Shown in pieces: positions 1 through 64,000 of a stretch of 64,000 nucleotides of DNA. The DNA lies in the NCBI RefSeq assembly GCF_029024305.1, contig NZ_CP118974.1, positions 1,178,001 to 1,242,000 on the forward strand. The letters run 5' to 3'. The notes under the pieces are model-generated. The model was not told the DNA's origin and searched no databases. It was given only the letters and a program-made list of their open reading frames with translations. This DNA is from Mammaliicoccus vitulinus (GTDB taxonomy: Bacteria; Bacillota; Bacilli; Staphylococcales; Staphylococcaceae). Within the stretch, counting starts at the first letter, position 1; every line of letters begins with the position of its first letter. Position numbers and translations under genes: made by a program.

Positions 1-1014
1 TTGAACAAAATACCTATTCATGATTTAGTAATATCGAATTTACATGCAATTTTTTACTTTTTAATTCTAGTGGCTATTATCGTTATCGTAGTATCAATTT
101 TGAAGCTACAATATATAAAAGCCATTACTTTATTTTCTATATTAATGCTCATGTTATCAATTAAGCATAACCATGATGCCCTTATTTTGGAGTTTTTAGA
201 CATCGGACAAGGGGATGCTATGATTGCTTACCACCAAGATGTAAATAGTGTAGTTATGATCGATACAGGTGGAAAAGATCAGCACCATAAAGAAAAATGG
301 CGAATTAGAAATAAAGAACTCAATTATACTGACTCAGTTCTAGTGCCAGATTTATATGAGAAAGGATATAATCAAATTGACTATTTAATCATTTCACATC
401 CTCACGCTGACCATATGGGTGAATTGGTGAATTTAAGTAAAAAAGTGAAGATTAAAAATTTGATTATTAATAAGAAGACGTGGGATAGTCATGCACTAAA
501 ATTAATATTAAATGAAGTTGCTCATTCAAATACACATATTATTGATAGTACACATATTAAAAAATTCAAAATTGGAGCAACTGTATATCAGTTATATAAT
601 CAAGATAGTGAAAATCATGCAGATAAAAATGATACATCGATTGTTACGGAGATTAGAGCATATAATAAAAAGATATTAACTGCAGGAGATGCAACTGAAA
701 GAATTGAAAACCATATTTTAAATGATTTAACATCGAACTACGATTTGTTGAAAGTAGGTCATCATGGTAGTTTAACAAGTACTAGTTATAACTTTATATA
801 TAAAGTGAAGCCTAAATTATGTGTAATCAGTTCTGGGCGTCATAATCGATATAAATTACCGCATCCTAAAATTGTTCAAAAGCTCGAGAATAATCAATGT
901 AAAGTTTTTAATACTCAAGACTATGGTGTGATCAAAGTTACAATTGATAAAGAGGATATGAATATAACTAGCGGATTATCAGAATATAATAAAAAAGCTT
1001 ACAAAAATCATTAG
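1..1014 (+). CDS. comEC: ComEC/Rec2 DNA uptake channel protein, C-terminal part (cut by window edge)
   Basis: C-terminal third of the ComEC/Rec2 competence channel, which carries single-stranded DNA across the membrane. The visible 337 residues hold two hydrophobic segments (about 17-52) and then a metallo-beta-lactamase-like domain with GQGDA at 69-73 and the HPHADH metal motif at 133-138. Family members are about 700-750 residues, so the N-terminal competence domain lies outside the window; the first codon here is only the edge. The position before yqzM and holA is the usual Bacillales order. The comG operon later in the window belongs to the same DNA uptake process. Confidence 0.9.
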   Translation: MNKIPIHDLVISNLHAIFYFLILVAIIVIVVSILKLQYIKAITLFSILMLMLSIKHNHDALILEFLDIGQGDAMIAYHQDVNSVVMIDTGGKDQHHKEKWRIRNKELNYTDSVLVPDLYEKGYNQIDYLIISHPHADHMGELVNLSKKVKIKNLIINKKTWDSHALKLILNEVAHSNTHIIDSTHIKKFKIGATVYQLYNQDSENHADKNDTSIVTEIRAYNKKILTAGDATERIENHILNDLTSNYDLLKVGHHGSLTSTSYNFIYKVKPKLCVISSGRHNRYKLPHPKIVQKLENNQCKVFNTQDYGVIKVTIDKEDMNITSGLSEYNKKAYKNH

Positions 1015-1029
1015 ATTTTTGTAAGCTTT
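994..1029. terminator. Terminator after comEC, shared with yqzM
   Basis: A perfect 16-bp inverted repeat starting AAAGCTTAC with a 4-nt loop overlaps the comEC stop codon. It lies between two converging genes. Its A/T-rich flanks could serve both directions. Confidence 0.7.
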
Positions 1030-1055
1030 ATATAAATAGATTTGTCATTTATATC

Positions 1056-1193
1056 TTAATTTGGAAGTAAGCTAAATACTTGAGCAATAATATATATTAC
1101 TGCTAAGAAAGCGAAACCAATTATAAATCCAAATCCAGAGTCTTTAACATCATTGTTACGCCCTTGAGTATTTTCACCTTCAAATCTGTTCAT
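1056..1193 (-). CDS. yqzM: YqzM family small membrane protein
   Basis: A 45-residue protein starting MNRFEGENTQGRNND, with a charged N-terminus and one membrane helix at about residues 21-43. A GGGAGG ribosome site stands just upstream of the ATG at 1193. Length, the polar start with RNND and the place between comEC and holA match the YqzM family of Bacillales, whose function I do not know. It is antisense to its neighbours. Confidence 0.75.
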   Translation of the reverse strand: MNRFEGENTQGRNNDVKDSGFGFIIGFAFLAVIYIIAQVFSLLPN

Positions 1194-1284
1194 ATGACTC
1201 CCTCCTATACTTACATTCATTATATGATAATAAACTTAAAAATGCTATACTTAATTAGAACTTTATAAGAGAGGGAGACTTATT

Positions 1285-2259
1285 TTGGAAGATAATATTG
1301 TGTTGAATTATGGTGCAGTAAATGCACTAATAGAGAAAAAATCAGACGAAATCATTAATGAATATTTAAACGGGGAACGCGACGAGTTCAACTATGTTAA
1401 ATATGATTTATATGAAGCATCCATTTCGAGCGCAATTGAAGAAGCTTTAACTTTACCATTCCTCTCAGACAAAAAAGTAGTACATATTAAGAATGCATAC
1501 TTATTTACAGGAGAAAAAGTAACTAATAATATTAATCAAAATATTGATCAATTAATGGGTTTTTTAGAACAATACGATGGTGAAACATTAGTAGTCTTTG
1601 ATGTATTCAATGAAAAGCTAGATGAACGGAAAAAGTTAGTCAAAACTGTTAAGAAAAATGCGAGATTAAATAAAATTGACCAGATGACAGAGCAAGAAAT
1701 TAAACAGTGGATTAAATCATATTTAAATGAGCAGTATAAGGATATTAAAGAAGATGCTTTAGTAGAATTTATAGAACTTACAGGCATTCAGTTCAATATT
1801 ATAAAAGCTGAACTAGATAAATTAGTTTTATTTATTGGTGATGAAGCTGTTATAAACAAACAAGATGTGAAAGATATTGTAAGTCGTTCACTAGAACAGA
1901 ATGTATTTTTACTTACAGAATATATTCAAAAGGGTCAAAAAGAGAAATCTATCAATTTGTTGAAAGATTTAATCAATATGAAAGAGGAGCCTATTAAACT
2001 ATTAGCATTGATAACGAGTAACTATCGACTATATTATCAATGTAAAATATTAGCGAACAAGCATTATAGTGAACAACAAATAGCTAAAACGATAGGTGTT
2101 CATCCGTATAGGGTTAAACTTGCACTTAGAATCGTTAGGAAATTATCTTTAGAAAGATTGCTTGCAACAATCGATATATGTGCAGAGACAGATTTTGATT
2201 TAAAATCATCATATATGGATAAAGTGCTTATATTAGAACTATTCATTCTAAAAATTTAA
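1285..2259 (+). CDS. holA: DNA polymerase III subunit delta
   Basis: Delta subunit of the clamp loader, which opens the beta sliding clamp. At 324 residues it has normal family length and the typical pattern: an N-terminal AAA-like region without a Walker motif (for example the stretch near LPFLSDKKVVHIKNAYLF) and a C-terminal helical collar domain. It starts with TTG behind the strong site GAGAGGGAGA. It is followed directly by a hairpin terminator and the convergent rpsT gene. Confidence 0.9.
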   Translation: MEDNIVLNYGAVNALIEKKSDEIINEYLNGERDEFNYVKYDLYEASISSAIEEALTLPFLSDKKVVHIKNAYLFTGEKVTNNINQNIDQLMGFLEQYDGETLVVFDVFNEKLDERKKLVKTVKKNARLNKIDQMTEQEIKQWIKSYLNEQYKDIKEDALVEFIELTGIQFNIIKAELDKLVLFIGDEAVINKQDVKDIVSRSLEQNVFLLTEYIQKGQKEKSINLLKDLINMKEEPIKLLALITSNYRLYYQCKILANKHYSEQQIAKTIGVHPYRVKLALRIVRKLSLERLLATIDICAETDFDLKSSYMDKVLILELFILKI

Positions 2260-2266
2260 AAATAAA

Positions 2267-2292
2267 AAAGCTACAGAAAAATCTGTAGCTTT
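2267..2292. terminator. Bidirectional terminator between holA and rpsT
   Basis: An 11-bp perfect stem, AAAGCTACAGA with TCTGTAGCTTT, with a 4-nt loop, flanked by A and T runs. It lies between convergent genes. Confidence 0.8.
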
Positions 2293-2297
2293 ATTAA

Positions 2298-2549
2298 TTA
2301 GTTAGCTTTTGACATTAAGCTTGATTTAATTCTATCAGCTTTATTTGAATGAATTAGATTGTTTTTAGAAGCTTTATCAACTTTTTTAATAGCTAATGAA
2401 ACTAATTCACCTTTGTTATCAGCATTGTTTTCGATAGCAGTTCTTGCAGCTTTAACAGCAGAACGCATATCATTTTTTTGTGAAATATTTGCAGCGTCTT
2501 TCTTTTCAGTAACAGAAACACGTTTAATTGCAGATTTAATGTTTGGCAT
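2298..2549 (-). CDS. rpsT: 30S ribosomal protein S20 (bS20)
   Basis: 83-residue basic protein starting MPNIKSAIKRV, with the typical helical S20 sequence (NISQKNDMRSAVKAARTAI; NLIHSNKADRIKSSLM). It binds 16S rRNA in the body of the small subunit. The ATG at 2549 follows AGGAGGTG at good distance; the upstream in-frame GTG at 2558 lies inside that ribosome site and is not a start. Confidence 0.95.
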   Translation of the reverse strand: MPNIKSAIKRVSVTEKKDAANISQKNDMRSAVKAARTAIENNADNKGELVSLAIKKVDKASKNNLIHSNKADRIKSSLMSKAN

Positions 2550-2609
2550 GAGAGTCACCTCCTAAATATGTTGTCCGTGATCAAAGATTTTTTGATTGCA
2601 ACAAAAAAT

Positions 2610-2638
2610 ATTTTATCAAATGTAGGGCATAAGTGCAA
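2610..2638 (-). promoter_or_regulatory. Probable rpsT promoter
   Basis: Read on the minus strand: TTGCAC (2638-2633), a 17-bp spacer, then TAAAAT (2615-2610), about 60 bp upstream of the rpsT start. This fits a sigma-A promoter. Seen by eye only. Confidence 0.5.
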
Positions 2639-2696
2639 TCATTATTTGCACATTCCTTATATAGCATAACACTTTATTGACAGTTTGATAATACGT

Positions 2697-2725
2697 TTGC
2701 ATTTATTTCGTAAAGACGGTATCAT
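2697..2725 (+). promoter_or_regulatory. Possible lepA promoter
   Basis: TTGCAT (2697-2702), 17-bp spacer, TATCAT (2720-2725), about 60 bp ahead of the lepA ATG. A second -35-like TTGACA lies at 2675-2680 without a convincing -10 at the right distance. Confidence 0.4.
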
Positions 2726-2783
2726 ATCAAAGATGCGACTTACATTTAGAAGATGTAAAATTAACGAGAAAGTTGGAGTTCAA

Positions 2784-4607
2784 ATGGACAGAACTAAACG
2801 CCTAGAGCGCCAAAATAAAATTAGAAACTTTTCAATCATTGCTCACATTGATCATGGAAAATCAACGTTAGCTGATAGAATATTGGAAAACACTAAAAGT
2901 GTAGAGACAAGAGACATGAAGGCACAGTTGTTAGACTCTATGGATCTTGAAAGAGAAAGAGGCATTACGATTAAACTTAATGCCGTTTGTTTAAACTATA
3001 CAGCAAAAGATGGGGAAACTTATATTCTACATCTTATTGATACACCTGGACACGTCGACTTTACATATGAAGTTTCACGATCTTTGGCAGCATGTGAAGG
3101 TGCTATATTAGTTGTCGATGCCGCTCAAGGTATAGAAGCTCAAACTTTAGCTAATGTTTATTTAGCGCTAGATAATGATTTGGAATTAATTCCAGTTATT
3201 AATAAAATTGATTTACCTGCAGCTGAGCCTGAACGTGTTAAACAAGAAATTGAAGATGTTATCGGTTTAGACACGAGTGATGCAGTTCTTGCTAGTGCTA
3301 AGGCGAATATTGGAATTGAAGATATTTTAGAAAAAATAGTAGAAATGGTTCCACCGCCTGAAGGTGACCCTGAAAATCCTTTACAAGCACTTATATTCGA
3401 TTCTTCATTTGATGCATATAGAGGTGTCATCTCATCAATAAGAGTTGTTGAAGGAACTGTTAAAGCAGGAGATAAAATTCAAATGATGTCTACTGGTAAA
3501 ACTTTTGAAGTTACAGAGGTAGGTATTAACACACCTAAACAACTGCCAGTCAAAACTTTATCTGTTGGTGATGTAGGCTATATTGTAGCAGCTATCAAAA
3601 ATGTTGGAGATTCAAATGTCGGTGACACGATAACGCTAGCTAACAGACCTGCTGAGAAACCATTACAAGGGTATAAGAAGATGAATCCAATGGTGTTCTG
3701 TGGTTTATATCCTATTGATAATAGTAAATATAATGATTTGAGAGAAGCTTTAGAAAGATTACAACTAAATGATGCTTCACTTGAATTTGAAGCTGAGACA
3801 TCTCAAGCTTTAGGTTTCGGTTTTAGAACAGGATTTTTAGGCTTATTACACATGGAAATTATTCAAGAGAGAATAGAAAGAGAATTCAATATTGAGTTAA
3901 TTGCGACTGCACCTTCAGTTGTATACGAATGTGAATTAACAGATGGAGAAAAGCTTCAAATTGATAATCCATCACAATTTCCAGATCCTCAAACAATCAA
4001 TAGAATTTATGAGCCATTCGTTAAAGCGACAATGATGGTTCCTAATGACTATGTTGGTGCTGTTATGGAATTATGTCAGAAAAAACGTGGTAACTTTAAA
4101 ACAATGGACTATTTAGATGATATTCGAGTTAATATTATTTATGAAATTCCGTTATCTGAAGTTGTTTTTGATTTCTTCGATCAGTTGAAGTCTAATACGA
4201 AAGGTTATGCTTCATTTGATTACGAATTGATTGGATATCAAGAAAGTACATTAGTTAAGATGGATATCTTGTTAAATAATGAAAAAGTAGATGCATTAAG
4301 TTTTATCGTTCATAAAGATTTTGCATATGATCGCGGTAAAGCAATAGTAGATAAATTAAAAACATTAATCCCAAGACAACAATTTGAAGTGCCGGTTCAA
4401 GCAGCAATTGGTAATAAAATAGTAGCACGTACAAATATTAAATCTATGGGTAAAAATGTATTAGCAAAATGTTACGGTGGAGATATTAGCCGTAAACGTA
4501 AATTGCTTGAAAAACAAAAAGCAGGTAAAGCTAAAATGAAATCAGTAGGTAATGTTGAAATACCTCAAGATGCATTCTTAGCAGTACTTAAAATGGATGA
4601 AGACTAA
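2784..4607 (+). CDS. lepA: Elongation factor 4 (ribosomal back-translocase LepA)
   Basis: Translational GTPase of the EF-G group that acts on stalled or mistranslocated ribosomes. From the ATG at 2784 the protein has 607 residues, the length I remember for staphylococcal LepA. The G-domain motifs are HIDHGKST (P-loop), DTPGH and NKID. The C-terminal region ends with the LepA-specific [21 protein letters not shown] block. The reading frame is open a further 33 codons upstream, but that stretch is not LepA-like and I excluded it. The ribosome site is weak (TTGGAG). Confidence 0.95.
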
Positions 4608-4611
4608 TTTT

Positions 4612-4646
4612 GAAGCAGCTGCATAATATGTAGCTGTTTCTATTTT
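4612..4646 (+). terminator. Weak terminator between lepA and hemW
   Basis: An inverted repeat, CAGCTGCATA with TATGTAGCTG, with one mismatch, followed by TTTCTATTTTT. It probably only partly separates lepA from hemW. Confidence 0.4.
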
Positions 4647-4661
4647 TAAAGGAGAATTTAA

Positions 4662-5780
4662 ATGGCTAAAAGTGTATATATTCATATACCTTTCTGTGTG
4701 AGGATTTGTACTTATTGTGATTTTAATAAGTTTTATATAGCCAATCAACCCGTGGATGAATATTTGGATTGTTTGATTAAAGAGATGTCAACGAGGGAAG
4801 ATAAAGTAGTTGAGACAATGTTTGTAGGTGGTGGTACACCAACAGCATTATCAGAAGAGCAATTGGAAAAATTACTTCGAGCAATCAACGATTTGTTTGT
4901 TATAACGAAAGAATATACTTTTGAAGCTAACCCTGATGAACTAACTGAAGCTAAAATAAAATTATTAAAACAATATGGCGTAAACAGATTATCGTTAGGT
5001 GTCCAAACGTTTGATAATGAATTACTAAAAGTATTGGGCAGAACGCATCATAGTGAAGATATTGAAAAAGCGGTCAATTTATCTAGAAAACATCAAATTG
5101 AGTCAGTTAGTTTAGATTTAATGTTTCATTTACCTGGCCAAACATTAAAGCAATTTGATGACTCGTTGAATAAAGCTTTAGCTTTAGATGTTGATCACAT
5201 TTCGAGTTACGCATTAATACTTGAACCAAAAACACAATTTTATAACTTATATAGAAAAGGTAGATTAAAGCTACCAAACGAAGATTTAGGAGAAGAAATG
5301 TACCAACACCTTAAAGAAACGTTAAAAGCTTCTCATTTAAATCAATATGAAATATCTAACTTCGCTAAAGAAGGACATGAATCTCTTCATAATATGGTTT
5401 ATTGGAAGAATGAAGAATATTATGGTTTCGGCGCAGGTGCACATGGCTATATAAATGGTATCCGTTACGGCAATATAAACCCGGTGAATCAATACATTAA
5501 GAAGATTCAAAACAATGAATTGCCTAAATTGCAAAGTAGCGAAGTTTCTATTAAAGAGCAGATGGAAGAAGAAATGTTTCTTGGGCTCAGAATGTCTAAA
5601 GGTGTATCGAAGACTAAATTTGAAAACAAGTTCAATAGAACAATTGAAGATGTGTTCGGCGAGCATGTTAAAGAACTAACTTCACAAGCATTATTAATAG
5701 ATGAGAATGACTTTTTACGTTTAAGTAACCGAGGTCAAATCATTGGGAATGAAGTGTTTGAAAGATTTTTATTAAGCTGA
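4662..5780 (+). CDS. hemW: Radical SAM heme chaperone HemW
   Basis: 372-residue radical SAM protein of the HemW/HemN-like family. The iron-sulfur motif is at about residues 12-19 (CVRICTYC, CX3CX2C), followed by GGGTPT near 56 and the LPGQT block near 157. HemN proper is longer; the family here is thought to insert heme into respiratory enzymes rather than act as coproporphyrinogen oxidase. The lepA-hemW-hrcA order is normal for Bacillales. Confidence 0.9.
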   Translation: MAKSVYIHIPFCVRICTYCDFNKFYIANQPVDEYLDCLIKEMSTREDKVVETMFVGGGTPTALSEEQLEKLLRAINDLFVITKEYTFEANPDELTEAKIKLLKQYGVNRLSLGVQTFDNELLKVLGRTHHSEDIEKAVNLSRKHQIESVSLDLMFHLPGQTLKQFDDSLNKALALDVDHISSYALILEPKTQFYNLYRKGRLKLPNEDLGEEMYQHLKETLKASHLNQYEISNFAKEGHESLHNMVYWKNEEYYGFGAGAHGYINGIRYGNINPVNQYIKKIQNNELPKLQSSEVSIKEQMEEEMFLGLRMSKGVSKTKFENKFNRTIEDVFGEHVKELTSQALLIDENDFLRLSNRGQIIGNEVFERFLLS

Positions 5781-5820
5781 TTCATAATTAAAAAAAGATT
5801 TAAAAATTGAATGCTTTAAC

Positions 5821-5837
5821 GTTGACTTTCTTTGACC
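5821..5837. promoter_or_regulatory. CtsR-type heptad repeat upstream of hrcA
   Basis: Read on the minus strand this is GGTCAAA-GAA-AGTCAAC, one base off the CtsR operator consensus RGTCAAANANRGTCAAA. It overlaps the expected hrcA promoter region. S. aureus is known for joint CtsR and HrcA control of its dnaK operon. Confidence 0.7.
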
Positions 5838-5854
5838 ATTTTGATAAATTATAA

Positions 5855-5881
5855 TTAGCACTTGGGAACATAGAGTGCTAA
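5855..5881. promoter_or_regulatory. CIRCE element (HrcA operator)
   Basis: TTAGCACTT-N9-GAGTGCTAA, one base off the CIRCE inverted repeat (the left arm ends in T instead of C). It sits 13 bp before the hrcA ATG and would allow HrcA to repress its own operon. Confidence 0.95.
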
Positions 5882-5894
5882 TCGAGGTGATGAC

Positions 5895-6869
5895 ATGATT
5901 ACTGAGAGGCAATTACAAATATTAAATGTGATTGTTGAGGATTATGTTGAGTTAGGACAGCCAATTGGTTCTAAGTCGATTATCGAAAGGCATCAATTGC
6001 CTATAAGTCCGGCTACAGTTAGAAATGAAATGAAACAACTTGAAGATTTGCAACTTCTTGAGAAGACACATACGTCATCAGGGCGTATACCTTCCGAAAG
6101 AGGCATTAGACATTATGTAAATCAATTATTAAAGTCTAAATCTCTAAGCAATAAAAGTGTGAATTGGTTTGATCAATTTCATGATGAAAATCAATATGAT
6201 GTCAATGCAATGCTTAAATGGCTAGCTTTAGAGATATCAAATCGTTCTCATTATACAACTGTGGTTCTTGGACCAAATAAATTTTCAAGATATATTTTTG
6301 AAATTCATTTTGTTAGAGTCAACCCTACTCATTTAATGAGTGTCATTGTATTTACAGATGGATATGTTGAAAAAGTTCACGTTCAAGTATTAGAATCATT
6401 ACAACAAGAACAAATAGAGAAATTAATGAACTATTTAAATCAACATTTTAAGCAAAACACTTTATCTACAATGATAAAAACGTTAGAATCATTAACGGTG
6501 TCATTCATAGATCATGACTTTATTAAAAAGTTTAAACATGCTTTATTAACACAAATTAATGATCAAAGTGAAGAAATCTTTCTAGGTGGAAAGATGCATT
6601 TGATTGATGCTTTGGATGTTACAAATGTAACGATGATTCAATCGATATTAAAGTATCTTGAATCAGAACGCATCGCTCAATTTTTAAATGAAACGTCTAG
6701 TGATTCAATAAGCGTTAAAATTGGACAGGAAATCAATAAAGACTTACACGGGATTTCTATTGTAAGTACGAATTATGAGATTTCTGGAGATATAAGCGGT
6801 CATTTAGCTGTTATCGGTCCAACTGCTATGCATTATAACAAAGTGATTCAATTGTTGAATCATTTTTAA
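5895..6869 (+). CDS. hrcA: Heat-inducible transcription repressor HrcA
   Basis: 324-residue repressor of the class I heat-shock genes. It has an N-terminal winged helix with the family start TERQLQILNVIVEDYVELGQPIGSKSI and the recognition region SPATVRNEMKQLE, followed by the GAF-like and dimerisation regions. First gene of the operon hrcA-grpE-dnaK-dnaJ-prmA-rsmE-mtaB, behind a CIRCE element to which it binds itself. Confidence 0.95.
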   Translation: MITERQLQILNVIVEDYVELGQPIGSKSIIERHQLPISPATVRNEMKQLEDLQLLEKTHTSSGRIPSERGIRHYVNQLLKSKSLSNKSVNWFDQFHDENQYDVNAMLKWLALEISNRSHYTTVVLGPNKFSRYIFEIHFVRVNPTHLMSVIVFTDGYVEKVHVQVLESLQQEQIEKLMNYLNQHFKQNTLSTMIKTLESLTVSFIDHDFIKKFKHALLTQINDQSEEIFLGGKMHLIDALDVTNVTMIQSILKYLESERIAQFLNETSSDSISVKIGQEINKDLHGISIVSTNYEISGDISGHLAVIGPTAMHYNKVIQLLNHF

Positions 6870-6896
6870 ATAAGGAAAGAAAATGGAGGGCATGAA

Positions 6897-7499
6897 ATGA
6901 CGGAAGAAAAGCAAAATGAACAATTCGACGAAACAAATGATCAAGCTCAATCTGTCGCTACTGAAGATGTAGAAACAAATGAAACGGAATCGGTAGATAA
7001 CACAGAAAATGTTGAAGAGGTTGAGGAAGAAAAGTTAGTCGAAATTCCGGAAGCTGAACTCGAAGAACTCAAACAAAAAGTTAACATTGAAGAAGAAAAA
7101 TATTTACGTTTATATGCTGAATTTGAAAATTATAAACGTAGAATGAAACAAGAATCTAGTATTATGAAAGATTATCAAGCACAAAGAGTGCTTACTGATG
7201 TATTACCAGCTTTAGATAATATGGATCGCGCATTACAACAAGAAGGTGAATCTGAAGACTTCTTAACATTTAAAAAAGGTGTCAATATGGTTTATAACGA
7301 TTTATTAAGATCATTGAAAGATAATGGTTTAGAAGAAATCGAATCATATAATCAAGAATTCGATCCTAATGTACATCAAGCAGTAATGCAAGATAGTAAT
7401 CCTGATTTCGAGTCAGGTGTAGTGACTGAAGAACTACAAAGAGGATATAAATTAAAAGATCGCGTTTTAAGACCGGCAATGGTTAAAGTAAACGAATAA
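6897..7499 (+). CDS. grpE: Nucleotide exchange factor GrpE
   Basis: 200-residue co-chaperone that releases ADP from DnaK. An acidic, low-complexity N-terminus (about 1-65) leads into the long coiled-coil helix ([21 protein letters not shown]) and the C-terminal beta domain ending [16 protein letters not shown] at 6897 behind TGGAGGG. It lies 27 bp after hrcA and 45 bp before dnaK. Confidence 0.95.
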
Positions 7500-7526
7500 T
7501 CAATTTAGTTTAAAACATAACTATAA

Positions 7527-9380
<1,854 letters not shown>

Positions 9381-9392
9381 TACTGATCATTA

Positions 9393-9427
9393 AAAAGTCA
9401 AAGTCAATGTGATTGGCTTTGACTTTT
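9393..9427 (+). terminator. Internal terminator/attenuator between dnaK and dnaJ
   Basis: Long stem AAAAAGTCAAAGTCAA with TTGGCTTTGACTTTTT, loop TGTGA, followed by Ts. It lies inside the operon, so it probably lowers dnaJ and downstream transcript levels relative to dnaK rather than ending transcription fully. Confidence 0.75.
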
Positions 9428-9474
9428 TTAATTCATATCCGTATTATAAATCAGTGTGTAAAGGAGAGTTTATA

Positions 9475-10608
9475 TTGGCAAAAAGAGACTATTATGAAGT
9501 GCTTGGTGTTTCCAAAGATGCTTCTAAAGATGAAATAAAAAAAGCTTATAGAAAATTATCAAAAAAGTACCATCCTGATATTAACCAGGAAGAAGGTGCT
9601 GATGCTAAATTTAAAGAATTATCAGAAGCATATGAAGTATTAAGTGATGAAAACAAACGTGCTCAATATGACCGTTTCGGACATAATGGACCACAACAAG
9701 GTTCCGGAGGTTCACAAGGATTTGGAGGACAAGATTTCTCTGGATTTGGTGGATTTGAAGATATATTCGGGTCATTCTTCGGTGGCGGTGGTGCTAGAAG
9801 AGATCCAAATGCACCTAGACAAGGTGACGATTTGCAATATAGCATGACATTAACATTTGAAGAAGCTGTATTTGGTACTGAAAAAGATATTACAGTACGC
9901 AAAGATGTTGAATGTGACACATGTCATGGTAATGGTGCTAAACCAGGAACTAAGAAAAAAACATGTACGTATTGTAGTGGACAAGGTCATGTAACGGTTG
10001 AACAAAATACGATACTTGGTAGAATGCAAACTCAAAAAGTATGTCCTGAATGTGAAGGTTCTGGACAAGTATTTGAAGAAAAATGTTCAGACTGTCATGG
10101 TAAAGGTACACAAAACAAAAAAGTTACAATCACAGTTAAAGTTCCAGAAGGTGTAGACAATGATCAACAAATTCGTCTAGCTGGAAAAGGTGGACCAGGT
10201 ATAAATGGTGGACCTGCTGGTGACTTATATGTTGTATTCAGAGTTAAACCTCATAGCAATTTCAGACGTGAAGGCGATGACATCTTTTATGACTTGAATC
10301 TATCATTTCCACAAGCAGCGCTTGGTGATGAAATAACTGTACCTACATTAACTGGTAATGTATCACTTTCTGTGCCAGCTGGTACTCAAACAGGTAAACA
10401 GTTTAGACTTAGAGAAAAAGGTGTACAAAATGTTCACGGTTATGGTAAAGGTGACTACTTTGTAACGGTTAAAGTCGTAACACCTGAAAAAATGACTGAG
10501 AGACAAGAAGAGCTCCTACGTGAATTTGCTGAAATTGGTGGAGAAAAATTAACAGAACAACCATCTAGCTTAAAAGATAGAGCTAAAAAGTTTTTTAAAG
10601 GAGAATAG
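9475..10608 (+). CDS. dnaJ: Chaperone protein DnaJ (Hsp40)
   Basis: 377-residue class I J-protein that delivers substrates to DnaK and stimulates its ATPase. J domain with the HPD motif (KKYHPDI), a Gly/Phe-rich linker, four zinc repeats CxxCxGxG ([32 protein letters not shown]) and the C-terminal substrate domain. The start is TTG at 9475 behind AAGGAGAG; the longer open frame from 9409 runs through the terminator and is not coding. Confidence 0.95.
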
Positions 10609-10611
10609 CCT

Positions 10612-11544
10612 GTGAATTGGATTGAGTATTCTATCATGATAAATAAAGAAGCAGAACCAGTCGTTACTGCATTGCTAAATGAATTAGGCGCAAACGGCGT
10701 TGTAATAGAAGATTCATCAGAATTAGAGAAAGGACATATTGACGTATACGGTGAAATTTATGAATTAAATCCTAAAGATTATCCGGAACATGATATAAGA
10801 GTTAAGTGTTACTTTAATGAACTAGTTTTTACTGATAGTTTAGAACAAGAAATTAAAGATTCTATTGCTCATGTTGAAGGTATTAATTCTGAGATATTAT
10901 CTTTCTCTAAAACAATTATTAAAGAATCTGATTGGGAAAATGAATGGAAAAATTATTTTCACCCATTTAAAGCTTCTGAAAGATTTGCAATCGTACCAAG
11001 TTGGGAAGAAGACACATATGATAACCAAGATGATGATTTATGCATAAAGCTTGATCCAGGTATGGCTTTTGGTACTGGTGATCATCCAACTACAAGCATG
11101 TGTTTAAAACATATAGAAGAAGTTGTGAAGCCAAATCATAAAATCATTGATGTTGGTACAGGCTCTGGTATTTTAAGTATTGGTTGTCATTTACTTGGCG
11201 TTCAATCAATTAAAGCTGTTGATTTAGACGAGTTAGCTATTAAAGTCGCTAAGGAAAACTTCGAAAAAAATAATTGCGAGCAAGATATATTAGCTGAAAC
11301 TGGCAATTTATTAACTGAAGAAACTGAACAATATGATGTGATTATTGCTAATATTTTAGCGCATATAATCGATTTAATGATTGAAGATAGTTATGCAAGA
11401 CTGAATGATAATGGCTACTTTATTACTTCTGGAATTATAGAAGAAAAATCCGATGAAATTATTGAAAAACTAAAAGAAACTGGTTATACTATCGAAAAAG
11501 TATTACGAGAAGATGGATGGGTTTCAATAAGAGCTAGAAAGTAG
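10612..11544 (+). CDS. prmA: Ribosomal protein L11 methyltransferase
   Basis: 310-residue SAM-dependent methyltransferase that modifies lysines and the N-terminus of ribosomal protein L11. Family blocks seen are NEWKNYFHPFKAS, LDPGMAFGTGDHPTT and the SAM motif DVGTGSGILSI near 183. Start is GTG at 10612, 3 bp after the dnaJ stop, with AAAGGAGAA in the end of dnaJ. Its place behind dnaJ is conserved in staphylococci. Confidence 0.93.
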   Translation: MNWIEYSIMINKEAEPVVTALLNELGANGVVIEDSSELEKGHIDVYGEIYELNPKDYPEHDIRVKCYFNELVFTDSLEQEIKDSIAHVEGINSEILSFSKTIIKESDWENEWKNYFHPFKASERFAIVPSWEEDTYDNQDDDLCIKLDPGMAFGTGDHPTTSMCLKHIEEVVKPNHKIIDVGTGSGILSIGCHLLGVQSIKAVDLDELAIKVAKENFEKNNCEQDILAETGNLLTEETEQYDVIIANILAHIIDLMIEDSYARLNDNGYFITSGIIEEKSDEIIEKLKETGYTIEKVLREDGWVSIRARK

Positions 11545-11552
11545 GAGAAATG

Positions 11553-12302
11553 ATGCAAAGATATTTCTTACTCGAAAACGCTGAGTTAAATCAGCGTTTT
11601 TTTATACATAATACAGATGATATACATCATATAAAAAATGTGATGCGCATGAATGTGGATCAAAAACTTATTTTAACGTTTAAAGACCAAAAGTCTCTAA
11701 TATCTAAAATAATTGCTTTTCACGATGATAGTATTGAATTAGAAACGATTGAAGATACAACGAGACAAACAGAACTTCCTGTTGAGATAACAATTGCGAG
11801 TGGTCTTATTAAAGGTGACAAATATGAATGGATGATTCAAAAAGGAACTGAGATGGGCGCACATCATTTTATTGCTGTTCAATCTGAAAGAGCAATTGTT
11901 AAGTTGGAAGAAAAGAAACAGTCTAAGAAAATCGATAGATGGCAAAAAATTATAAAAGAAGCTAGTGAACAAAGTATGAGACTTACAATTCCAGACATTG
12001 AGTATAAGTCGAGTTTTAAATCAATATATGATAATATGAATGAATATGATTATGTATTAATAGCATATGAAGAAGAAGCTAAACGTGGGGAAACGAGCAA
12101 ATTACATCAAGTTGTTTCTAATCTTAAACATGGGCAAAAGATTTTAATCATCTTTGGACCAGAAGGTGGCTTAACTGAAAGTGAAGTCAATCTTTTTAAA
12201 GGATCAGAAAAAGTGAGTTTAGGTCCTAGAATTTTAAGAGCTGAAACCGCTCCACTGTATGCTTTAGCTGCTTTAAGTTATCAATTAGAATTAATGAGGT
12301 GA
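11553..12302 (+). CDS. rsmE: 16S rRNA (uracil-1498-N3)-methyltransferase RsmE
   Basis: SPOUT-class methyltransferase for U1498 of 16S rRNA. The knot motif IIFGPEGGLTESE and the C-terminal LGPRILRAETAPL are diagnostic. Two ATG codons stand in tandem (11550, 11553). I choose the second because AGGAG is only 2 nt from the first; 249 residues result. It overlaps no neighbour and is followed by mtaB after 6 bp. Confidence 0.92.
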   Translation: MQRYFLLENAELNQRFFIHNTDDIHHIKNVMRMNVDQKLILTFKDQKSLISKIIAFHDDSIELETIEDTTRQTELPVEITIASGLIKGDKYEWMIQKGTEMGAHHFIAVQSERAIVKLEEKKQSKKIDRWQKIIKEASEQSMRLTIPDIEYKSSFKSIYDNMNEYDYVLIAYEEEAKRGETSKLHQVVSNLKHGQKILIIFGPEGGLTESEVNLFKGSEKVSLGPRILRAETAPLYALAALSYQLELMR

Positions 12303-12308
12303 TTATAA

Positions 12309-13655
12309 TTGGCTACAGTAGCATTTCATACTTTAGGTTGTAAAGTTAACCATTATGAAACTGAGGCAATTTGGCAATTATTTAAGGAAAATGATTACGA
12401 AAGAGTAGAATTTGAAACAAATGCAGATGTGTTTATTATTAACACGTGTACTGTGACAAATACGGGCGATAAGAAAAGTAGACAAGTTATTAGGCGAGCA
12501 ATTCGTCAAAATCCTGATGCAGTCGTTTGTGTAACGGGTTGTTATGCTCAAACATCACCTGCAGAAATCATGGCGATTCCTGGTGTTGATATAGTTGTTG
12601 GTACTCAAGATAGACATAAATTAATCTCTTACATTGAAGATTATAAACAGAGTAGGCAACCCATTAATGGTGTAGGTAATATTATGAAAAACAGAAAATA
12701 TGAAGAATTAGAAGTACCATATTTTACTGATAGAACACGTGCATCATTAAAAATTCAAGAAGGCTGTAATAACTTTTGCACATTCTGTATCATTCCGTGG
12801 GCTAGAGGCTTGATGAGATCAAGAGATCCTGAACAAGTGGTCAGTCAAGCAACAACACTAGTAAATTCAGGTTATAAAGAAATTGTTTTAACTGGAATTC
12901 ATACAGGTGGATATGGCGAAGACTTAAAAGATTATAATTTAGCGCAACTCCTTAGAGATTTAGAACAAGTTAAAAACTTAGAAAGAATTAGAATTTCTTC
13001 AATCGAAGCGAGTCAACTTACTGATGAAGTAATTGATGTCATTGATAAATCTACAAAAGTAGTGAGACATTTACACATTCCATTACAATCAGGTTCAGAT
13101 ACTGTGTTAAAACGCATGAGAAGAAAATATACGATGGCACATTTCTCTGAAAGGCTTCAAAAGCTTCATAAAGCGTTACCTGGTCTAGCTGTGACAAGTG
13201 ATGTTATTGTTGGTTTTCCTGGTGAAACTGAAGAAGAATTTCAAGAGACATATGATTTTATTGTGAAACACCAATTTTCAGAATTACATGTGTTCCCTTA
13301 TTCTATGAGAACAGGTACACCAGCAGCTAGAATGACGGATCAAATTGATGAAGATGTTAAAAATGATCGTGTACATCGATTAATTGAACTGTCTGATCAA
13401 TTAGCGAAAGATTACGCGTCTAAATTTGATCAAACTGTATTAGAAGTTATTCCTGAAGAGGAAGGTTCTTCTGATGGAAAACTAGTTGGCTATGCTGATA
13501 ATTACATGAAGATTGAATTTGAAGGTGACGAGTCATTAATTGGTGAATTAGTGAAAGTTAAAGTAGTAACACCAAGTTATCCTATTAATAAAGGAAAACT
13601 TGTAAAAGTAGTCAATCATGCAACGAATAAAGATGAAAGATTACTTGTAAAGTAA
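12309..13655 (+). CDS. mtaB: tRNA t6A37 methylthiotransferase MtaB
   Basis: Radical SAM methylthiotransferase that converts t6A to ms2t6A at tRNA position 37. 448 residues. The N-terminal UPF0004 domain has Cys in GCKVNHYE, NTCTVT and TGCYAQ; the radical SAM cluster is EGCNNFCTFC (CX3CX2C) near 153-160; a TRAM-like C-terminal domain follows (LVKVKVVTPSYPINKGKLVKV). Start TTG at 12309 behind GAGGTGAT that overlaps the rsmE stop. Last gene of the hrcA operon. Confidence 0.92.
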   Translation: MATVAFHTLGCKVNHYETEAIWQLFKENDYERVEFETNADVFIINTCTVTNTGDKKSRQVIRRAIRQNPDAVVCVTGCYAQTSPAEIMAIPGVDIVVGTQDRHKLISYIEDYKQSRQPINGVGNIMKNRKYEELEVPYFTDRTRASLKIQEGCNNFCTFCIIPWARGLMRSRDPEQVVSQATTLVNSGYKEIVLTGIHTGGYGEDLKDYNLAQLLRDLEQVKNLERIRISSIEASQLTDEVIDVIDKSTKVVRHLHIPLQSGSDTVLKRMRRKYTMAHFSERLQKLHKALPGLAVTSDVIVGFPGETEEEFQETYDFIVKHQFSELHVFPYSMRTGTPAARMTDQIDEDVKNDRVHRLIELSDQLAKDYASKFDQTVLEVIPEEEGSSDGKLVGYADNYMKIEFEGDESLIGELVKVKVVTPSYPINKGKLVKVVNHATNKDERLLVK

Positions 13656-13674
13656 TATTCATAAGAAATGATTA

Positions 13675-13703
13675 TTGACTTAAAAAATGACTTATTTTAT
13701 AAT
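13675..13703 (+). promoter_or_regulatory. Strong sigma-A promoter of rpsU
   Basis: TTGACT (13675-13680), 17-bp spacer, TATAAT (13698-13703), about 80 bp ahead of rpsU. It is one of the best promoter matches in the window. Confidence 0.75.
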
Positions 13704-13781
13704 GTTATAGTACATAGTTATTTAAATGCTATGTAAATGACAAATAAAGCTTTGTTGATATTTGGAGGGAGGGAAATACAG

Positions 13782-13958
13782 ATGTCTAAAACAGTAGTTC
13801 GTAAAAACGAATCAATCGAAGATGCATTACGTCGCTTTAAACGTACAGTTTCAAAAAGCGGTACGATTCAAGAAGTGCGTAAACGTGAGTTCTATGAAAA
13901 ACCAAGCGTTAAGCGTAAGAAGAAATCAGAAGCAGCTCGTAAACGTAAAGTTAAATAA
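13782..13958 (+). CDS. rpsU: 30S ribosomal protein S21 (bS21)
   Basis: 58-residue very basic protein [11 protein letters not shown]...[13 protein letters not shown]. It sits in the small subunit near the 3' end of 16S rRNA. ATG at 13782 behind GGAGGGAGG; the open frame upstream (from 13737) is leader sequence. In B. subtilis yqeY follows; here there is no gene before nfeD. Confidence 0.95.
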
Positions 13959-14013
13959 TTAATTTTTTATTGAACTCCCTCAATGAATATTAATTAATTA
14001 TAATGAACGTTAT

Positions 14014-14032
14014 TTAACGTTTAAAACGTTAA
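14014..14032. repeat. Perfect 19-bp palindrome between rpsU and nfeD
   Basis: TTAACGTTT-A-AAACGTTAA, perfect arms of 9 bp. It touches the rpsU terminator stem. It could be an operator for a dimeric regulator or an extension of terminator structure; no regulator is assigned. Confidence 0.6.
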
Positions 14033-14068
14033 AAGAACACATAAACAACTTGTTTATGTGTTCTTTTT
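14032..14068 (+). terminator. rpsU terminator
   Basis: Stem AAAAGAACACATAAACA with GTTTATGTGTTCTTTT, one unpaired base, loop about 4 nt, followed by a T run. A typical strong rho-independent terminator. Confidence 0.9.
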
Positions 14069-14169
14069 TATATATAAAAATAATTTAAGCTTATATTTAT
14101 AGAAGAATATGTGTATACGTTTTAGTTCGTGTCTGTTTTATTGTATAATATTAAAGAGGGGTGAGATTA

Positions 14170-14886
14170 TTGACAACAGGGTATGAATACATAATTGCTT
14201 TCATTCAACATAATTTGAATTTAGGTATTGTTTCAAGTCAAAGTCTTTCAACAATTGGCGATTTTATTACGACACCGCTAGTGACATTAATTTTGACTTG
14301 TATTATTTTTCTAGGCGCTCTTTATCAATTATATTCAAACCATATTAACTTTGCAGGGATTTTAAGTTTTATTTGTACGCTTATCTTCTTTATTGGTTAT
14401 GTAATAATTGATGAAATTAGTTTGATTTCTGTTTTACTTTTTGCAATAGGTGCGCTTTTAGTAATAATTGAATTATTTGTTATAGGCGCAATATTAGGTA
14501 TCCTTGGATTTATCGCTATTATAGGTAGTTTTATATTAGTTGGTGAAAACATATTAACAATGGGTATGATTATTGCGGTAGCATTAATTCTAACAACGAT
14601 AGAGTGGGTGATATTAGTGAAAGGATTTAATCGAAAAATACCATTCTTTGATAAAGTTATTCTTAAAGATTCTACGAACAAAGAATCTGGCTACACATCA
14701 CACGATGATAGAAGTCATTTGATTGGCAAACTATGTACAACATACACTGCATTAAGACCCTCTGGCATTATACTTGTGGATGACGAAAGAATAGATGCTG
14801 TTTCAGATGGTAATTTTATTCAAAAGGATATACAAGTAAAGATCGTACAAGTAGAAGGTACGAGAGTCGTTGTAAGAGAAATATAA
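14170..14886 (+). CDS. NfeD family membrane protein (short form)
   Basis: 238-residue NfeD-type protein. Hydrophobic segments lie at about 33-55, 60-75, 80-105 and 115-155, followed by a C-terminal OB-fold domain (HLIGKLCTTYTALRPSGIILVDDERIDAVSDG). NfeD proteins pair with flotillin-like proteins, and floA starts 23 bp downstream. The serine protease domain of long NfeDs is absent. Start TTG at 14170; the GTG at 14161 lies inside the ribosome site GAGGGGTG. Confidence 0.85.
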   Translation: MTTGYEYIIAFIQHNLNLGIVSSQSLSTIGDFITTPLVTLILTCIIFLGALYQLYSNHINFAGILSFICTLIFFIGYVIIDEISLISVLLFAIGALLVIIELFVIGAILGILGFIAIIGSFILVGENILTMGMIIAVALILTTIEWVILVKGFNRKIPFFDKVILKDSTNKESGYTSHDDRSHLIGKLCTTYTALRPSGIILVDDERIDAVSDGNFIQKDIQVKIVQVEGTRVVVREI

Positions 14887-14909
14887 TATAGTTAAGGAGA
14901 GAGTTGCAT

Positions 14910-15905
14910 ATGTTATCAGGTTTAGTTGCCTTTATAATTATTGCTGTCATTTTAATCGTACTACTTATGATCTTATTCTCATTTGTTCCAGTAGGATTAT
15001 GGATTTCAGCTATAGCAGCAGGTGTTAAAGTAGGAATTGGTACATTAGTCGGTATGCGTTTAAGACGTGTATCACCTAGACGTGTTATCAATCCGTTGAT
15101 CAAAGCACATAAAGCTGGTTTAGCGTTAACTACAAATCAATTAGAATCTCATTATTTAGCTGGAGGTAACGTTGATAGAGTAGTAGATGCGATTATTGCT
15201 GCACAAAGAGCAGAAATCAATTTAGAATTTGAAAGAGGGGCAGCTATTGATTTAGCTGGACGTGACGTACTAGAAGCAGTACAAATGTCAGTTAACCCTA
15301 AAGTGATTGAAACACCATTTATTTCAGGTGTTGCAATGAATGGTATCGAAGTAAAAGCAAAAGCTAGAATTACAGTTAGAGCTAACATTGCGCGTTTAGT
15401 TGGTGGTGCTGGTGAAGATACAATCATCGCTCGTGTTGGTGAAGGTATTGTATCTACAATCGGTTCTAGTAAACATCATACTAAAGTACTTGAAAATCCG
15501 GATAGTATTTCTCAAACTGTATTGAGTAAAGGATTAGACTCTGGTACAGCATTTGAAATCTTATCAATTGATATAGCTGATGTAGATATCGGTAAAAACA
15601 TTGGTGCAGATCTTCAAACAGAACAAGCACTTGCAGATAAAAATATTGCACAAGCTAAAGCTGAAGAACGTCGTGCTATGGCTGTAGCAACTGAACAAGA
15701 AATGAAAGCAAGAGTACAAGAAATGCGTTCTAAAGTTGTTGAATCAGAAGCAGAAGTACCACTTGCAATGGCAGAAGCACTTAAATCTGGTAATTTAGGT
15801 GTAAAAGATTACTACAATTTAAAAAATGTAGAAGCTGATACTGGCATGAGAGAAGCAATTAACAAGAGTACAAAGCCACAAGATTCTAATTCACCGAACC
15901 AATAA
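14910..15905 (+). CDS. floA: Flotillin-like protein FloA
   Basis: 331-residue scaffold of membrane microdomains, as in S. aureus FloA. N-terminal membrane hairpin (about 3-45), an SPFH/PHB domain ([27 protein letters not shown], broken here into blocks), then the EA-rich coiled coil ([20 protein letters not shown]). The ATG at 14910 is 8 nt from AAGGAGAG; an in-frame TTG at 14904 is too close to it. It forms an operon with the nfeD gene. Confidence 0.95.
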
Positions 15906-15920
15906 GAGAGGTGATTTAAA

Positions 15921-16628
15921 ATGGAAATAGGCATTATCATCTTTGTTATTTGGGTAATTTTTAGTGTGGTTAGTGGAATTATTGAAGGTAACTCTAAAAA
16001 TAAAAAGAAAAATAATAAACAACCCCAAACTAGTCAAAGACAAAATCCAGTAAATAGACAAGCTACAGAAAAAACGAATAAGGCACAACAAGAATTGAAA
16101 GATTTAGTTAATAAATATGAATCTTATAAACAAAAAGCTGAAACGAGTTCATCTGACCGTATGTCTAGCCATTATAAGAATTTAGCTGATCAACTTGCAA
16201 GACATCTTAAACAAAATAATATAGACGTTGAAAAGCCTGTAATTAACCAAACTGTTAAAGAGAATAACACTCGTCAATCATCACCTAAACATGAAAATGC
16301 TTTTATTAACGAGAAAAAAGAGCAAATTCGTAAAAACAGACCTAAAAATCAAAAAGAAACGATTAAACAACTTTTAGAATTTAGTAATGAAGAGATGAAT
16401 GCTTTAACAGAGTTGCAAAAAGAAAACATTTCTCAAATCGAAGCTGAAGCGGAACAAATTATAAATAATACTCAGCTTTCAGAAAGAACGAGACGTTCAA
16501 TGGTTAAACAACTCTATTTGAATAGTAAACATAAGTTTAATGATGAAGCAATAAACGTTGATGAGAATCAAGTTGTTAATGGTATCATTTGGTCAGAAAT
16601 ACTCAAAAGACCAAATGAGTTGAAATAA
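15921..16628 (+). CDS. Uncharacterised membrane-anchored coiled-coil protein
   Basis: 235 residues, not recognised. One hydrophobic segment at about 4-19 anchors it. The rest is highly charged, Lys/Asn/Gln/Glu-rich and likely mostly helical: basic stretch 24-55, coiled-coil-like 52-95, and a helical C-terminal part (EEMNALTELQKENISQIEAEA). It lies 15 bp behind floA with its own ribosome site and ends in a terminator, so it is probably co-transcribed with nfeD-floA. A role in FloA microdomains is inference from position only. Confidence 0.75.
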   Translation: MEIGIIIFVIWVIFSVVSGIIEGNSKNKKKNNKQPQTSQRQNPVNRQATEKTNKAQQELKDLVNKYESYKQKAETSSSDRMSSHYKNLADQLARHLKQNNIDVEKPVINQTVKENNTRQSSPKHENAFINEKKEQIRKNRPKNQKETIKQLLEFSNEEMNALTELQKENISQIEAEAEQIINNTQLSERTRRSMVKQLYLNSKHKFNDEAINVDENQVVNGIIWSEILKRPNELK

Positions 16629-16635
16629 GCTATAT

Positions 16636-16671
16636 TAACCAGGACCTAATATTTAGGTTCTGGTTTTTTAA
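16636..16671 (+). terminator. Terminator of the nfeD-floA transcript
   Basis: AACCAGGACCTA with TAGGTTCTGGTT (one G-T pair), loop ATATT, followed by TTTTT. Confidence 0.85.
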
Positions 16672-16730
16672 TTCACAAAAATATCATTTAGACTTACAAT
16701 ATAAGTAGGATTTAAAAAGGTGTGATAAAA

Positions 16731-17228
16731 ATGGTATTTAAGAAGAAGATAAGTGTTTCATCTATTTTTATTTCAATTATATTATTTTTAATAGCTTTAA
16801 TACCTCTTTTTATTAGCAACAAATACTTAATCATAATAACCTTTATATTGGCTTTTCTTATTATTGTAAATATTATGTTTGAAAGATACACGATCAAAGA
16901 ACATTTTTTAACGATTAGAAGAGGTTTTTTTAAGAATACTTATAATATTTTTGAAATCGAACAAATTAACATGACGAAATCTATTGAAGGAAATAGTATG
17001 TTAGAAATTGTCTCAAAAGGTAAATTAGTAGAAAAGGTTAGTCCGATTGAAGAAAGAGAGTTTATTATTACGCTCATACGTATCAATCCTAAAATCAAAT
17101 TGAATAACAGTAATAGATTACGTGAATTTGAAAAAGTAACAAATTTATTAACTTCACAAGAAAAATTAAATAATATGCAAAATAAAGTCCATAAGATTGC
17201 ACGTTATATCAAGGTTTGGTACATTTAA
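16731..17228 (+). CDS. Membrane protein with probable bacterial PH domain
   Basis: 165 residues. Two hydrophobic segments (about 10-30 and 33-52) are followed by a sequence typical of bacterial PH-like domains (FERYTIKEHFLTIRRGFFKNTYNIFEIEQINMTKS), which reminds me of the YyaB-like group. A charged tail follows. ATG at 16731 is preferred to the GTG at 16722, which overlaps the ribosome site AAAGGTG. It stands alone between floA and phoH; the function is unknown. Confidence 0.65.
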   Translation: MVFKKKISVSSIFISIILFLIALIPLFISNKYLIIITFILAFLIIVNIMFERYTIKEHFLTIRRGFFKNTYNIFEIEQINMTKSIEGNSMLEIVSKGKLVEKVSPIEEREFIITLIRINPKIKLNNSNRLREFEKVTNLLTSQEKLNNMQNKVHKIARYIKVWYI

Positions 17229-17263
17229 AGTGTTAACAATTCAACTTATAAAGGAGATATTTA

Positions 17264-18211
17264 ATGCCTACATTAATTCAAATCGAGAATATGGATCAAG
17301 CTCAAGCGCTATTAGGTAATGGAGATGAGCATATAAAATATATTGAAAATGAGCTCGAGGTGGATGTTTTAACACGAGGACAGGAAATTAGTGTTCGTGG
17401 GAGACGTTTAGAAAATGTTGAAAAAGCTGAAAAAGTATTGATGAATTTGTTAAAAGTAATCGAAAGTGGCGCAAGCATAACAATTAATGATGTTCAAGCA
17501 GCGGTAAAAATGGCTGATAAAGGTACAATTGACGAACTGATTAATCTATATGACGAAGAAATCACTAAAGATAGTAATGGTAAAATTATAAGAGCTAAAA
17601 CAATGGGTCAAAGAGTGTATATTAATAACATTAAAAAAAATGACTTAGTATTCGGCATTGGTCCTGCAGGGACAGGGAAGACGTTTTTAGCAGTTGTAAT
17701 GGCAGCTAGAGCATTGCGTCTCGGACAAGTTAAACGCATCGTATTAACGCGCCCTGCAGTCGAGGCTGGAGAATCATTAGGTTTCTTACCGGGTGACTTA
17801 AAAGAAAAGGTTGATCCATACTTAAGACCTTTATATGATGGTCTACATACAGTCTTAGGTACTGAACAAACTGCTCGCTTAATCGAAAGAGGTACAATTG
17901 AAATAGCACCTTTAGCATACATGAGAGGTCGAACACTTGATGACGCTTTTGTTATTTTAGACGAAGCACAGAACACGACACATCCACAAATGAAAATGTT
18001 CTTAACAAGATTAGGGTTTGGTTCGAAAATGGTCGTTACAGGTGATAGAACACAAATTGATTTACCTAAAGGTGTTAAAAGCGGTTTAATAGAAGCTGAT
18101 CAAAGATTAAGTGGTGTCAAAGGTATTTCGATGACATATTTAGAACAAACTGATGTTGTCAGACACCCATTAGTAGGTAAAATAATTAATGCATACGAAG
18201 AGGAGATTTAA
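17264..18211 (+). CDS. phoH: PhoH family ATPase
   Basis: 315-residue PhoH-like P-loop protein. An N-terminal KH-like region leads to the Walker A motif GPAGTGKT near 132 and Walker B VILDEAQN near 226. The family is linked to RNA metabolism, and the neighbour ybeY encodes an RNA endonuclease; this pairing is conserved in many bacteria. ATG at 17264 behind AAAGGAGA. ybeY follows after 1 bp. Confidence 0.93.
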
Positions 18212-18212
18212 T

Positions 18213-18674
18213 ATGCTAACAATGGATTTTATAGATGAACAACAAGTAATTGATGAGGATACTAAAAATCAAATTGAATCGTTACTAACATTTGCTGCTA
18301 AGAAGGAAAATATTACTGAAGAAGCAGAACTTTCTATTTCATTTGTCGATGAAGAAGAAATACAAGCGATTAATCGCGATTATAGAAATAAAGATAAAGT
18401 GACTGATGTCATTTCATTTTCTCTTGAAGAGGATGAACCTGAGATTGAAGGTTTAGACATTCCGAGAGTATTGGGAGATATTATTATATGCTTGGGCGTT
18501 GCTCAAGAACAAGCTCAATCATACAATCATAGTCTCAGTAGAGAATTAGGATTTTTAGCATTACATGGTTTCTTACATCTGTTAGGTTATGATCACATGA
18601 CTGAAGAAGATGAAAAAGAAATGTTTTCTCGACAAGATGAAATATTAAATGAGTTTGGACTAACGCGTGAATAA
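18213..18674 (+). CDS. ybeY: Endoribonuclease YbeY (rRNA maturation factor)
   Basis: 153-residue single-strand-specific metallo-RNase involved in 16S rRNA 3'-end maturation. The zinc motif [11 protein letters not shown] (HX3HX5H) is near 118-128. ATG at 18213 follows AGGAGA by 6 nt; the frame is open 8 codons further into phoH but without a start signal. It overlaps the start of dgkA by 8 bp. Confidence 0.93.
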
Positions 18675-19023
18675 ATTCTTGAATCGCTTTAAATTTCCTA
18701 TAGCAGGTTTAGTTACGATTGTAAAAAAAGACCGCAATTTAATATTGCATTTAGTATTTGCTGTTATCGTCATCTTTGTTAGTTTAATATTAAAATTAAA
18801 TCAGAATGAGTGGCTATGGATTATACTTGCTATATTCAGTGTTTTAATAACTGAAATTATCAATACCTCAATCGAATATGTTGTTGATATGTACACTGAC
18901 AAGTATAATATACTTGCTAAACACGCTAAAGACACAGCAGCTTTAGCGGTATTGTTATCATCAATCATGGCGGCAATTATCGGGATAATGATATTTTTGC
19001 CGAAATTGATAGAGGTATTTTAA
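18667..19023 (+). CDS. dgkA: Diacylglycerol/undecaprenol kinase family protein
   Basis: 118-residue membrane kinase. Three hydrophobic segments surround the family signature [18 protein letters not shown]...AKHAKDTAA. Gram-positive members phosphorylate undecaprenol rather than diacylglycerol. The start is GTG at 18667 inside the end of ybeY, which suggests translational coupling. Confidence 0.9.
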
Positions 19024-19035
19024 GGGGGATGTATT

Positions 19036-19440
19036 ATGGAATTTAAACAAGAGTGGTACGAGGGCGCAAGAGAAGCACAGAAAAGAGCTTACACACCATA
19101 TTCAAAATTTAATGTTGGTGCATATTTAATAACGAAAGACGGTAAATCGTATTATGGTGCAAACATTGAAAATGCTGCATATCCATCAACAATTTGTGCA
19201 GAACGTTCAGCATTAGTTGCTGCTATGTCAGATGGCTATAGACCTGGAGACTTTAAATGTATTACAATAACTGTTGATGCTGATAAACCTTCATCACCAT
19301 GTGGCACTTGTAGACAAGTCTTAAAGGAACTATGTGATGATGATATGCCCGTTTATTTAACACATCAAAAAGACGAACGAATTGAAACTACTGTTAATGA
19401 ATTATTACCTTTAGGTTTCTCAGGAAAGGATTTAGAATAA
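19036..19440 (+). CDS. cdd: Cytidine deaminase
   Basis: 134 residues. It deaminates cytidine and deoxycytidine in pyrimidine salvage. The zinc and catalytic motifs are CAERSAL near 54-60 and PCGTCRQ near 88-94. The ATG follows GGGGGAT. The stop codon touches the era start codon. Confidence 0.95.
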   Translation: MEFKQEWYEGAREAQKRAYTPYSKFNVGAYLITKDGKSYYGANIENAAYPSTICAERSALVAAMSDGYRPGDFKCITITVDADKPSSPCGTCRQVLKELCDDDMPVYLTHQKDERIETTVNELLPLGFSGKDLE

Positions 19441-20340
19441 ATGAATGAATTTAAATCAGGTTTCATATCTATAATAGGTAGACCTAATGTCGGCAAATCT
19501 ACTTTTATGAACAAAGTTATCGGTCATAAAGTAGCCATTATGTCAGACAAAGCACAAACGACGAGAAATAAAGTACAAGGTGTTTTAACAACTGATGATG
19601 CGCAGATGGTATTTATTGATACACCTGGTATCCATAAGCCTAAACACGCTTTAGGTGATTACATGATGAAAATCGCTAAAAATACATTAAAAGAAGTAGA
19701 CTTAATTATGTTTATGATTAATGTGGATGAAAGTATTGGTAAAGGCGATGAGTATATCATTGATCTATTAAAAGAAACTAAAACGCCAGTATTTTTAGTT
19801 TTAAATAAAATAGATTTAGTACATCCAGATCAATTACTTGTTGAGATTGAAAAATATCAAAAAACTATGGAATTTGCAGAGATTGTTCCAATATCTGCGT
19901 TAGAAGGATTAAACATAGAGACACTTTTAGAACAATTTAAAAAATATTTAGAAGAAGGTCCGATGTATTATCCTAAAGACCAAATTTCTGATCATCCTGA
20001 ACAATTTGTTGTAGCAGAATTGATTAGAGAAAAAGCATTACATTTAACTAACCAAGAAATACCTCATGCGATTGGTGTAAACATCGATAAAATGACTAAA
20101 GCTGAAGGCGAAAAAGTACACGTTGAAGCTACGATTTACGTAGAACGTGACTCTCAAAAAGGTATTGTTATCGGTAAAGGTGGCAAAATGCTTAAAGAAA
20201 TAGGGAAACGTGCCCGTAGAGATATAGAAATGTTACTTGGTTCAAAAGTTTATTTAGATTTATGGGTAAAAGTTCAAAAAGATTGGCGTAATAAACCTAA
20301 TTTCATTAAACAAATGGGATATAGGGAAGACGAGTATTAA
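19441..20340 (+). CDS. era: GTPase Era
   Basis: 299-residue ribosome assembly GTPase. G motifs are GRPNVGKST near 13, DTPG near 60 and NKID near 121; the C-terminal KH domain contains [17 protein letters not shown]. It binds the 3' end of 16S rRNA, which YbeY processes, so the cluster is functionally coherent. It starts directly at the cdd stop. Confidence 0.96.
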
Positions 20341-20362
20341 ATAGAATGGAGGCGATGATAAA

Positions 20363-21115
20363 ATGCTTTATAAACAAGAAGGATTTGTCATTCGCTCAGT
20401 AGATTATGGTGAAAATAATAAAATCATAACGATTTTAAATGAATATGGTCATAAAGTTCCATTAATGGCACGCGGTGCTAAAAAAACAAGTCATCATTTA
20501 CAAGGTGCTACACAGCCCTTCGTTCATGGCTTGTTTATTTTTTCTAAATTCAAAGGCATGGGTACTTTATCTTCAGCAGATATTATAAATAGTCATAGAA
20601 TGATGCAAAGCGATATTTTCAAAAGTGCTTATGGCGCATATTGTATAGAAATAGTCGATAAAGCATTAGAAGAGGAAGAACATGATGTATTCTTCTATGA
20701 GCTGCTCTTAGGCGTCTTTCAAGCGGTTGAAAAGGGCGTTGATGCTGACACAATGAGTATGATCGTTGCGTTAAAATGTATGCCTAAATATGGATATGAA
20801 CCGAGATTTAATGCATGTGTGATAACAGGCGATATGGACCAACAACAATTAAACGCTTATAGTTTTATATATAATGGACCATTAAGTAATCAAGCACTCG
20901 CAAATGATGAACATGCTTATCGAATATCTAATCGAGCGTTATATTTCATGAACTTAATGTATCAATTACCGATACAACATTTAAATAGTTTTAAAATAAA
21001 CGATCCAGTGAAGGTAGAGATTCAAACTTTAATTGATAATATGTATGATGAATATGTCGGTGTTGTATTTAGAACGAAAAAATTACTCAAACAACTTGAT
21101 AATTTAAAAATATAA
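20363..21115 (+). CDS. recO: DNA repair protein RecO
   Basis: 250-residue recombination mediator that loads RecA with RecR. The N-terminal OB fold (EGFVIRSVDYGENNKIITILNEYGHK) and the helical C-terminal domain are typical. One Cys pair often seen in RecO zinc sites is not clear here. ATG at 20363 behind TGGAGGCGATG. End of the phoH-recO run. Confidence 0.92.
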   Translation: MLYKQEGFVIRSVDYGENNKIITILNEYGHKVPLMARGAKKTSHHLQGATQPFVHGLFIFSKFKGMGTLSSADIINSHRMMQSDIFKSAYGAYCIEIVDKALEEEEHDVFFYELLLGVFQAVEKGVDADTMSMIVALKCMPKYGYEPRFNACVITGDMDQQQLNAYSFIYNGPLSNQALANDEHAYRISNRALYFMNLMYQLPIQHLNSFKINDPVKVEIQTLIDNMYDEYVGVVFRTKKLLKQLDNLKI

Positions 21116-21119
21116 AAAA

Positions 21120-21164
21120 ACAGAGCAAAGACTTTATAGTTACTAAGTCTTTGCTCTGTTTTTA
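21120..21164. terminator. Bidirectional terminator between recO and glyQS
   Basis: About 18 bp of stem around ACAGAGCAAAGACTT and AAGTCTTTGCTCTGT, with A and T runs on the two sides. The two genes converge on it. Confidence 0.9.
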
Positions 21165-21170
21165 TTTTAT

Positions 21171-22559
21171 TTAGAATCTGATTTTTTCAGCTAAGAAGCT
21201 TTCAACTTCATCGATTGGCATACGCACTTGTTCCATTGTGTCTCTGTCACGTACTGTAACTTGGTTGTCTTCTAATGAATCGAAGTCAAATGTAATACAG
21301 TATGGTGTACCAATTTCATCTTGTCTGCGGTAACGTTTACCGATTGATTGTGATTCATCAAAATCAATTGCGAATTTTTCGCTTAATTTTTCGTATACTT
21401 TAATCGCGTCTGGTGAAAGCTTTTTACTTAATGGTAAGATAGCTGCTTTATATGGTGCTAACGCAGGGTGGAAGTGTAACACTGTACGTTGTTCTTTTTC
21501 ACCTTCGTTTTCTTCTTCGTATGCATCACATAAGAATGCTAATGTCACACGATCAGCACCTAATGAAGGTTCGATACAATATGGTATGAACTTTTCACCA
21601 GTTTCTTGGTCGTGATATTTGAAGTCTTCACCACTAAATTCACTATGTTGTTTTAAGTCGAAATCTGTTCTTGAAGCGATACCCCATAGTTCACCCCAAC
21701 CGAATGGGAATTTATATTCGATATCAGTTGTAGCATTAGAGTAGTGACTTAATTCATCTTCGTCATGGTCACGTAATTTAGTATTTTCTTCTTTAATACC
21801 TAAATCTTTTAACCATTTTGCAGCATACTCTTTCCAGAAGTTTTGCCATTCGATTTCAGTACCTGGTTTACAGAAGAATTCAAGTTCCATTTGTTCGAAT
21901 TCTCTCGTTCTGAAAATGAAGTTACCTGGTGTAATTTCGTTTCTGAATGATTTACCAACTTGAGCGATACCAAATGGTAATTTTTTGCGCATTGAACGTT
22001 GAACATTTTTATAGTTTACGAAAATACCTTGTGCAGTTTCAGGGCGTAAGAAAATTTCATTTGTTGAAGATTCTGTAACACCTTGGAATGTTTTGAACAT
22101 TAAGTTGAATTGACGAATATCAGTCCAGTTTGCTGTACCACTTTCAGGACATGTAATACCTTTATCATCAATAAGTTGTTTCATTTCATCGAAGCTCATG
22201 CCATCAGCGATAAAGTGCTCATCGCCTTCAACATTTTGCATATAATCTTCAATTAATTTATCTGCTCTGTAACGAATTTTAGAATCTTTGTTGTCTATCA
22301 TAGGATCATTAAAGTTAGATAAATGTCCTGAAGCTTCCCATGTTCTTGGATTCATTAAGATTGCAGCATCTAAACCAACATTATATGGAGATTGTTGTAC
22401 GAATTTTTGCCACCATGCTTTTTTAATATTATTTTTTAATTCAACACCTAGTGGACCGTAATCCCAAGTATTTGCTAAACCACCATAAATTTCACTACCA
22501 GGGAATACAAATCCTCTGTGTTTTGCTAACGTTACTACTTTGTCCATATCATTTGCCAT
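21171..22559 (-). CDS. glyQS: Glycine--tRNA ligase, single-chain (class II)
   Basis: 462-residue dimeric eukaryotic-type GlyRS, as in staphylococci; B. subtilis uses the alpha2-beta2 form instead. Class II motifs: [25 protein letters not shown] (motif 2, in blocks) and [10 protein letters not shown] (motif 3). Start ATG at 22559 (MANDMDKVV) behind GAGGAG; the upstream in-frame codon at 22577 lies in the leader. A glycine T-box precedes it. Confidence 0.95.
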
Positions 22560-22583
22560 AAAAAATTCACTCCTCATTTAAAT

Positions 22584-22746
22584 TAAAAAAGTCCCAAGAC
22601 ATCATTAAATAATGCCTTGGGACGAGTATATAACCCGCGGTTCCACCCAAATTAGTGTAGCCACTCACTTTATATTAAGTTTTATAAGCCAAAACTTTTA
22701 ATGTTAAGCTTTCACCGTCCTTAACTCGCTTTTAATTTCAAAGTTA
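22584..22746 (-). ncRNA. T-box riboswitch (tRNA-Gly) of glyQS
   Basis: On the minus strand the T-box core GGGTGGAACCGCGG (22648-22635) is followed by a terminator stem GTCCCAAGGCATT with its partner (22623-22591) and a T run. Upstream, GTTAAG-GACGGTGAAAG-CTTAAC has the distal loop that binds the tRNA elbow. A GGC triplet at 22691-22689, in the loop of an AAGTTTT/AAAACTT stem, is the likely glycine specifier. Uncharged tRNA-Gly would favour the antiterminator. Confidence 0.9.
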
Positions 22747-22751
22747 ATTAA

Positions 22752-22779
22752 AATATAGCATGGTATGTGAGAGTTATCA
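22752..22779 (-). promoter_or_regulatory. Promoter of the glyQS T-box leader
   Basis: On the minus strand TTGATA, a 17-bp spacer and TATATT. The predicted start is about 95 nt ahead of the T-box core, which makes the leader compact. Confidence 0.55.
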
Positions 22780-22799
22780 AGTAAAATCAAATATTCAAA

Positions 22800-22829
22800 T
22801 TGAGCAAAATTTGCGATACATGTTATAAT
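22800..22829 (+). promoter_or_regulatory. Probable ccpN promoter
   Basis: TTGAGC (22800-22805), 18-bp spacer, TATAAT (22824-22829), about 30 bp ahead of the ccpN start region. Confidence 0.5.
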
Positions 22830-22856
22830 TAATCTAATTGAATTGTGTTTGAAGGG

Positions 22857-23492
22857 GTGAGAGTTATCGAATTAAATCAAAGACAAGAAAAAATTGTACA
22901 AATTGTTAAAAACAATGGACCTATTACAGGTGAAAAAATAGCTGATCGACTAAATTTGACGAGGGCTACGTTAAGACCTGATTTAGCAATTTTAACAATG
23001 GCAGGCTATCTTGATGCAAGACCTAGAGTAGGGTATTTTTATACTGGAAAATCGAGCACACAATTGTTAAGTGATTCAATTAAGAAAATGACAATTAAAG
23101 AATCTATGGCTATACCGGTAGTTATAGAAGAAAGTGTTTCTGTATATGAAGCAATATGTAAGATGTTTTTAGAAGATGTTGGTACATTATTTGTTATTAA
23201 TAAAGAAGGCTATTTAATAGGTGTTTGTTCAAGAAAAGATTTGTTAAGAGCAGCAATAGGCGGTCAAAGTCTGAAAGAAACACCCGTAAGTATAAACATG
23301 AGTCGTATGCCTAACATAACCGTATGTTTAGAAGACGATTTACTAATATATGCTGCGAAACTATTAATAGATAAACAAATAGATGCATTACCTGTAGTTA
23401 AAAAATTAAAAGGCGATAAGATGAAAGTAAAAGGTAGAATCACTAAAACTACTATTACTCGAGCATTTGTTTCACTTATTGAAGATGAGTAG
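22857..23492 (+). CDS. ccpN: CcpN-type transcriptional repressor (HTH plus CBS pair)
   Basis: About 211 residues. N-terminal winged helix (QRQEKIVQIVKNNGPITGEKIADRLNLTRATLRPDLAIL, in blocks) and two CBS domains (about 80-205). In B. subtilis CcpN represses gluconeogenic genes, and the downstream PPDK-regulator family gene modulates it. The start is unclear: GTG 22857 lies inside the ribosome site AAGGGGTGA, GTG 22845 has none, and the well-spaced codon at 22866 is ATC. Confidence 0.85.
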   Translation: MRVIELNQRQEKIVQIVKNNGPITGEKIADRLNLTRATLRPDLAILTMAGYLDARPRVGYFYTGKSSTQLLSDSIKKMTIKESMAIPVVIEESVSVYEAICKMFLEDVGTLFVINKEGYLIGVCSRKDLLRAAIGGQSLKETPVSINMSRMPNITVCLEDDLLIYAAKLLIDKQIDALPVVKKLKGDKMKVKGRITKTTITRAFVSLIEDE

Positions 23493-23506
23493 GAGGGATA
23501 CGTTAA

Positions 23507-24322
23507 ATGGAAGAGATAAGAATAATTATAGCATCAGATTCAGTAGGAGAGACGGCCGAACTTGTTACTAAAGCTTGTACTTCTCAGTATAAGACTGAGG
23601 GCAATGTATTAGATATTGTGAGATTACCTTATATTGAAAATGAAAATAATATTAATGAAGTGGTTTCATTAGCATTGGAACAAAAATCAATCGTCGTCTA
23701 TACATTAGTTAAACCTGAAATGAGATTATACTTAAAAGAAAAATTAGAAGAAAATCATATAAAGAATGTAGATATTATGGGTCCATTGATGAGTATATTG
23801 GGCTATGAATTAAATGAATCTCCCCTTAATGAACCAGGTAATATTCATAAACTAGATGAAGACTATTTTAAGAAGATTGAAGCGATAGAATTTGCAGTTA
23901 AATATGATGATGGAAGAGATCCTAGAGGTTTACCTAAAGCAGATATCGTTTTAATCGGTGTATCTAGAACTTCTAAGACACCACTTTCTCAATATTTAGC
24001 GCATAAACGTTATAAGGTGATGAACGTACCTTTAGTGCCTGAAGTTGCGCCACCAGAAGGTTTATTCGATATCGATCCGAAAAAATGCATTGCATTAAAA
24101 ATCAATCAAAAAAATCTAAATGCGATTAGAAGAGCAAGATTGATTCAGCTAGGTCTCAGCGATGATGCTAACTATGCTAAAGATGATAGAATTGAAGAAG
24201 AGTTAAAATACTTTGAAGAAATTGTTGATAAAATTGGATGTCCTGTATTAGATGTTTCAGATAAAGCGATAGAAGAAACAGCTAATGACATTATTAAAAT
24301 CATTACTCAACAAAACCGTTAA
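23507..24322 (+). CDS. Putative PPDK regulatory protein (kinase/pyrophosphorylase)
   Basis: 271 residues of the DUF299 family (YqfL in B. subtilis). It has an N-terminal DSVGETAE block and the P-loop-like [15 protein letters not shown] near 149. Characterised relatives phosphorylate and dephosphorylate pyruvate,phosphate dikinase with ADP and phosphate. In B. subtilis the homologue influences CcpN instead. The gene starts 14 bp after ccpN behind AGGAGGG, so the pair likely works together. Confidence 0.85.
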
Positions 24323-24333
24323 AGGGTGAAATG

Positions 24334-26106
24334 ATGCGTATAGAACAAGAACTAATAAATGAAATCCGTGAGAAAAATGATATTTTAGATGTTGTAAGTG
24401 AATATGTGAAGCTAGAAAAAAGAGGGCGTAACTATATAGGGTTATGTCCTTTCCATGATGAAAAGACACCGTCATTTTCAGTTTCAGAAGATAAACAAAT
24501 ATGTCATTGTTTCGGTTGTAAAAAAGGTGGAAATGTTTTTCAATTTATACAAGAAATTAAAGATGTATCATTTGTCGACGCTGTAAGAGAGTTAGGAGAC
24601 AAAGTAGATATTCACATCGAAAAGCAAGAAACTGTAGCAACGGATTCAATGGTTGATGACCATATAAAAATGATCGAAATGCACGAACTGATGGCAAATA
24701 ATTATCATTATATTTTGAAACATACCGAAGAAGGCGAAGCAGCTTTAAACTATTTAAAATCACGTGGATTTAGCGATGAATTAATAAATGATAGAAAAAT
24801 AGGATACGCACCTAATCATTCTAAATTTACGCATGACTTTTTAGAAAAGAATGGTTATGATGCTGTACTCGCTTTTGAAGCTGGATTGTTAAGTCGCAAT
24901 GATGAAACATTTGATTACTTTGATAGATTCAGAGATAGGATAATATTCCCGTTGCTCAATTTCCAAGGAAAAACAGTTGGATTTTCAGGAAGAACTTATA
25001 CTGATCAATCTCCTAAATACTTGAATAGTCCAGAAACACCAATATTCCAAAAAAGAAAAATGTTATATAACATCGATCGCGCCAGAAAATTTATAAGACA
25101 AAATGACGAAGTGATTCTTCTTGAAGGTTTTATGGATGTTATTAAATCTGATGAAGCGGATATTAAACAAGTTGTTGCGACTATGGGAACAGCTTTATCA
25201 AAAGAACATATTATTATGGTCAAAAAACTGGCATCAAACGTTACTTTACTGTATGATGGAGATTTCGCAGGTAAAGAAGCTGCTATTAATGTAGGTAAAG
25301 AACTACTTAATGAAGGTTTAAATGTTTTTGTTGTGAATTTACCTAAAAAAATGGACCCTGATGACTATATTTCTGAATATGGAAGTGAAGCGTTTAAATC
25401 ATTTGTAGAAGGGCAAAAACAATCTTATGTTGCGTTCAAAGCTCAACAATTATATTATGCCAACGAAAACAATGATTTAAAACATGGACAACATTTAGAA
25501 GAATTAGTCAATGATATCAATCTTATTCGTTCAGAATTTTTAAGAAAAAAAGTATTGCAACAAGTAGCTGATTTGTATAAAGTAGATGTTAACAGTCTAA
25601 AAAATCGACTATCGCCAAATATTGTTCAAAATAATGCTGATTATTATGATGTCGTTCCTGAAATGAAGGAAAAAAAACTAGATAAAATCGGTAGAGCAGA
25701 ACAAGCGTTGTTAAAACATTTTATGAATCATAAACAGTTATTTTTAGAATATCATTCTAGGATTAATCAAGAAGACTTCACTTCATTGAATAATAGAGTG
25801 ATTTTTTCACGTTTAAATGGGTATTATAAGAATAATGATGTTTTTAACATAAGTGATTTTTCAAGTTACATTGAAGAACATCAAATCATGGAGACAGTTA
25901 TGTACTTAGATTCATTGCTGATCAATGACGAACCAGAAACTGATGAGATGGAAGATTATATTAGAGTCATTAGTCCTAATGAACAAGAAGAAAATTCAAT
26001 AGAATATTTAAATGAACAATTGAATAAAGCAATGCAAGCAGGCGATTTCGCACTGCAAAGACAGTATTTGGAACAAATTGTACAATATAATCGGAATAGA
26101 ATGTAA
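24334..26106 (+). CDS. dnaG: DNA primase
   Basis: 590-residue replicative primase. The N-terminal zinc domain has CPFH...CHCFGC (CX2H and CX2C) near 40-64, the TOPRIM core has EGFMDVI near 265 and DGDFAGKEA near 308, and the C-terminal region binds helicase. Two adjacent ATGs exist (24331, 24334); the second has the better distance to AGGGTG. It precedes sigA as in the classic macromolecular synthesis operon. Confidence 0.95.
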
Positions 26107-26132
26107 GAGTTAATAACCCGGGAGGCCTATTC

Positions 26133-27242
26133 ATGTCTGATAAAGAATTAAACAAAATCAATAGCGCTAATAATGAAGCAGTACTTACTGTAGATCAAGT
26201 TAAGCATCAATTAATTGAACAAGGTAAAAAAGCAGGACATTTGAGTCACGAAGAAATTGCAGATAAACTGCAAAACTTTGAAATGGATCCAGATCAAATG
26301 GATGATTTCTTTGATTTAATCAATGAGAATGAAATCAATTTGATTAATGAAAAAGACTCTACAGATACTAATGACAAATTAAATTTAAATGACTTAAGTG
26401 CTCCTCCAGGTGTAAAAATAAATGACCCAGTTAGAATGTACTTAAAAGAAATTGGACGCGTTAATTTATTAACAGCTCAAGAAGAAATAGAATTGGCTAA
26501 ACGTATCGAAAAAGGTGACGATGTTGCTAAATCACGCCTTGCTGAAGCTAACTTAAGACTTGTAGTCAGTATTGCGAAACGTTATGTAGGTAGAGGTATG
26601 TTGTTCTTAGACCTTATTCAAGAAGGTAATATGGGTCTTATTAAAGCAGTAGAAAAATTCGACTTTAATAAAGGTTTCAAATTCTCAACTTATGCGACTT
26701 GGTGGATTCGCCAAGCAATAACAAGAGCTATAGCTGACCAAGCACGTACAATCCGTATTCCAGTTCATATGGTTGAAACTATTAATAAATTAATCCGTGT
26801 TCAACGTCAATTACTACAGGATTTAGGAAGAGACCCATCTCCTGAAGAAATCGGTGAAGAAATGGATTTAACACCAGAAAAAGTGCGTGAAATTTTAAAA
26901 ATAGCACAAGAGCCCGTTTCATTAGAAACACCAATTGGTGAAGAAGATGACAGTCATTTAGGCGACTTCATTGAGGACCAAGATGCTCAAAGCCCATCAG
27001 ATCATGCTGCATATGAATTGTTAAAAGAACAATTAGAAGATGTTTTAGATACATTAACAGATAGAGAAGAAAATGTATTAAGACTTAGATTTGGTCTTGA
27101 TGATGGCAGAACAAGAACGCTAGAAGAAGTTGGTAAAGTATTCGGCGTGACGAGAGAACGTATTCGTCAAATCGAAGCAAAAGCATTACGCAAGTTAAGA
27201 CATCCGTCTAGAAGTAAGCGTTTGAAAGATTTTATGGACTAA
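26133..27242 (+). CDS. sigA: RNA polymerase primary sigma factor SigA
   Basis: 369-residue housekeeping sigma factor. Region 1.1 is short. Region 2 contains [36 protein letters not shown] (in blocks) and [17 protein letters not shown]; region 4.2 contains [26 protein letters not shown] at 26133 behind GGGAGG. It follows dnaG after 26 bp. Confidence 0.97.
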
Positions 27243-27275
27243 TCATGAAAAGTTTATATTAATCCCAAAAAGCCT

Positions 27276-27303
27276 TTGACAATGCCTTGTTTTAATATAA
27301 AAT
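27276..27303 (+). promoter_or_regulatory. Probable cccA promoter
   Basis: TTGACA (27276-27281), 16-bp spacer, TAAAAT (27298-27303), 40 bp ahead of cccA. This suggests cccA has its own transcript. Confidence 0.55.
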
Positions 27304-27342
27304 ATAATTGTATGAAGGTTTAACAAAAGGGAGGTTGTATGA

Positions 27343-27696
27343 ATGAATCGTAATCCTGTTATCCCGTTTATTCTGATTTTATTACTCGGTGTGGGATTAA
27401 TATTCTTCATGTCAGCACATGGTGCTAACAAGGAGGAAGAAAAAGAAGGCGGAGGCGGTGCGAAAACTGAAAAGTTTGACGCAGCTACATTCGCAAAGGA
27501 CAATTGTACAAGTTGTCATGGACAAAATCTTGAAGGTGGAATGGGACCTAAACTTGCAGGTAGTTCTAAAGATGCAGGTGAAATGAAAAAAATCATTCGT
27601 GACGGTAAAGGCTCAATGCCTGCCCATGATGAAGCGACTATTTCAAATAAAGATTTAGACACACTTGTCAAATACTTGAAAGAAGAAGCTAAATAA
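27343..27696 (+). CDS. cccA: Membrane-anchored cytochrome c (CccA-like, c550 type)
   Basis: 117-residue class I cytochrome c. One N-terminal membrane helix (about 6-24) anchors it outside the membrane; a Gly/Glu/Lys-rich linker (28-44) follows. The heme motif is CTSCH at 55-59, and Met in GSMPAHD (about 91-95) is the likely sixth iron ligand. B. subtilis cccA also lies behind sigA. S. aureus lacks c-type cytochromes as far as I know, so this gene marks a different lineage. The encoded protein would pass electrons to a cytochrome c oxidase elsewhere in the genome. Confidence 0.92.
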   Translation: MNRNPVIPFILILLLGVGLIFFMSAHGANKEEEKEGGGGAKTEKFDAATFAKDNCTSCHGQNLEGGMGPKLAGSSKDAGEMKKIIRDGKGSMPAHDEATISNKDLDTLVKYLKEEAK

Positions 27697-27701
27697 CACA
27701 A

Positions 27702-27734
27702 AAAAATCTTTTGCTATTGCAAAAGATTTTTTTA
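27702..27734 (+). terminator. cccA terminator
   Basis: AAAAATCTTTTGC with GCAAAAGATTTTT, loop TATT, then Ts. It isolates cccA from trmK. Confidence 0.9.
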
Positions 27735-27749
27735 ATGAAAGGAAAAATT

Positions 27750-28418
27750 ATGATTCAAATAAATAAACGTTTAACGAAGGTAAGTGAATATCTCAACCAT
27801 AATAAATTAGCGGATATTGGATCTGATCATGCTTATTTACCTATATACGCAATTCAAAATGGTTTCATTAATAAAGCGATAGCTGGAGAAGTAGTAAAAG
27901 GTCCCTTTTTAGCTGCTCAACATAACACTAAAATATATGGCATGACTGATATTATAGAAGTTAAACTAGGTGACGGCCTAGAAGTTATAGATGACACGAT
28001 TGATGTCATTACCATTTGTGGAATGGGGGGGCCATTAATAGCTCAAATTATTGATGAAGGACAGCACAAATTATCTCATTACCCAGATTTAGTTTTACAA
28101 GCAAATATTCATGCATTACCAATTAGACAAGTATTACAAAAAATTGGTTACCAAATATATGATGAACAATTAATAAAAGATAAAAAGCATATTTATGAAA
28201 TCATTGTTGCTAAAAAAGGTGAAATGCAATTAGACGAAACAGAAATGAAATTCGGACCTATATTGCTAAAATCTAAAACTGATTTGTTTAAAGAGAAATG
28301 GCAAAGGGAATTAGAATCACTAAATAAGATTATTAAACAATTAGAGAATCATAATGATCATGAAAGATATCATGAAATTAATCAGCAAATACTTCATATC
28401 AAAGGGGTGCTTAAATGA
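27750..28418 (+). CDS. trmK: tRNA (adenine-22-N1)-methyltransferase TrmK
   Basis: 222-residue SAM-dependent methyltransferase for A22 of tRNA. Family blocks: ADIGSDHAYLPIYAIQNG near 23 (SAM site) and ITICGMGGPLIAQI near 90. ATG at 27750 behind AAAGGA; the longer open frame begins in the cccA terminator. ATGA overlap with the next gene suggests coupled translation. Confidence 0.9.
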   Translation: MIQINKRLTKVSEYLNHNKLADIGSDHAYLPIYAIQNGFINKAIAGEVVKGPFLAAQHNTKIYGMTDIIEVKLGDGLEVIDDTIDVITICGMGGPLIAQIIDEGQHKLSHYPDLVLQANIHALPIRQVLQKIGYQIYDEQLIKDKKHIYEIIVAKKGEMQLDETEMKFGPILLKSKTDLFKEKWQRELESLNKIIKQLENHNDHERYHEINQQILHIKGVLK

Positions 28419-29506
28419 TTATTCAAGAATTATTAAATGTCATTAATAAACACGTTCCATTTTCAAGTAGTGAATCATGGGATAATACAGGGTTATTAAT
28501 TGGAACAGAAGACAGTGAAGTGTCTGGCGTGTTAACAACTTTAGATTGCACTATGGAAGTTGTAAATGAAGCGATCGATAATGATATGAACACAATTATT
28601 GCGCATCATCCGCTTATCTTTAAAGGTGTTCAAAACATAACAGATAAAAGTTACGGTCCAATTATACGTAAGCTCATTCAAAATGATATCAATTTAATCG
28701 CGCTTCATACAAATTTAGATGTACATCCTAAAGGTGTAAGTTACATGATCGGCAATCAAATAGGTTTGAAAAATATGTCAGTTCTAGACGAACAACTTGA
28801 AACTTATTACAAAGTACAAATTTATGTGCCAGATAAAGATGTAGAAATGATGAAGGCTGCATTTGTTAAGCATCATTTAACACAAATAGGAGAGTACAGT
28901 GAAGTCTTTTTCCAATCACAAGGAAAAGGCCAATTTAAACCAAGTGAGAACGCAAATCCACATATAGGTAAATCTAATACAATAGAAACAGTATATGAAA
29001 CAAAATTAGAGTTTAAGGTAGAAGAAAAAGATAAATTATTAGCACAACAACTTATTTATGAAAATCATCCATATGAAGAACCTGTATTTGATTTTATAGA
29101 AATTAAGAAAAATGCTGGAATAGGTTTAGGTATAATTGGAGAATTAGAACAAACGCAATCTATTAAGGAATTTGTGGAAAATTATAAAGAAAAACTACAA
29201 ATACCGGCAGTAAGGTTTATAGGAAATAATAAGGCGACAATAAATAAAATTGCAATTGTAGGTGGTGCAGGTATTGAATACGCACAACTTGCTAAAAGTA
29301 AACGAGCAGATTTATTTATAACGGGTGATGTGAAACATCACGAAGCATTGGATGCTATAGCGGATGGTATTAATGTACTAGATGTTAATCATTATAGTGA
29401 ATATGTGATGAAAGAAGGCTTGAAGTCTTTATTGGAAGAATGGACACAACAATCTATCAAAGTAAAAGTATCTACAATTAATACAGACCCATATGAATAT
29501 ATGTAA
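28415..29506 (+). CDS. Nif3-like dinuclear metal centre protein
   Basis: 363-residue YqfO/Nif3 family protein. The metal ligands sit in AHHPLIFKG near 63, ALHTNLDVHPKGV near 98 and the C-terminal GDVKHHEALDA near 303. The inserted PII-like domain of the long form is present (about 125-230). The biochemical role is unsettled; annotation as GTP cyclohydrolase I type 2 homologue is weakly supported. It is coupled to trmK. Confidence 0.88.
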   Translation: MIIQELLNVINKHVPFSSSESWDNTGLLIGTEDSEVSGVLTTLDCTMEVVNEAIDNDMNTIIAHHPLIFKGVQNITDKSYGPIIRKLIQNDINLIALHTNLDVHPKGVSYMIGNQIGLKNMSVLDEQLETYYKVQIYVPDKDVEMMKAAFVKHHLTQIGEYSEVFFQSQGKGQFKPSENANPHIGKSNTIETVYETKLEFKVEEKDKLLAQQLIYENHPYEEPVFDFIEIKKNAGIGLGIIGELEQTQSIKEFVENYKEKLQIPAVRFIGNNKATINKIAIVGGAGIEYAQLAKSKRADLFITGDVKHHEALDAIADGINVLDVNHYSEYVMKEGLKSLLEEWTQQSIKVKVSTINTDPYEYM

Positions 29507-29519
29507 CTGCACATAAACA

Positions 29520-29570
29520 AAAACTGCCGATAAAGTCACTTAAAGTGAACTTGTCGGCAGTTTTTGTTTA
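29520..29570. terminator. Bidirectional terminator between nif3-like gene and ispH
   Basis: AAAAACTGCCGA with TCGGCAGTTTTT, with an inner stem around CACTTAAAGTG, placed between convergent genes. Confidence 0.85.
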
Positions 29571-30536
29571 TTTCATGATTTTTACTGGTTGTGGTTTTTT
29601 AATTTTAGGTAATATCTTTTCAATAGGGACATTACTCGTTAAAGCTGAATCTGGTACATTTGTAGGATCATAGTTCTTAATATAATCGATCACTTCTTTA
29701 ACGATTAGTGTAGGCGTTGATGCGCCAGCTGTTACAGCTACGCTCTCAACATCTTGCAACCATTCTAGCTTTAGTTCGCTCAAGTCAGAAATTCTATAAG
29801 CATTCGTATGGGCGATTTCTTTTGAAACTTGTGCTAGCCTATTAGAGTTATTGCTTTTAGGATCACCTACAACAATGAGTAAGTCTGCTTGCTGAGCTTG
29901 GTTAGCGACTGCTTCTTGTCTTACTTGTGTTGCTAAACATATTTCTTCATGAACTTCTATATGAGGATATTTAATTTTTAATTCGTCTATTAAATGTTTT
30001 ACATCCCACTGTGACATCGTCGTTTGATTCGTTACGATGAGCTTTTTATCTTTAATATGTTCTGGTAGTGCTTCAATGTCATCTAATGTTTGGACGAGGT
30101 GAACAATATCAGGGGCTACTCCAACTGCGCCTTCTGGTTCAGGATGTCCTTTTTTACCAATATAAATAACATTGTAACCTTTCTCTTTAACTTCTCGTAT
30201 TAGTTGATGTGTATTGTCTACATCTGGACATGTAGCATCTATACAAACAAGTCCTTTTTCTTTAGCACGTTTTTTGACTTCAGGTGAAACACCGTGTGCA
30301 GTAAAAATTACTGTGCCTTCGTCAATTTGTTCTAAAATTTTTAATCTGTTAGGGCCATCTAAAGTAATGATTCCGTCTGATTCAAACGCATCCGTTACAT
30401 GTTTATTATGAACAATCATGCCAAGTATATAAATAGGTCTAGGAAGTGATTTGTCTAATGAAGCATTTCTAGCAATTACCATTGCATCAACAACACCGTA
30501 ACAATAACCTCTTGGGGTAATTTTTATAATTTCCAT
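29568..30536 (-). CDS. ispH: 4-hydroxy-3-methylbut-2-enyl diphosphate reductase IspH
   Basis: 322-residue iron-sulfur enzyme, last step of the methylerythritol-phosphate (MEP) route, giving IPP and DMAPP. Three conserved Cys are visible: PRGYCYGV near 12, DATCPDV near 99 and [13 protein letters not shown] near 198. The motifs AHGVSP and TAGASTP are also present. ATG at 30536 behind AAGGAGGG. S. aureus uses mevalonate and lacks this gene; ispG is also in this window. Confidence 0.93.
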
Positions 30537-30684
30537 TAATTGCCCTCCTTATTTATAACCATTATAACAACACTCAAGAATGAATGAAACTAAATAAAAA
30601 TTCGAAATAATTCTTTAAGCCTATCATAAAGTGCTTATATACTATATAATATATGAAGTGAAAAAGAAACGAGGAGGGTCGCTT

Positions 30685-32019
30685 ATGTCTAAGCATCCGT
30701 TTGAACATTTTCAATTAGGAAATGAATTAGTAGAGGCGGTTAAAGATTTAAATTTTAATCAGCCAACAGAAGTACAACGACGTGTAATACCGAAGATTAT
30801 AAAAGGGTCCAATATAATCGGACAATCTCAGACTGGTACTGGTAAGTCACATGCATTTTTATTACCATTATTCGATAAAATAAATGTTGATATAAAAGAA
30901 CCACAAATCATTATTTTAGCGCCTACGAGAGAGTTAGCTAAACAATTATATGATGCCGCATCACATTTAGCACAGTTTAAAAAAGGTGTTAAAGTCAGTT
31001 TATATATTGGTGGTACAGATAAATCAAGAGATATTGATAAATCTAAAAACACACCGCAAGTAGTTGTGGGTACACCGAATAGAATTGATGACATGGCTGT
31101 AGAAAGAGCATTAGACTTACATTTAGCTAAGTATGTTGTCATTGATGAAGCAGATTTAATGATCGATTTAGGATTCATGCCTAAAGTTGATAGTGTTGCG
31201 AGTAGATTAGATGGAAATGCACAAATCTCTGTATTTAGTGCAACGATTCCTAAAGCTTTACATCCGTTCTTAAATAAATATTTAAGTAATCCGGAATTTG
31301 TTGAAATTGAAATAGCAACTTCTAACAAAGATAATATTGATTTCTACTTAATACCTACTAAAGGTGAAGAGAAAGAAGCAAAAATCTTAAAAGTTATGAA
31401 AGTGATTAATCCTTATTTAGCAATTATATTCGCTAACAGCCGTGATAGAGCTGATGAGTTAGTAGCTCATTTATCAAAAGAAGGATATAAAGTTGGCGTT
31501 ATCCATGGAGGATTAACACCGAGAGAAAGAACGCAACAAATGAAGCGTGTTAAACAATTAGACTTTGAATTTGTTGTGGCAAGTGATTTAGCATCACGCG
31601 GTATTGATATTGAAGGTGTTAGTCATGTGATTAACTATGACTTGCCTAAAGAAATTGATTTCTTTACGCATAGAGTTGGTAGAACAGGTCGTGGTGATTA
31701 TAAAGGCGTAGCGATTAGTTTATATACACCAGACGAAGATGATCTAATCACACAAATTGAGAAAAATAATTACAAATTTAATCATGTTGATATTAAAAAT
31801 GGTGAATTCGTAGAAATTAAAGATCGTCAAAATAGAACAAGACGTGTTAAAAAAGAAGACAACATCGAGCAGACACTTAAGCAAAAACTTAAACGAAACA
31901 ATAAAAATAAAGTTAAACCTGGTTACAAGAAGAAATTTAAACGCGAATTAGAAGATATGAAATTTAAAGAAAAGAAAGCACATTCTAAGAGGACTAAAAA
32001 ACAAGGCAGAAAAGGATAG
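30685..32019 (+). CDS. cshB: DEAD-box RNA helicase CshB
   Basis: 444-residue ATP-dependent RNA helicase. Motifs: the Q motif region FNQPTEVQ, SQTGTGKSHAF (Walker A), PTRELA, VIDEADLMID (DEAD), SAT, ASRGIDIEGV and HRVGRTGRG. The C-terminal tail is rich in Lys and Arg, as usual for RNA binding. Start ATG at 30685 behind GAGGAGGGT. It sits next to nfo as in Bacillus. Confidence 0.93.
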   Translation: MSKHPFEHFQLGNELVEAVKDLNFNQPTEVQRRVIPKIIKGSNIIGQSQTGTGKSHAFLLPLFDKINVDIKEPQIIILAPTRELAKQLYDAASHLAQFKKGVKVSLYIGGTDKSRDIDKSKNTPQVVVGTPNRIDDMAVERALDLHLAKYVVIDEADLMIDLGFMPKVDSVASRLDGNAQISVFSATIPKALHPFLNKYLSNPEFVEIEIATSNKDNIDFYLIPTKGEEKEAKILKVMKVINPYLAIIFANSRDRADELVAHLSKEGYKVGVIHGGLTPRERTQQMKRVKQLDFEFVVASDLASRGIDIEGVSHVINYDLPKEIDFFTHRVGRTGRGDYKGVAISLYTPDEDDLITQIEKNNYKFNHVDIKNGEFVEIKDRQNRTRRVKKEDNIEQTLKQKLKRNNKNKVKPGYKKKFKRELEDMKFKEKKAHSKRTKKQGRKG

Positions 32020-32028
32020 GTGTCATAT

Positions 32029-32919
32029 ATGTTAATCGGATCACACGTTTCAATGAGTGGTAAGAAGATGTTGCTTCAAGCAGCGGAAGAAGCAGCAAGT
32101 TATAATGCTTCAACATTTATGATTTATACTGGCGCACCACAAAACACAAGACGTAAAAGTATAGAAGATTTAAATATTGAAAATGGTCAAGCAGCAATGA
32201 AAGAATATGGTTTATCTAACATTGTTGTGCATGCACCGTATATTATCAATATTGCGAATACAACTAAACCCGAAGTTTTTAATTTAGGTGTTGAATTTTT
32301 ACAATCTGAAATTGAACGTACTGAAGCTTTAGGTGCTAAAGATATAGTACTTCATCCAGGTGCTCACGTTGGTGCTGGCGAAGAAAAAGGTATTAAAAAA
32401 ATTATTGAAGGCTTAAATGAAGTCTTAACGAATAATAACGATGTTCGTATAGCTCTAGAAACAATGGCAGGTAAAGGCTCTGAATGTGGTAAAACATTCG
32501 AAGAACTTGCACAAATCATTGATGGTGTAGACAATAACGAACGATTATCTGTTTGTTTTGATACTTGTCATGTAAACGATGCTGGTTATAACGTTAAAGA
32601 AGATTTTGATGGTGTGTTAAATGAATTTGATAAAATCGTAGGTATAGATAGAATAAAAGTACTTCACGTAAACGATAGTAAAAACCCACAAGGTGCAAGA
32701 AAAGATAGACATGAGAACATAGGTTTTGGCTCAATAGGATATGATGCCCTGCATTATATTGTAAATCATGAAGCGTTTAATGATGTTCCTAAAATATTAG
32801 AAACACCTTATGTAGGCGATGATAAAAAGAATAAAAAACCACCATATAAATATGAAATAGAAATGATTAAAAATGGAACGTTCGATCCAGACTTAAAAGA
32901 TAAAATTTTTAATCAATAA
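32029..32919 (+). CDS. nfo: Endonuclease IV (AP endonuclease)
   Basis: 296-residue zinc enzyme of base excision repair that cuts abasic sites. TIM-barrel blocks: [53 protein letters not shown], and [20 protein letters not shown] (in blocks). ATG at 32029; the in-frame GTG at 32020 is within the ribosome site. It follows cshB after 9 bp. Confidence 0.95.
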
Positions 32920-32928
32920 ATAATCATT

Positions 32929-32961
32929 AAGGAATGCTAAATATTTAGCATTCCTTTTTCT
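32929..32961 (+). terminator. nfo terminator
   Basis: AAGGAATGCTAAATA with TTTAGCATTCCTT, followed by TTTTT. A clean stem ending the cshB-nfo transcript. Confidence 0.85.
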
Positions 32962-32963
32962 AT

Positions 32964-32982
32964 TCGTAAACATTACTATTTA
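32964..32982. promoter_or_regulatory. Probable Zur operator
   Basis: TCGTAAACATTACTATTTA differs in few bases from the Gram-positive Zur core TCGTAATNATTACGATTTA. It abuts and overlaps the -35 box of the zinc transporter operon, where bound Zur would block transcription. Confidence 0.6.
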
Positions 32983-33007
32983 CATTGAACAATTTTCGTT
33001 GTATAGT
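32979..33007 (+). promoter_or_regulatory. Promoter of the zinc uptake operon
   Basis: TTTACA (32979-32984), 17-bp spacer, TATAGT (33002-33007), 24 bp ahead of the ABC ATPase gene. The -35 box overlaps the Zur-like site. Confidence 0.65.
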
Positions 33008-33030
33008 ATTCTATTGACGAGGTGATGAAC

Positions 33031-33834
33031 ATGGAAAAAGAAGCACCAATTTTTGAATTAAAAGATATCAGTTATAGCTATCCAAATAAGTTAGCACTTA
33101 GCCATATTAATATACAAATTTATAAAGGTGATTTTCTAGCAATTGTAGGACCGAATGGTTCAGGAAAATCAACATTACTTAAATTAATTCTTGGACTGTT
33201 ACCTTTACAAAAAGGTGATATATTCATTAGCGGTAAAAAAATCAATCAATATAAGTCTTGGGAAAAAATTAGTTACGTTTCTCAGAAATCAAATGCATTT
33301 AGCTCAGGATTTCCTGCTACAGTTAAAGAAGTTGTAATGAGTGGGTTAACTAAAAATAAAAGCTTATTTAAATGGTTTAATAAAGACGACGCTGCACAAG
33401 TAGATGAAATATTAGACAGACTCAATATAAGCGAACTTAAAAATGAAAATATAGCGCAATTATCAGGTGGTCAACAACAGAGAACATTTATAGCAAGAGC
33501 GCTAATCTCTAAACCGAGTATTTTAATACTAGATGAACCTACAGTAGGTATAGATGCAAGACATGTATCAGAATTTTATCAATTACTTACACAATTAAAA
33601 CAAGAAGGCATTACAATCATTCTTGTAACACATGACATCGGAGTCGTTGCAGATACAGCAAGTAAAGTTGCATGTTTAAACCAACATATACACTTCCATG
33701 GAACAAGTGAATCGTTTAAATCGTTAGATGAAGTTTCAATATCTAAAATTTATGGACATCCAGTGCAATTTGTTGATCACCAACATAATCGTGATTGCTG
33801 TGTAAACGAGCAAGTGGAAGAACTTGCGAAATGA
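33031..33834 (+). CDS. Zinc ABC transporter ATP-binding protein (ZnuC/MreA type)
   Basis: 267-residue ATPase. Walker A GPNGSGKST near 39, signature LSGGQQQR near 146, Walker B ILILDEP near 164 and the switch His in VTHD. The Cys/His-rich end (DHQHNRDCC) is notable and may bind metal. ATG at 33031 behind GAGGTGATG. Part of a three-gene operon with the permease and zur, corresponding to mreA-mreB-zur of S. aureus. Zinc is inferred from the zur linkage; manganese transporters are similar. Confidence 0.87.
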   Translation: MEKEAPIFELKDISYSYPNKLALSHINIQIYKGDFLAIVGPNGSGKSTLLKLILGLLPLQKGDIFISGKKINQYKSWEKISYVSQKSNAFSSGFPATVKEVVMSGLTKNKSLFKWFNKDDAAQVDEILDRLNISELKNENIAQLSGGQQQRTFIARALISKPSILILDEPTVGIDARHVSEFYQLLTQLKQEGITIILVTHDIGVVADTASKVACLNQHIHFHGTSESFKSLDEVSISKIYGHPVQFVDHQHNRDCCVNEQVEELAK

Positions 33835-33861
33835 TGGTCAAAGTGAAGGAGTTTTTAAATA

Positions 33862-34743
33862 ATGATTGATGCGTTTTTAAATTTTGATTTTATAAGATAC
33901 TCATTTATAAGTGGTGTCTTAGTTGGTTTTATCGCACCTTTAATAGGCGCGTTTATTGTAGTTAGAAGGTTATCGCTTATTGCAGATGCTTTAAGTCATG
34001 TTACTTTAGGTGGCATATCAATGGGATTATTCTTAATGAGTGTTAGCCCGTTATTTGCTTCAATTAATCCGATATGGTTTGGGATTATATTTTCAATAGC
34101 AGGTGCCTTACTCATTGAACAGTTGAGAACCGAGTATAAGCATTATCAAGAAATTGCGATTCCCATTATTATGAGTGGCGGTATTGGTGTTAGTGTTATC
34201 TTTATATCGCTAGCAAATGGTTTTAATCAAGATTTATTTGGTTATTTATTCGGCTCTATAAGTGCAGTGAATTTAAGTGATTTATTTACGATTATTGTGA
34301 TTACAGTGATCGTGTTAATATTCGTCATGTTATTATATAAATCTCTTTTCGTATTGTCTTTTGATGAAGAATATTCTAAAGTAATCGGCATGCCGAAATG
34401 GATTCAATTATTATTTATCGTCATTGTTGCATTGGTTATTTCAGCATCAATGAGAGTTGTAGGAATATTGCTCGTAAGTAGTTTAATGACATTGCCAGTT
34501 GCTACAAGTATGAGACTTGCAAAAGGATTTAAGCAATTAATCGCATTGAGTATATTATTCGGTGAAATATCCGTCGTTGCTGGTCTAATACTTTCCTTCT
34601 ATTTGAATATTTCACCAGGAGGTATTATAGTAGGATTATTGATTGTAGAATTACTTGCAAGTATTGCCTACAGCAAAGTATTGATTAAAAAAGGAGGCTA
34701 TCATCTTGAAAGTAGAAGAAGCCATTCAAATATTGAAGAATGA
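33862..34743 (+). CDS. Zinc ABC transporter permease (ZnuB/MreB type)
   Basis: 293-residue ABC-3 family membrane protein with about eight hydrophobic segments. The family block [22 protein letters not shown] is near 35, and the EAA-like region [19 protein letters not shown] is near 199. It starts 27 bp after the ATPase gene. Its end overlaps zur by 38 bp, so expression of the transporter and its regulator is tied. Confidence 0.88.
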
Positions 34744-35119
34744 TGGTCATAAGTATACAAATAAACGCCGTGACATTATTTCTTTATTCGTTAACGAAGA
34801 TAAATATATAACAGCTAAATATATACAAGAAGCTTTAAAAGATGATTACGCAGGTTTGTCATTCGATACAATTTATCGTAATTTATACTTATTTAAAGAT
34901 TTAAATATAATTGAAAGTACTGAAATTGATGGTGAAATGAAATTTCGTATAGCATGTCAAAGTCATCACCATCATCATTTTATATGTGAATCATGTGGAA
35001 CAACAAAAGTTATTGATTACTGTCCAATGGATTCAATAAAACAACAATTACCAAATGTAGAAATAGCAGCACATAAACTAGAAGTATATGGTAAGTGTGA
35101 AAAGTGTAAAACAGTATAA
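34706..35119 (+). CDS. zur: Fur family transcriptional regulator Zur
   Basis: 137 residues. A winged helix ([29 protein letters not shown]) is followed by the metal site [23 protein letters not shown] and a second Cys pair KCEKCK near 132-136 for structural zinc. Position in the zinc transporter operon identifies it as Zur rather than Fur or PerR. Start is TTG at 34706 behind AAGGAGG, inside the permease gene. A Zur-like box precedes the operon, so autoregulation is likely. Confidence 0.87.
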
Positions 35120-35122
35120 TAT

Positions 35123-35169
35123 AAAAGAGCAGCAATTCAATTTAAACAATGAATTGCTGCTCTTTTTAT
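35123..35169. terminator. Bidirectional terminator after zur
   Basis: AAAAGAGCAGCAATTCA with TGAATTGCTGCTCTTTT; perfect stem of about 17 bp between convergent zur and the nucleotidase gene. Confidence 0.92.
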
Positions 35170-35184
35170 GTTTGAACTTTGTTT

Positions 35185-35748
35185 TTATAAACGATTAAGT
35201 AATGGTGATACTTCGTGCCAAGTTTTTATTCTGTAAATACCTGGTTGAAGCTCTTTTTGGTTATATGGTGTATCGAATAAAAAGACAGGTATGTTGAGAT
35301 GATGGTTGATATCTTCAGCATTATCTAATTTATCTTCGAAAAATACGTCTATATTTTGTTTCTTTGTAACTTCTAATTTATTATGACTACCTGTTAATGT
35401 AATTTGATCAAATGGTATGTTATGCATATTGAACCATTCTTTCGTTATATCTTCTAAATGACTATGCCTTGCACTTATATAACATAGTTCATAATCATTT
35501 TTTAGCTGGTTTAAAATATCTTTTGCGCCTTCTGCAACTGGAGAGTTTTGATAAATATGAGATTCATTAGTTTTAAACCAATTGAGCATGACTTCTTCTT
35601 CGCAGTTTAATACATTCGCTAAATTATACTCGGTTATATCTTCATATTTTAATTGTTGATTAAAGTCTTTTTGTAAATAGGGTACAAATGTTTTAGGACA
35701 TGTTACAGTCCCGTCAATATCTATACCTAGTCTTGGCTTTTGGTTCAT
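35185..35748 (-). CDS. HAD-superfamily 5'-nucleotidase-like phosphatase (YqfW type)
   Basis: 187 residues. HAD motif I is DIDGTV near 10 (nucleophile and acid Asp pair), motif II is ISARHS near 95, and the motif IV acidic region is FFEDKLDNAED near 136. This fits the 5'(3')-deoxyribonucleotidase-like group. The substrate is unknown. ATG at 35748 behind AAAGGTGA. It lies downstream of ispG on the same strand but behind a terminator. Confidence 0.82.
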   Translation of the reverse strand: MNQKPRLGIDIDGTVTCPKTFVPYLQKDFNQQLKYEDITEYNLANVLNCEEEVMLNWFKTNESHIYQNSPVAEGAKDILNQLKNDYELCYISARHSHLEDITKEWFNMHNIPFDQITLTGSHNKLEVTKKQNIDVFFEDKLDNAEDINHHLNIPVFLFDTPYNQKELQPGIYRIKTWHEVSPLLNRL

Positions 35749-35778
35749 AAAAAATCACCTTTATATGTTATTTAATGA

Positions 35779-35815
35779 AAGGCACAATAATTAGTAATTA
35801 TTGTGCCTTTTTATA
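35779..35815 (-). terminator. ispG terminator
   Basis: AAAGGCACAATAATT with AATTATTGTGCCTTT, loop AGT; read on the minus strand it ends the ispG transcript and lies upstream of the nucleotidase gene. Confidence 0.85.
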
Positions 35816-35817
35816 TT

Positions 35818-36918
35818 TTATGCTTTTTGAGTTGTTATATTTTGTTCCATCTCTAAAGCGAGCTTATCAATTTCTTTTTTTAATTCATCTACCATTGTTT
35901 CTTCTGGTACTTTGCGAACAGTTTTACCTTTCATAAATAAAAGGCCTTCTCCTCGTGCGCCTGCAATACCTATATCCGCTTCTCTTGCTTCTCCTGGACC
36001 ATTTACTGCACATCCAAGAACTGCTACTTTCAACGGTACTTGAAGGTTAGAAATGTAATCTTCAACTTCATTAGCAATAGATATTAAATCAATTTCAATT
36101 CTACCGCAAGTAGGGCAAGCAATCAATGTAGCAGCGTTACTAGCTAAACCGAATGCTTTAAGCAATGATTTTGCGACTTTAATTTCTTCAACGGGATCGG
36201 CCGATAAAGAAATACGGCATGTATTACCTAAACCTAAACTTAGAATGGCTCCTAAGCCTGCTGAAGATTTAACTGTACCGTTAAACAACGTACCACTTTC
36301 TGTTATACCGAGATGTAATGGATAATTAAAAGCTTGCGCTGCTTTCGTATAAGCTTCTATCGCGAGATTAACATCACTTGCTTTCATTGAAACAATAATA
36401 TCATGAAAATCTAAATCTTCTAGTATTTTAATATGATGTAATGCACTTTCTACCATACCATCTGCAGTAGGGTAACCATATTTTTTTATGATATGTTTTT
36501 CTAATGAGCCGGCATTTACACCAATTCTAATAGGAATACCTTTTTCTTTACACGCTTTAACAACCGCTTCGACTTTTTCACGTCTACCGATATTTCCTGG
36601 ATTAATTCGAATCTTATCTGCGCCATTTTCAATAGCAATTAAAGCGAGCTTATAGTTAAAATGAATATCTACAACTAAAGGAATATTTATTTGAGCTTTA
36701 ATGTCTTTAATTGCATATGCATCTTCTTCATTTGGACAAGCAACACGAACTATTTGGCAACCTGCTTCTTCTAAGCGTTTAATTTCAGCTACTGTCGCTT
36801 TGACATCATGTGTTTTTGTAGTCGTCATACTTTGGATAACGACTTCATCTGAACCGCCAATCGTTAAGTTCCCAACTTTAACAGGTCTAGTGTTAGTACG
36901 ATGAATGATTTCTGACAT
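35818..36918 (-). CDS. ispG: 4-hydroxy-3-methylbut-2-en-1-yl diphosphate synthase IspG
   Basis: 366-residue iron-sulfur enzyme, penultimate step of the MEP isoprenoid route. The cluster ligands are in [11 protein letters not shown] (CX2C) near 268-278 and [16 protein letters not shown] near 303-318. The N-terminal TIM barrel has [10 protein letters not shown] and [13 protein letters not shown] at 36918 behind AAAGGAGT. It pairs functionally with ispH at 29568-30536. A DUF1189 gene lies 26 bp upstream on the same strand. Confidence 0.95.
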
Positions 36919-36944
36919 GATAAGACTCCTTTGTTTATATTTGC

Positions 36945-37706
36945 TTATAATTTTACATTAGCATGTTTCTTTCCGTTTGGTAAGTTAAATGCCATAACGA
37001 GAATACCAATAATAATTATACACCATGAAACAAACATTAATAAAGTATTCGACGCAACTATTCCTAATAATAGGACTAAAGTCGGAAGCGTTATGACAAA
37101 TGTCATCATTTTAAACCATGTCATATAACGTGATTTTTTTCGGATTAAAATGCTGAATAAATGACCAGCTAATGACAATATACTTATTTTTAAAGATAGA
37201 CTTATAAATTGGATGAACAAAAGAAATAAAACAATCATGCTTAAATAGAAGTACTTTGAATCATTAATCGTATCAATAAATCGAATTAAATCATCTTGAT
37301 CCGTGACAACAGTCGATAATGAGCCATAACTGATTTCTGTATAATCATTGTAATTAGATATTTCAATGTGGTCAGGCTTAAATACGACGAGATGATTATC
37401 CTTCATATTAAATTGAGGAGATTCAGTGAAGACAATCGATTGTGTATCGTTTAACTTGATTGTTTTATTAGATGATAAAATCATTTTGTTGTTGTCTATT
37501 TTAAATTTAGGTATTTCATCTACTTCATTATCTACAAGGGTAGATAAGTTTTGCGTGATTTGTATGTATTGAACTGTATTAGGAAGTATTAAAATGAAAC
37601 TTAATAATAATATATGTAGAAAGATGTATCTTAACTTTGTTATTCTGAACATTGGATATTTGCTAGGGTGCTTGAATAGCCTTTTTAGTTCCTTTGCGTA
37701 CTGCAT
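36945..37706 (-). CDS. DUF1189 family membrane protein
   Basis: 253 residues. One membrane segment at about 24-46, a 110-residue presumably extracytoplasmic region, then three segments in the C-terminal part (about 150-175, 200-222, 225-245). The pattern and the place next to ispG and sodA fit the DUF1189 family (YqfX region in B. subtilis). The function is unknown to me. ATG at 37706 behind GAGGTGA; the longer open frame is not supported. Confidence 0.7.
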
Positions 37707-37807
37707 AATTTCACCTCTTCTTGTTTCAATAATAATGATAAAAAAACAGAGTTGCAAGGCGATAAATAAGAAAATTAATTTTTTTGAATATTATTTAAAC
37801 AAATTGT

Positions 37808-37836
37808 TTGTTATAAAACTTTAATCTTGATAAGAT
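37808..37836 (+). promoter_or_regulatory. Possible sodA promoter
   Basis: TTGTTA (37808-37813), 17-bp spacer, TAAGAT (37831-37836), 34 bp ahead of sodA. Moderate match only. Confidence 0.4.
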
Positions 37837-37870
37837 AAGTATGTAAAACAAATGAGGAGGATGATTTTTT

Positions 37871-38473
37871 ATGGCTTTTGAATTACCAAAATTACCATAT
37901 GCGTATGACGCATTAGAACCACACATCGATAAAGAAACTATGGAGATTCACCATACGAAACACCATAACACTTATGTAACAAAATTAAATGACGCAGTTA
38001 AAGGTACAGATTTAGAAAGTAAATCTATTGAAGATATCATTAAAAATTTAAATTCTGTTCCTGAAAATATTCGTACTGCAGTTCAAAACAATGGTGGCGG
38101 ACATTATAACCACTCATTATTCTGGGAACTATTAACACCAAATGCTTCTGAACCTTCAGGAGAAGTTGTGGATGCAATTAGTTCTACATTCGGTTCATTA
38201 GACAAATTCAAAGAAGAATTTGCAGCTGCAGCAGCTGGCCGTTTCGGTTCAGGTTGGGCATGGTTAGTTGTAGATAACGGTGAATTAGCGATCGTTTCAA
38301 CTCCAAACCAAGATAACCCTATTTCAGAAGGTAAACTTCCAGTATTAGGCTTAGATGTTTGGGAACATGCTTACTACTTAAACTATCAAAATAGACGTCC
38401 AGATTACATTAATGCATTCTGGAATGTTGTAAATTGGGATAAAGTAAACGAATTATATCAAGCAGCAAAATAA
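37871..38473 (+). CDS. sodA: Superoxide dismutase (Mn/Fe)
   Basis: 200-residue enzyme that removes superoxide in the cytoplasm. Metal ligands: His in MEIHHTKHH near 27, His in [11 protein letters not shown] near 81, and [18 protein letters not shown] (Asp and His) near 161-165. Strong ribosome site GAGGAGGAT. Sequence alone does not settle whether it uses Mn, Fe or both. Confidence 0.95.
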
Positions 38474-38486
38474 TTCGTCTTTTGAT

Positions 38487-38521
38487 TTGGATGGCTTCTT
38501 TTTATAGAAGTCATCTTTTTT
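38487..38521 (+). terminator. sodA terminator
   Basis: GATGGCTTCT with AGAAGTCATC, followed by a T run. Confidence 0.8.
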
Positions 38522-38608
38522 TATAAAAATTTACCTTTATCAATAGCAATGTAAGTCATAATCATATATGATAAAATTATTATAATAGAGTTAAAAAGGT
38601 AGGTTTAG

Positions 38609-40654
38609 TTGTTGAAACGAGTAAAAAAGAAATCTAAAGAAGAAGCATTTCGCCTTTTAATGAATAAACGTGTAAGCCTAATATTAGCAGTTGTAGTCAT
38701 CTTATTTTCTGTGCTTATAATGCGACTAGGCTACTTGCAAATAGTTAAAGGCGGAGAATATAAACGGACAATAGATAGTACTGAATCAATTACAGTAAAC
38801 GAGTCAGTGCCGAGAGGCCGTATTTATGATAGAAACGGCAAGGTTTTAGTAGATAATGAATCTAGAAAAGCTATTACATATACAAGAGATAGGAGAACAA
38901 GTCAGGATGACATTTTAAAAATCGCTGAAAAACTATCTCATTTAATGAAAATGGACACATCTAATATTACAGATAGAGATAAACAAGATTTTTGGATTTT
39001 AAGAAATCAAGATGAAGTTCAAAAGTTAATGAAAGATGAACAAGCTTTATTCTCAGATGGGAATATAAGCCAAGAAGATTATGATGAAGCATTATATAAA
39101 AAAGTGACTTCTAAATACACAAATACTTTATCGAAAAATGATTTGCAGATTTTAGCGATTTTCAGAGAAATGAATGCAGGTTCTCAACTTAGCCCGGTAG
39201 TTATTAAAAATGAAGGTGTTAAAAACGACGAGTATGCAGCTGTTTCGCAACACTTATCAGAATTACCTGGCGTTAACACAACGATGGACTGGGAAAGACG
39301 CTATCCATACGGAGAAACTTTAAGAACATTATTTGGTAATGTATCAAGCAAAGAAGAAGGATTACCGAAAGAACTTGTTAATGATTATTTAACTAAGGGC
39401 TATTCAAGAAATGATAGAGTAGGTAAATCATACTTAGAATATCAATACGAAGATATATTAAAAGGTTCTAAGAAAAAAATGAAATACGTGACAGATAAGT
39501 CAGGTAAAATAACAAGCTCAGAAGTCATTTCTGAAGGTTCAAGAGGTAATGATCTCGTATTAACAATAGATATAGAATTACAGAAAAAAGTTGAAGAATA
39601 TGTCGATAAGCATATCGAGTCATTACGCGATAAAGGCGCGAAAGATATGGATAGAGTCATGGTTGTTGTTCAAGACCCTAGAAATGGTGATGTTTTAGCA
39701 ATGGCAGGTCGTGATATCGATGAAAACGGTAAAATCACAGATAATCATATTGGGAACTTTACAAGTCAATATACAGTAGGTTCTTCTGTCAAAGGTGCTA
39801 CATTACTCGCTGGTTATCAAAATGGCGTACTTGATGTTGGAGATACGATGGTCGATGAACCACTAAAATTCAACGGTGGATTAACGAAGCGTTCTTATTT
39901 CAACCAAGATGGTAAAAAAACAATCACTGATGCCGAAGCATTAATGCACTCATCAAACGTATTCATGTATAAAACAGCGCTTTTATTAGCAGATTCACCA
40001 TATAGAAGTGGCATGTCATTGCCATCAGATGTTGAACAAGCAGGTATTAAATTACGCAAAGGTTTAAATCAAGTAGGATTAGGTGTAAAAACTGGTATTG
40101 ACTTGCCAAACGAGTCTGCAGGTCAAATAGAACCCATTAAAGATAATCCAGGTAACTATATTGATTTAGCAATAGGACAATTTGATACTTATACGCCAAT
40201 ACAACTTTCACAATATGTAGCAACAATTGCTAATGATGGATATAGATTGAAACCACATTTAGCAAAAGAAATTAGAAATTCTACTAACGAAGACGCACTT
40301 GGACCTATTAAAAAATCATTTAAAGGCGAAGTGATGAACAAAGTTAACAATAGTGATAAGGAAATTAAACAAGTTCAAAAAGGTTTCGATATGGCATTCA
40401 ATAAAGAAGAAGGAACGGGTTATTCAAGCTTTAATGATACAGTTGTTAGATCAGCAGGTAAAACAGGTACAGCTGAAGTATTTAAAGACGGAAAACCAAA
40501 AGTAAATTCAACTTATATTGGGTATGCACCAGCTAAAAACCCTGAATTGTCATTTTCTATTACTTATACGAACCAACCAGTACCAGAACCGTGGTTACCA
40601 GGTGGAGATTTAGGTAGAGATATCATAAACTACTATTTTAAAGATAGAAAGTAA
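38609..40654 (+). CDS. pbp3: Class B penicillin-binding protein 3 (transpeptidase)
   Basis: 681-residue cell wall transpeptidase, closely resembling S. aureus PBP3. One N-terminal membrane anchor (about 22-45), the dimerisation domain starting ESVPRGRIYDRNGKVL, and a catalytic domain with SVKG (serine nucleophile) near 394, SSN near 449 and KTGTAE near 619. Start is TTG at 38609 (a second TTG follows) behind AAAGGTAGG. The sodA-pbp order is conserved in Bacillales. Confidence 0.93.
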   Translation: MLKRVKKKSKEEAFRLLMNKRVSLILAVVVILFSVLIMRLGYLQIVKGGEYKRTIDSTESITVNESVPRGRIYDRNGKVLVDNESRKAITYTRDRRTSQDDILKIAEKLSHLMKMDTSNITDRDKQDFWILRNQDEVQKLMKDEQALFSDGNISQEDYDEALYKKVTSKYTNTLSKNDLQILAIFREMNAGSQLSPVVIKNEGVKNDEYAAVSQHLSELPGVNTTMDWERRYPYGETLRTLFGNVSSKEEGLPKELVNDYLTKGYSRNDRVGKSYLEYQYEDILKGSKKKMKYVTDKSGKITSSEVISEGSRGNDLVLTIDIELQKKVEEYVDKHIESLRDKGAKDMDRVMVVVQDPRNGDVLAMAGRDIDENGKITDNHIGNFTSQYTVGSSVKGATLLAGYQNGVLDVGDTMVDEPLKFNGGLTKRSYFNQDGKKTITDAEALMHSSNVFMYKTALLLADSPYRSGMSLPSDVEQAGIKLRKGLNQVGLGVKTGIDLPNESAGQIEPIKDNPGNYIDLAIGQFDTYTPIQLSQYVATIANDGYRLKPHLAKEIRNSTNEDALGPIKKSFKGEVMNKVNNSDKEIKQVQKGFDMAFNKEEGTGYSSFNDTVVRSAGKTGTAEVFKDGKPKVNSTYIGYAPAKNPELSFSITYTNQPVPEPWLPGGDLGRDIINYYFKDRK

Positions 40655-40702
40655 TTGAAAATAAAGCATCATGAGATAGACATGAACATCCTAGATTAAT
40701 AT

Positions 40703-40748
40703 AAAAGAGCGTAAATTCTTATTTTCGAAGAATTTACGCTCTTTTTAG
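40703..40748 (+). terminator. pbp3 terminator
   Basis: AAAAGAGCGTAAATTCTT with AAGAATTTACGCTCTTTTT; perfect stem of about 18 bp directly before the tandem array. Confidence 0.9.
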
Positions 40749-40749
40749 T

Positions 40750-41019
40750 TTGTTTGGTAAGTCTTGCAACATACGGACCTTCTATGTTGCTTGTTTGATC
40801 AGTCTTGCAACATACGGGCCTTCTATGTTGCTTGTTTGGCGAGTCTTGCAACATACGGGCCTTCTATGTTGCTTGTTTGGCAAGTCTTGCAACATACAGA
40901 CCTTCTATGTTGCTTGTTTGGTAAGTCTTGCAACATACAGGCCTTCTATGTTGCTTGTTTGATCAGTCTTGCAACATACAGACCTTCTATGTTGCTTGTT
41001 TGATTAGTCTTGCAACATA
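40750..41019. repeat. 41-bp tandem repeat array of hairpin units
   Basis: Six complete units and a partial one, with an exact 41-bp period (GTCTTGCAAC at 40761, 40802, 40843, 40884, 40925, 40966, 41007). Each unit has a perfect inverted repeat GCAACATA-N9-TATGTTGC, so the transcript could form six hairpins. Variation is limited to the loop (C-A/G-G-A/G-CCTTC) and a 4-base linker. 41 is not a multiple of three, so coding is unlikely. It is not a CRISPR array: there are no unrelated spacers. Confidence 0.95.
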
Positions 41020-41044
41020 TAGCATGTACTTAAAAGAACAAACG

Positions 41045-41094
41045 AAAACATATGACACTACTTACAAATATCAGTAATGTGATATGTTTTTTTA
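41045..41094 (+). terminator. Terminator-like hairpin after the tandem array
   Basis: AAAACATAT (41045-41053) pairs with ATATGTTTT (41082-41090), with inner pairing around CACTACT/AGTAATGTG, then Ts. Oriented to end a plus-strand transcript coming from the array. Confidence 0.55.
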
Positions 41095-41163
41095 TTTTGA
41101 GTGGATCATGATATCTCCATAGTATACATACGTTTCACTCTTATTCCACTTGTATTTGTCCTC

Positions 41164-41261
41164 ACGATTTTGTGAAGTGCTGACGTCCGGGGGAATAGTA
41201 TGCGAGAGAGACTACAGGCTCGAACCATATTCATAAGGCAAGCATGCACAAACAAAATCGT
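41164..41261. repeat. Dispersed long-hairpin element, copy A
   Basis: Ends ACGATTTTG and CAAAATCGT are inverted. Inside, GTATG/CATAC-like and CGAG/CTCG arms enclose the segment AGAGACTACAGG, which is identical in copy B at 60802-60896. About 22 bp to the left of the element is also similar between the copies. It lies between the tandem array and the Pho box of pstS; the rest of 41095-41363 shows no gene. Confidence 0.85.
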
Positions 41262-41362
41262 AAGATTTTAAAATAAAAAAATATTTGTCATATCATCCGA
41301 TTAAATAGAGAGGGCATGTCAAAATATTGATCGATTAAAATTAAAAACGTTTTCATCAAATG

Positions 41363-41401
41363 TTAACACAAAATTTACATTCAATTTATTTGTGCTTAAT
41401 A
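41363..41401 (+). promoter_or_regulatory. PhoP-type box upstream of pstS
   Basis: Four hexamers with exact 11-bp period: TTAACA-N5-TTTACA-N5-TTTATT-N5-TTAATA. This fits the Gram-positive PhoP direct repeat TTHACA-N5. The first two match well, the last two are degenerate. It indicates phosphate-starvation control of pst. Confidence 0.75.
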
Positions 41402-41462
41402 AAGAAAATGTAAAGTAAAGGTGTAATAAAGATTAAGGCGTTATTAATTAGGAGGATTTAAC

Positions 41463-42416
41463 ATGAAAAAGTGGCAATTAATTGGGTCAACAACAGCATT
41501 GAGTTCAGCACTTCTATTAGGAGCTTGTGGTGGAGCAGCTGAAAAATCTAGTGCAGGGGATACTAAATCTTCAGATGATAATAAATTAAGTGGCGAAGTA
41601 AAAGGTGATGGCTCATCTACAGTCGCGCCAGTAATGGAAAAAATAAACGAAGACTTCTCAGCAGAACAACCTGATGTATCAGTATCAATCGGTGTTTCGG
41701 GAACTGGTGGAGGATTTGAAAAATTCATAGCGGGTGAAACTGATTTCGCAAATGCTTCTAGAGATATTAAAGATGAAGAAAAAGATAAATTGAAAAAAGA
41801 AAAAGTTGAATACACTGAGTTTAAAGTTGCTCAAGATGGTTTAACAGTAGCAGTTAATAAAGATAATGACTTTGTTGAAGAACTAAGTATGGAAGAATTA
41901 GCAAAAATATATAGCGGGAAAGCTAAAACATGGAAAGATGTTAATTCAGAATTTCCTGATAAGAAAATCAAAGCATTTTCACCAGACCAATCTCACGGGA
42001 CATACGATTTCTTTAGTGAAGAAGTTTTAGATGAAAAAGATCTGGAATCAGAAAAAAATGCTGACACAAACGTAATTGTTAAATCAGTTCAAGATAACAA
42101 AGATTCAATTGGCTTCTTTGGCTACAACTTCTACCAAGAAAATAAAGATACATTGAAAGCAGTGAAAATCAAAGGTGATGAAGGTAAAGCGGTAGAACCT
42201 ACTGATGAATCTGTTAATGATGGAACTTATCCTTTAAGTAGACCACTGTTCGTTTACGCGAAGAATAAATCACTTGAAGATAACGATGCATTCTACGGCT
42301 TTATGGAGTATGTTATTGACAACTCAGCAGATGCAGCGAAAGATGCAGGTTATGTTCCATTAAAAGATGAAGAATATAAAAAAGACAAAGAAACTTTAGA
42401 AAAATTTAAAAAATAA
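41463..42416 (+). CDS. pstS: Phosphate ABC transporter substrate-binding lipoprotein PstS
   Basis: 317 residues. Signal peptide with lipobox LLGAC (Cys near 21), then a Gly/Ser/Asp-rich linker and the phosphate-binding fold (GDGSSTVAPV; GVSGTGGGFEKF; ANASRDI). It captures phosphate outside the cell for PstCAB. First gene of pstS-pstC-pstA-pstB-phoU, behind a PhoP-type box. A strong hairpin separates it from pstC. Confidence 0.93.
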   Translation: MKKWQLIGSTTALSSALLLGACGGAAEKSSAGDTKSSDDNKLSGEVKGDGSSTVAPVMEKINEDFSAEQPDVSVSIGVSGTGGGFEKFIAGETDFANASRDIKDEEKDKLKKEKVEYTEFKVAQDGLTVAVNKDNDFVEELSMEELAKIYSGKAKTWKDVNSEFPDKKIKAFSPDQSHGTYDFFSEEVLDEKDLESEKNADTNVIVKSVQDNKDSIGFFGYNFYQENKDTLKAVKIKGDEGKAVEPTDESVNDGTYPLSRPLFVYAKNKSLEDNDAFYGFMEYVIDNSADAAKDAGYVPLKDEEYKKDKETLEKFKK

Positions 42417-42445
42417 TCATTAAAAAAATCATTAATAAATCAATG

Positions 42446-42475
42446 CAAAGGGCGTACATATGTCGCCCTTTTTCA
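42446..42475 (+). terminator. Hairpin between pstS and pstC
   Basis: AAAGGGCG with CGCCCTTT around a self-complementary ACATATGT loop, then TTTC. Likely makes pstS mRNA more abundant than the transporter genes. Confidence 0.75.
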
Positions 42476-42494
42476 AAATGAAGGAGTTATTTTT

Positions 42495-43424
42495 ATGGAA
42501 GAACAAACTTCAGTGCAGGAACTTATTAAACGAAATAATAACAATAAAGGAAAGGTTTTTGCTGACAAAGCAGTTCCAATTATTTTATTATTAATAGCTT
42601 CAGTTTCTGTACTAACAACAATCGGGATATTATTTACACTTATTACTGAAACAGTAACGTTTTTCACGAGAGTGAATCCATTTGAATTTTTATTCACTAA
42701 AGAATGGGCACCCTTTTCTTCTGATCCACAATACGGAATATTTGCGCTTATATTAGGTACTTTAAAAGTAACGGCTGTAGCAACGGTATTTGCAGTACCT
42801 GTTGGACTAGGCGCTGCACTTTACTTAAGTGAATATGCGTCTGATAGATCAAGAAGAATGATTAAACCAGTATTAGAAATATTGGCAGGTATTCCTACAA
42901 TTGTATATGGTTTCTTCGCGTTAACATTTGTTACACCTATATTAAGAGGAATATTCCCTGAATTAGGTAGCTTTAACTCAATTAGTCCCGGTTTAGTCGT
43001 GGGGGTCATGATTATTCCGATGATTACAAGTATGAGTGAGGATGCGATGAGTTCAGTGCCAGAATCGATTAAAGAAGGTGCACTTGGTTTAGGTGCAACG
43101 AAATTTGAACTAGCAACTAAAATTGTCTTTCCAGCAGCATTATCGGGAATTATTGCGTCGATTGTATTAGCTGTATCAAGAGCAATTGGTGAAACGATGA
43201 TTGTTTCATTAGCAGCTGGTAGTACGCCAGATGCAAGCTTTAGTTTAACAGGCTCAATTCAAACGATGACAGGATTTATCGTTCAAGTTGCTACTGGAGA
43301 TGCAACTTATGGGTCAGATATTTATTACAGTATATACGCGGTAGGTTTCACATTGTTTATATTCACATTTATTATGAATATTATTTCTCAATGGGTTACT
43401 AAGCGCTTTAGAGAGGAGTACTAA
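42495..43424 (+). CDS. pstC: Phosphate ABC transporter permease PstC
   Basis: 309-residue inner membrane permease with about six hydrophobic segments. Family blocks: EILAGIPTIVYGFFAL near 131 and the EAA loop SVPESIKEGALGLGATKFE near 191. ATG at 42495 behind GAAGGAG. pstA follows after 1 bp. Confidence 0.94.
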   Translation: MEEQTSVQELIKRNNNNKGKVFADKAVPIILLLIASVSVLTTIGILFTLITETVTFFTRVNPFEFLFTKEWAPFSSDPQYGIFALILGTLKVTAVATVFAVPVGLGAALYLSEYASDRSRRMIKPVLEILAGIPTIVYGFFALTFVTPILRGIFPELGSFNSISPGLVVGVMIIPMITSMSEDAMSSVPESIKEGALGLGATKFELATKIVFPAALSGIIASIVLAVSRAIGETMIVSLAAGSTPDASFSLTGSIQTMTGFIVQVATGDATYGSDIYYSIYAVGFTLFIFTFIMNIISQWVTKRFREEY

Positions 43425-43425
43425 T

Positions 43426-44328
43426 ATGTCAGAAGTAAATTTAGTTGATCAAACTGTTGTTCAAAAAAAATTACCCACAAGATTGTTAAAAAATAAAGTG
43501 ATTAAATCAGTATTTTTTGTCTGTACATTAATTGGGTTAATTGTATTAGCTATATTGCTATTTGACATATTTAAAAAAGGTATTCCTTATTTAAGTACTG
43601 ATTTCTTTAGTAATTTCTCTTCTACTTCACCTGAAAGAGCGGGTATTAAAGGTGCTTTAATTGGTACACTTTGGCTCATGATGACGATTGCTCCAATATC
43701 TATTATTTTAGGTGTCGGCACAGCAATCTATATGGTTGAATATGCAAAAGAAAATTGGTTCACAAAATTTATTAGAGTAAATATCTCAAACCTAGCCGGA
43801 GTACCGTCAGTAGTATTTGGTTTGTTAGGTTTAACGATATTTGTACGTGGAGCCGGGTTTGAAAGCTTATCACTAGGGAAAACGGTAATTGCAGCCGCAT
43901 TAACGATGTCGCTTATGATTCTACCAATTATTATCGTAGCAAGCCAAGAAGCTATAAAAGCTGTACCATCTTCAATTAGAGAGGCTTCTTTAGGACTAGG
44001 TGGTACAAAATGGCAAACGATTAAAAATATTGTATTACCTGCATCTATCCCAGGTATTTTAACAGGTACAATACTTGCACTATCAAGAGCACTAGGTGAA
44101 ACAGCACCATTAGTTGTAATTGGTATTCCTGCTATATTAATGAAAACGCCAAATAGTATCTTTGAATCATTTCAAGCGTTACCAATGCAAATATATAATT
44201 GGGCTAAATTGCCACAAGCTGAATTCCAATTTGTATCATCAGCTGCAATAATCGTTTTACTCGTAATATTAATTCTTATGAACTCCATTGCAATTTATAT
44301 TAGAAATAAATATCAAAGAAAACTTTAA
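43426..44328 (+). CDS. pstA: Phosphate ABC transporter permease PstA
   Basis: 300-residue partner permease of PstC with about six hydrophobic segments. Blocks NLAGVPSVVFGLLGL near 122 and the EAA loop AVPSSIREASLGLGGTKWQ near 180. ATG behind GAGAGGAG within the end of pstC. Confidence 0.94.
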   Translation: MSEVNLVDQTVVQKKLPTRLLKNKVIKSVFFVCTLIGLIVLAILLFDIFKKGIPYLSTDFFSNFSSTSPERAGIKGALIGTLWLMMTIAPISIILGVGTAIYMVEYAKENWFTKFIRVNISNLAGVPSVVFGLLGLTIFVRGAGFESLSLGKTVIAAALTMSLMILPIIIVASQEAIKAVPSSIREASLGLGGTKWQTIKNIVLPASIPGILTGTILALSRALGETAPLVVIGIPAILMKTPNSIFESFQALPMQIYNWAKLPQAEFQFVSSAAIIVLLVILILMNSIAIYIRNKYQRKL

Positions 44329-44354
44329 AATCAAAATGAAGAGGGGTCATTAAA

Positions 44355-45194
44355 ATGACAGACGTAAAAATTAGAGATTTGTCTCAAAATATACCTTCAA
44401 ATGACATGACATCAAGTAAAGAAATAGTAGTTGAAGATAAAAACATTGTATATAAAACAAATAATTTAGATTTATGGTATGGTGATTTCCATGCTTTGAG
44501 GAATATTAATCTTGATATCGCTGAAAACGAAGTGACAGCGATAATTGGTCCGTCAGGCTGTGGTAAATCAACTTATATTAAAACTTTAAATAGAATGATT
44601 GAATTAATTCCTAGTGTTAAAACATCTGGTGAAATTATTTATAGAGATCAAAATATTTTCGATAAAAAATATAGTGTTGAAGAGTTAAGAACGAATGTTG
44701 GTATGGTCTTCCAAAAACCAAACCCATTTCCTAAGTCTATTTATGACAATATCACTTATGGTCCTAGAATCCATGGTATTACTGATAAAAAAGTATTAGA
44801 CGAAATCGTTGAACGTTCATTAAAAGGTGCAGCTATATGGGATGAGTGTAAAGATAGACTTGATAAAAATGCTTATGGACTATCTGGAGGACAACAACAA
44901 AGAGTTTGTATTGCCCGTTGTTTAGCAATAGAGCCAGATGTCATTTTAATGGATGAACCAACTTCAGCATTAGATCCTATTTCAACATTAAAAGTTGAAG
45001 AACTTGTTCAAGAATTGAAATCTAAATACTCTATTATTATTGTGACTCATAATATGCAACAAGCTGCTAGAATATCTGATAAAACGGCTTTCTTCTTAAA
45101 TGGTTACGTAAACGAATTTGACCATACTGATAAAATTTTCTCTAACCCAACTGATAAGAAAACAGAAGATTATATTTCTGGGAGATTTGGTTAA
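44355..45194 (+). CDS. pstB: Phosphate ABC transporter ATP-binding protein PstB
   Basis: 279-residue ATPase. Walker [10 protein letters not shown] near 65, signature LSGGQQQR near 175, Walker B VILMDEP near 195 and the switch His in VTHN. A polar N-terminal extension of about 35 residues precedes the ABC domain. Only one pstB is present, whereas B. subtilis has two. phoU follows after 1 bp. Confidence 0.95.
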
Positions 45195-45195
45195 T

Positions 45196-45843
45196 ATGGT
45201 TATAAGAGAAAAATACGAAGGTGAATTAAACACACTAATTGAAGATTTATTTAAATTGGGTAAAGAAGTTTATCAGATGATTGAACAGTCTGTTACAGTT
45301 TTAAGTGATGAAGATAAGACTAACGCTAGAAATTTAATCGCTTACGATAAGAAAATCAACCAAATGGAATATGATATTAACGAAAAAGTCGTTATGTTAA
45401 TTACGAAGCAACAACCTATGGCTACTGATTTGCGTGTGATGATCTCAGCTTTAAAAATTGCTTCTGAATTAGAAAGAATGGCTGATAATTCAACTAATAT
45501 TGCTCAAATTAGAAAAAGAGCTATCATAACGGATTATTTTATATTGATGAGATTAAAAACGATGGGTAAACTAGCGATGTTAATGCTGAGAGATTTAGAA
45601 ACAGCAGTTAATAATAAGGATATATTGCTCATAAAAGAAATCATTGAACGTGATGACGACATTGATGATTTATATAGAGAGATTAGTAATACGACTTATT
45701 TAATAGACAATGATCCATTCATTTCAGGTCAAGCACATCTTGCTGCAAGATATTTAGAAAGAATTGGCGATCATATTACAAATATTAGTGAAAGCTGTTA
45801 TTATTATATTACTGGCGAACACTATGAGCCAATTGAAAAATAA
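45196..45843 (+). CDS. phoU: Phosphate transport regulator PhoU
   Basis: 215 residues forming two PhoU three-helix repeats, with the metal-binding type motifs AYDKKINQMEYDI and ERIGDHITNISE. It links PstSCAB activity to the phosphate-sensing histidine kinase. ATG at 45196 behind GGGAGA; the open frame extends upstream into pstB but without a suitable start. Confidence 0.92.
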   Translation: MVIREKYEGELNTLIEDLFKLGKEVYQMIEQSVTVLSDEDKTNARNLIAYDKKINQMEYDINEKVVMLITKQQPMATDLRVMISALKIASELERMADNSTNIAQIRKRAIITDYFILMRLKTMGKLAMLMLRDLETAVNNKDILLIKEIIERDDDIDDLYREISNTTYLIDNDPFISGQAHLAARYLERIGDHITNISESCYYYITGEHYEPIEK

Positions 45844-45919
45844 TACTGGAATTATATAACCATAGATGGTATTATAATAAGGTCGTATATTAATTGAAAT
45901 AAGAATAGGAGGGTTCATC

Positions 45920-46069
45920 ATGCGCGTAAATGTAACTTTAGCATGTACTGATTGTGGTGAAAGAAACTACATCTCTAAAAAGAATAAACGTAATAACCCA
46001 GAGCGAATCGAAATGAAAAAATATTGTGCTCGTGACGGTAAACACACTCTTCATAGAGAAACAAAATAA
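45920..46069 (+). CDS. rpmG: 50S ribosomal protein L33 (bL33)
   Basis: 49 residues: [17 protein letters not shown]...[16 protein letters not shown]. Only three Cys remain (CX2C near 9-12 and one near 36), so the zinc ribbon is incomplete; the staphylococcal L33 I remember also has this pattern. ATG at 45920 behind GGAGGG. Between phoU and the 5-formyl-THF cyclo-ligase gene, as in Bacillus. Confidence 0.93.
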
Positions 46070-46081
46070 TAAAACGAATAA

Positions 46082-46118
46082 GAACACATTGCCAATTTTG
46101 GTAGTGTGTTTTTTATTT
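46082..46118 (+). terminator. rpmG terminator
   Basis: Imperfect stem around ACACATTGCCA and TGGTAGTGTGT followed by a run of Ts. Confidence 0.7.
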
Positions 46119-46218
46119 AACTTTAGAGGTCCTAACACTACCTATCACAGTATTTCTTGTGTTATCATTAAATGTATAAATGCTAGAAATGAAATAATAA
46201 TTGGGAAGTGTTAAATTC

Positions 46219-46773
46219 ATGACTATCAAGAAAAAATTGAGAAAAGAAATACTGGATTTGATGAGAAATCAACAAAAATCTCAGAAAGAGAATTATGATT
46301 TTAATTTACGAAAACAATTATTTGATCACGATAAATATAAAAATGCTAAATCAGTAGCTATTGTCATGAGCATGGATCATGAAGTAGATACATTGCCAAT
46401 TATAGAGAAGTTATTACAAGATAATAAAAAAGTATATGTGCCTACAACAAACTACAGTACAAAAATTATGAAATTTCAGCAATTAACGGATTTAGAATCT
46501 ATTGCTCTAGACGAAAAGGGCATTAAATATATTGATAAGCAAACTGAAATAAGTGACGATATTGATTTGATCATTGTACCTGGCGTTGTATTTAGTGAAG
46601 ACGGTTATAGAATTGGCTATGGTGGAGGCTATTATGATAAATACTTATCTGAATACAAAGGAAGCACGCTTAGCCTAGTATATCCATTTCAAATTAAATC
46701 GTTTGATACAGAAGAGCATGATGTACCCGTTGAAGAAATTATATTACCAAATGTTATTTATGGAGAAGAATAA
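46219..46773 (+). CDS. 5-formyltetrahydrofolate cyclo-ligase
   Basis: 184 residues. It converts 5-formyl-THF to 5,10-methenyl-THF with ATP. The signature GYRIGYGGGYYDKYL is near 132-146; N-terminal LRKEILDLMRNQ. ATG at 46219; the upstream in-frame TTG at 46201 is possible but the extra residues look non-conserved. The stop touches the start of the rhomboid gene. Confidence 0.92.
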   Translation: MTIKKKLRKEILDLMRNQQKSQKENYDFNLRKQLFDHDKYKNAKSVAIVMSMDHEVDTLPIIEKLLQDNKKVYVPTTNYSTKIMKFQQLTDLESIALDEKGIKYIDKQTEISDDIDLIIVPGVVFSEDGYRIGYGGGYYDKYLSEYKGSTLSLVYPFQIKSFDTEEHDVPVEEIILPNVIYGEE

Positions 46774-48222
46774 ATGGATAAAATAAAACAAATGTGGAAG
46801 TCGATTTATTATTTAGTATATACAGAAGGATTTAATATTTTATCAATTGATGAAGAAGATTCAGAAGTTTGGTTAACACATGAATCTAAAAAAGTCGTAA
46901 AACGCTTTATACATAAAGCACCTACACATCAAGAAGTAGATTTTGACTTTGAAAAAACAACAGACCATTTAAGTAGTTTGATTGATAGTATAGGATTTAG
47001 CTTTGAACAATTGGACACATATTATTTAACGGATAAAGATATAGATTTCACAGAGTTTAATCATTATAAGCGTCCTAAAATTAGATATTATGCTTTAAGC
47101 AGTGTGGAAGATTTCGAGAAAGTATCCAGCCATATCATTACAAAACAACAAATTAAACGTTCTAAAACAACAGCTGTAACGACATATAAGAACAAGTTGC
47201 TAAATGCGAGTTTTATTGATAGTTTTATGCTAAAATTTTCACCAGTTACATATTTTTTAGTAGCGATCAACGTGATTGTCTGGCTATCACTAGTATTAAT
47301 ATTTAATCAAGTTGCGCAAATTAATCTAGTAGATTACGGTGGACTCGTACATTTTAACGTTGTACACGGTGAGTGGTATAGGTTATTAACATCTATGTTC
47401 TTGCATGCCGATTTCACACATTTGATCATGAATGTATTTTCACTTATTATATTTGGTAAGTTAATTGAAGGTGCATTAGGTTCAATCAAGATGTTTATAA
47501 TATATCTTGTCTCTGGTCTATTTGCTGGATTAGTATCATTAAGTATTGATACTGTATCTATTTCTATTGGTGCAAGTGGTGCTATATTTGGACTGATTGG
47601 TGCATTCATCGTCTACTTATTTACGAGAAAGAATATCAATAAACAATTTGTATTACAAACATTTATAGGTATTGCGATTATTTCTTTATTAGCATTATTT
47701 ATAAGCAACGTGAACCATTTTGCCCACTTAGGAGGATTTATTGGTGGTGCTATCCTTATGTATATCATATATAAATGGATGGAGCATGATAAATTCAAAA
47801 TGCATTATATTATTGCTTTTATCGTATTAATCATTATTCTAGTATTCATTATTTTTAGCAGACAGCAGCATTATATATATGATGAATTAACTAAAGAAGC
47901 GATGAATAATGGTGATTTTAATAGTGCGGAAACAATGATTAAGCAAATAAAAGAAAAAAACTTCGAATCTGATGAAACATATATATTAAGTGGATTGATT
48001 GTAGCAAATAATACGTCATTGGATGAAGCTATTTTAGAGTGGGAGAGAGGTTTAAAGATTTTCCCTCAATCTCCCAAGCTCAATTATCAATTAGCTTTAG
48101 GTTATAGAGCCAAAGACGATTACGATAAAGCAAATAAATTTATTAATCAATCAATAAAGCAAGATAAAAATAATGAACATTATAAAGCTTTAAAAAAAGA
48201 AATAACTGCATTTAGGAGTTAA
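46774..48222 (+). CDS. GluP-type rhomboid protease with C-terminal TPR
   Basis: 482-residue intramembrane serine protease of the YqgP/GluP group. A soluble N-terminal domain (about 1-155) is followed by seven hydrophobic segments (about 157-365). The catalytic Ser is in GASGAIFG near 269 and the His in NHFAHLGGF near 320; HXNXXHLIMN-type residues (ADFTHLIMN) are near 213. Two TPR-like repeats form the tail. In B. subtilis it cleaves a magnesium transporter. Confidence 0.9.
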   Translation: MDKIKQMWKSIYYLVYTEGFNILSIDEEDSEVWLTHESKKVVKRFIHKAPTHQEVDFDFEKTTDHLSSLIDSIGFSFEQLDTYYLTDKDIDFTEFNHYKRPKIRYYALSSVEDFEKVSSHIITKQQIKRSKTTAVTTYKNKLLNASFIDSFMLKFSPVTYFLVAINVIVWLSLVLIFNQVAQINLVDYGGLVHFNVVHGEWYRLLTSMFLHADFTHLIMNVFSLIIFGKLIEGALGSIKMFIIYLVSGLFAGLVSLSIDTVSISIGASGAIFGLIGAFIVYLFTRKNINKQFVLQTFIGIAIISLLALFISNVNHFAHLGGFIGGAILMYIIYKWMEHDKFKMHYIIAFIVLIIILVFIIFSRQQHYIYDELTKEAMNNGDFNSAETMIKQIKEKNFESDETYILSGLIVANNTSLDEAILEWERGLKIFPQSPKLNYQLALGYRAKDDYDKANKFINQSIKQDKNNEHYKALKKEITAFRS

Positions 48223-48225
48223 TAA

Positions 48226-48417
48226 ATGGAAAACTTATATGATGTACAACAATTATTAAAAAAGTTTGGATATATCATCTATTTTAAAAATGAAGAAGAT
48301 CGATTAGAAATGATGGAGCAAGAAATTAAGTCAATGTATCAATCTATGCTTATTGATAAAGACACATTTTTACAAGCAAGACTCATTATTAACCAGAGAA
48401 GGATTGAGAAAAAATGA
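48226..48417 (+). CDS. yqgQ: YqgQ family protein (DUF910)
   Basis: 63-residue small cytoplasmic protein ([15 protein letters not shown]...[12 protein letters not shown]) matching the YqgQ family. The function is unknown. It lies between the rhomboid and glucokinase genes as in Bacillus and overlaps the glucokinase start by ATGA. Confidence 0.85.
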
Positions 48418-49385
48418 CACATATTTTATCAGCAGATATTGGTGGAACAACATGTAAATTAGGAATATTTGATAAAACTTTAAATATTGAAGAAAAATGG
48501 GAAATTTCCACTAATAAAACTGGCGAAGGTATTTTAGAAAATATTTACGATTCGTTTGTAGTACATATGAACCGTAAAAATATTGATATGGAAAATATAA
48601 TTGGAATGGGCATCGGTGTTCCTGGCCCAATCGATTTTGAAAATGGTATTGTTCATGGTGCAGTTAATTTAAATTGGACGGGTAATATCGAAGTAAGAAA
48701 ACATATGCAACAGTATTTCAATGGACCTATTTACGTAGATAATGACGCGAATGTGGCAACTTTAGGTGAGAAATTTAAAGGTGCTGGAAGAAATGAAAGT
48801 GATGTTGTATGTATAACACTTGGCACTGGTGTAGGCGGTGGAATTGTTTCCAACAGTGAATTGATTCACGGTCATAATGGCTCTGGCGCTGAGATAGGAC
48901 ACTTCTTAGTAGATCAGAATAAAAGGTTCCAATGTAACTGCGGTATGAAAGGCTGTTTAGAAACGGTCGCATCTGCTACAGGCGTTATTAATTTAGTTCA
49001 TCATTTTTATCCAAATATTAATATGAAGTCTAATATTCATGACCTCATTGCAAGCAAAAATGTTACGGCTAAAGACGTGTTTGATGCAGCGAAATCAGGA
49101 GATGAATTCAGCTTATTTATCATTGATAAAGTTGCAGGTTACATAGCTTATGCAGCAAGTGTCATTAGTGTTATGACTAATCCGAAGTACATCATAATCG
49201 GTGGAGGCGTTAGTAAGGCTGGAGATATCTTACTTAAGTTCATAAAAAAACATTTTGAAAAAATGACTTTTAGACCTGCACAAGAAGATACGCATATTGA
49301 AGTTGCTCAATTAGGCAATGATGCAGGTATTATTGGTGCAGCAGGCCTCATTAAAACTTATGTATTAGAAAAGGAGAATCAATAA
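48414..49385 (+). CDS. glcK: Glucokinase (ROK family)
   Basis: 323 residues. Phosphate loop [10 protein letters not shown] near 7, sugar-binding ENDAN-like region DNDANVA near 104, TLGTGVGGG near 138 and the ROK zinc motif [10 protein letters not shown] (CXCGX2GCXE) near 174. It phosphorylates glucose in the cytoplasm for glycolysis. ATG at 48414 overlaps yqgQ; the next gene overlaps its stop. Confidence 0.93.
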
Positions 49386-49699
49386 TGGCTATAGTAGACG
49401 TTGTTGTCATACCAGTAGGTACAGAAGGACCGAGTGTAAGTGAATATATTGCAGATATCCAATTAATTTTAGAAAAGCATAAAGAAACAGGAAAAATTGA
49501 TTTTCAACTAACACCTATGAATACTTTAATTGAAGGCGATTTAAAGGATTTATTTGAAGTGATTCAAGAAATCCATGAAAGTCCTTTTAATAAAGGTTTA
49601 GATAGAGTGTGCACGAACATTAGGATTGATGATAGAAGAGACAAATCTAGAAAAATGAATGAAAAGTTAGAATCAGTAAACAAACATTTAAACAAATAA
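49385..49699 (+). CDS. Thiamine-binding/MTH1187 family protein (YqgV)
   Basis: 104 residues with the ferredoxin-like DUF77 fold (VDVVVIPVGTEGPSVSEYIADIQLILEK; in blocks). Relatives bind thiamine or related pyrimidines. The start ATG overlaps the glcK stop (TAATGG), so it is translationally coupled. The physiological role is unproven. Confidence 0.85.
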   Translation: MAIVDVVVIPVGTEGPSVSEYIADIQLILEKHKETGKIDFQLTPMNTLIEGDLKDLFEVIQEIHESPFNKGLDRVCTNIRIDDRRDKSRKMNEKLESVNKHLNK

Positions 49700-49731
49700 A
49701 AAAAGACGAGTGAAAACTCGTCTTTTCTTTA
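49700..49731. terminator. Terminator between yqgV-like gene and DUF2759 gene
   Basis: AAAAGACGAGT with ACTCGTCTTTT, loop GAAA, flanked by A and T runs; between convergent genes. Confidence 0.88.
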
Positions 49732-49968
49732 ATGATGTAAGATTGGATAACCGTAAGTAAATATTGTAGCTAATGAGAAAAAGCCAAATGATACTACAGT
49801 TATTGCACCAAAAAGAATGCCCAAAATATTTTTGTTTTTGAATGCTGAAATCAAACCAAATATTGCAAGAATAAAAACAGCTAGCATTAATAAAGAAAAA
49901 ATATTAACACCGATATGGATTTTTACTCCAAATAACTCAAATAATTCCCCTGTGTCGATAAATGGCAT
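49729..49968 (-). CDS. DUF2759 family small membrane protein
   Basis: 79 residues starting MPFIDTGELFELFGVKIHIG, with two hydrophobic segments (about 18-40 and 47-73). Matches the DUF2759 family (YqgW region). The start at 49968 is behind GGGGG at 7 nt; the longer open frame up to 50079 overlaps the MBL gene start region and is not supported. Function unknown. Confidence 0.72.
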   Translation of the reverse strand: MPFIDTGELFELFGVKIHIGVNIFSLLMLAVFILAIFGLISAFKNKNILGILFGAITVVSFGFFSLATIFTYGYPILHH

Positions 49969-50067
49969 TCCAATACCCCCAATACAAATTTCTTTTATTA
50001 TCATATTAATTGTATAATTAATATGCGGTTTTGTCGAGATACTTTTTAAAAAAGAGGAGGAAATAAA

Positions 50068-50700
50068 ATGAAAGTACATAGCTATTCTTTAGGCATTGTT
50101 GAAACAAATTGTTATATTATCGAAGGTGATGAAGAACTTTTAGTAATTGACCCAGGTGATAATGGTCAATTTATAAATGAACGTATAAAGAAATTTAATA
50201 AAAAGTTGAGTGGTATCTTACTGACACATGCTCATTTTGATCATATAGGTGGTGTAGATGATGTCGTTAACGCTCACGGTGTAGACGTTTATGTACACAA
50301 AGAAGAGAAATCTTGGTTAACGGATACTGTGAAAAATGGTTCTAAAAAGTTTGAAGCTTATCAGTTACCTCCAGTTGTGCAGCACACGATACCTTTAGTT
50401 ATAGGTGAAGGTCAACATAAAATTGGTGAGTTTGAGTTTGAGGCATTACATACGCCTGGTCATTCTCCAGGAAGCTTATCGTTTGTTTTTGGTGACTTTG
50501 CTGTTGTTGGAGATACTTTGTTTAAAGGCGGCATCGGTAGAACGGATTTATACAAGGGTGATACTGAAACGTTAATGAGCTCTATTGAAGATAAATTACT
50601 AGAATTAGATCCTAATACGACAATCTTTCCGGGACATGGACCCGAATCAACGATATCTGAAGAAGAAATGACGAATCCTTATTTAAATGGTTTTAACTAA
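50068..50700 (+). CDS. MBL-fold metallo-hydrolase (YqgX, glyoxalase II-like)
   Basis: 210 residues. Metal motif THAHFDHIGG (HXHXDH) near 53-61, then His in HTPGHSPGS near 132 and Asp in VVGDTLF near 151. The short form of the glyoxalase II group; the B. subtilis relative YqgX hydrolyses acyl or thiol-linked substrates. ATG behind GAGGAGG. Substrate not determined by sequence. Confidence 0.85.
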   Translation: MKVHSYSLGIVETNCYIIEGDEELLVIDPGDNGQFINERIKKFNKKLSGILLTHAHFDHIGGVDDVVNAHGVDVYVHKEEKSWLTDTVKNGSKKFEAYQLPPVVQHTIPLVIGEGQHKIGEFEFEALHTPGHSPGSLSFVFGDFAVVGDTLFKGGIGRTDLYKGDTETLMSSIEDKLLELDPNTTIFPGHGPESTISEEEMTNPYLNGFN

Positions 50701-50702
50701 AT

Positions 50703-50738
50703 AAAAAAGCATTACACTAAATGTGTAATGCTTTTTTT
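50703..50738. terminator. Bidirectional terminator after MBL hydrolase
   Basis: AAAAAGCATTACAC with GTGTAATGCTTTTT, loop about 6 nt; between convergent genes. Confidence 0.9.
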
Positions 50739-50982
50739 AATGATGACCGAAACTTGGCTCTAATAAGAATGTTGAATAGTATGTAAATCCTACAAAACAT
50801 AATACTAAATAAAGAGCGAATATATACATATACATTCTTTCAGTTAATTTTAAGTATCCCAACAATACGAAAAATCCAGTTTGAGCTACAAAGAAATACG
50901 CCATCATGTCCATTCCTCCGACATAAAACATTGTAGCAAATATAGCAGTCCAGAAGCCTAGAGTTTTATAAACTTTATCCAT
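50737..50982 (-). CDS. DUF2626 family small membrane protein
   Basis: 81 residues starting MDKVYKTLGFWTAIFAT, with three hydrophobic segments. Length and pattern fit DUF2626 (YqgY) of Bacillales. The ATG at 50982 follows GAGGGGG at proper distance; an upstream ATG at 51021 has no ribosome site. Function unknown. Confidence 0.75.
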   Translation of the reverse strand: MDKVYKTLGFWTAIFATMFYVGGMDMMAYFFVAQTGFFVLLGYLKLTERMYMYIFALYLVLCFVGFTYYSTFLLEPSFGHH

Positions 50983-51059
50983 CTTCTTAAGAACCCCCTC
51001 TGTGTTTACTTTCTTATTCATTTCTAATTATAAAGTTACTGCATACAAAAGTAAATAGC

Positions 51060-51074
51060 ATTTTGATGCAAAAT
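51060..51074. promoter_or_regulatory. Perfect palindrome upstream of comGA
   Basis: ATTTTG-ATG-CAAAAT, 62 bp ahead of comGA. It may be a regulator site for the competence operon. It does not fit the ComK AAAA-N5-TTTT pattern, and I cannot assign a factor. Confidence 0.4.
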
Positions 51075-51135
51075 ATAAACAATCAAGTAAGTAATGACGG
51101 ATATTGAAAGCGTTTATATATAATAGGAAGAGATT

Positions 51136-52038
51136 ATGGAGAAATTATTTAAATCAATTATCGAAGACGCTATAAAATCAAATGTAAGCGATATTCATTT
51201 CATACCTGTAATAGACGATAAGATTGTTGTTCAGATGAGATTTAATGGTGACAACAAAGACTATGATTTATCGCTAGATGCTAAATTGTATAACAGATTG
51301 CTAATCTATATGAAATTTATTTCTCACTTAGACGTAAGTGAGAGAAACAAAGCACAAAGTGGTCAGTATATTTATGAACATGTTATGAATTATTATTTAA
51401 GAATTTCGACGATACCAATTAGTTTAGGGATAGAATCATGTGCAATCAGGATAACACCTCAATATTTTATTGAAAGTGATGCAAATAGGCTTAATTCAGA
51501 TTTTATAGAAATTAGAAATAAGATGTATCAATCTGAAGGTTTATTTCTATTTACTGGGCCTACAGGATCTGGTAAGACAACTTTAATGTATGAATTAATG
51601 TATGACTTAAAGAAAGAAAAGAATAAACATATTATTACGATTGAGGATCCTGTGGAACAAACATTAAATGGCGTTGTACAAGTTTCTGTTAATGAAAGAG
51701 CGAATATATCTTATCAACAGTCATTTAAAGCAATTTTAAGATGTGATCCTGATGTTATTATGATAGGTGAAATAAGAGATGAAGAAACTGCTAAGCAAGT
51801 TATACAAGCAAGTTTAAGTGGGCATCTTGTGCTTTCAACTATGCATGCTAAAGATAATATCGGTGCAATACATAGATTAATTGAATTAGGCATAACTGTA
51901 GAACAAATTAAGCAAGGCATATCGTGTATTGCAAATCAGCGATTAGTTAAGCAAGATGAATCAAGTCGCTGTCGAAAAATGAGTTACATGTTTAGTGAAC
52001 ATATCATTCAATATATGGTGCGTGATTATCATGAATAA
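51136..52038 (+). CDS. comGA: Competence pseudopilus ATPase ComGA
   Basis: 300-residue type II/IV secretion ATPase that powers assembly of the DNA-uptake pseudopilus. Walker A GPTGSGKTT near 140, Asp box IITIEDPVEQ near 168, Walker B-like VIMIGEIRDEETA near 208. Slightly shorter than other ComGA proteins at the N-terminus. ATG behind AGGAAGAG. First gene of comGA-GB-GC-GD-GE-GF-GG. Confidence 0.93.
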   Translation: MEKLFKSIIEDAIKSNVSDIHFIPVIDDKIVVQMRFNGDNKDYDLSLDAKLYNRLLIYMKFISHLDVSERNKAQSGQYIYEHVMNYYLRISTIPISLGIESCAIRITPQYFIESDANRLNSDFIEIRNKMYQSEGLFLFTGPTGSGKTTLMYELMYDLKKEKNKHIITIEDPVEQTLNGVVQVSVNERANISYQQSFKAILRCDPDVIMIGEIRDEETAKQVIQASLSGHLVLSTMHAKDNIGAIHRLIELGITVEQIKQGISCIANQRLVKQDESSRCRKMSYMFSEHIIQYMVRDYHE

Positions 52039-53068
52039 AGGCTGTATCTTAAAAAAAGATAAAGTATTATATTTAGTTAGGCTTTCAGATATGTTAAAAC
52101 AAGGTTTTACCTTGATGGAAGCCATTCAATTATTAACAGATCAATTCCTGCAGTTTTCTAAACAAAAATTAACAACGAAAGTAATTGAACTAGTAAAAGA
52201 TACCGGGCAATTGCACGAAGTTTTGAAAGTTTTGAATTATCCTCAAGTAATCATTACTCAAATTTATTTTGGAGAAAACTACGGAAACTTAATTGAAACA
52301 ATCGATCATTCTATTTTATATTTAAAGAAAATAGAGCATGTAAAAGAAAGATTTATTAAAACGATACAATATCCTGCATTATTACTTTGTATATTCTTCA
52401 TGCTTTTAGCTGCAGTAAACCAGACTATTATTCCTCAATTCAGTGAAATATATGAATCTATGAACGTAGAAATTTCCACCTCATTAAAAGTAATTACGAC
52501 AATCTTTTCCTATTTGCCTACTACAATTTTCACGATATTTTTAAGCTTAATATTGATAAACCTTTTACTATATATGAATTATATGGGTAAAGATGTTTCC
52601 AAAAGAATCGTGTTTTTTAAGAGAATACCTTTTATTAATAAATACATTTCTATGTATCATTCATACCGTATTGCTAGAGACTTTTCATTTTTTATACAAA
52701 ATGGCGTAACGCTTAATACAATTATTGAAATTTACATGTTACAAACTAAAGATGACTTTTTAAAATATATTGGTCTCTCAATCAATAATGCTATGAGAAA
52801 AGGGGAAACATTTCCTAATGCAATAAAACAATTAGGATGTTTCGACGAGCATTTAATTCATTATATTAAACACGGCGAAAACAAATCTAAATTAGATCTG
52901 GAATTGCATTATTTTAGCGTATTCATGTTAGATAAATTAGAAAAGACTTTTGTTAAACATTTGAAATGGATACAACCTATTGTATTTGGGATTTTAGCAT
53001 TACTAATTGTAACACTGTACTTAATTATTATTTTGCCGATGCTACAAATGGTTGAAGGCATAAAATGA
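52031..53068 (+). CDS. comGB: Competence pseudopilus membrane platform protein ComGB
   Basis: 345-residue GspF-type inner membrane protein with two GspF domains and three hydrophobic segments (about 110-135, 160-185, 315-340). It anchors the ATPase and organises pilin assembly. ATG at 52031 overlaps comGA by 8 bp; the open frame further upstream lies within comGA. Confidence 0.88.
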   Translation: MNKGCILKKDKVLYLVRLSDMLKQGFTLMEAIQLLTDQFLQFSKQKLTTKVIELVKDTGQLHEVLKVLNYPQVIITQIYFGENYGNLIETIDHSILYLKKIEHVKERFIKTIQYPALLLCIFFMLLAAVNQTIIPQFSEIYESMNVEISTSLKVITTIFSYLPTTIFTIFLSLILINLLLYMNYMGKDVSKRIVFFKRIPFINKYISMYHSYRIARDFSFFIQNGVTLNTIIEIYMLQTKDDFLKYIGLSINNAMRKGETFPNAIKQLGCFDEHLIHYIKHGENKSKLDLELHYFSVFMLDKLEKTFVKHLKWIQPIVFGILALLIVTLYLIIILPMLQMVEGIK

Positions 53069-53081
53069 AAGGATGTTATAA

Positions 53082-53399
53082 ATGAAAAAGTTTAAATTGC
53101 TATGTAAAAAAGAAGGGTTTACTTTAATCGAGATGTTGATAGTGCTTTTGATCATAAGCATTTTGTTAATCATCATCATACCTAATATTAGCAAACAATC
53201 AGAAACTGTTAAAAGCACTGGATGCCAAGCACAAATTAAGATGGTAGCTGGACAAGTAGAAGCATATACGTTAAAGCATGATGCTAAACCGAACTCAGTT
53301 AATGATTTAGTAAGTGATGGGTATATAAATGAAAAGCAATTAACGTGTAAATCAGGTGAGAGCATTACATTACAAAATGGAGAAGTCGTTGCAAATTAA
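53082..53399 (+). CDS. comGC: Major competence pseudopilin ComGC
   Basis: 105-residue prepilin. Cleavage site KKEGFTLIEML (after Gly, with Glu at +5) followed by a 20-residue hydrophobic helix (about 14-35). Main subunit of the DNA uptake pilus after processing by ComC. Two Cys (in STGCQAQI and LTCKSG) could form an intramolecular disulfide. The stop overlaps the comGD start (TAATGG). Confidence 0.92.
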   Translation: MKKFKLLCKKEGFTLIEMLIVLLIISILLIIIIPNISKQSETVKSTGCQAQIKMVAGQVEAYTLKHDAKPNSVNDLVSDGYINEKQLTCKSGESITLQNGEVVAN

Positions 53400-53827
53400 T
53401 GGAGAATAAGGGATTTACGCTCATCGAGATGATCATTGTAATTTCAATACTAAGTTTGATTTTTATGGTTACGATGTCTTTATCGATTAGTTCAGTAGAT
53501 AAAATAGGATTAACAAGTGGTATAAAAGACTTTGAAACTAAGTTAGAGTATTTAGAAACAAAATCTCTCGCAACTAAAAGACCGATATTAGTTTGGTTTA
53601 AACCTAATTCAGAAAAAATTTATTATCAATTAGAGAAAGGTAACATTCAAACACTCAATCTATATAAAGGCAATATATCTAAAGACAATAAATTTACTAC
53701 TTTAGTACTTGATGGAGAAGGAAATATTAATCAGTTTGGTACATTGAAAATGAATTTTAGCAACAAAAAATATAACGTTGTTTTTCGTATAGAGAAGGGA
53801 AGATATAGAATTGTCGAAGAACAATAA
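53399..53827 (+). CDS. comGD: Minor competence pseudopilin ComGD
   Basis: 142 residues. Prepilin site ENKGFTLIEMI very close to the N-terminus, then a hydrophobic helix and a soluble domain. Starts on the comGC stop codon and overlaps comGE by 17 bp. Confidence 0.87.
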   Translation: MENKGFTLIEMIIVISILSLIFMVTMSLSISSVDKIGLTSGIKDFETKLEYLETKSLATKRPILVWFKPNSEKIYYQLEKGNIQTLNLYKGNISKDNKFTTLVLDGEGNINQFGTLKMNFSNKKYNVVFRIEKGRYRIVEEQ

Positions 53828-54092
53828 AGGTTATGTGTTTATCGATTTTATGCTTTCAATTTTCATTATTATTTTATTAAGTGGGACGTTATTACCTTTA
53901 GTGACTACTTTAAATAAAAATATTGAAAAAGAGCATAGCAAAATTAAGCTTTATCAAATCTTGTACCAAACGCTTCAATCCTCAAATCACGAATTTAAAT
54001 ATGATGTAAGCAGATATAAATATATCAATTTTAATAATCAAATTTGTTTGGAAGATGAAAAGAAAAATGAAAAAGTTTGTATCAAAAAATAA
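53811..54092 (+). CDS. comGE: Minor pseudopilin ComGE (atypical cleavage site)
   Basis: 93 residues starting with TTG. The prepilin-like site is NNKGYVFIDFML, with Tyr in place of Phe at +1 and Asp in place of Glu at +5; a hydrophobic helix (about 13-32) and a short basic domain with two Cys near the end follow. Identified mainly by position between comGD and comGF. Confidence 0.7.
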   Translation: MSKNNKGYVFIDFMLSIFIIILLSGTLLPLVTTLNKNIEKEHSKIKLYQILYQTLQSSNHEFKYDVSRYKYINFNNQICLEDEKKNEKVCIKK

Positions 54093-54501
54093 CGCTGGAT
54101 TTACGATGATAGAGATGTTGTTATCTTTGTCATTTTTACTTATTATACTTGCACTTATACCTTTGTTAATTAAAAGTATATATGTGTTTAAAGATAATGC
54201 ATTGGATCATACGAACTATGAATTAATCATGTTTCGTAAAGATTTATCTGAAGAAATAAAAGATACTAACATCGTGATTGATAATGCTCATCACAAAATG
54301 AAATTTATACACAATGGCAATTCAAAAGAATATACATTGTTAAACGCCAAAATATATAAAAGTATTAATGGAAAAGGGAATATTACGTTATTAAATAATG
54401 TCGAACTCTTCAATATACAACAAGTTAATCAAAATACATTTAAGGTAGATATAACCATTAGGAAGGGAGATAACAAAATTCATGAAGAAATTTTTATCTA
54501 A
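54055..54501 (+). CDS. comGF: Minor pseudopilin ComGF
   Basis: 148 residues with prepilin site NNAGFTMIEMLLSL and a hydrophobic helix, then a beta-rich domain (NAHHKMKFIHNGNSKEYTLLN, in blocks). The start is uncertain: ATG 54055 touches a GGAAG site without spacing and ATG 54067 is 12 nt away from it. Overlaps comGE and the next gene. Confidence 0.82.
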   Translation: MKRKMKKFVSKNNAGFTMIEMLLSLSFLLIILALIPLLIKSIYVFKDNALDHTNYELIMFRKDLSEEIKDTNIVIDNAHHKMKFIHNGNSKEYTLLNAKIYKSINGKGNITLLNNVELFNIQQVNQNTFKVDITIRKGDNKIHEEIFI

Positions 54502-54664
54502 TGAGCATGGGTTTTTATTACCATTTCTGCTAGGTATTTTGTTTATCTATTCCGCTTTTTTATCGTTTTACCTAGTTCAATATAGTTATAAGTTAAATAT
54601 TTATCACAATCTAGAGCAATACTATCAACAAGAAATAAAAATAATGATAAATAAAGAATATTAG
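54482..54664 (+). CDS. Short ComGG-like protein
   Basis: 60 residues starting MKKFLSNEHGFLLPFLLGIL. A pseudopilin-like Gly-Phe with no Glu at +5, one hydrophobic helix (about 10-32) and a short tail. Its place at the end of the com operon makes it the ComGG counterpart, but B. subtilis ComGG is about twice as long. ATG at 54482 overlaps comGF by 20 bp. Confidence 0.65.
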   Translation: MKKFLSNEHGFLLPFLLGILFIYSAFLSFYLVQYSYKLNIYHNLEQYYQQEIKIMINKEY

Positions 54665-54735
54665 TCTTTTTATTTTCTGAATAATGAGATAGAATAAAGT
54701 TTAAGTTGAAATGTGACAGCTAAGGAGTAGATTTA

Positions 54736-55224
54736 ATGTCGATAGTGTTAGTTGGTTTTATGGGTGTTGGAAAAACAACAATCGGTAACTTGTTAAGTGA
54801 ACATTATGACAAACCTTTAGTAGATATAGATACTTATATCGTTGAAACAACACAATTACCAATCCCTCAAATTTTTGAAAAGTATGGTGAAGCATATTTT
54901 AGAGATTTAGAGTATCAAGCCCTTCAAAAATGGATTGATAAAGACGTTGTTATTTCAACTGGTGGTGGTATTATAGAATCTGAATTATCGAAAGATATAT
55001 TGAAAGGTAATGTGAATACATTCTGGTTAAAATGTGATATTGAAATATTATTTAATAGAATTAATCATGATCATAATAGACCGAATGCGAGCGGCAGATC
55101 TTTAAATGAATTAAAAGCCTTGTATTCAAAACGAGAATTAAGTTATAATGAAATCGCATTCAAGCATATTGATGCAAACAGACCTAAAGAAGTAGTTGCT
55201 AGTGAGATTATTGAATCTCTATAA
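54736..55224 (+). CDS. aroK: Shikimate kinase
   Basis: 162 residues. It phosphorylates shikimate on the way to chorismate and aromatic amino acids. P-loop GFMGVGKTT near 7, DIDTYIVE near 32, FRDLEYQAL near 55, STGGG near 76 and the lid region NRPNAS. ATG behind AAGGAG. Located between comG and gcvT as in staphylococci. Confidence 0.93.
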   Translation: MSIVLVGFMGVGKTTIGNLLSEHYDKPLVDIDTYIVETTQLPIPQIFEKYGEAYFRDLEYQALQKWIDKDVVISTGGGIIESELSKDILKGNVNTFWLKCDIEILFNRINHDHNRPNASGRSLNELKALYSKRELSYNEIAFKHIDANRPKEVVASEIIESL

Positions 55225-55246
55225 GCTTATATATTTGCGAATGATC

Positions 55247-55387
55247 AAAGTTAGAGAGAATGAATGTAATATTCATCGCCGAAGGAGCAAGCCATATTTG
55301 AGTGAATCTCTCAGGCAAAAGGATAACTTTGTGACGCATTCCTGAAGAGTACTTCAACAGGGTAGCGAAAGCTACCCTGTTTTTTTA
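55247..55387 (+). ncRNA. Singlet glycine riboswitch with terminator, upstream of gcvT
   Basis: The glycine aptamer core is visible: GAGAG, GCCGAAGGAGCAA, CTCTCAGGCAAAAGGA, closed by AAAGTTA (55247-55253) with TAACTTT (55324-55330). Only one aptamer is present; the following GACGCATTCCTGAAGAG resembles the 5' part of a second aptamer that is otherwise missing (ghost). The platform is a terminator, ACAGGGTAGC-GAAA-GCTACCCTGT plus Ts (55357-55387). In B. subtilis glycine turns gcv expression on. Confidence 0.92.
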
Positions 55388-55416
55388 TTATACATATTTA
55401 GAAGGGGAGAGTTATG

Positions 55417-56505
55417 ATGACTACAGATTTAAAGAAAACACCTTTATATCAAACGTATATTGATCAAGGAGCAAAAGTTATTGATTTTTCTGGCTGGGCT
55501 TTACCAGTGCAATTCTCAAGTATTAAAGAGGAACATAATGCTGTTAGATCAAAAGTTGGTATTTTCGATGTAAGCCATATGGGTGAAATTATCGTTTCTG
55601 GAGAAGAAGCGGATCAATTTATTCAATATGCTTTAACAAATGATTCATCTACATTAACAGACTCTAAAGCTCAATATACTATGCTTTGTAACGATAAGGG
55701 CGGCGTGATTGATGATTTAGTTGTTTACAAGTTGGAAGAATCGGTTTATTTCTTAGTTGTTAACGCTGGTAATACAGATATAGATTTTGAATGGTTACAA
55801 AATATTCAAGGATTTAATGTAAACATTGAAAATAAATCTTCAGAATATGGACAATTAGCTATTCAAGGGCCAGAAGCTCGTGATTTAGTGCAAAAATTAG
55901 TGAACATAGACGTTACTGAAATGAAGATGTTTGAGTTTCAACAAAATGTTAGTTTATTCGGGAAAGAAGTTATATTGTCGCAATCAGGTTACACAGGTGA
56001 AGATGGTTTTGAAGTATATTGCAAATCTGGAGATACTAAAGAAATATGGGATGGCTTCATCAAGGAAGGTGTTGAACCTTGTGGCTTAGGAGCACGTGAT
56101 ACGCTTAGATTAGAAGCGGCTTTACCATTACATGGTCAAGATTTGTCAGAACAAATCACGCCATATGAAGCAGGGGTAGGTTTTGCAGTTAAACCTTTAA
56201 TTGAAGCAGACTTTATTGGTAAATCAGTACTTAAAGAGCAAAAAGAAAATGGTGCAACTAGAAAATCAATTGGTATAGAAATGATTGATAAAGGTATACC
56301 TAGAACTGATTATGAAATTTTAGATATTGATGGTCATGAAATTGGGTATGTCACTTCAGGAACACAATCACCATCAACTGGTAAATCAATCGCAATGGGA
56401 TTGATTAACAAAGAATCTTTTGAACTAGATAAAGAAATTCTAATTCAAGTAAGAAAAAGACAAGTAAAAGCTAAAATTGTAAAAAAATCATCATTTAAAT
56501 CATAG
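55417..56505 (+). CDS. gcvT: Glycine cleavage system T protein (aminomethyltransferase)
   Basis: 362 residues. It transfers the methylene unit from GcvH-bound aminomethyl-lipoate to THF. Blocks: [13 protein letters not shown] near 24, FDVSHMGEI near 50 and [12 protein letters not shown] near 228. Two adjacent ATGs (55414, 55417) behind AAGGGGAG; either may be used. First gene of gcvT-gcvPA-gcvPB under the glycine riboswitch. Confidence 0.95.
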
Positions 56506-56516
56506 GAGTGAATAAA

Positions 56517-57860
56517 ATGGGTCACCGCTATATACCTTTAACTGAAAAAGATAAGTCAGAAATGTTAGATGTAATCGGTATTAAATCAGTAGATGAATTA
56601 TTTACTGATATACCTGAATCAGTAAGATTTAACAATCCACTAAATATTAAAGAGAAAAAATCAGAAACAGCTTTATTACGAGAATTATCACAAATTGCTA
56701 ATAAAAATATAACGAGTGAAACACATGCATCATTTTTGGGAGCTGGTGTTTATGATCACTATATTCCAACAGTAGTAGACCATGTCATTTCTCGTTCAGA
56801 ATTTTATACTGCATATACGCCGTACCAACCTGAAATTTCACAAGGTGAATTACAAGCTATTTTCGAATTTCAAACTTTAATTTGTGAATTAACCGGTATG
56901 GATGTAGCTAACTCTTCAATGTATGACGGAGGAACTGCTTTTGCTGAGGCTGCTGTACTTGCAGCAGGTCACACTAAAAAGAAAAAAGTAATCGTATCTA
57001 AGTCAGTACATTATCAATCTATTGAAGTTCTTAAAACATATACGAAAGCTCAAGATATTGAAGTAATCGAAGTTGATTTAGACGGTACAGTAACAGATTT
57101 AGATAAATTAAAAGAAGTTATCGATGATGATACTGCAGCTGTATGCGTTCAATATCCTAATTTCTTTGGTTCACTGGAAGATTTAGAAGCTATTAAACAA
57201 TTAATCGAAGACAAAAAAGCATTATTTATTGTTTCGAGTAATCCGTTATCTCTAGGTCTCATTACACCTCCGGGAGAATTTGGTGCAGATATCGTTGTTG
57301 GAGATGCACAAGTATTCGGTATCCCAGCACAATATGGTGGCCCACATTGTGGTTACTTTGCATCAACTAAAAAATTGATGCGTAAATTACCTGGACGTTT
57401 AGTAGGTCAAACACAAGATGAAGATGGTAATAGAGGTTTTGTATTAACATTACAAGCACGTGAACAACATATTAGAAGAGATAAAGCTACATCTAACATT
57501 TGTTCTAACCAAGCGTTAAATGCTTTAGCAGCTTCAGTATGTATGAGTGCGTTAGGTAAAAATGGCGTATACGAAATGGCTAAACTTAACATGGAAAACA
57601 CAACATACATGAAGCAACAAATGAAAGAAGTGGGATTTGAAGTATTAGATGGTATTTCATTTAATGAATTTGTTGTTAAGTTTAACAAACCTATAAAAGA
57701 AATAAATAAAGATTTACTTGAAGAAGGCATAATAGGTGGATTTGATTTAGGATTTATGAATGATGATTTTGAAAATCATATGTTAATTGCAGTGACTGAA
57801 CTTAGAACTAAAGAAGAAATTGATACATTTATCCAAAAAGTAGGTGAATATAGTGCGTAA
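56517..57860 (+). CDS. gcvPA: Glycine dehydrogenase (decarboxylating) subunit 1
   Basis: 447-residue N-terminal half of the P protein, split as in Firmicutes. PLP-fold type I without the catalytic Lys, which lies in subunit 2. Blocks [13 protein letters not shown] near 79, [20 protein letters not shown] near 103 (split blocks) and [20 protein letters not shown] at 56517; the GTG at 56508 is in the ribosome site AGGAGTG. Overlaps gcvPB by 8 bp. Confidence 0.95.
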
Positions 57861-59328
57861 ACCATCAAGTGAATTAATTTTTGAAAGATCTAGAAAAGAC
57901 AGATTTGCATTTTCATTACCTGAAAAAGAAGTTGAAACACAAAATGTTCAAGATATACTAGGTGATAAATTTACGAGAAAACAAAAAGCTGAATTACCAG
58001 AAGTTAGTGAACTTGATTTAATGAGACACTATACAGAGTTGTCGAATAAAAATCATGGTGTAGACACTGGATTCTATCCTTTAGGTTCATGTACGATGAA
58101 ATACAATCCTAAAATAAATGAAAAAGTTGCCAGAATGTCTGGTTTTGCAAATGCACATCCGTTACAAGATGTTTCCACTGTACAAGGGTCGTTAGAAATT
58201 ATTTATGATTTACAAGAACACTTAAAAGAAATAACAGGTATGGATGAAGTGACATTGCAACCTGCAGCAGGCGCACATGGTGAGTGGACTGCGTTATTAA
58301 TGATTAAAGCGTTCCATGAAGCAAATGGAGATTTTAATAGAACAAAAGTAATTGTACCTGATTCAGCTCACGGTACGAATCCAGCATCTGCTAAAGTAGC
58401 TGGTTTTGACACTGTTACAGTTAAATCTAACGAAAAAGGTTTAGTAGATATAGAAGATTTAAAACGTGTAGTCGGTGAAGACACAGCTGCAATCATGTTA
58501 ACAAACCCTAACACTTTAGGTTTATTTGAAGAAGATATTTTAGAAATTAGAGAAATTGTCCACCAAGCTGGCGGTAAACTGTACTATGATGGTGCAAACC
58601 TTAATGCGATAATGAGTAAAGTCAGACCAGGAGATATGGGCTTTGATGCAGTTCATTTAAACTTGCACAAAACTTTCACTGGACCACATGGTGGTGGCGG
58701 TCCTGGTTCAGGACCAGTTGGTGTTAAAGAAGATTTAATTCCGTATTTACCTAAGCCAACAGTTGTAAAAGAAAATGATAGCTATAAATTTGAACATGAT
58801 ATGCCGAATTCAATTGGTCGAGTTAAGCCATTCTTTGGTAATTTCGGTATTTATTTAAGAGCTTATACTTACATTAGAACAATGGGACCTGATGGATTAA
58901 AAGCTGTTTCAGAAACAGCAGTATTAAATGCTAACTACATGTTGAGAAGATTACAAGATCATTTTGAAACGCCATATAAACAACATTGTAAACATGAATT
59001 TGTTATAAGTGGTTCAAGACAGAAAAAACTAGGTGTTAGAACATTGGACATTGCGAAACGTTTATTAGACTTTAATTTCCATCCACCTACAATTTACTTC
59101 CCTATAAACGTGGAAGAGTGCATGATGATTGAACCTACTGAAACCGAATCTAAAGAAACTTTAGATGCTTTCTGTGATACATTAATTCAAATTGCTAAAG
59201 AAGCGGAAGACAACCCTGAAATCGTATTAGATGCACCACATACTACGGTTATCGGACGTTTAGATGAAACGCAAGCAGCAAGAAAACCAGTTTTAAAATT
59301 CGAATTATTAAAAGAAGAAAAAAATTAA
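57853..59328 (+). CDS. gcvPB: Glycine dehydrogenase (decarboxylating) subunit 2
   Basis: 491-residue C-terminal half of the P protein. PLP lysine in [19 protein letters not shown] (block near 270), with [12 protein letters not shown] near 76 and [11 protein letters not shown] near 174. Start GTG at 57853, 6 nt after AGGTG; a GTG at 57844 is part of that site. Ends the riboswitch operon before a hairpin terminator. GcvH and the lipoamide dehydrogenase are not in the window. Confidence 0.95.
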
Positions 59329-59341
59329 TTGTAAAATAAAA

Positions 59342-59380
59342 ATATCTCTTCACTAGGCTTATAACCTAATGAAGAGATAT
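59342..59380. terminator. Terminator after gcvPB (copy 1 of duplicated hairpin)
   Basis: ATATCTCTTCA with TGAAGAGATAT and inner TAGG/CCTA, between gcvPB and the convergent rhodanese gene. A near copy lies at 60916-60956. Confidence 0.88.
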
Positions 59381-59423
59381 TTTGTTTTGAAAACGAGTAT
59401 TTATGTACCATAATCTTTTGGAA

Positions 59424-59804
59424 TTATTTAGACTTAACTTTACCAGTCCATTTTTTATATCCGCCTTTTAACATGTACAAGTCTTTATAACCTTTTTTCT
59501 TCATCATTCTTGCTGCTCTAGAACTTGCTACACCATTCGCATCACAAAAATAAATAGGTTGGTCTTTACGTAACCCTTGATATCTAGTGCGAAATACACT
59601 CATCGGTATATTTCTAGCTCCGATGATATGACCATAGTCAAAATCAGCTTTTTCACGTAAGTCGATGACTTGCGCCTTTCTTAATCCCTTGTGAAACTCA
59701 TTTTGATCTAGTTCTTTAACTGCGCGCTTGTTCAATGAATAGTTAATTGCCATATAAATAATAAGCAAGACTACGACTATGAGCGCGATGTACCAATAAT
59801 TCAT
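59424..59804 (-). CDS. Membrane-anchored rhodanese-like protein (YqhL type)
   Basis: 126 residues. One N-terminal helix (about 4-22) and a single rhodanese domain (QVIDLREKADFDYGHIIGARNIPM near 50). The active Cys is in YFCDANGVASSR near 88; the loop is longer than the usual CX4R, so activity on thiosulfate is uncertain. ATG at 59804 behind GGGAGGAAT. Confidence 0.83.
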   Translation of the reverse strand: MNYWYIALIVVVLLIIYMAINYSLNKRAVKELDQNEFHKGLRKAQVIDLREKADFDYGHIIGARNIPMSVFRTRYQGLRKDQPIYFCDANGVASSRAARMMKKKGYKDLYMLKGGYKKWTGKVKSK

Positions 59805-59923
59805 GGTCTGATTCCTCCCAATTCAAGTCGATACTCCTATTATAAGATTTCTCGTGAGATTTATCAAAATATTTTTGCTAAAATAGACAAGTATATAGAA
59901 TTAATTGAATAGGAGTTTTAAAT

Positions 59924-60754
59924 GTGAGAGAAACTTGGCACTTTATAAACACGAAATCAAACGATCCATATTACAATATGGCAGTAGATGAAGCACTTAT
60001 GAATTTTGTTAGCAGAGGTGAAATAGACCCTGTAATTAGATTCTACACGTGGAACCCAGCTACACTATCAATAGGGTATTTTCAAAAGCTAACAAAAGAA
60101 ATTGATATTGAAAAAGTTAAAGAAAAAGGATATGGACTTGTTAGACGCGCGACTGGTGGTAGAGGTGTGTTACATGACAAAGAACTAACATATAGCGTCA
60201 TAGTTCCAGAATCACATCCTAACATGCCTAAAACGGTTACTGAAGCATATCGCGTTATATCAGAAGGTTTGTTAGAAGGATTTAAAACATTAGGCTTTGA
60301 TGCTTATTTTTCAATCCCTAAAACAAAAGAAGCTAGAGACAAATTAAAGACACCTCGAAGCTCAGTATGTTTTGATGCACCAAGTTGGTATGAACTAGTA
60401 GTGGAAGATAGAAAAATAGCAGGAAGTGCTCAAACAAGACAAAAAGGGGTAATTTTGCAACATGGTTCAATTTTACAAGATATTGATGTAGATGAACTGT
60501 TTGATATGTTTATATATAGAAATGATAGATTAAAAGATAAAATGAAAGCAGCTTTCATCGATAAAGCGGTCGCAATAAATGATTTGTCTGATAGACATAT
60601 CACATTAGAAGAAATGGAAACAGCATTTTATGAAGGTTTTAAAAAGGGATTAGATATTGAATATAAGCCCTTAATCTTTACAGAAGCGCAACTTAATGAA
60701 ATTAAAGAGATAGAAGAAAAATATAAATCAGAAGAATGGACATATAGAAAATAA
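59924..60754 (+). CDS. lipM: Octanoyltransferase LipM
   Basis: 276-residue lipoate-protein ligase-fold enzyme. It moves octanoyl from acyl carrier protein to GcvH as the first step of lipoate synthesis. [12 protein letters not shown] near 74 and the LipM signature [14 protein letters not shown], with the likely active Cys at 149, then [19 protein letters not shown]. Start GTG at 59924, 8 nt from AGGAG. Its closeness to gcv fits its GcvH substrate. Confidence 0.9.
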
Positions 60755-60801
60755 AGGATTCTGAGACATAGTTACCTAGATTTCACTTAGGTTTGCCCTC
60801 G

Positions 60802-60896
60802 CGATTTTGTAAAGTGCTGACGCCTGAGGGGTTAGTATGCGAGAGAGACTACAGGCTCGAACCATACCCCTAGGCAAGCATGCACTTTCAAAATCG
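60802..60896. repeat. Dispersed long-hairpin element, copy B
   Basis: Same organisation as copy A (41164-41261): CGATTTTG and CAAAATCG at the ends, AAAGTGC/GCACTTT, GCCT/AGGC, GGGG/CCCC and GTATGCGAG/CTCG-AAC-CATAC inside. The stem bases next to GTATG differ from copy A on both arms together, keeping pairing. The element lies between lipM and the following terminator; no gene is seen in 60755-60991. Confidence 0.85.
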
Positions 60897-60915
60897 TAAA
60901 AATCAAAAATATAAA

Positions 60916-60956
60916 AAGATCTCTTCACTAGGCGATAACCTAATGAAGAGATCTTT
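60916..60956. terminator. Terminator before yqhP-like gene (copy 2 of duplicated hairpin)
   Basis: AAAGATCTCTTCA with TGAAGAGATCTTT and inner TAGG/CCTA. Nearly the same as 59342-59380; the outer stem base pair differs in both arms. It ends lipM and the convergent small gene. Confidence 0.88.
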
Positions 60957-60991
60957 AATTTTGTGCATGGGTATTTATGTCCTAGACATCT

Positions 60992-61204
60992 TTATTTATT
61001 TCTGCGCTTTTGTTTACGCATTGCTTTCTTATACTTCCTTTGATCTGGTGTTAAGTAGAAGAAATAGTAAATTAAAAAAATGATTAACCCGAATATAATA
61101 AGTGACACAAACATTCTAATAAAACCCATTATGAAAAAATCAAGGTTCATAATTAAGCCGAATAGTGCTACTGCAATAAATAAATAAAATAAAACGTTTT
61201 TCAT
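60992..61204 (-). CDS. Small membrane protein, SA1362/YqhP family
   Basis: 70 residues. Two hydrophobic segments (about 4-20 and 27-50) and a strongly basic tail (RKYKKAMRKQKRRNK). Size, shape and neighbourhood next to the Xaa-Pro peptidase fit the SA1362/YqhP group; function unknown. ATG at 61204 behind AAGGTGAGG. Confidence 0.7.
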   Translation of the reverse strand: MKNVLFYLFIAVALFGLIMNLDFFIMGFIRMFVSLIIFGLIIFLIYYFFYLTPDQRKYKKAMRKQKRRNK

Positions 61205-61259
61205 AGAACCTCACCTTAAGTAATTAGTCTATTTAATATAGCATATTTTAAACTTATAC

Positions 61260-61847
61260 TCACTTTATTTGTCCTATTTCGTTGTCTAAACTTTTTAATT
61301 GATTGATAGATTTTTCTACGCCTTTTTTATCTTTCTTATTAAATGCTTCATTTAAATCTTTAAATACATTTTCGATTCCGGTAGACAATTTCAACATACT
61401 TTTATGTAAATCTTTATAATCTTTAGGAATTGATTTACCTTCCATTTCGTCTTTATATTTCTTCGTAATCGTTTTTTGATTTTGATAAATGTTTTCTAAT
61501 TCGTTTTTTGTATCTTCGTCATCAAATTTCGTGATATTCTTATTGATCTTGTTGTAACTTGAAATGTTTGTTTTTGTTTCATTAATGAAACGTGTTGATG
61601 ATTTTAAATATTGTGTTGTAAATTGACTAGTGGATTCTTTTTTAATTTGTTTTATGGAGCTATTAATGCCCGATTCTTTTTGTTTATATGTTTTGTTTTT
61701 ATCTTCTAAGTCAAGAACTTCTTGCTTTAGTTTTCTGTTATCAGTTTTCAAAGTTGATTTCTTTTCTTCAAGCTGTTGTATTTTATCATTCCCACAAGCG
61801 GATAACACAACTGTACTCGCCATGATAGTTATTATTGTTTTTCTCAT
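61260..61847 (-). CDS. Putative coiled-coil lipoprotein (YkyA-like)
   Basis: 195 residues. Signal peptide with lipobox VLSAC (Cys near 18), then a coiled coil (IQQLEEKKSTLKTDNRKLKQEVLDLEDKN, in blocks, about 24-60) and further helices rich in Lys. Resembles the YkyA/putative cell-wall-binding lipoproteins, but I am not certain. ATG at 61847 behind GGGAG. Divergent from the peptidase gene, about 100 bp apart. Confidence 0.72.
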   Translation of the reverse strand: MRKTIITIMASTVVLSACGNDKIQQLEEKKSTLKTDNRKLKQEVLDLEDKNKTYKQKESGINSSIKQIKKESTSQFTTQYLKSSTRFINETKTNISSYNKINKNITKFDDEDTKNELENIYQNQKTITKKYKDEMEGKSIPKDYKDLHKSMLKLSTGIENVFKDLNEAFNKKDKKGVEKSINQLKSLDNEIGQIK

Positions 61848-61946
61848 GTTTATTAACTCCCAATGTTTTACTGTGAAAAAATTATTGCATGTATGCTATT
61901 ATTTTAATGTATATAGATTTATTGTACAAATAGAAAGGGGATAAAT

Positions 61947-63002
61947 ATGAAAATTAATAAGTTGAGACAAGTTATGAGTCAAAAAGAATTAGATGCTGTG
62001 GTTATACTATCACCTTATAATAGAATGTACCTTTCAGGATTTACGGGGACGAGTGGTAGTTTGTTAATAACACAAGATCAATCACTTTTAATCACAGACT
62101 TTAGATATATTCAGCAAGCTAATGATCAAGCTAAAGACTTTAAGGTTATAAATCAAGAAGGTCCGATGTTAGGTAAGATAAATGATTTAATTAAGCAAGG
62201 TCAATATAAAAATGTAGGTGTTGAAGCTGACTTAATTACTTACAATGATTTTCAAGCATTAAATACAGAAAATGTTGAACTTTCTTCTATTGAAGGTGTA
62301 ATCGAAACGATTAGAATGATTAAAGACGAATTTGAAATTCAACAAATTCAAAAAGCATCTGATATTGTAGATGAAACTTATGAACATATTCTTGAGTGGG
62401 TTAAACCAGGGATGACTGAAAATGAAGTGAACAACGAGATGGAAATGTTCATGAGAAGTAAAGGTGCAACATGTTCTTCATTCGATACAATTGTTGCTTC
62501 TGGACACCGTGGTGCATTACCACATGGTGTTGCAAGTAATAAAGTCATTGAAAATGGTGATATGATCACTTTAGACTTTGGCGCTTTATATGAAGGTTAT
62601 GTAAGTGATATTACGAGAACTTTTGCAATAGGTGAACCGAAAGAAGAAATGAAAAAAATATATAATATTGTATTAGAAGCACAATTAGCTGCATTAGAAC
62701 AAATTAAACCAGGCATGACAGGTAAAGAAGCTGATACGATAGCTAGAGATATTATTAAAGGATATGGGTATGGAGATGCATTTGGTCACTCTTTAGGTCA
62801 TGGAATTGGTTTAGAAGTACACGAAGGACCAGGACTGTCTCAAAAATCAGATATCGTGCTTGAAGAGAACATGTGTGTAACATTAGAACCGGGCATATAT
62901 GTCGATGGTTTAGGTGGCGTGAGAATAGAAGATGATGTATTAGTTACAAAAAATGGTCTAGAGCGCTTTACTAAATCTTCAAAAGACCTTATTATTTTAT
63001 AA
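61947..63002 (+). CDS. Xaa-Pro peptidase (M24 family, YqhT type)
   Basis: 351 residues. Creatinase-like N-terminal domain (about 1-125) and pita-bread metalloprotease domain. Metal ligands: Asp in TLDFGALYEGYVSDITRTF near 210-221, His in GHGIGLEVHEGP near 284, Glu in LEPGIY near 315 and Glu in GVRIEDD near 329. It removes N-terminal residues ahead of proline. Located before efp as in Bacillales. Confidence 0.9.
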   Translation: MKINKLRQVMSQKELDAVVILSPYNRMYLSGFTGTSGSLLITQDQSLLITDFRYIQQANDQAKDFKVINQEGPMLGKINDLIKQGQYKNVGVEADLITYNDFQALNTENVELSSIEGVIETIRMIKDEFEIQQIQKASDIVDETYEHILEWVKPGMTENEVNNEMEMFMRSKGATCSSFDTIVASGHRGALPHGVASNKVIENGDMITLDFGALYEGYVSDITRTFAIGEPKEEMKKIYNIVLEAQLAALEQIKPGMTGKEADTIARDIIKGYGYGDAFGHSLGHGIGLEVHEGPGLSQKSDIVLEENMCVTLEPGIYVDGLGGVRIEDDVLVTKNGLERFTKSSKDLIIL

Positions 63003-63027
63003 GAAGGTATAAATAGGAGGAAAATGA

Positions 63028-63585
63028 ATGATTTCAGTTAATGATTTTAAAACAGGTTTGACAATTAAAGTTGAAAATGGAATTTGGAAAGTATTAGATT
63101 TCCAACACGTAAAACCAGGTAAAGGTGCAGCTTTTGTTCGTTCTAAACTAAGAAACTTAAGAACTGGTGCTATCCAAGAAAAAACTTTTAGAGCTGGTGA
63201 AAAAGTAGAAAAAGCTCAAATCGATAATCGTCGTATGCAATATCTGTATGCAAACGGAGACAGCCATGTATTCATGGATAACGAAACTTATGATCAACTA
63301 GAACTACCAGAAGAAAGTTTAGAATACGAACTTAAGTTCATTAAAGAAAATATGGAAGTTCATATTCAAACATATGATGGTGAAACAATTGGTATCGAAT
63401 TACCTAATACAGTTACTTTACAAGTTACTGAAACTGAACCAGGTATTAAAGGTGATACTGCTAATGGTGCTACAAAACAAGCAACAGTAGAAACTGGATT
63501 TAGCTTAAATGTTCCTTTATTCGTAAATGAAGGCGATTTACTTATCATTAACACAACTGACGGTAGTTATGTATCAAGAGGTTAA
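63028..63585 (+). CDS. efp: Elongation factor P
   Basis: 185 residues. It relieves ribosome stalling at proline runs. Three beta domains; the loop [12 protein letters not shown] near 29-40 carries the tip lysine that is modified in B. subtilis. ATG at 63028 behind AGGAGG; another ATG at 63024 is out of frame. Ends at a strong terminator. Confidence 0.95.
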
Positions 63586-63605
63586 TGCGTAATAATAAAT
63601 GTTTA

Positions 63606-63644
63606 AATGACCAATAGAAAAAACTTCTATTGGTCATTTTTAAT
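63606..63644 (+). terminator. efp terminator
   Basis: AATGACCAATAGAA with TTCTATTGGTCATT, then Ts. Confidence 0.9.
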
Positions 63645-63731
63645 TAAATCTTAAAATCTCTTGAATTGGTATGACCACTAAAGTAAAATGTATGAAGTGT
63701 AATGAATTAGAATTTAAAAGGAGTTTTTCAA

Positions 63732-64000
63732 ATGAACTTAAAACAAATTAAAGAACTAGTTGATATATTAGACAATTCTTCTTTAACTGAAATTGATATT
63801 AATGATAAAGATTTTAAATTAACTTTAAAAAAAGATATTAAACAAGAGATTATTTATAGCCAAGGAAGTTCAAATGTTATTGCTGAACAACAGCCACAAC
63901 AAACGCCACAACAAAATGTTGAACCTGAAGCACCAACTGGTTTAACGATTAATGCCCCAATGGTCGGAACATTCTATAAATCACCATCACCTGACGAAGG
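63732..64000 (+). CDS. accB: Biotin carboxyl carrier protein of acetyl-CoA carboxylase, N-terminal part (cut by window edge)
   Basis: The first 89 residues of BCCP: MNLKQIKELVDILDNSSLTE..., a Gln/Pro-rich linker (QPQQTPQQNV) and the start of the biotinyl domain (INAPMVGTFYKSPSPDEG). The biotin lysine motif EAMKM lies beyond the window. ATG at 63732 behind AAAGGAG. accC normally follows. Confidence 0.92.
   Translation, partial: MNLKQIKELVDILDNSSLTEIDINDKDFKLTLKKDIKQEIIYSQGSSNVIAEQQPQQTPQQNVEPEAPTGLTINAPMVGTFYKSPSPDE

Follow-up and report, generated by a model that had tools for sequence, protein, structure and literature searches.

The spacer between a pbp3-like and a pstS-like gene of Mammaliicoccus vitulinus harbors a tandem array of palindromic units. 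Is this array a local oddity or one copy of a wider family, and which of its features are held constant? The window, that is, the whole stretch of 64,000 nucleotides analysed (contig NZ_CP118974.1, positions 1,178,001 to 1,242,000), contains the following features in and around the array.

38609–40654, + strand: transpeptidase/penicillin-binding protein gene (pbp3-like ORF, 681 aa), upstream of and outside the element; from the ORF list, named by the preliminary description and by synteny
40703–40745, + strand: intrinsic-terminator-like hairpin 3′ of the pbp3-like gene, its end separated from the array by 4 bp (terminator scan)
40750–41019, + strand: array of seven framework copies TTGTTT-N4-AGTCTT and six complete 25-bp palindromes GCAACATA-N9-TATGTTGC, period exactly 41
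41012–41048, + strand: 3′ module, made up of the last left arm GCAACATA and TAGCATGTACTTAAAAGAACAAACGAAAA, common to 32 of 40 arrays (flank comparison)
41049–41094, + strand: imperfect hairpin CATATGACACTAC...GTAATGTGATATG, then a T run; also found after the 3′ module at locus L008 (sequence and flank comparison)
41163–41261, + strand: second dispersed repeat of about 96–99 bp with inverted ends (ACGATTTTGTG...AACAAAATCGT), found after the 3′ module in 19 of the 40 arrays of this genome
41463–42416, + strand: phosphate-binding lipoprotein gene (pstS-like, 317 aa), downstream of and outside the element; from the ORF list and Mammaliicoccus orthologues, its name taken from the preliminary description and fitting the sequence

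TRF reports a period of 41, 6.6 copies, 93% matches and 0 indels at 40750–41019, confirming the six complete units and the exact 41-bp period of the preliminary description. Each unit begins with the framework TTGTTT-N4-AGTCTT, followed by the palindrome GCAACATA-N9-TATGTTGC. As had also been claimed, the inverted repeat is perfect in all six complete units, with the palindromes at 40766, 40807, 40848, 40889, 40930 and 40971. A partial seventh unit at 40996–41019 consists of the framework (TTGTTTGATTAGTCTT) and the left arm. The linkers across the seven framework copies are GGTA, GATC, GGCG, GGCA, GGTA, GATC and GATT, the first base being always G. The variable bases of this array are two in the loop and three in the linker; the earlier count for the loop stands, and that of four for the linker is corrected to three.

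The element possesses the 3′ module, no recognisable 5′ module is present, and it adjoins the pbp3-like terminator. Orthologues of the pstS-like protein in Mammaliicoccus fleurettii and M. sciuri share 96% and 93% identity with it, respectively. An Rfam scan of the window gave no match to the array or to the 96–99 bp repeat; its sole match is a glycine riboswitch at 55241–55336.

Dispersal and terminal modules

The array is a member of a modular interspersed non-coding repeat family and not a local oddity. The genome contains 80 occurrences of the exact palindrome and 0 of its reversed-pattern control, showing that the array is not a product of chance. The genome holds 40 arrays of the GCAA type with 229 unit intervals, and with spacings of 39–43 and 82 covered by the detection, all 229 are exactly 41 bp. 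Of 19 copies of the adjacent 3′ module, 5 are not of the modal length, and the length of the 96-bp repeat is also variable. Arrays reach up to 17 framework copies, with strict spacing.

A search with relaxed arms for the framework pair, spaced at 41 bp, yields 229 matches in this genome, and 42, 39 and 3 in the congeners G003, G004 and G001, respectively. A slightly looser pattern, applied to 108 Staphylococcaceae genomes (100 outside the genus), produced three single outside hits, none of them unit-like. The BLAST-type search for dispersal that the preliminary description had proposed was run on Mammaliicoccus genomes and shows the element to be dispersed, with relatives in six of eight genomes, the present one included, and diverged relatives in 5 of the 7 congeners. 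In G002 and G006 the 41-bp layout recurs in diverged arrays, and profile homologues that keep the architecture occur in G002, G003/G004 and G006 (column permutation, 0/1000). Plasmid and phage collections and viral contigs contain no match to the repeat. Among the hits listed by a literature search of open-licence papers, none describes a 41-bp Mammaliicoccus repeat.

The pbp3–pst site is empty of the array in M. fleurettii and has one diverged unit in M. lentus, and no array is evident there in M. stepanovicii. The corresponding spacer of M. sciuri holds a different tandem array of period 40 (L035 5539–5838). Along the present genome, with some 42 arrays over 2.64 Mb, the interval 1423–1909 kb (~490 kb) has no array among the matches listed.

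Judged by eye from the flanks, the 3′ module (CATGTACTTAAAAGAACAAACGAAAA, with variants) closes 32 of 40 arrays, and a 5′ module, CTGAATGT(T/A)GC, opens about 18 of 40 and is complementary to the GCAACATTCAG form of the 3′ module. The 5′ CTGAATGTTGC and 3′ GCAACATTCAG sequences, looked at as MITE-like terminal inverted repeats, are complementary in some copies.

Conservation, gene context and copy number

The 229 intervals comprise 185 distinct units. Identity reaches 99% or more in about 24 of the 41 columns, and the variation falls in about 12 columns around two dyad centres. Variable positions occur in the loop, in the middle of the linker (N4) and at arm positions 6 and 8, where A and T are the sole alternatives. 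Units differ on average at 3.7 positions within an array and at 5.5 of 41 between arrays, indicating that they are only mildly homogenised locally; the 3′ modules differ at 7.5 of 53, a divergence similar to that between units of different arrays.

The preliminary description saw conserved arms with all else drifting. Over the whole genome that picture is not sustained: the framework bases TTGTTT/AGTCTT/TTC, which are unpaired, vary as little as the arms, and uncompensated exchanges of A and T at arm positions 6 and 8 leave only 79 perfect palindromes out of 244 in this genome. Conservation is nonetheless non-random, as had been proposed, and arm pairs covary between unit types. M. sciuri and G004 have an identical framework with GATAAATA/TATTTATC arms, three pairs being changed on both sides. 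Over 60 distinct units in two hairpin phases, 80% and 83% of the cells are paired versus 72% and 74% after shuffling (0/500, a shuffle count on related units and not a probability). The suggested selection on the hairpin survives only in part: the arms change in concert between unit types, but the framework is equally invariant, two thirds or so of the palindromes are imperfect, and array L064 of G001 is mostly non-complementary with ten framework copies present. RNA fold prediction for the array is strong (z −7.2), as is expected of any palindromic array. Complementarity of the variable loops between mirror-image units was rejected (z 1.6).

Gene context was assigned with a simple ORF caller for 42 arrays, comprising the 40 GCAA-type arrays and two of the GATAA type. 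These lie in 25 convergent, 16 tandem and 1 divergent gaps, and the 197 other gaps in the same stretches include 30 convergent and 61 divergent ones. The convergent excess (25/42 vs 30/197) has a Fisher p of 1e-8 and the divergent deficit a Fisher p of 2e-5. Relative to flanking tandem genes the arrays show no orientation bias (9 same, 7 opposite), a ratio that does not favour the role at transcript level raised earlier. Terminator prediction, which is sparse, places a terminator before the array in 20 and after it in 10 of 66 gene–array pairs, with neither in 38.

A segment of about 10 kb is 99.3–99.96% identical between this genome (L033) and the congener G001 (L062), and judging from this identity it was probably exchanged recently between the species. 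Of the arrays inside it, G001 has one with two units fewer and another with one unit more. The comparison supports a fast change of array length, observed here between two species; copy number had been expected to vary between strains, and the variation itself is borne out at the level of species. Since copy number differed between nearly identical segments, the arrays are candidate loci for VNTR typing in the livestock-associated genus Mammaliicoccus.

Comparison with known repeats and possible explanations

To our knowledge, the STAR elements have been without known function since 2000, and a separate genus with a rigid modular family of its own provides a comparative handle. STAR elements comprise tens of copies in tens of intergenic loci, with units of 40–60 bp, palindrome arms that differ between loci and variable copy number (PMC3532100). 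The organisation of the Mammaliicoccus repeat, with intergenic tandem units, 30–40 loci per genome, species-specific locations and copy-number variation, is like that of the STAR elements of Staphylococcus (Cramton 2000; Purves 2012, PMC3532100). The STAR units read here are also palindromes with differing but matched arms, and dispersed intergenic tandem units with variable copy number, as in STAR, are found in Mammaliicoccus. Despite this common organisation, it is extremely unlikely that the array is a STAR element as described in S. aureus. The GGCCC signature is absent here, and the unit is rigid at 41 bp, whereas STAR spacing varies over 53–59 bp in the loci read. The STAR motif TNTGTTGNGGCCC at 36–48 base intervals gave 0 pairs in 8/8 Mammaliicoccus genomes; among the 108 Staphylococcaceae genomes searched, 11 contain it in pairs, and these belong to one genus. 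Homology to STAR was rejected, as profile searches in both directions, with 38 STAR units, did not rise above permuted or shuffled controls.

By layout alone, the element resembles BOX of Streptococcus pneumoniae, which has the arrangement boxA-boxB(n)-boxC (PMC3049150). Both have terminal modules around a variable number of tandem units, intergenic dispersal, pairable termini and a second small repeat nearby, and distinct 5′ and 3′ modules are found here (5′ in ~18/40 arrays, 3′ in 32/40). They differ in genus, and the 41-bp internal unit found here has two variable blocks. REP/BIME/REPIN sequences are likewise palindromic, extragenic and dispersed, in array-like composites. The Y1-type transposase (PF01797) is absent from the present genome and 6 of 7 congeners, with a Y1-type match in G004 only; REP/RAYT mobilisation is disfavoured, since the present genome has no such transposase. 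A CRISPR array is disfavoured, there being no unique spacers of 20–40 bp and the variable blocks being of 4–6 bases and recurring between units. MIRU and other bacterial VNTR minisatellites are also dispersed tandem units of changing copy number; terminal modules, palindromic layout and two-class conservation probably set the Mammaliicoccus arrays apart.

We favour, with about an even chance of being right, a non-autonomous modular repeat in gene 3′-end spacers whose unit is a phased recognition site on duplex DNA for a putative host factor. In this reading each element consists of a 5′ and a 3′ module with n units between them, all exactly 41 bp long. The fixed columns would be the contacts of a host-encoded factor reading duplex DNA at two dyads per unit, 20.5 bp apart, and this factor would need a fixed spacing that keeps successive dyads in phase while tolerating any sequence at the dyad centres. 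Recombination or slippage inside a locus would alter array length. Hairpin extrusion on single-stranded DNA may occur, probably not as the main constraint. The fixed columns, the variable columns and the concerted arm swaps predict the contacts of such a factor, and the consensus provides a design for probe DNA. In favour of this reading are the uniform 41-bp intervals beside neighbours of variable length, the clustering of variation around the dyad centres, the exchange of A and T alone at arm positions 6 and 8, the covariation in both hairpin phases, the terminal modules, the convergent excess without orientation bias, the profile homologues in congeners and the second 41-bp family described below. 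Against it, column conservation partly reflects the common ancestry of the copies, equal dyad spacing follows trivially from any periodic palindrome, and the hypervariable columns could be hotspots of mutation and need not imply constraint on the others.

The main rival is a small interspersed repeat that resembles BOX or MITE elements, is wholly parasitic and does nothing for the host, a reading which is compatible with most of the evidence and which we regard as possible, if somewhat unlikely. Its invariant bases would be read only by the machinery that copies or moves it, and its 3′-end location would reflect purging from promoters and genes. The modular ends, the dispersal, the species-specific presence, the avoidance of divergent gaps, and the pbp3–pst site that is empty in M. 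fleurettii and occupied by a different array in M. sciuri all agree with this, and the elements BOX, RUP and SPRITE are likewise regarded as parasitic in the literature (PMC3049150). However, no transposase partner was found, the Y1 transposase being absent from this genome, and mobility alone fails to explain strictly spaced arrays of up to 17 framework copies. Improbable, in our judgement, are RNA-level stem-loop arrays transcribed from flanking genes or from a promoter of their own and acting in mRNA 3′ ends, as attenuators or as small RNAs. The predicted fold (z −7.2), the arm covariation, the location near gene 3′ ends and the coverage of S. aureus STAR elements by RNA-seq reads (PMC5294841) point to them; against them, the arrays show no strand bias toward tandem genes (9:7), the array of the window sits after the pbp3-like terminator, predicted terminators precede arrays (20) more often than they follow (10), with 38 of 66 pairs lacking a prediction, the unpaired framework is conserved as well as the stems, and Rfam gives no match.

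A neutral minisatellite, in which a palindromic unit expanded by slippage and arm similarity is due to recent copying, would agree with the copy-number difference between nearly identical segments and with the somewhat greater similarity of units inside one array (3.7 vs 5.5 differences). It is nevertheless very improbable: the 3.7 within-array differences fall nearly all in variable columns, the framework is invariant over 40 separate loci with zero indels in 229 intervals, and slippage fails to explain 40 dispersed loci with common terminal modules.

A second 41-bp family

A second family of 41-bp repeats (AGTTAATCCAAGAC...GTCGTGAGTTAA) is present at seven examined loci of this genome, with 38/38 intervals exactly 41 bp and two variable blocks about 20 bp apart. 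Arrays of this family include the following.

L007 5557–5880: second-family array
L010 3671–3946 and 5437–5853: second-family arrays
L050 10502–10664: second-family array
L052 8876–9233: second-family array
L059 1423–1579: second-family array

Pattern matches number 120 here, 105 in G005 and 11 in G001; in G005 this family is abundant and the first is absent. Homology between the two families was not detected, 436 of 1000 permutations being as good, and their common period could be coincidence. We put forward tentatively, as an unlikely idea, that the two belong to a class of phased dual-dyad DNA arrays of Mammaliicoccus that has not been described before, in which two or more sequence-unrelated families would have converged on one rigid period of 41 bp, their two variable blocks being offset by half a period, read by a putative chromosome-organising or copying protein. 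If two unrelated families truly have one 41-bp architecture, it becomes possible to test why bacterial intergenic repeats adopt the unit lengths that they have.

Two further repeats were seen beside these families. The dispersed 96–99 bp repeat, with inverted ends ACGATTTTGTGAAG...AACAAAATCGT, occurs in 7 of 8 congeners, among them G005, where arrays of the first family are lacking; at least 44 matches occur here (145 candidates, 40 of them scored) and 63 in G001. A 51-bp tandem family containing ATCGCACGATATCTTTTGAGTCTTCGTGCG is found at L016 7890–8050, L053 5640–5868 and L058 4160–4363.
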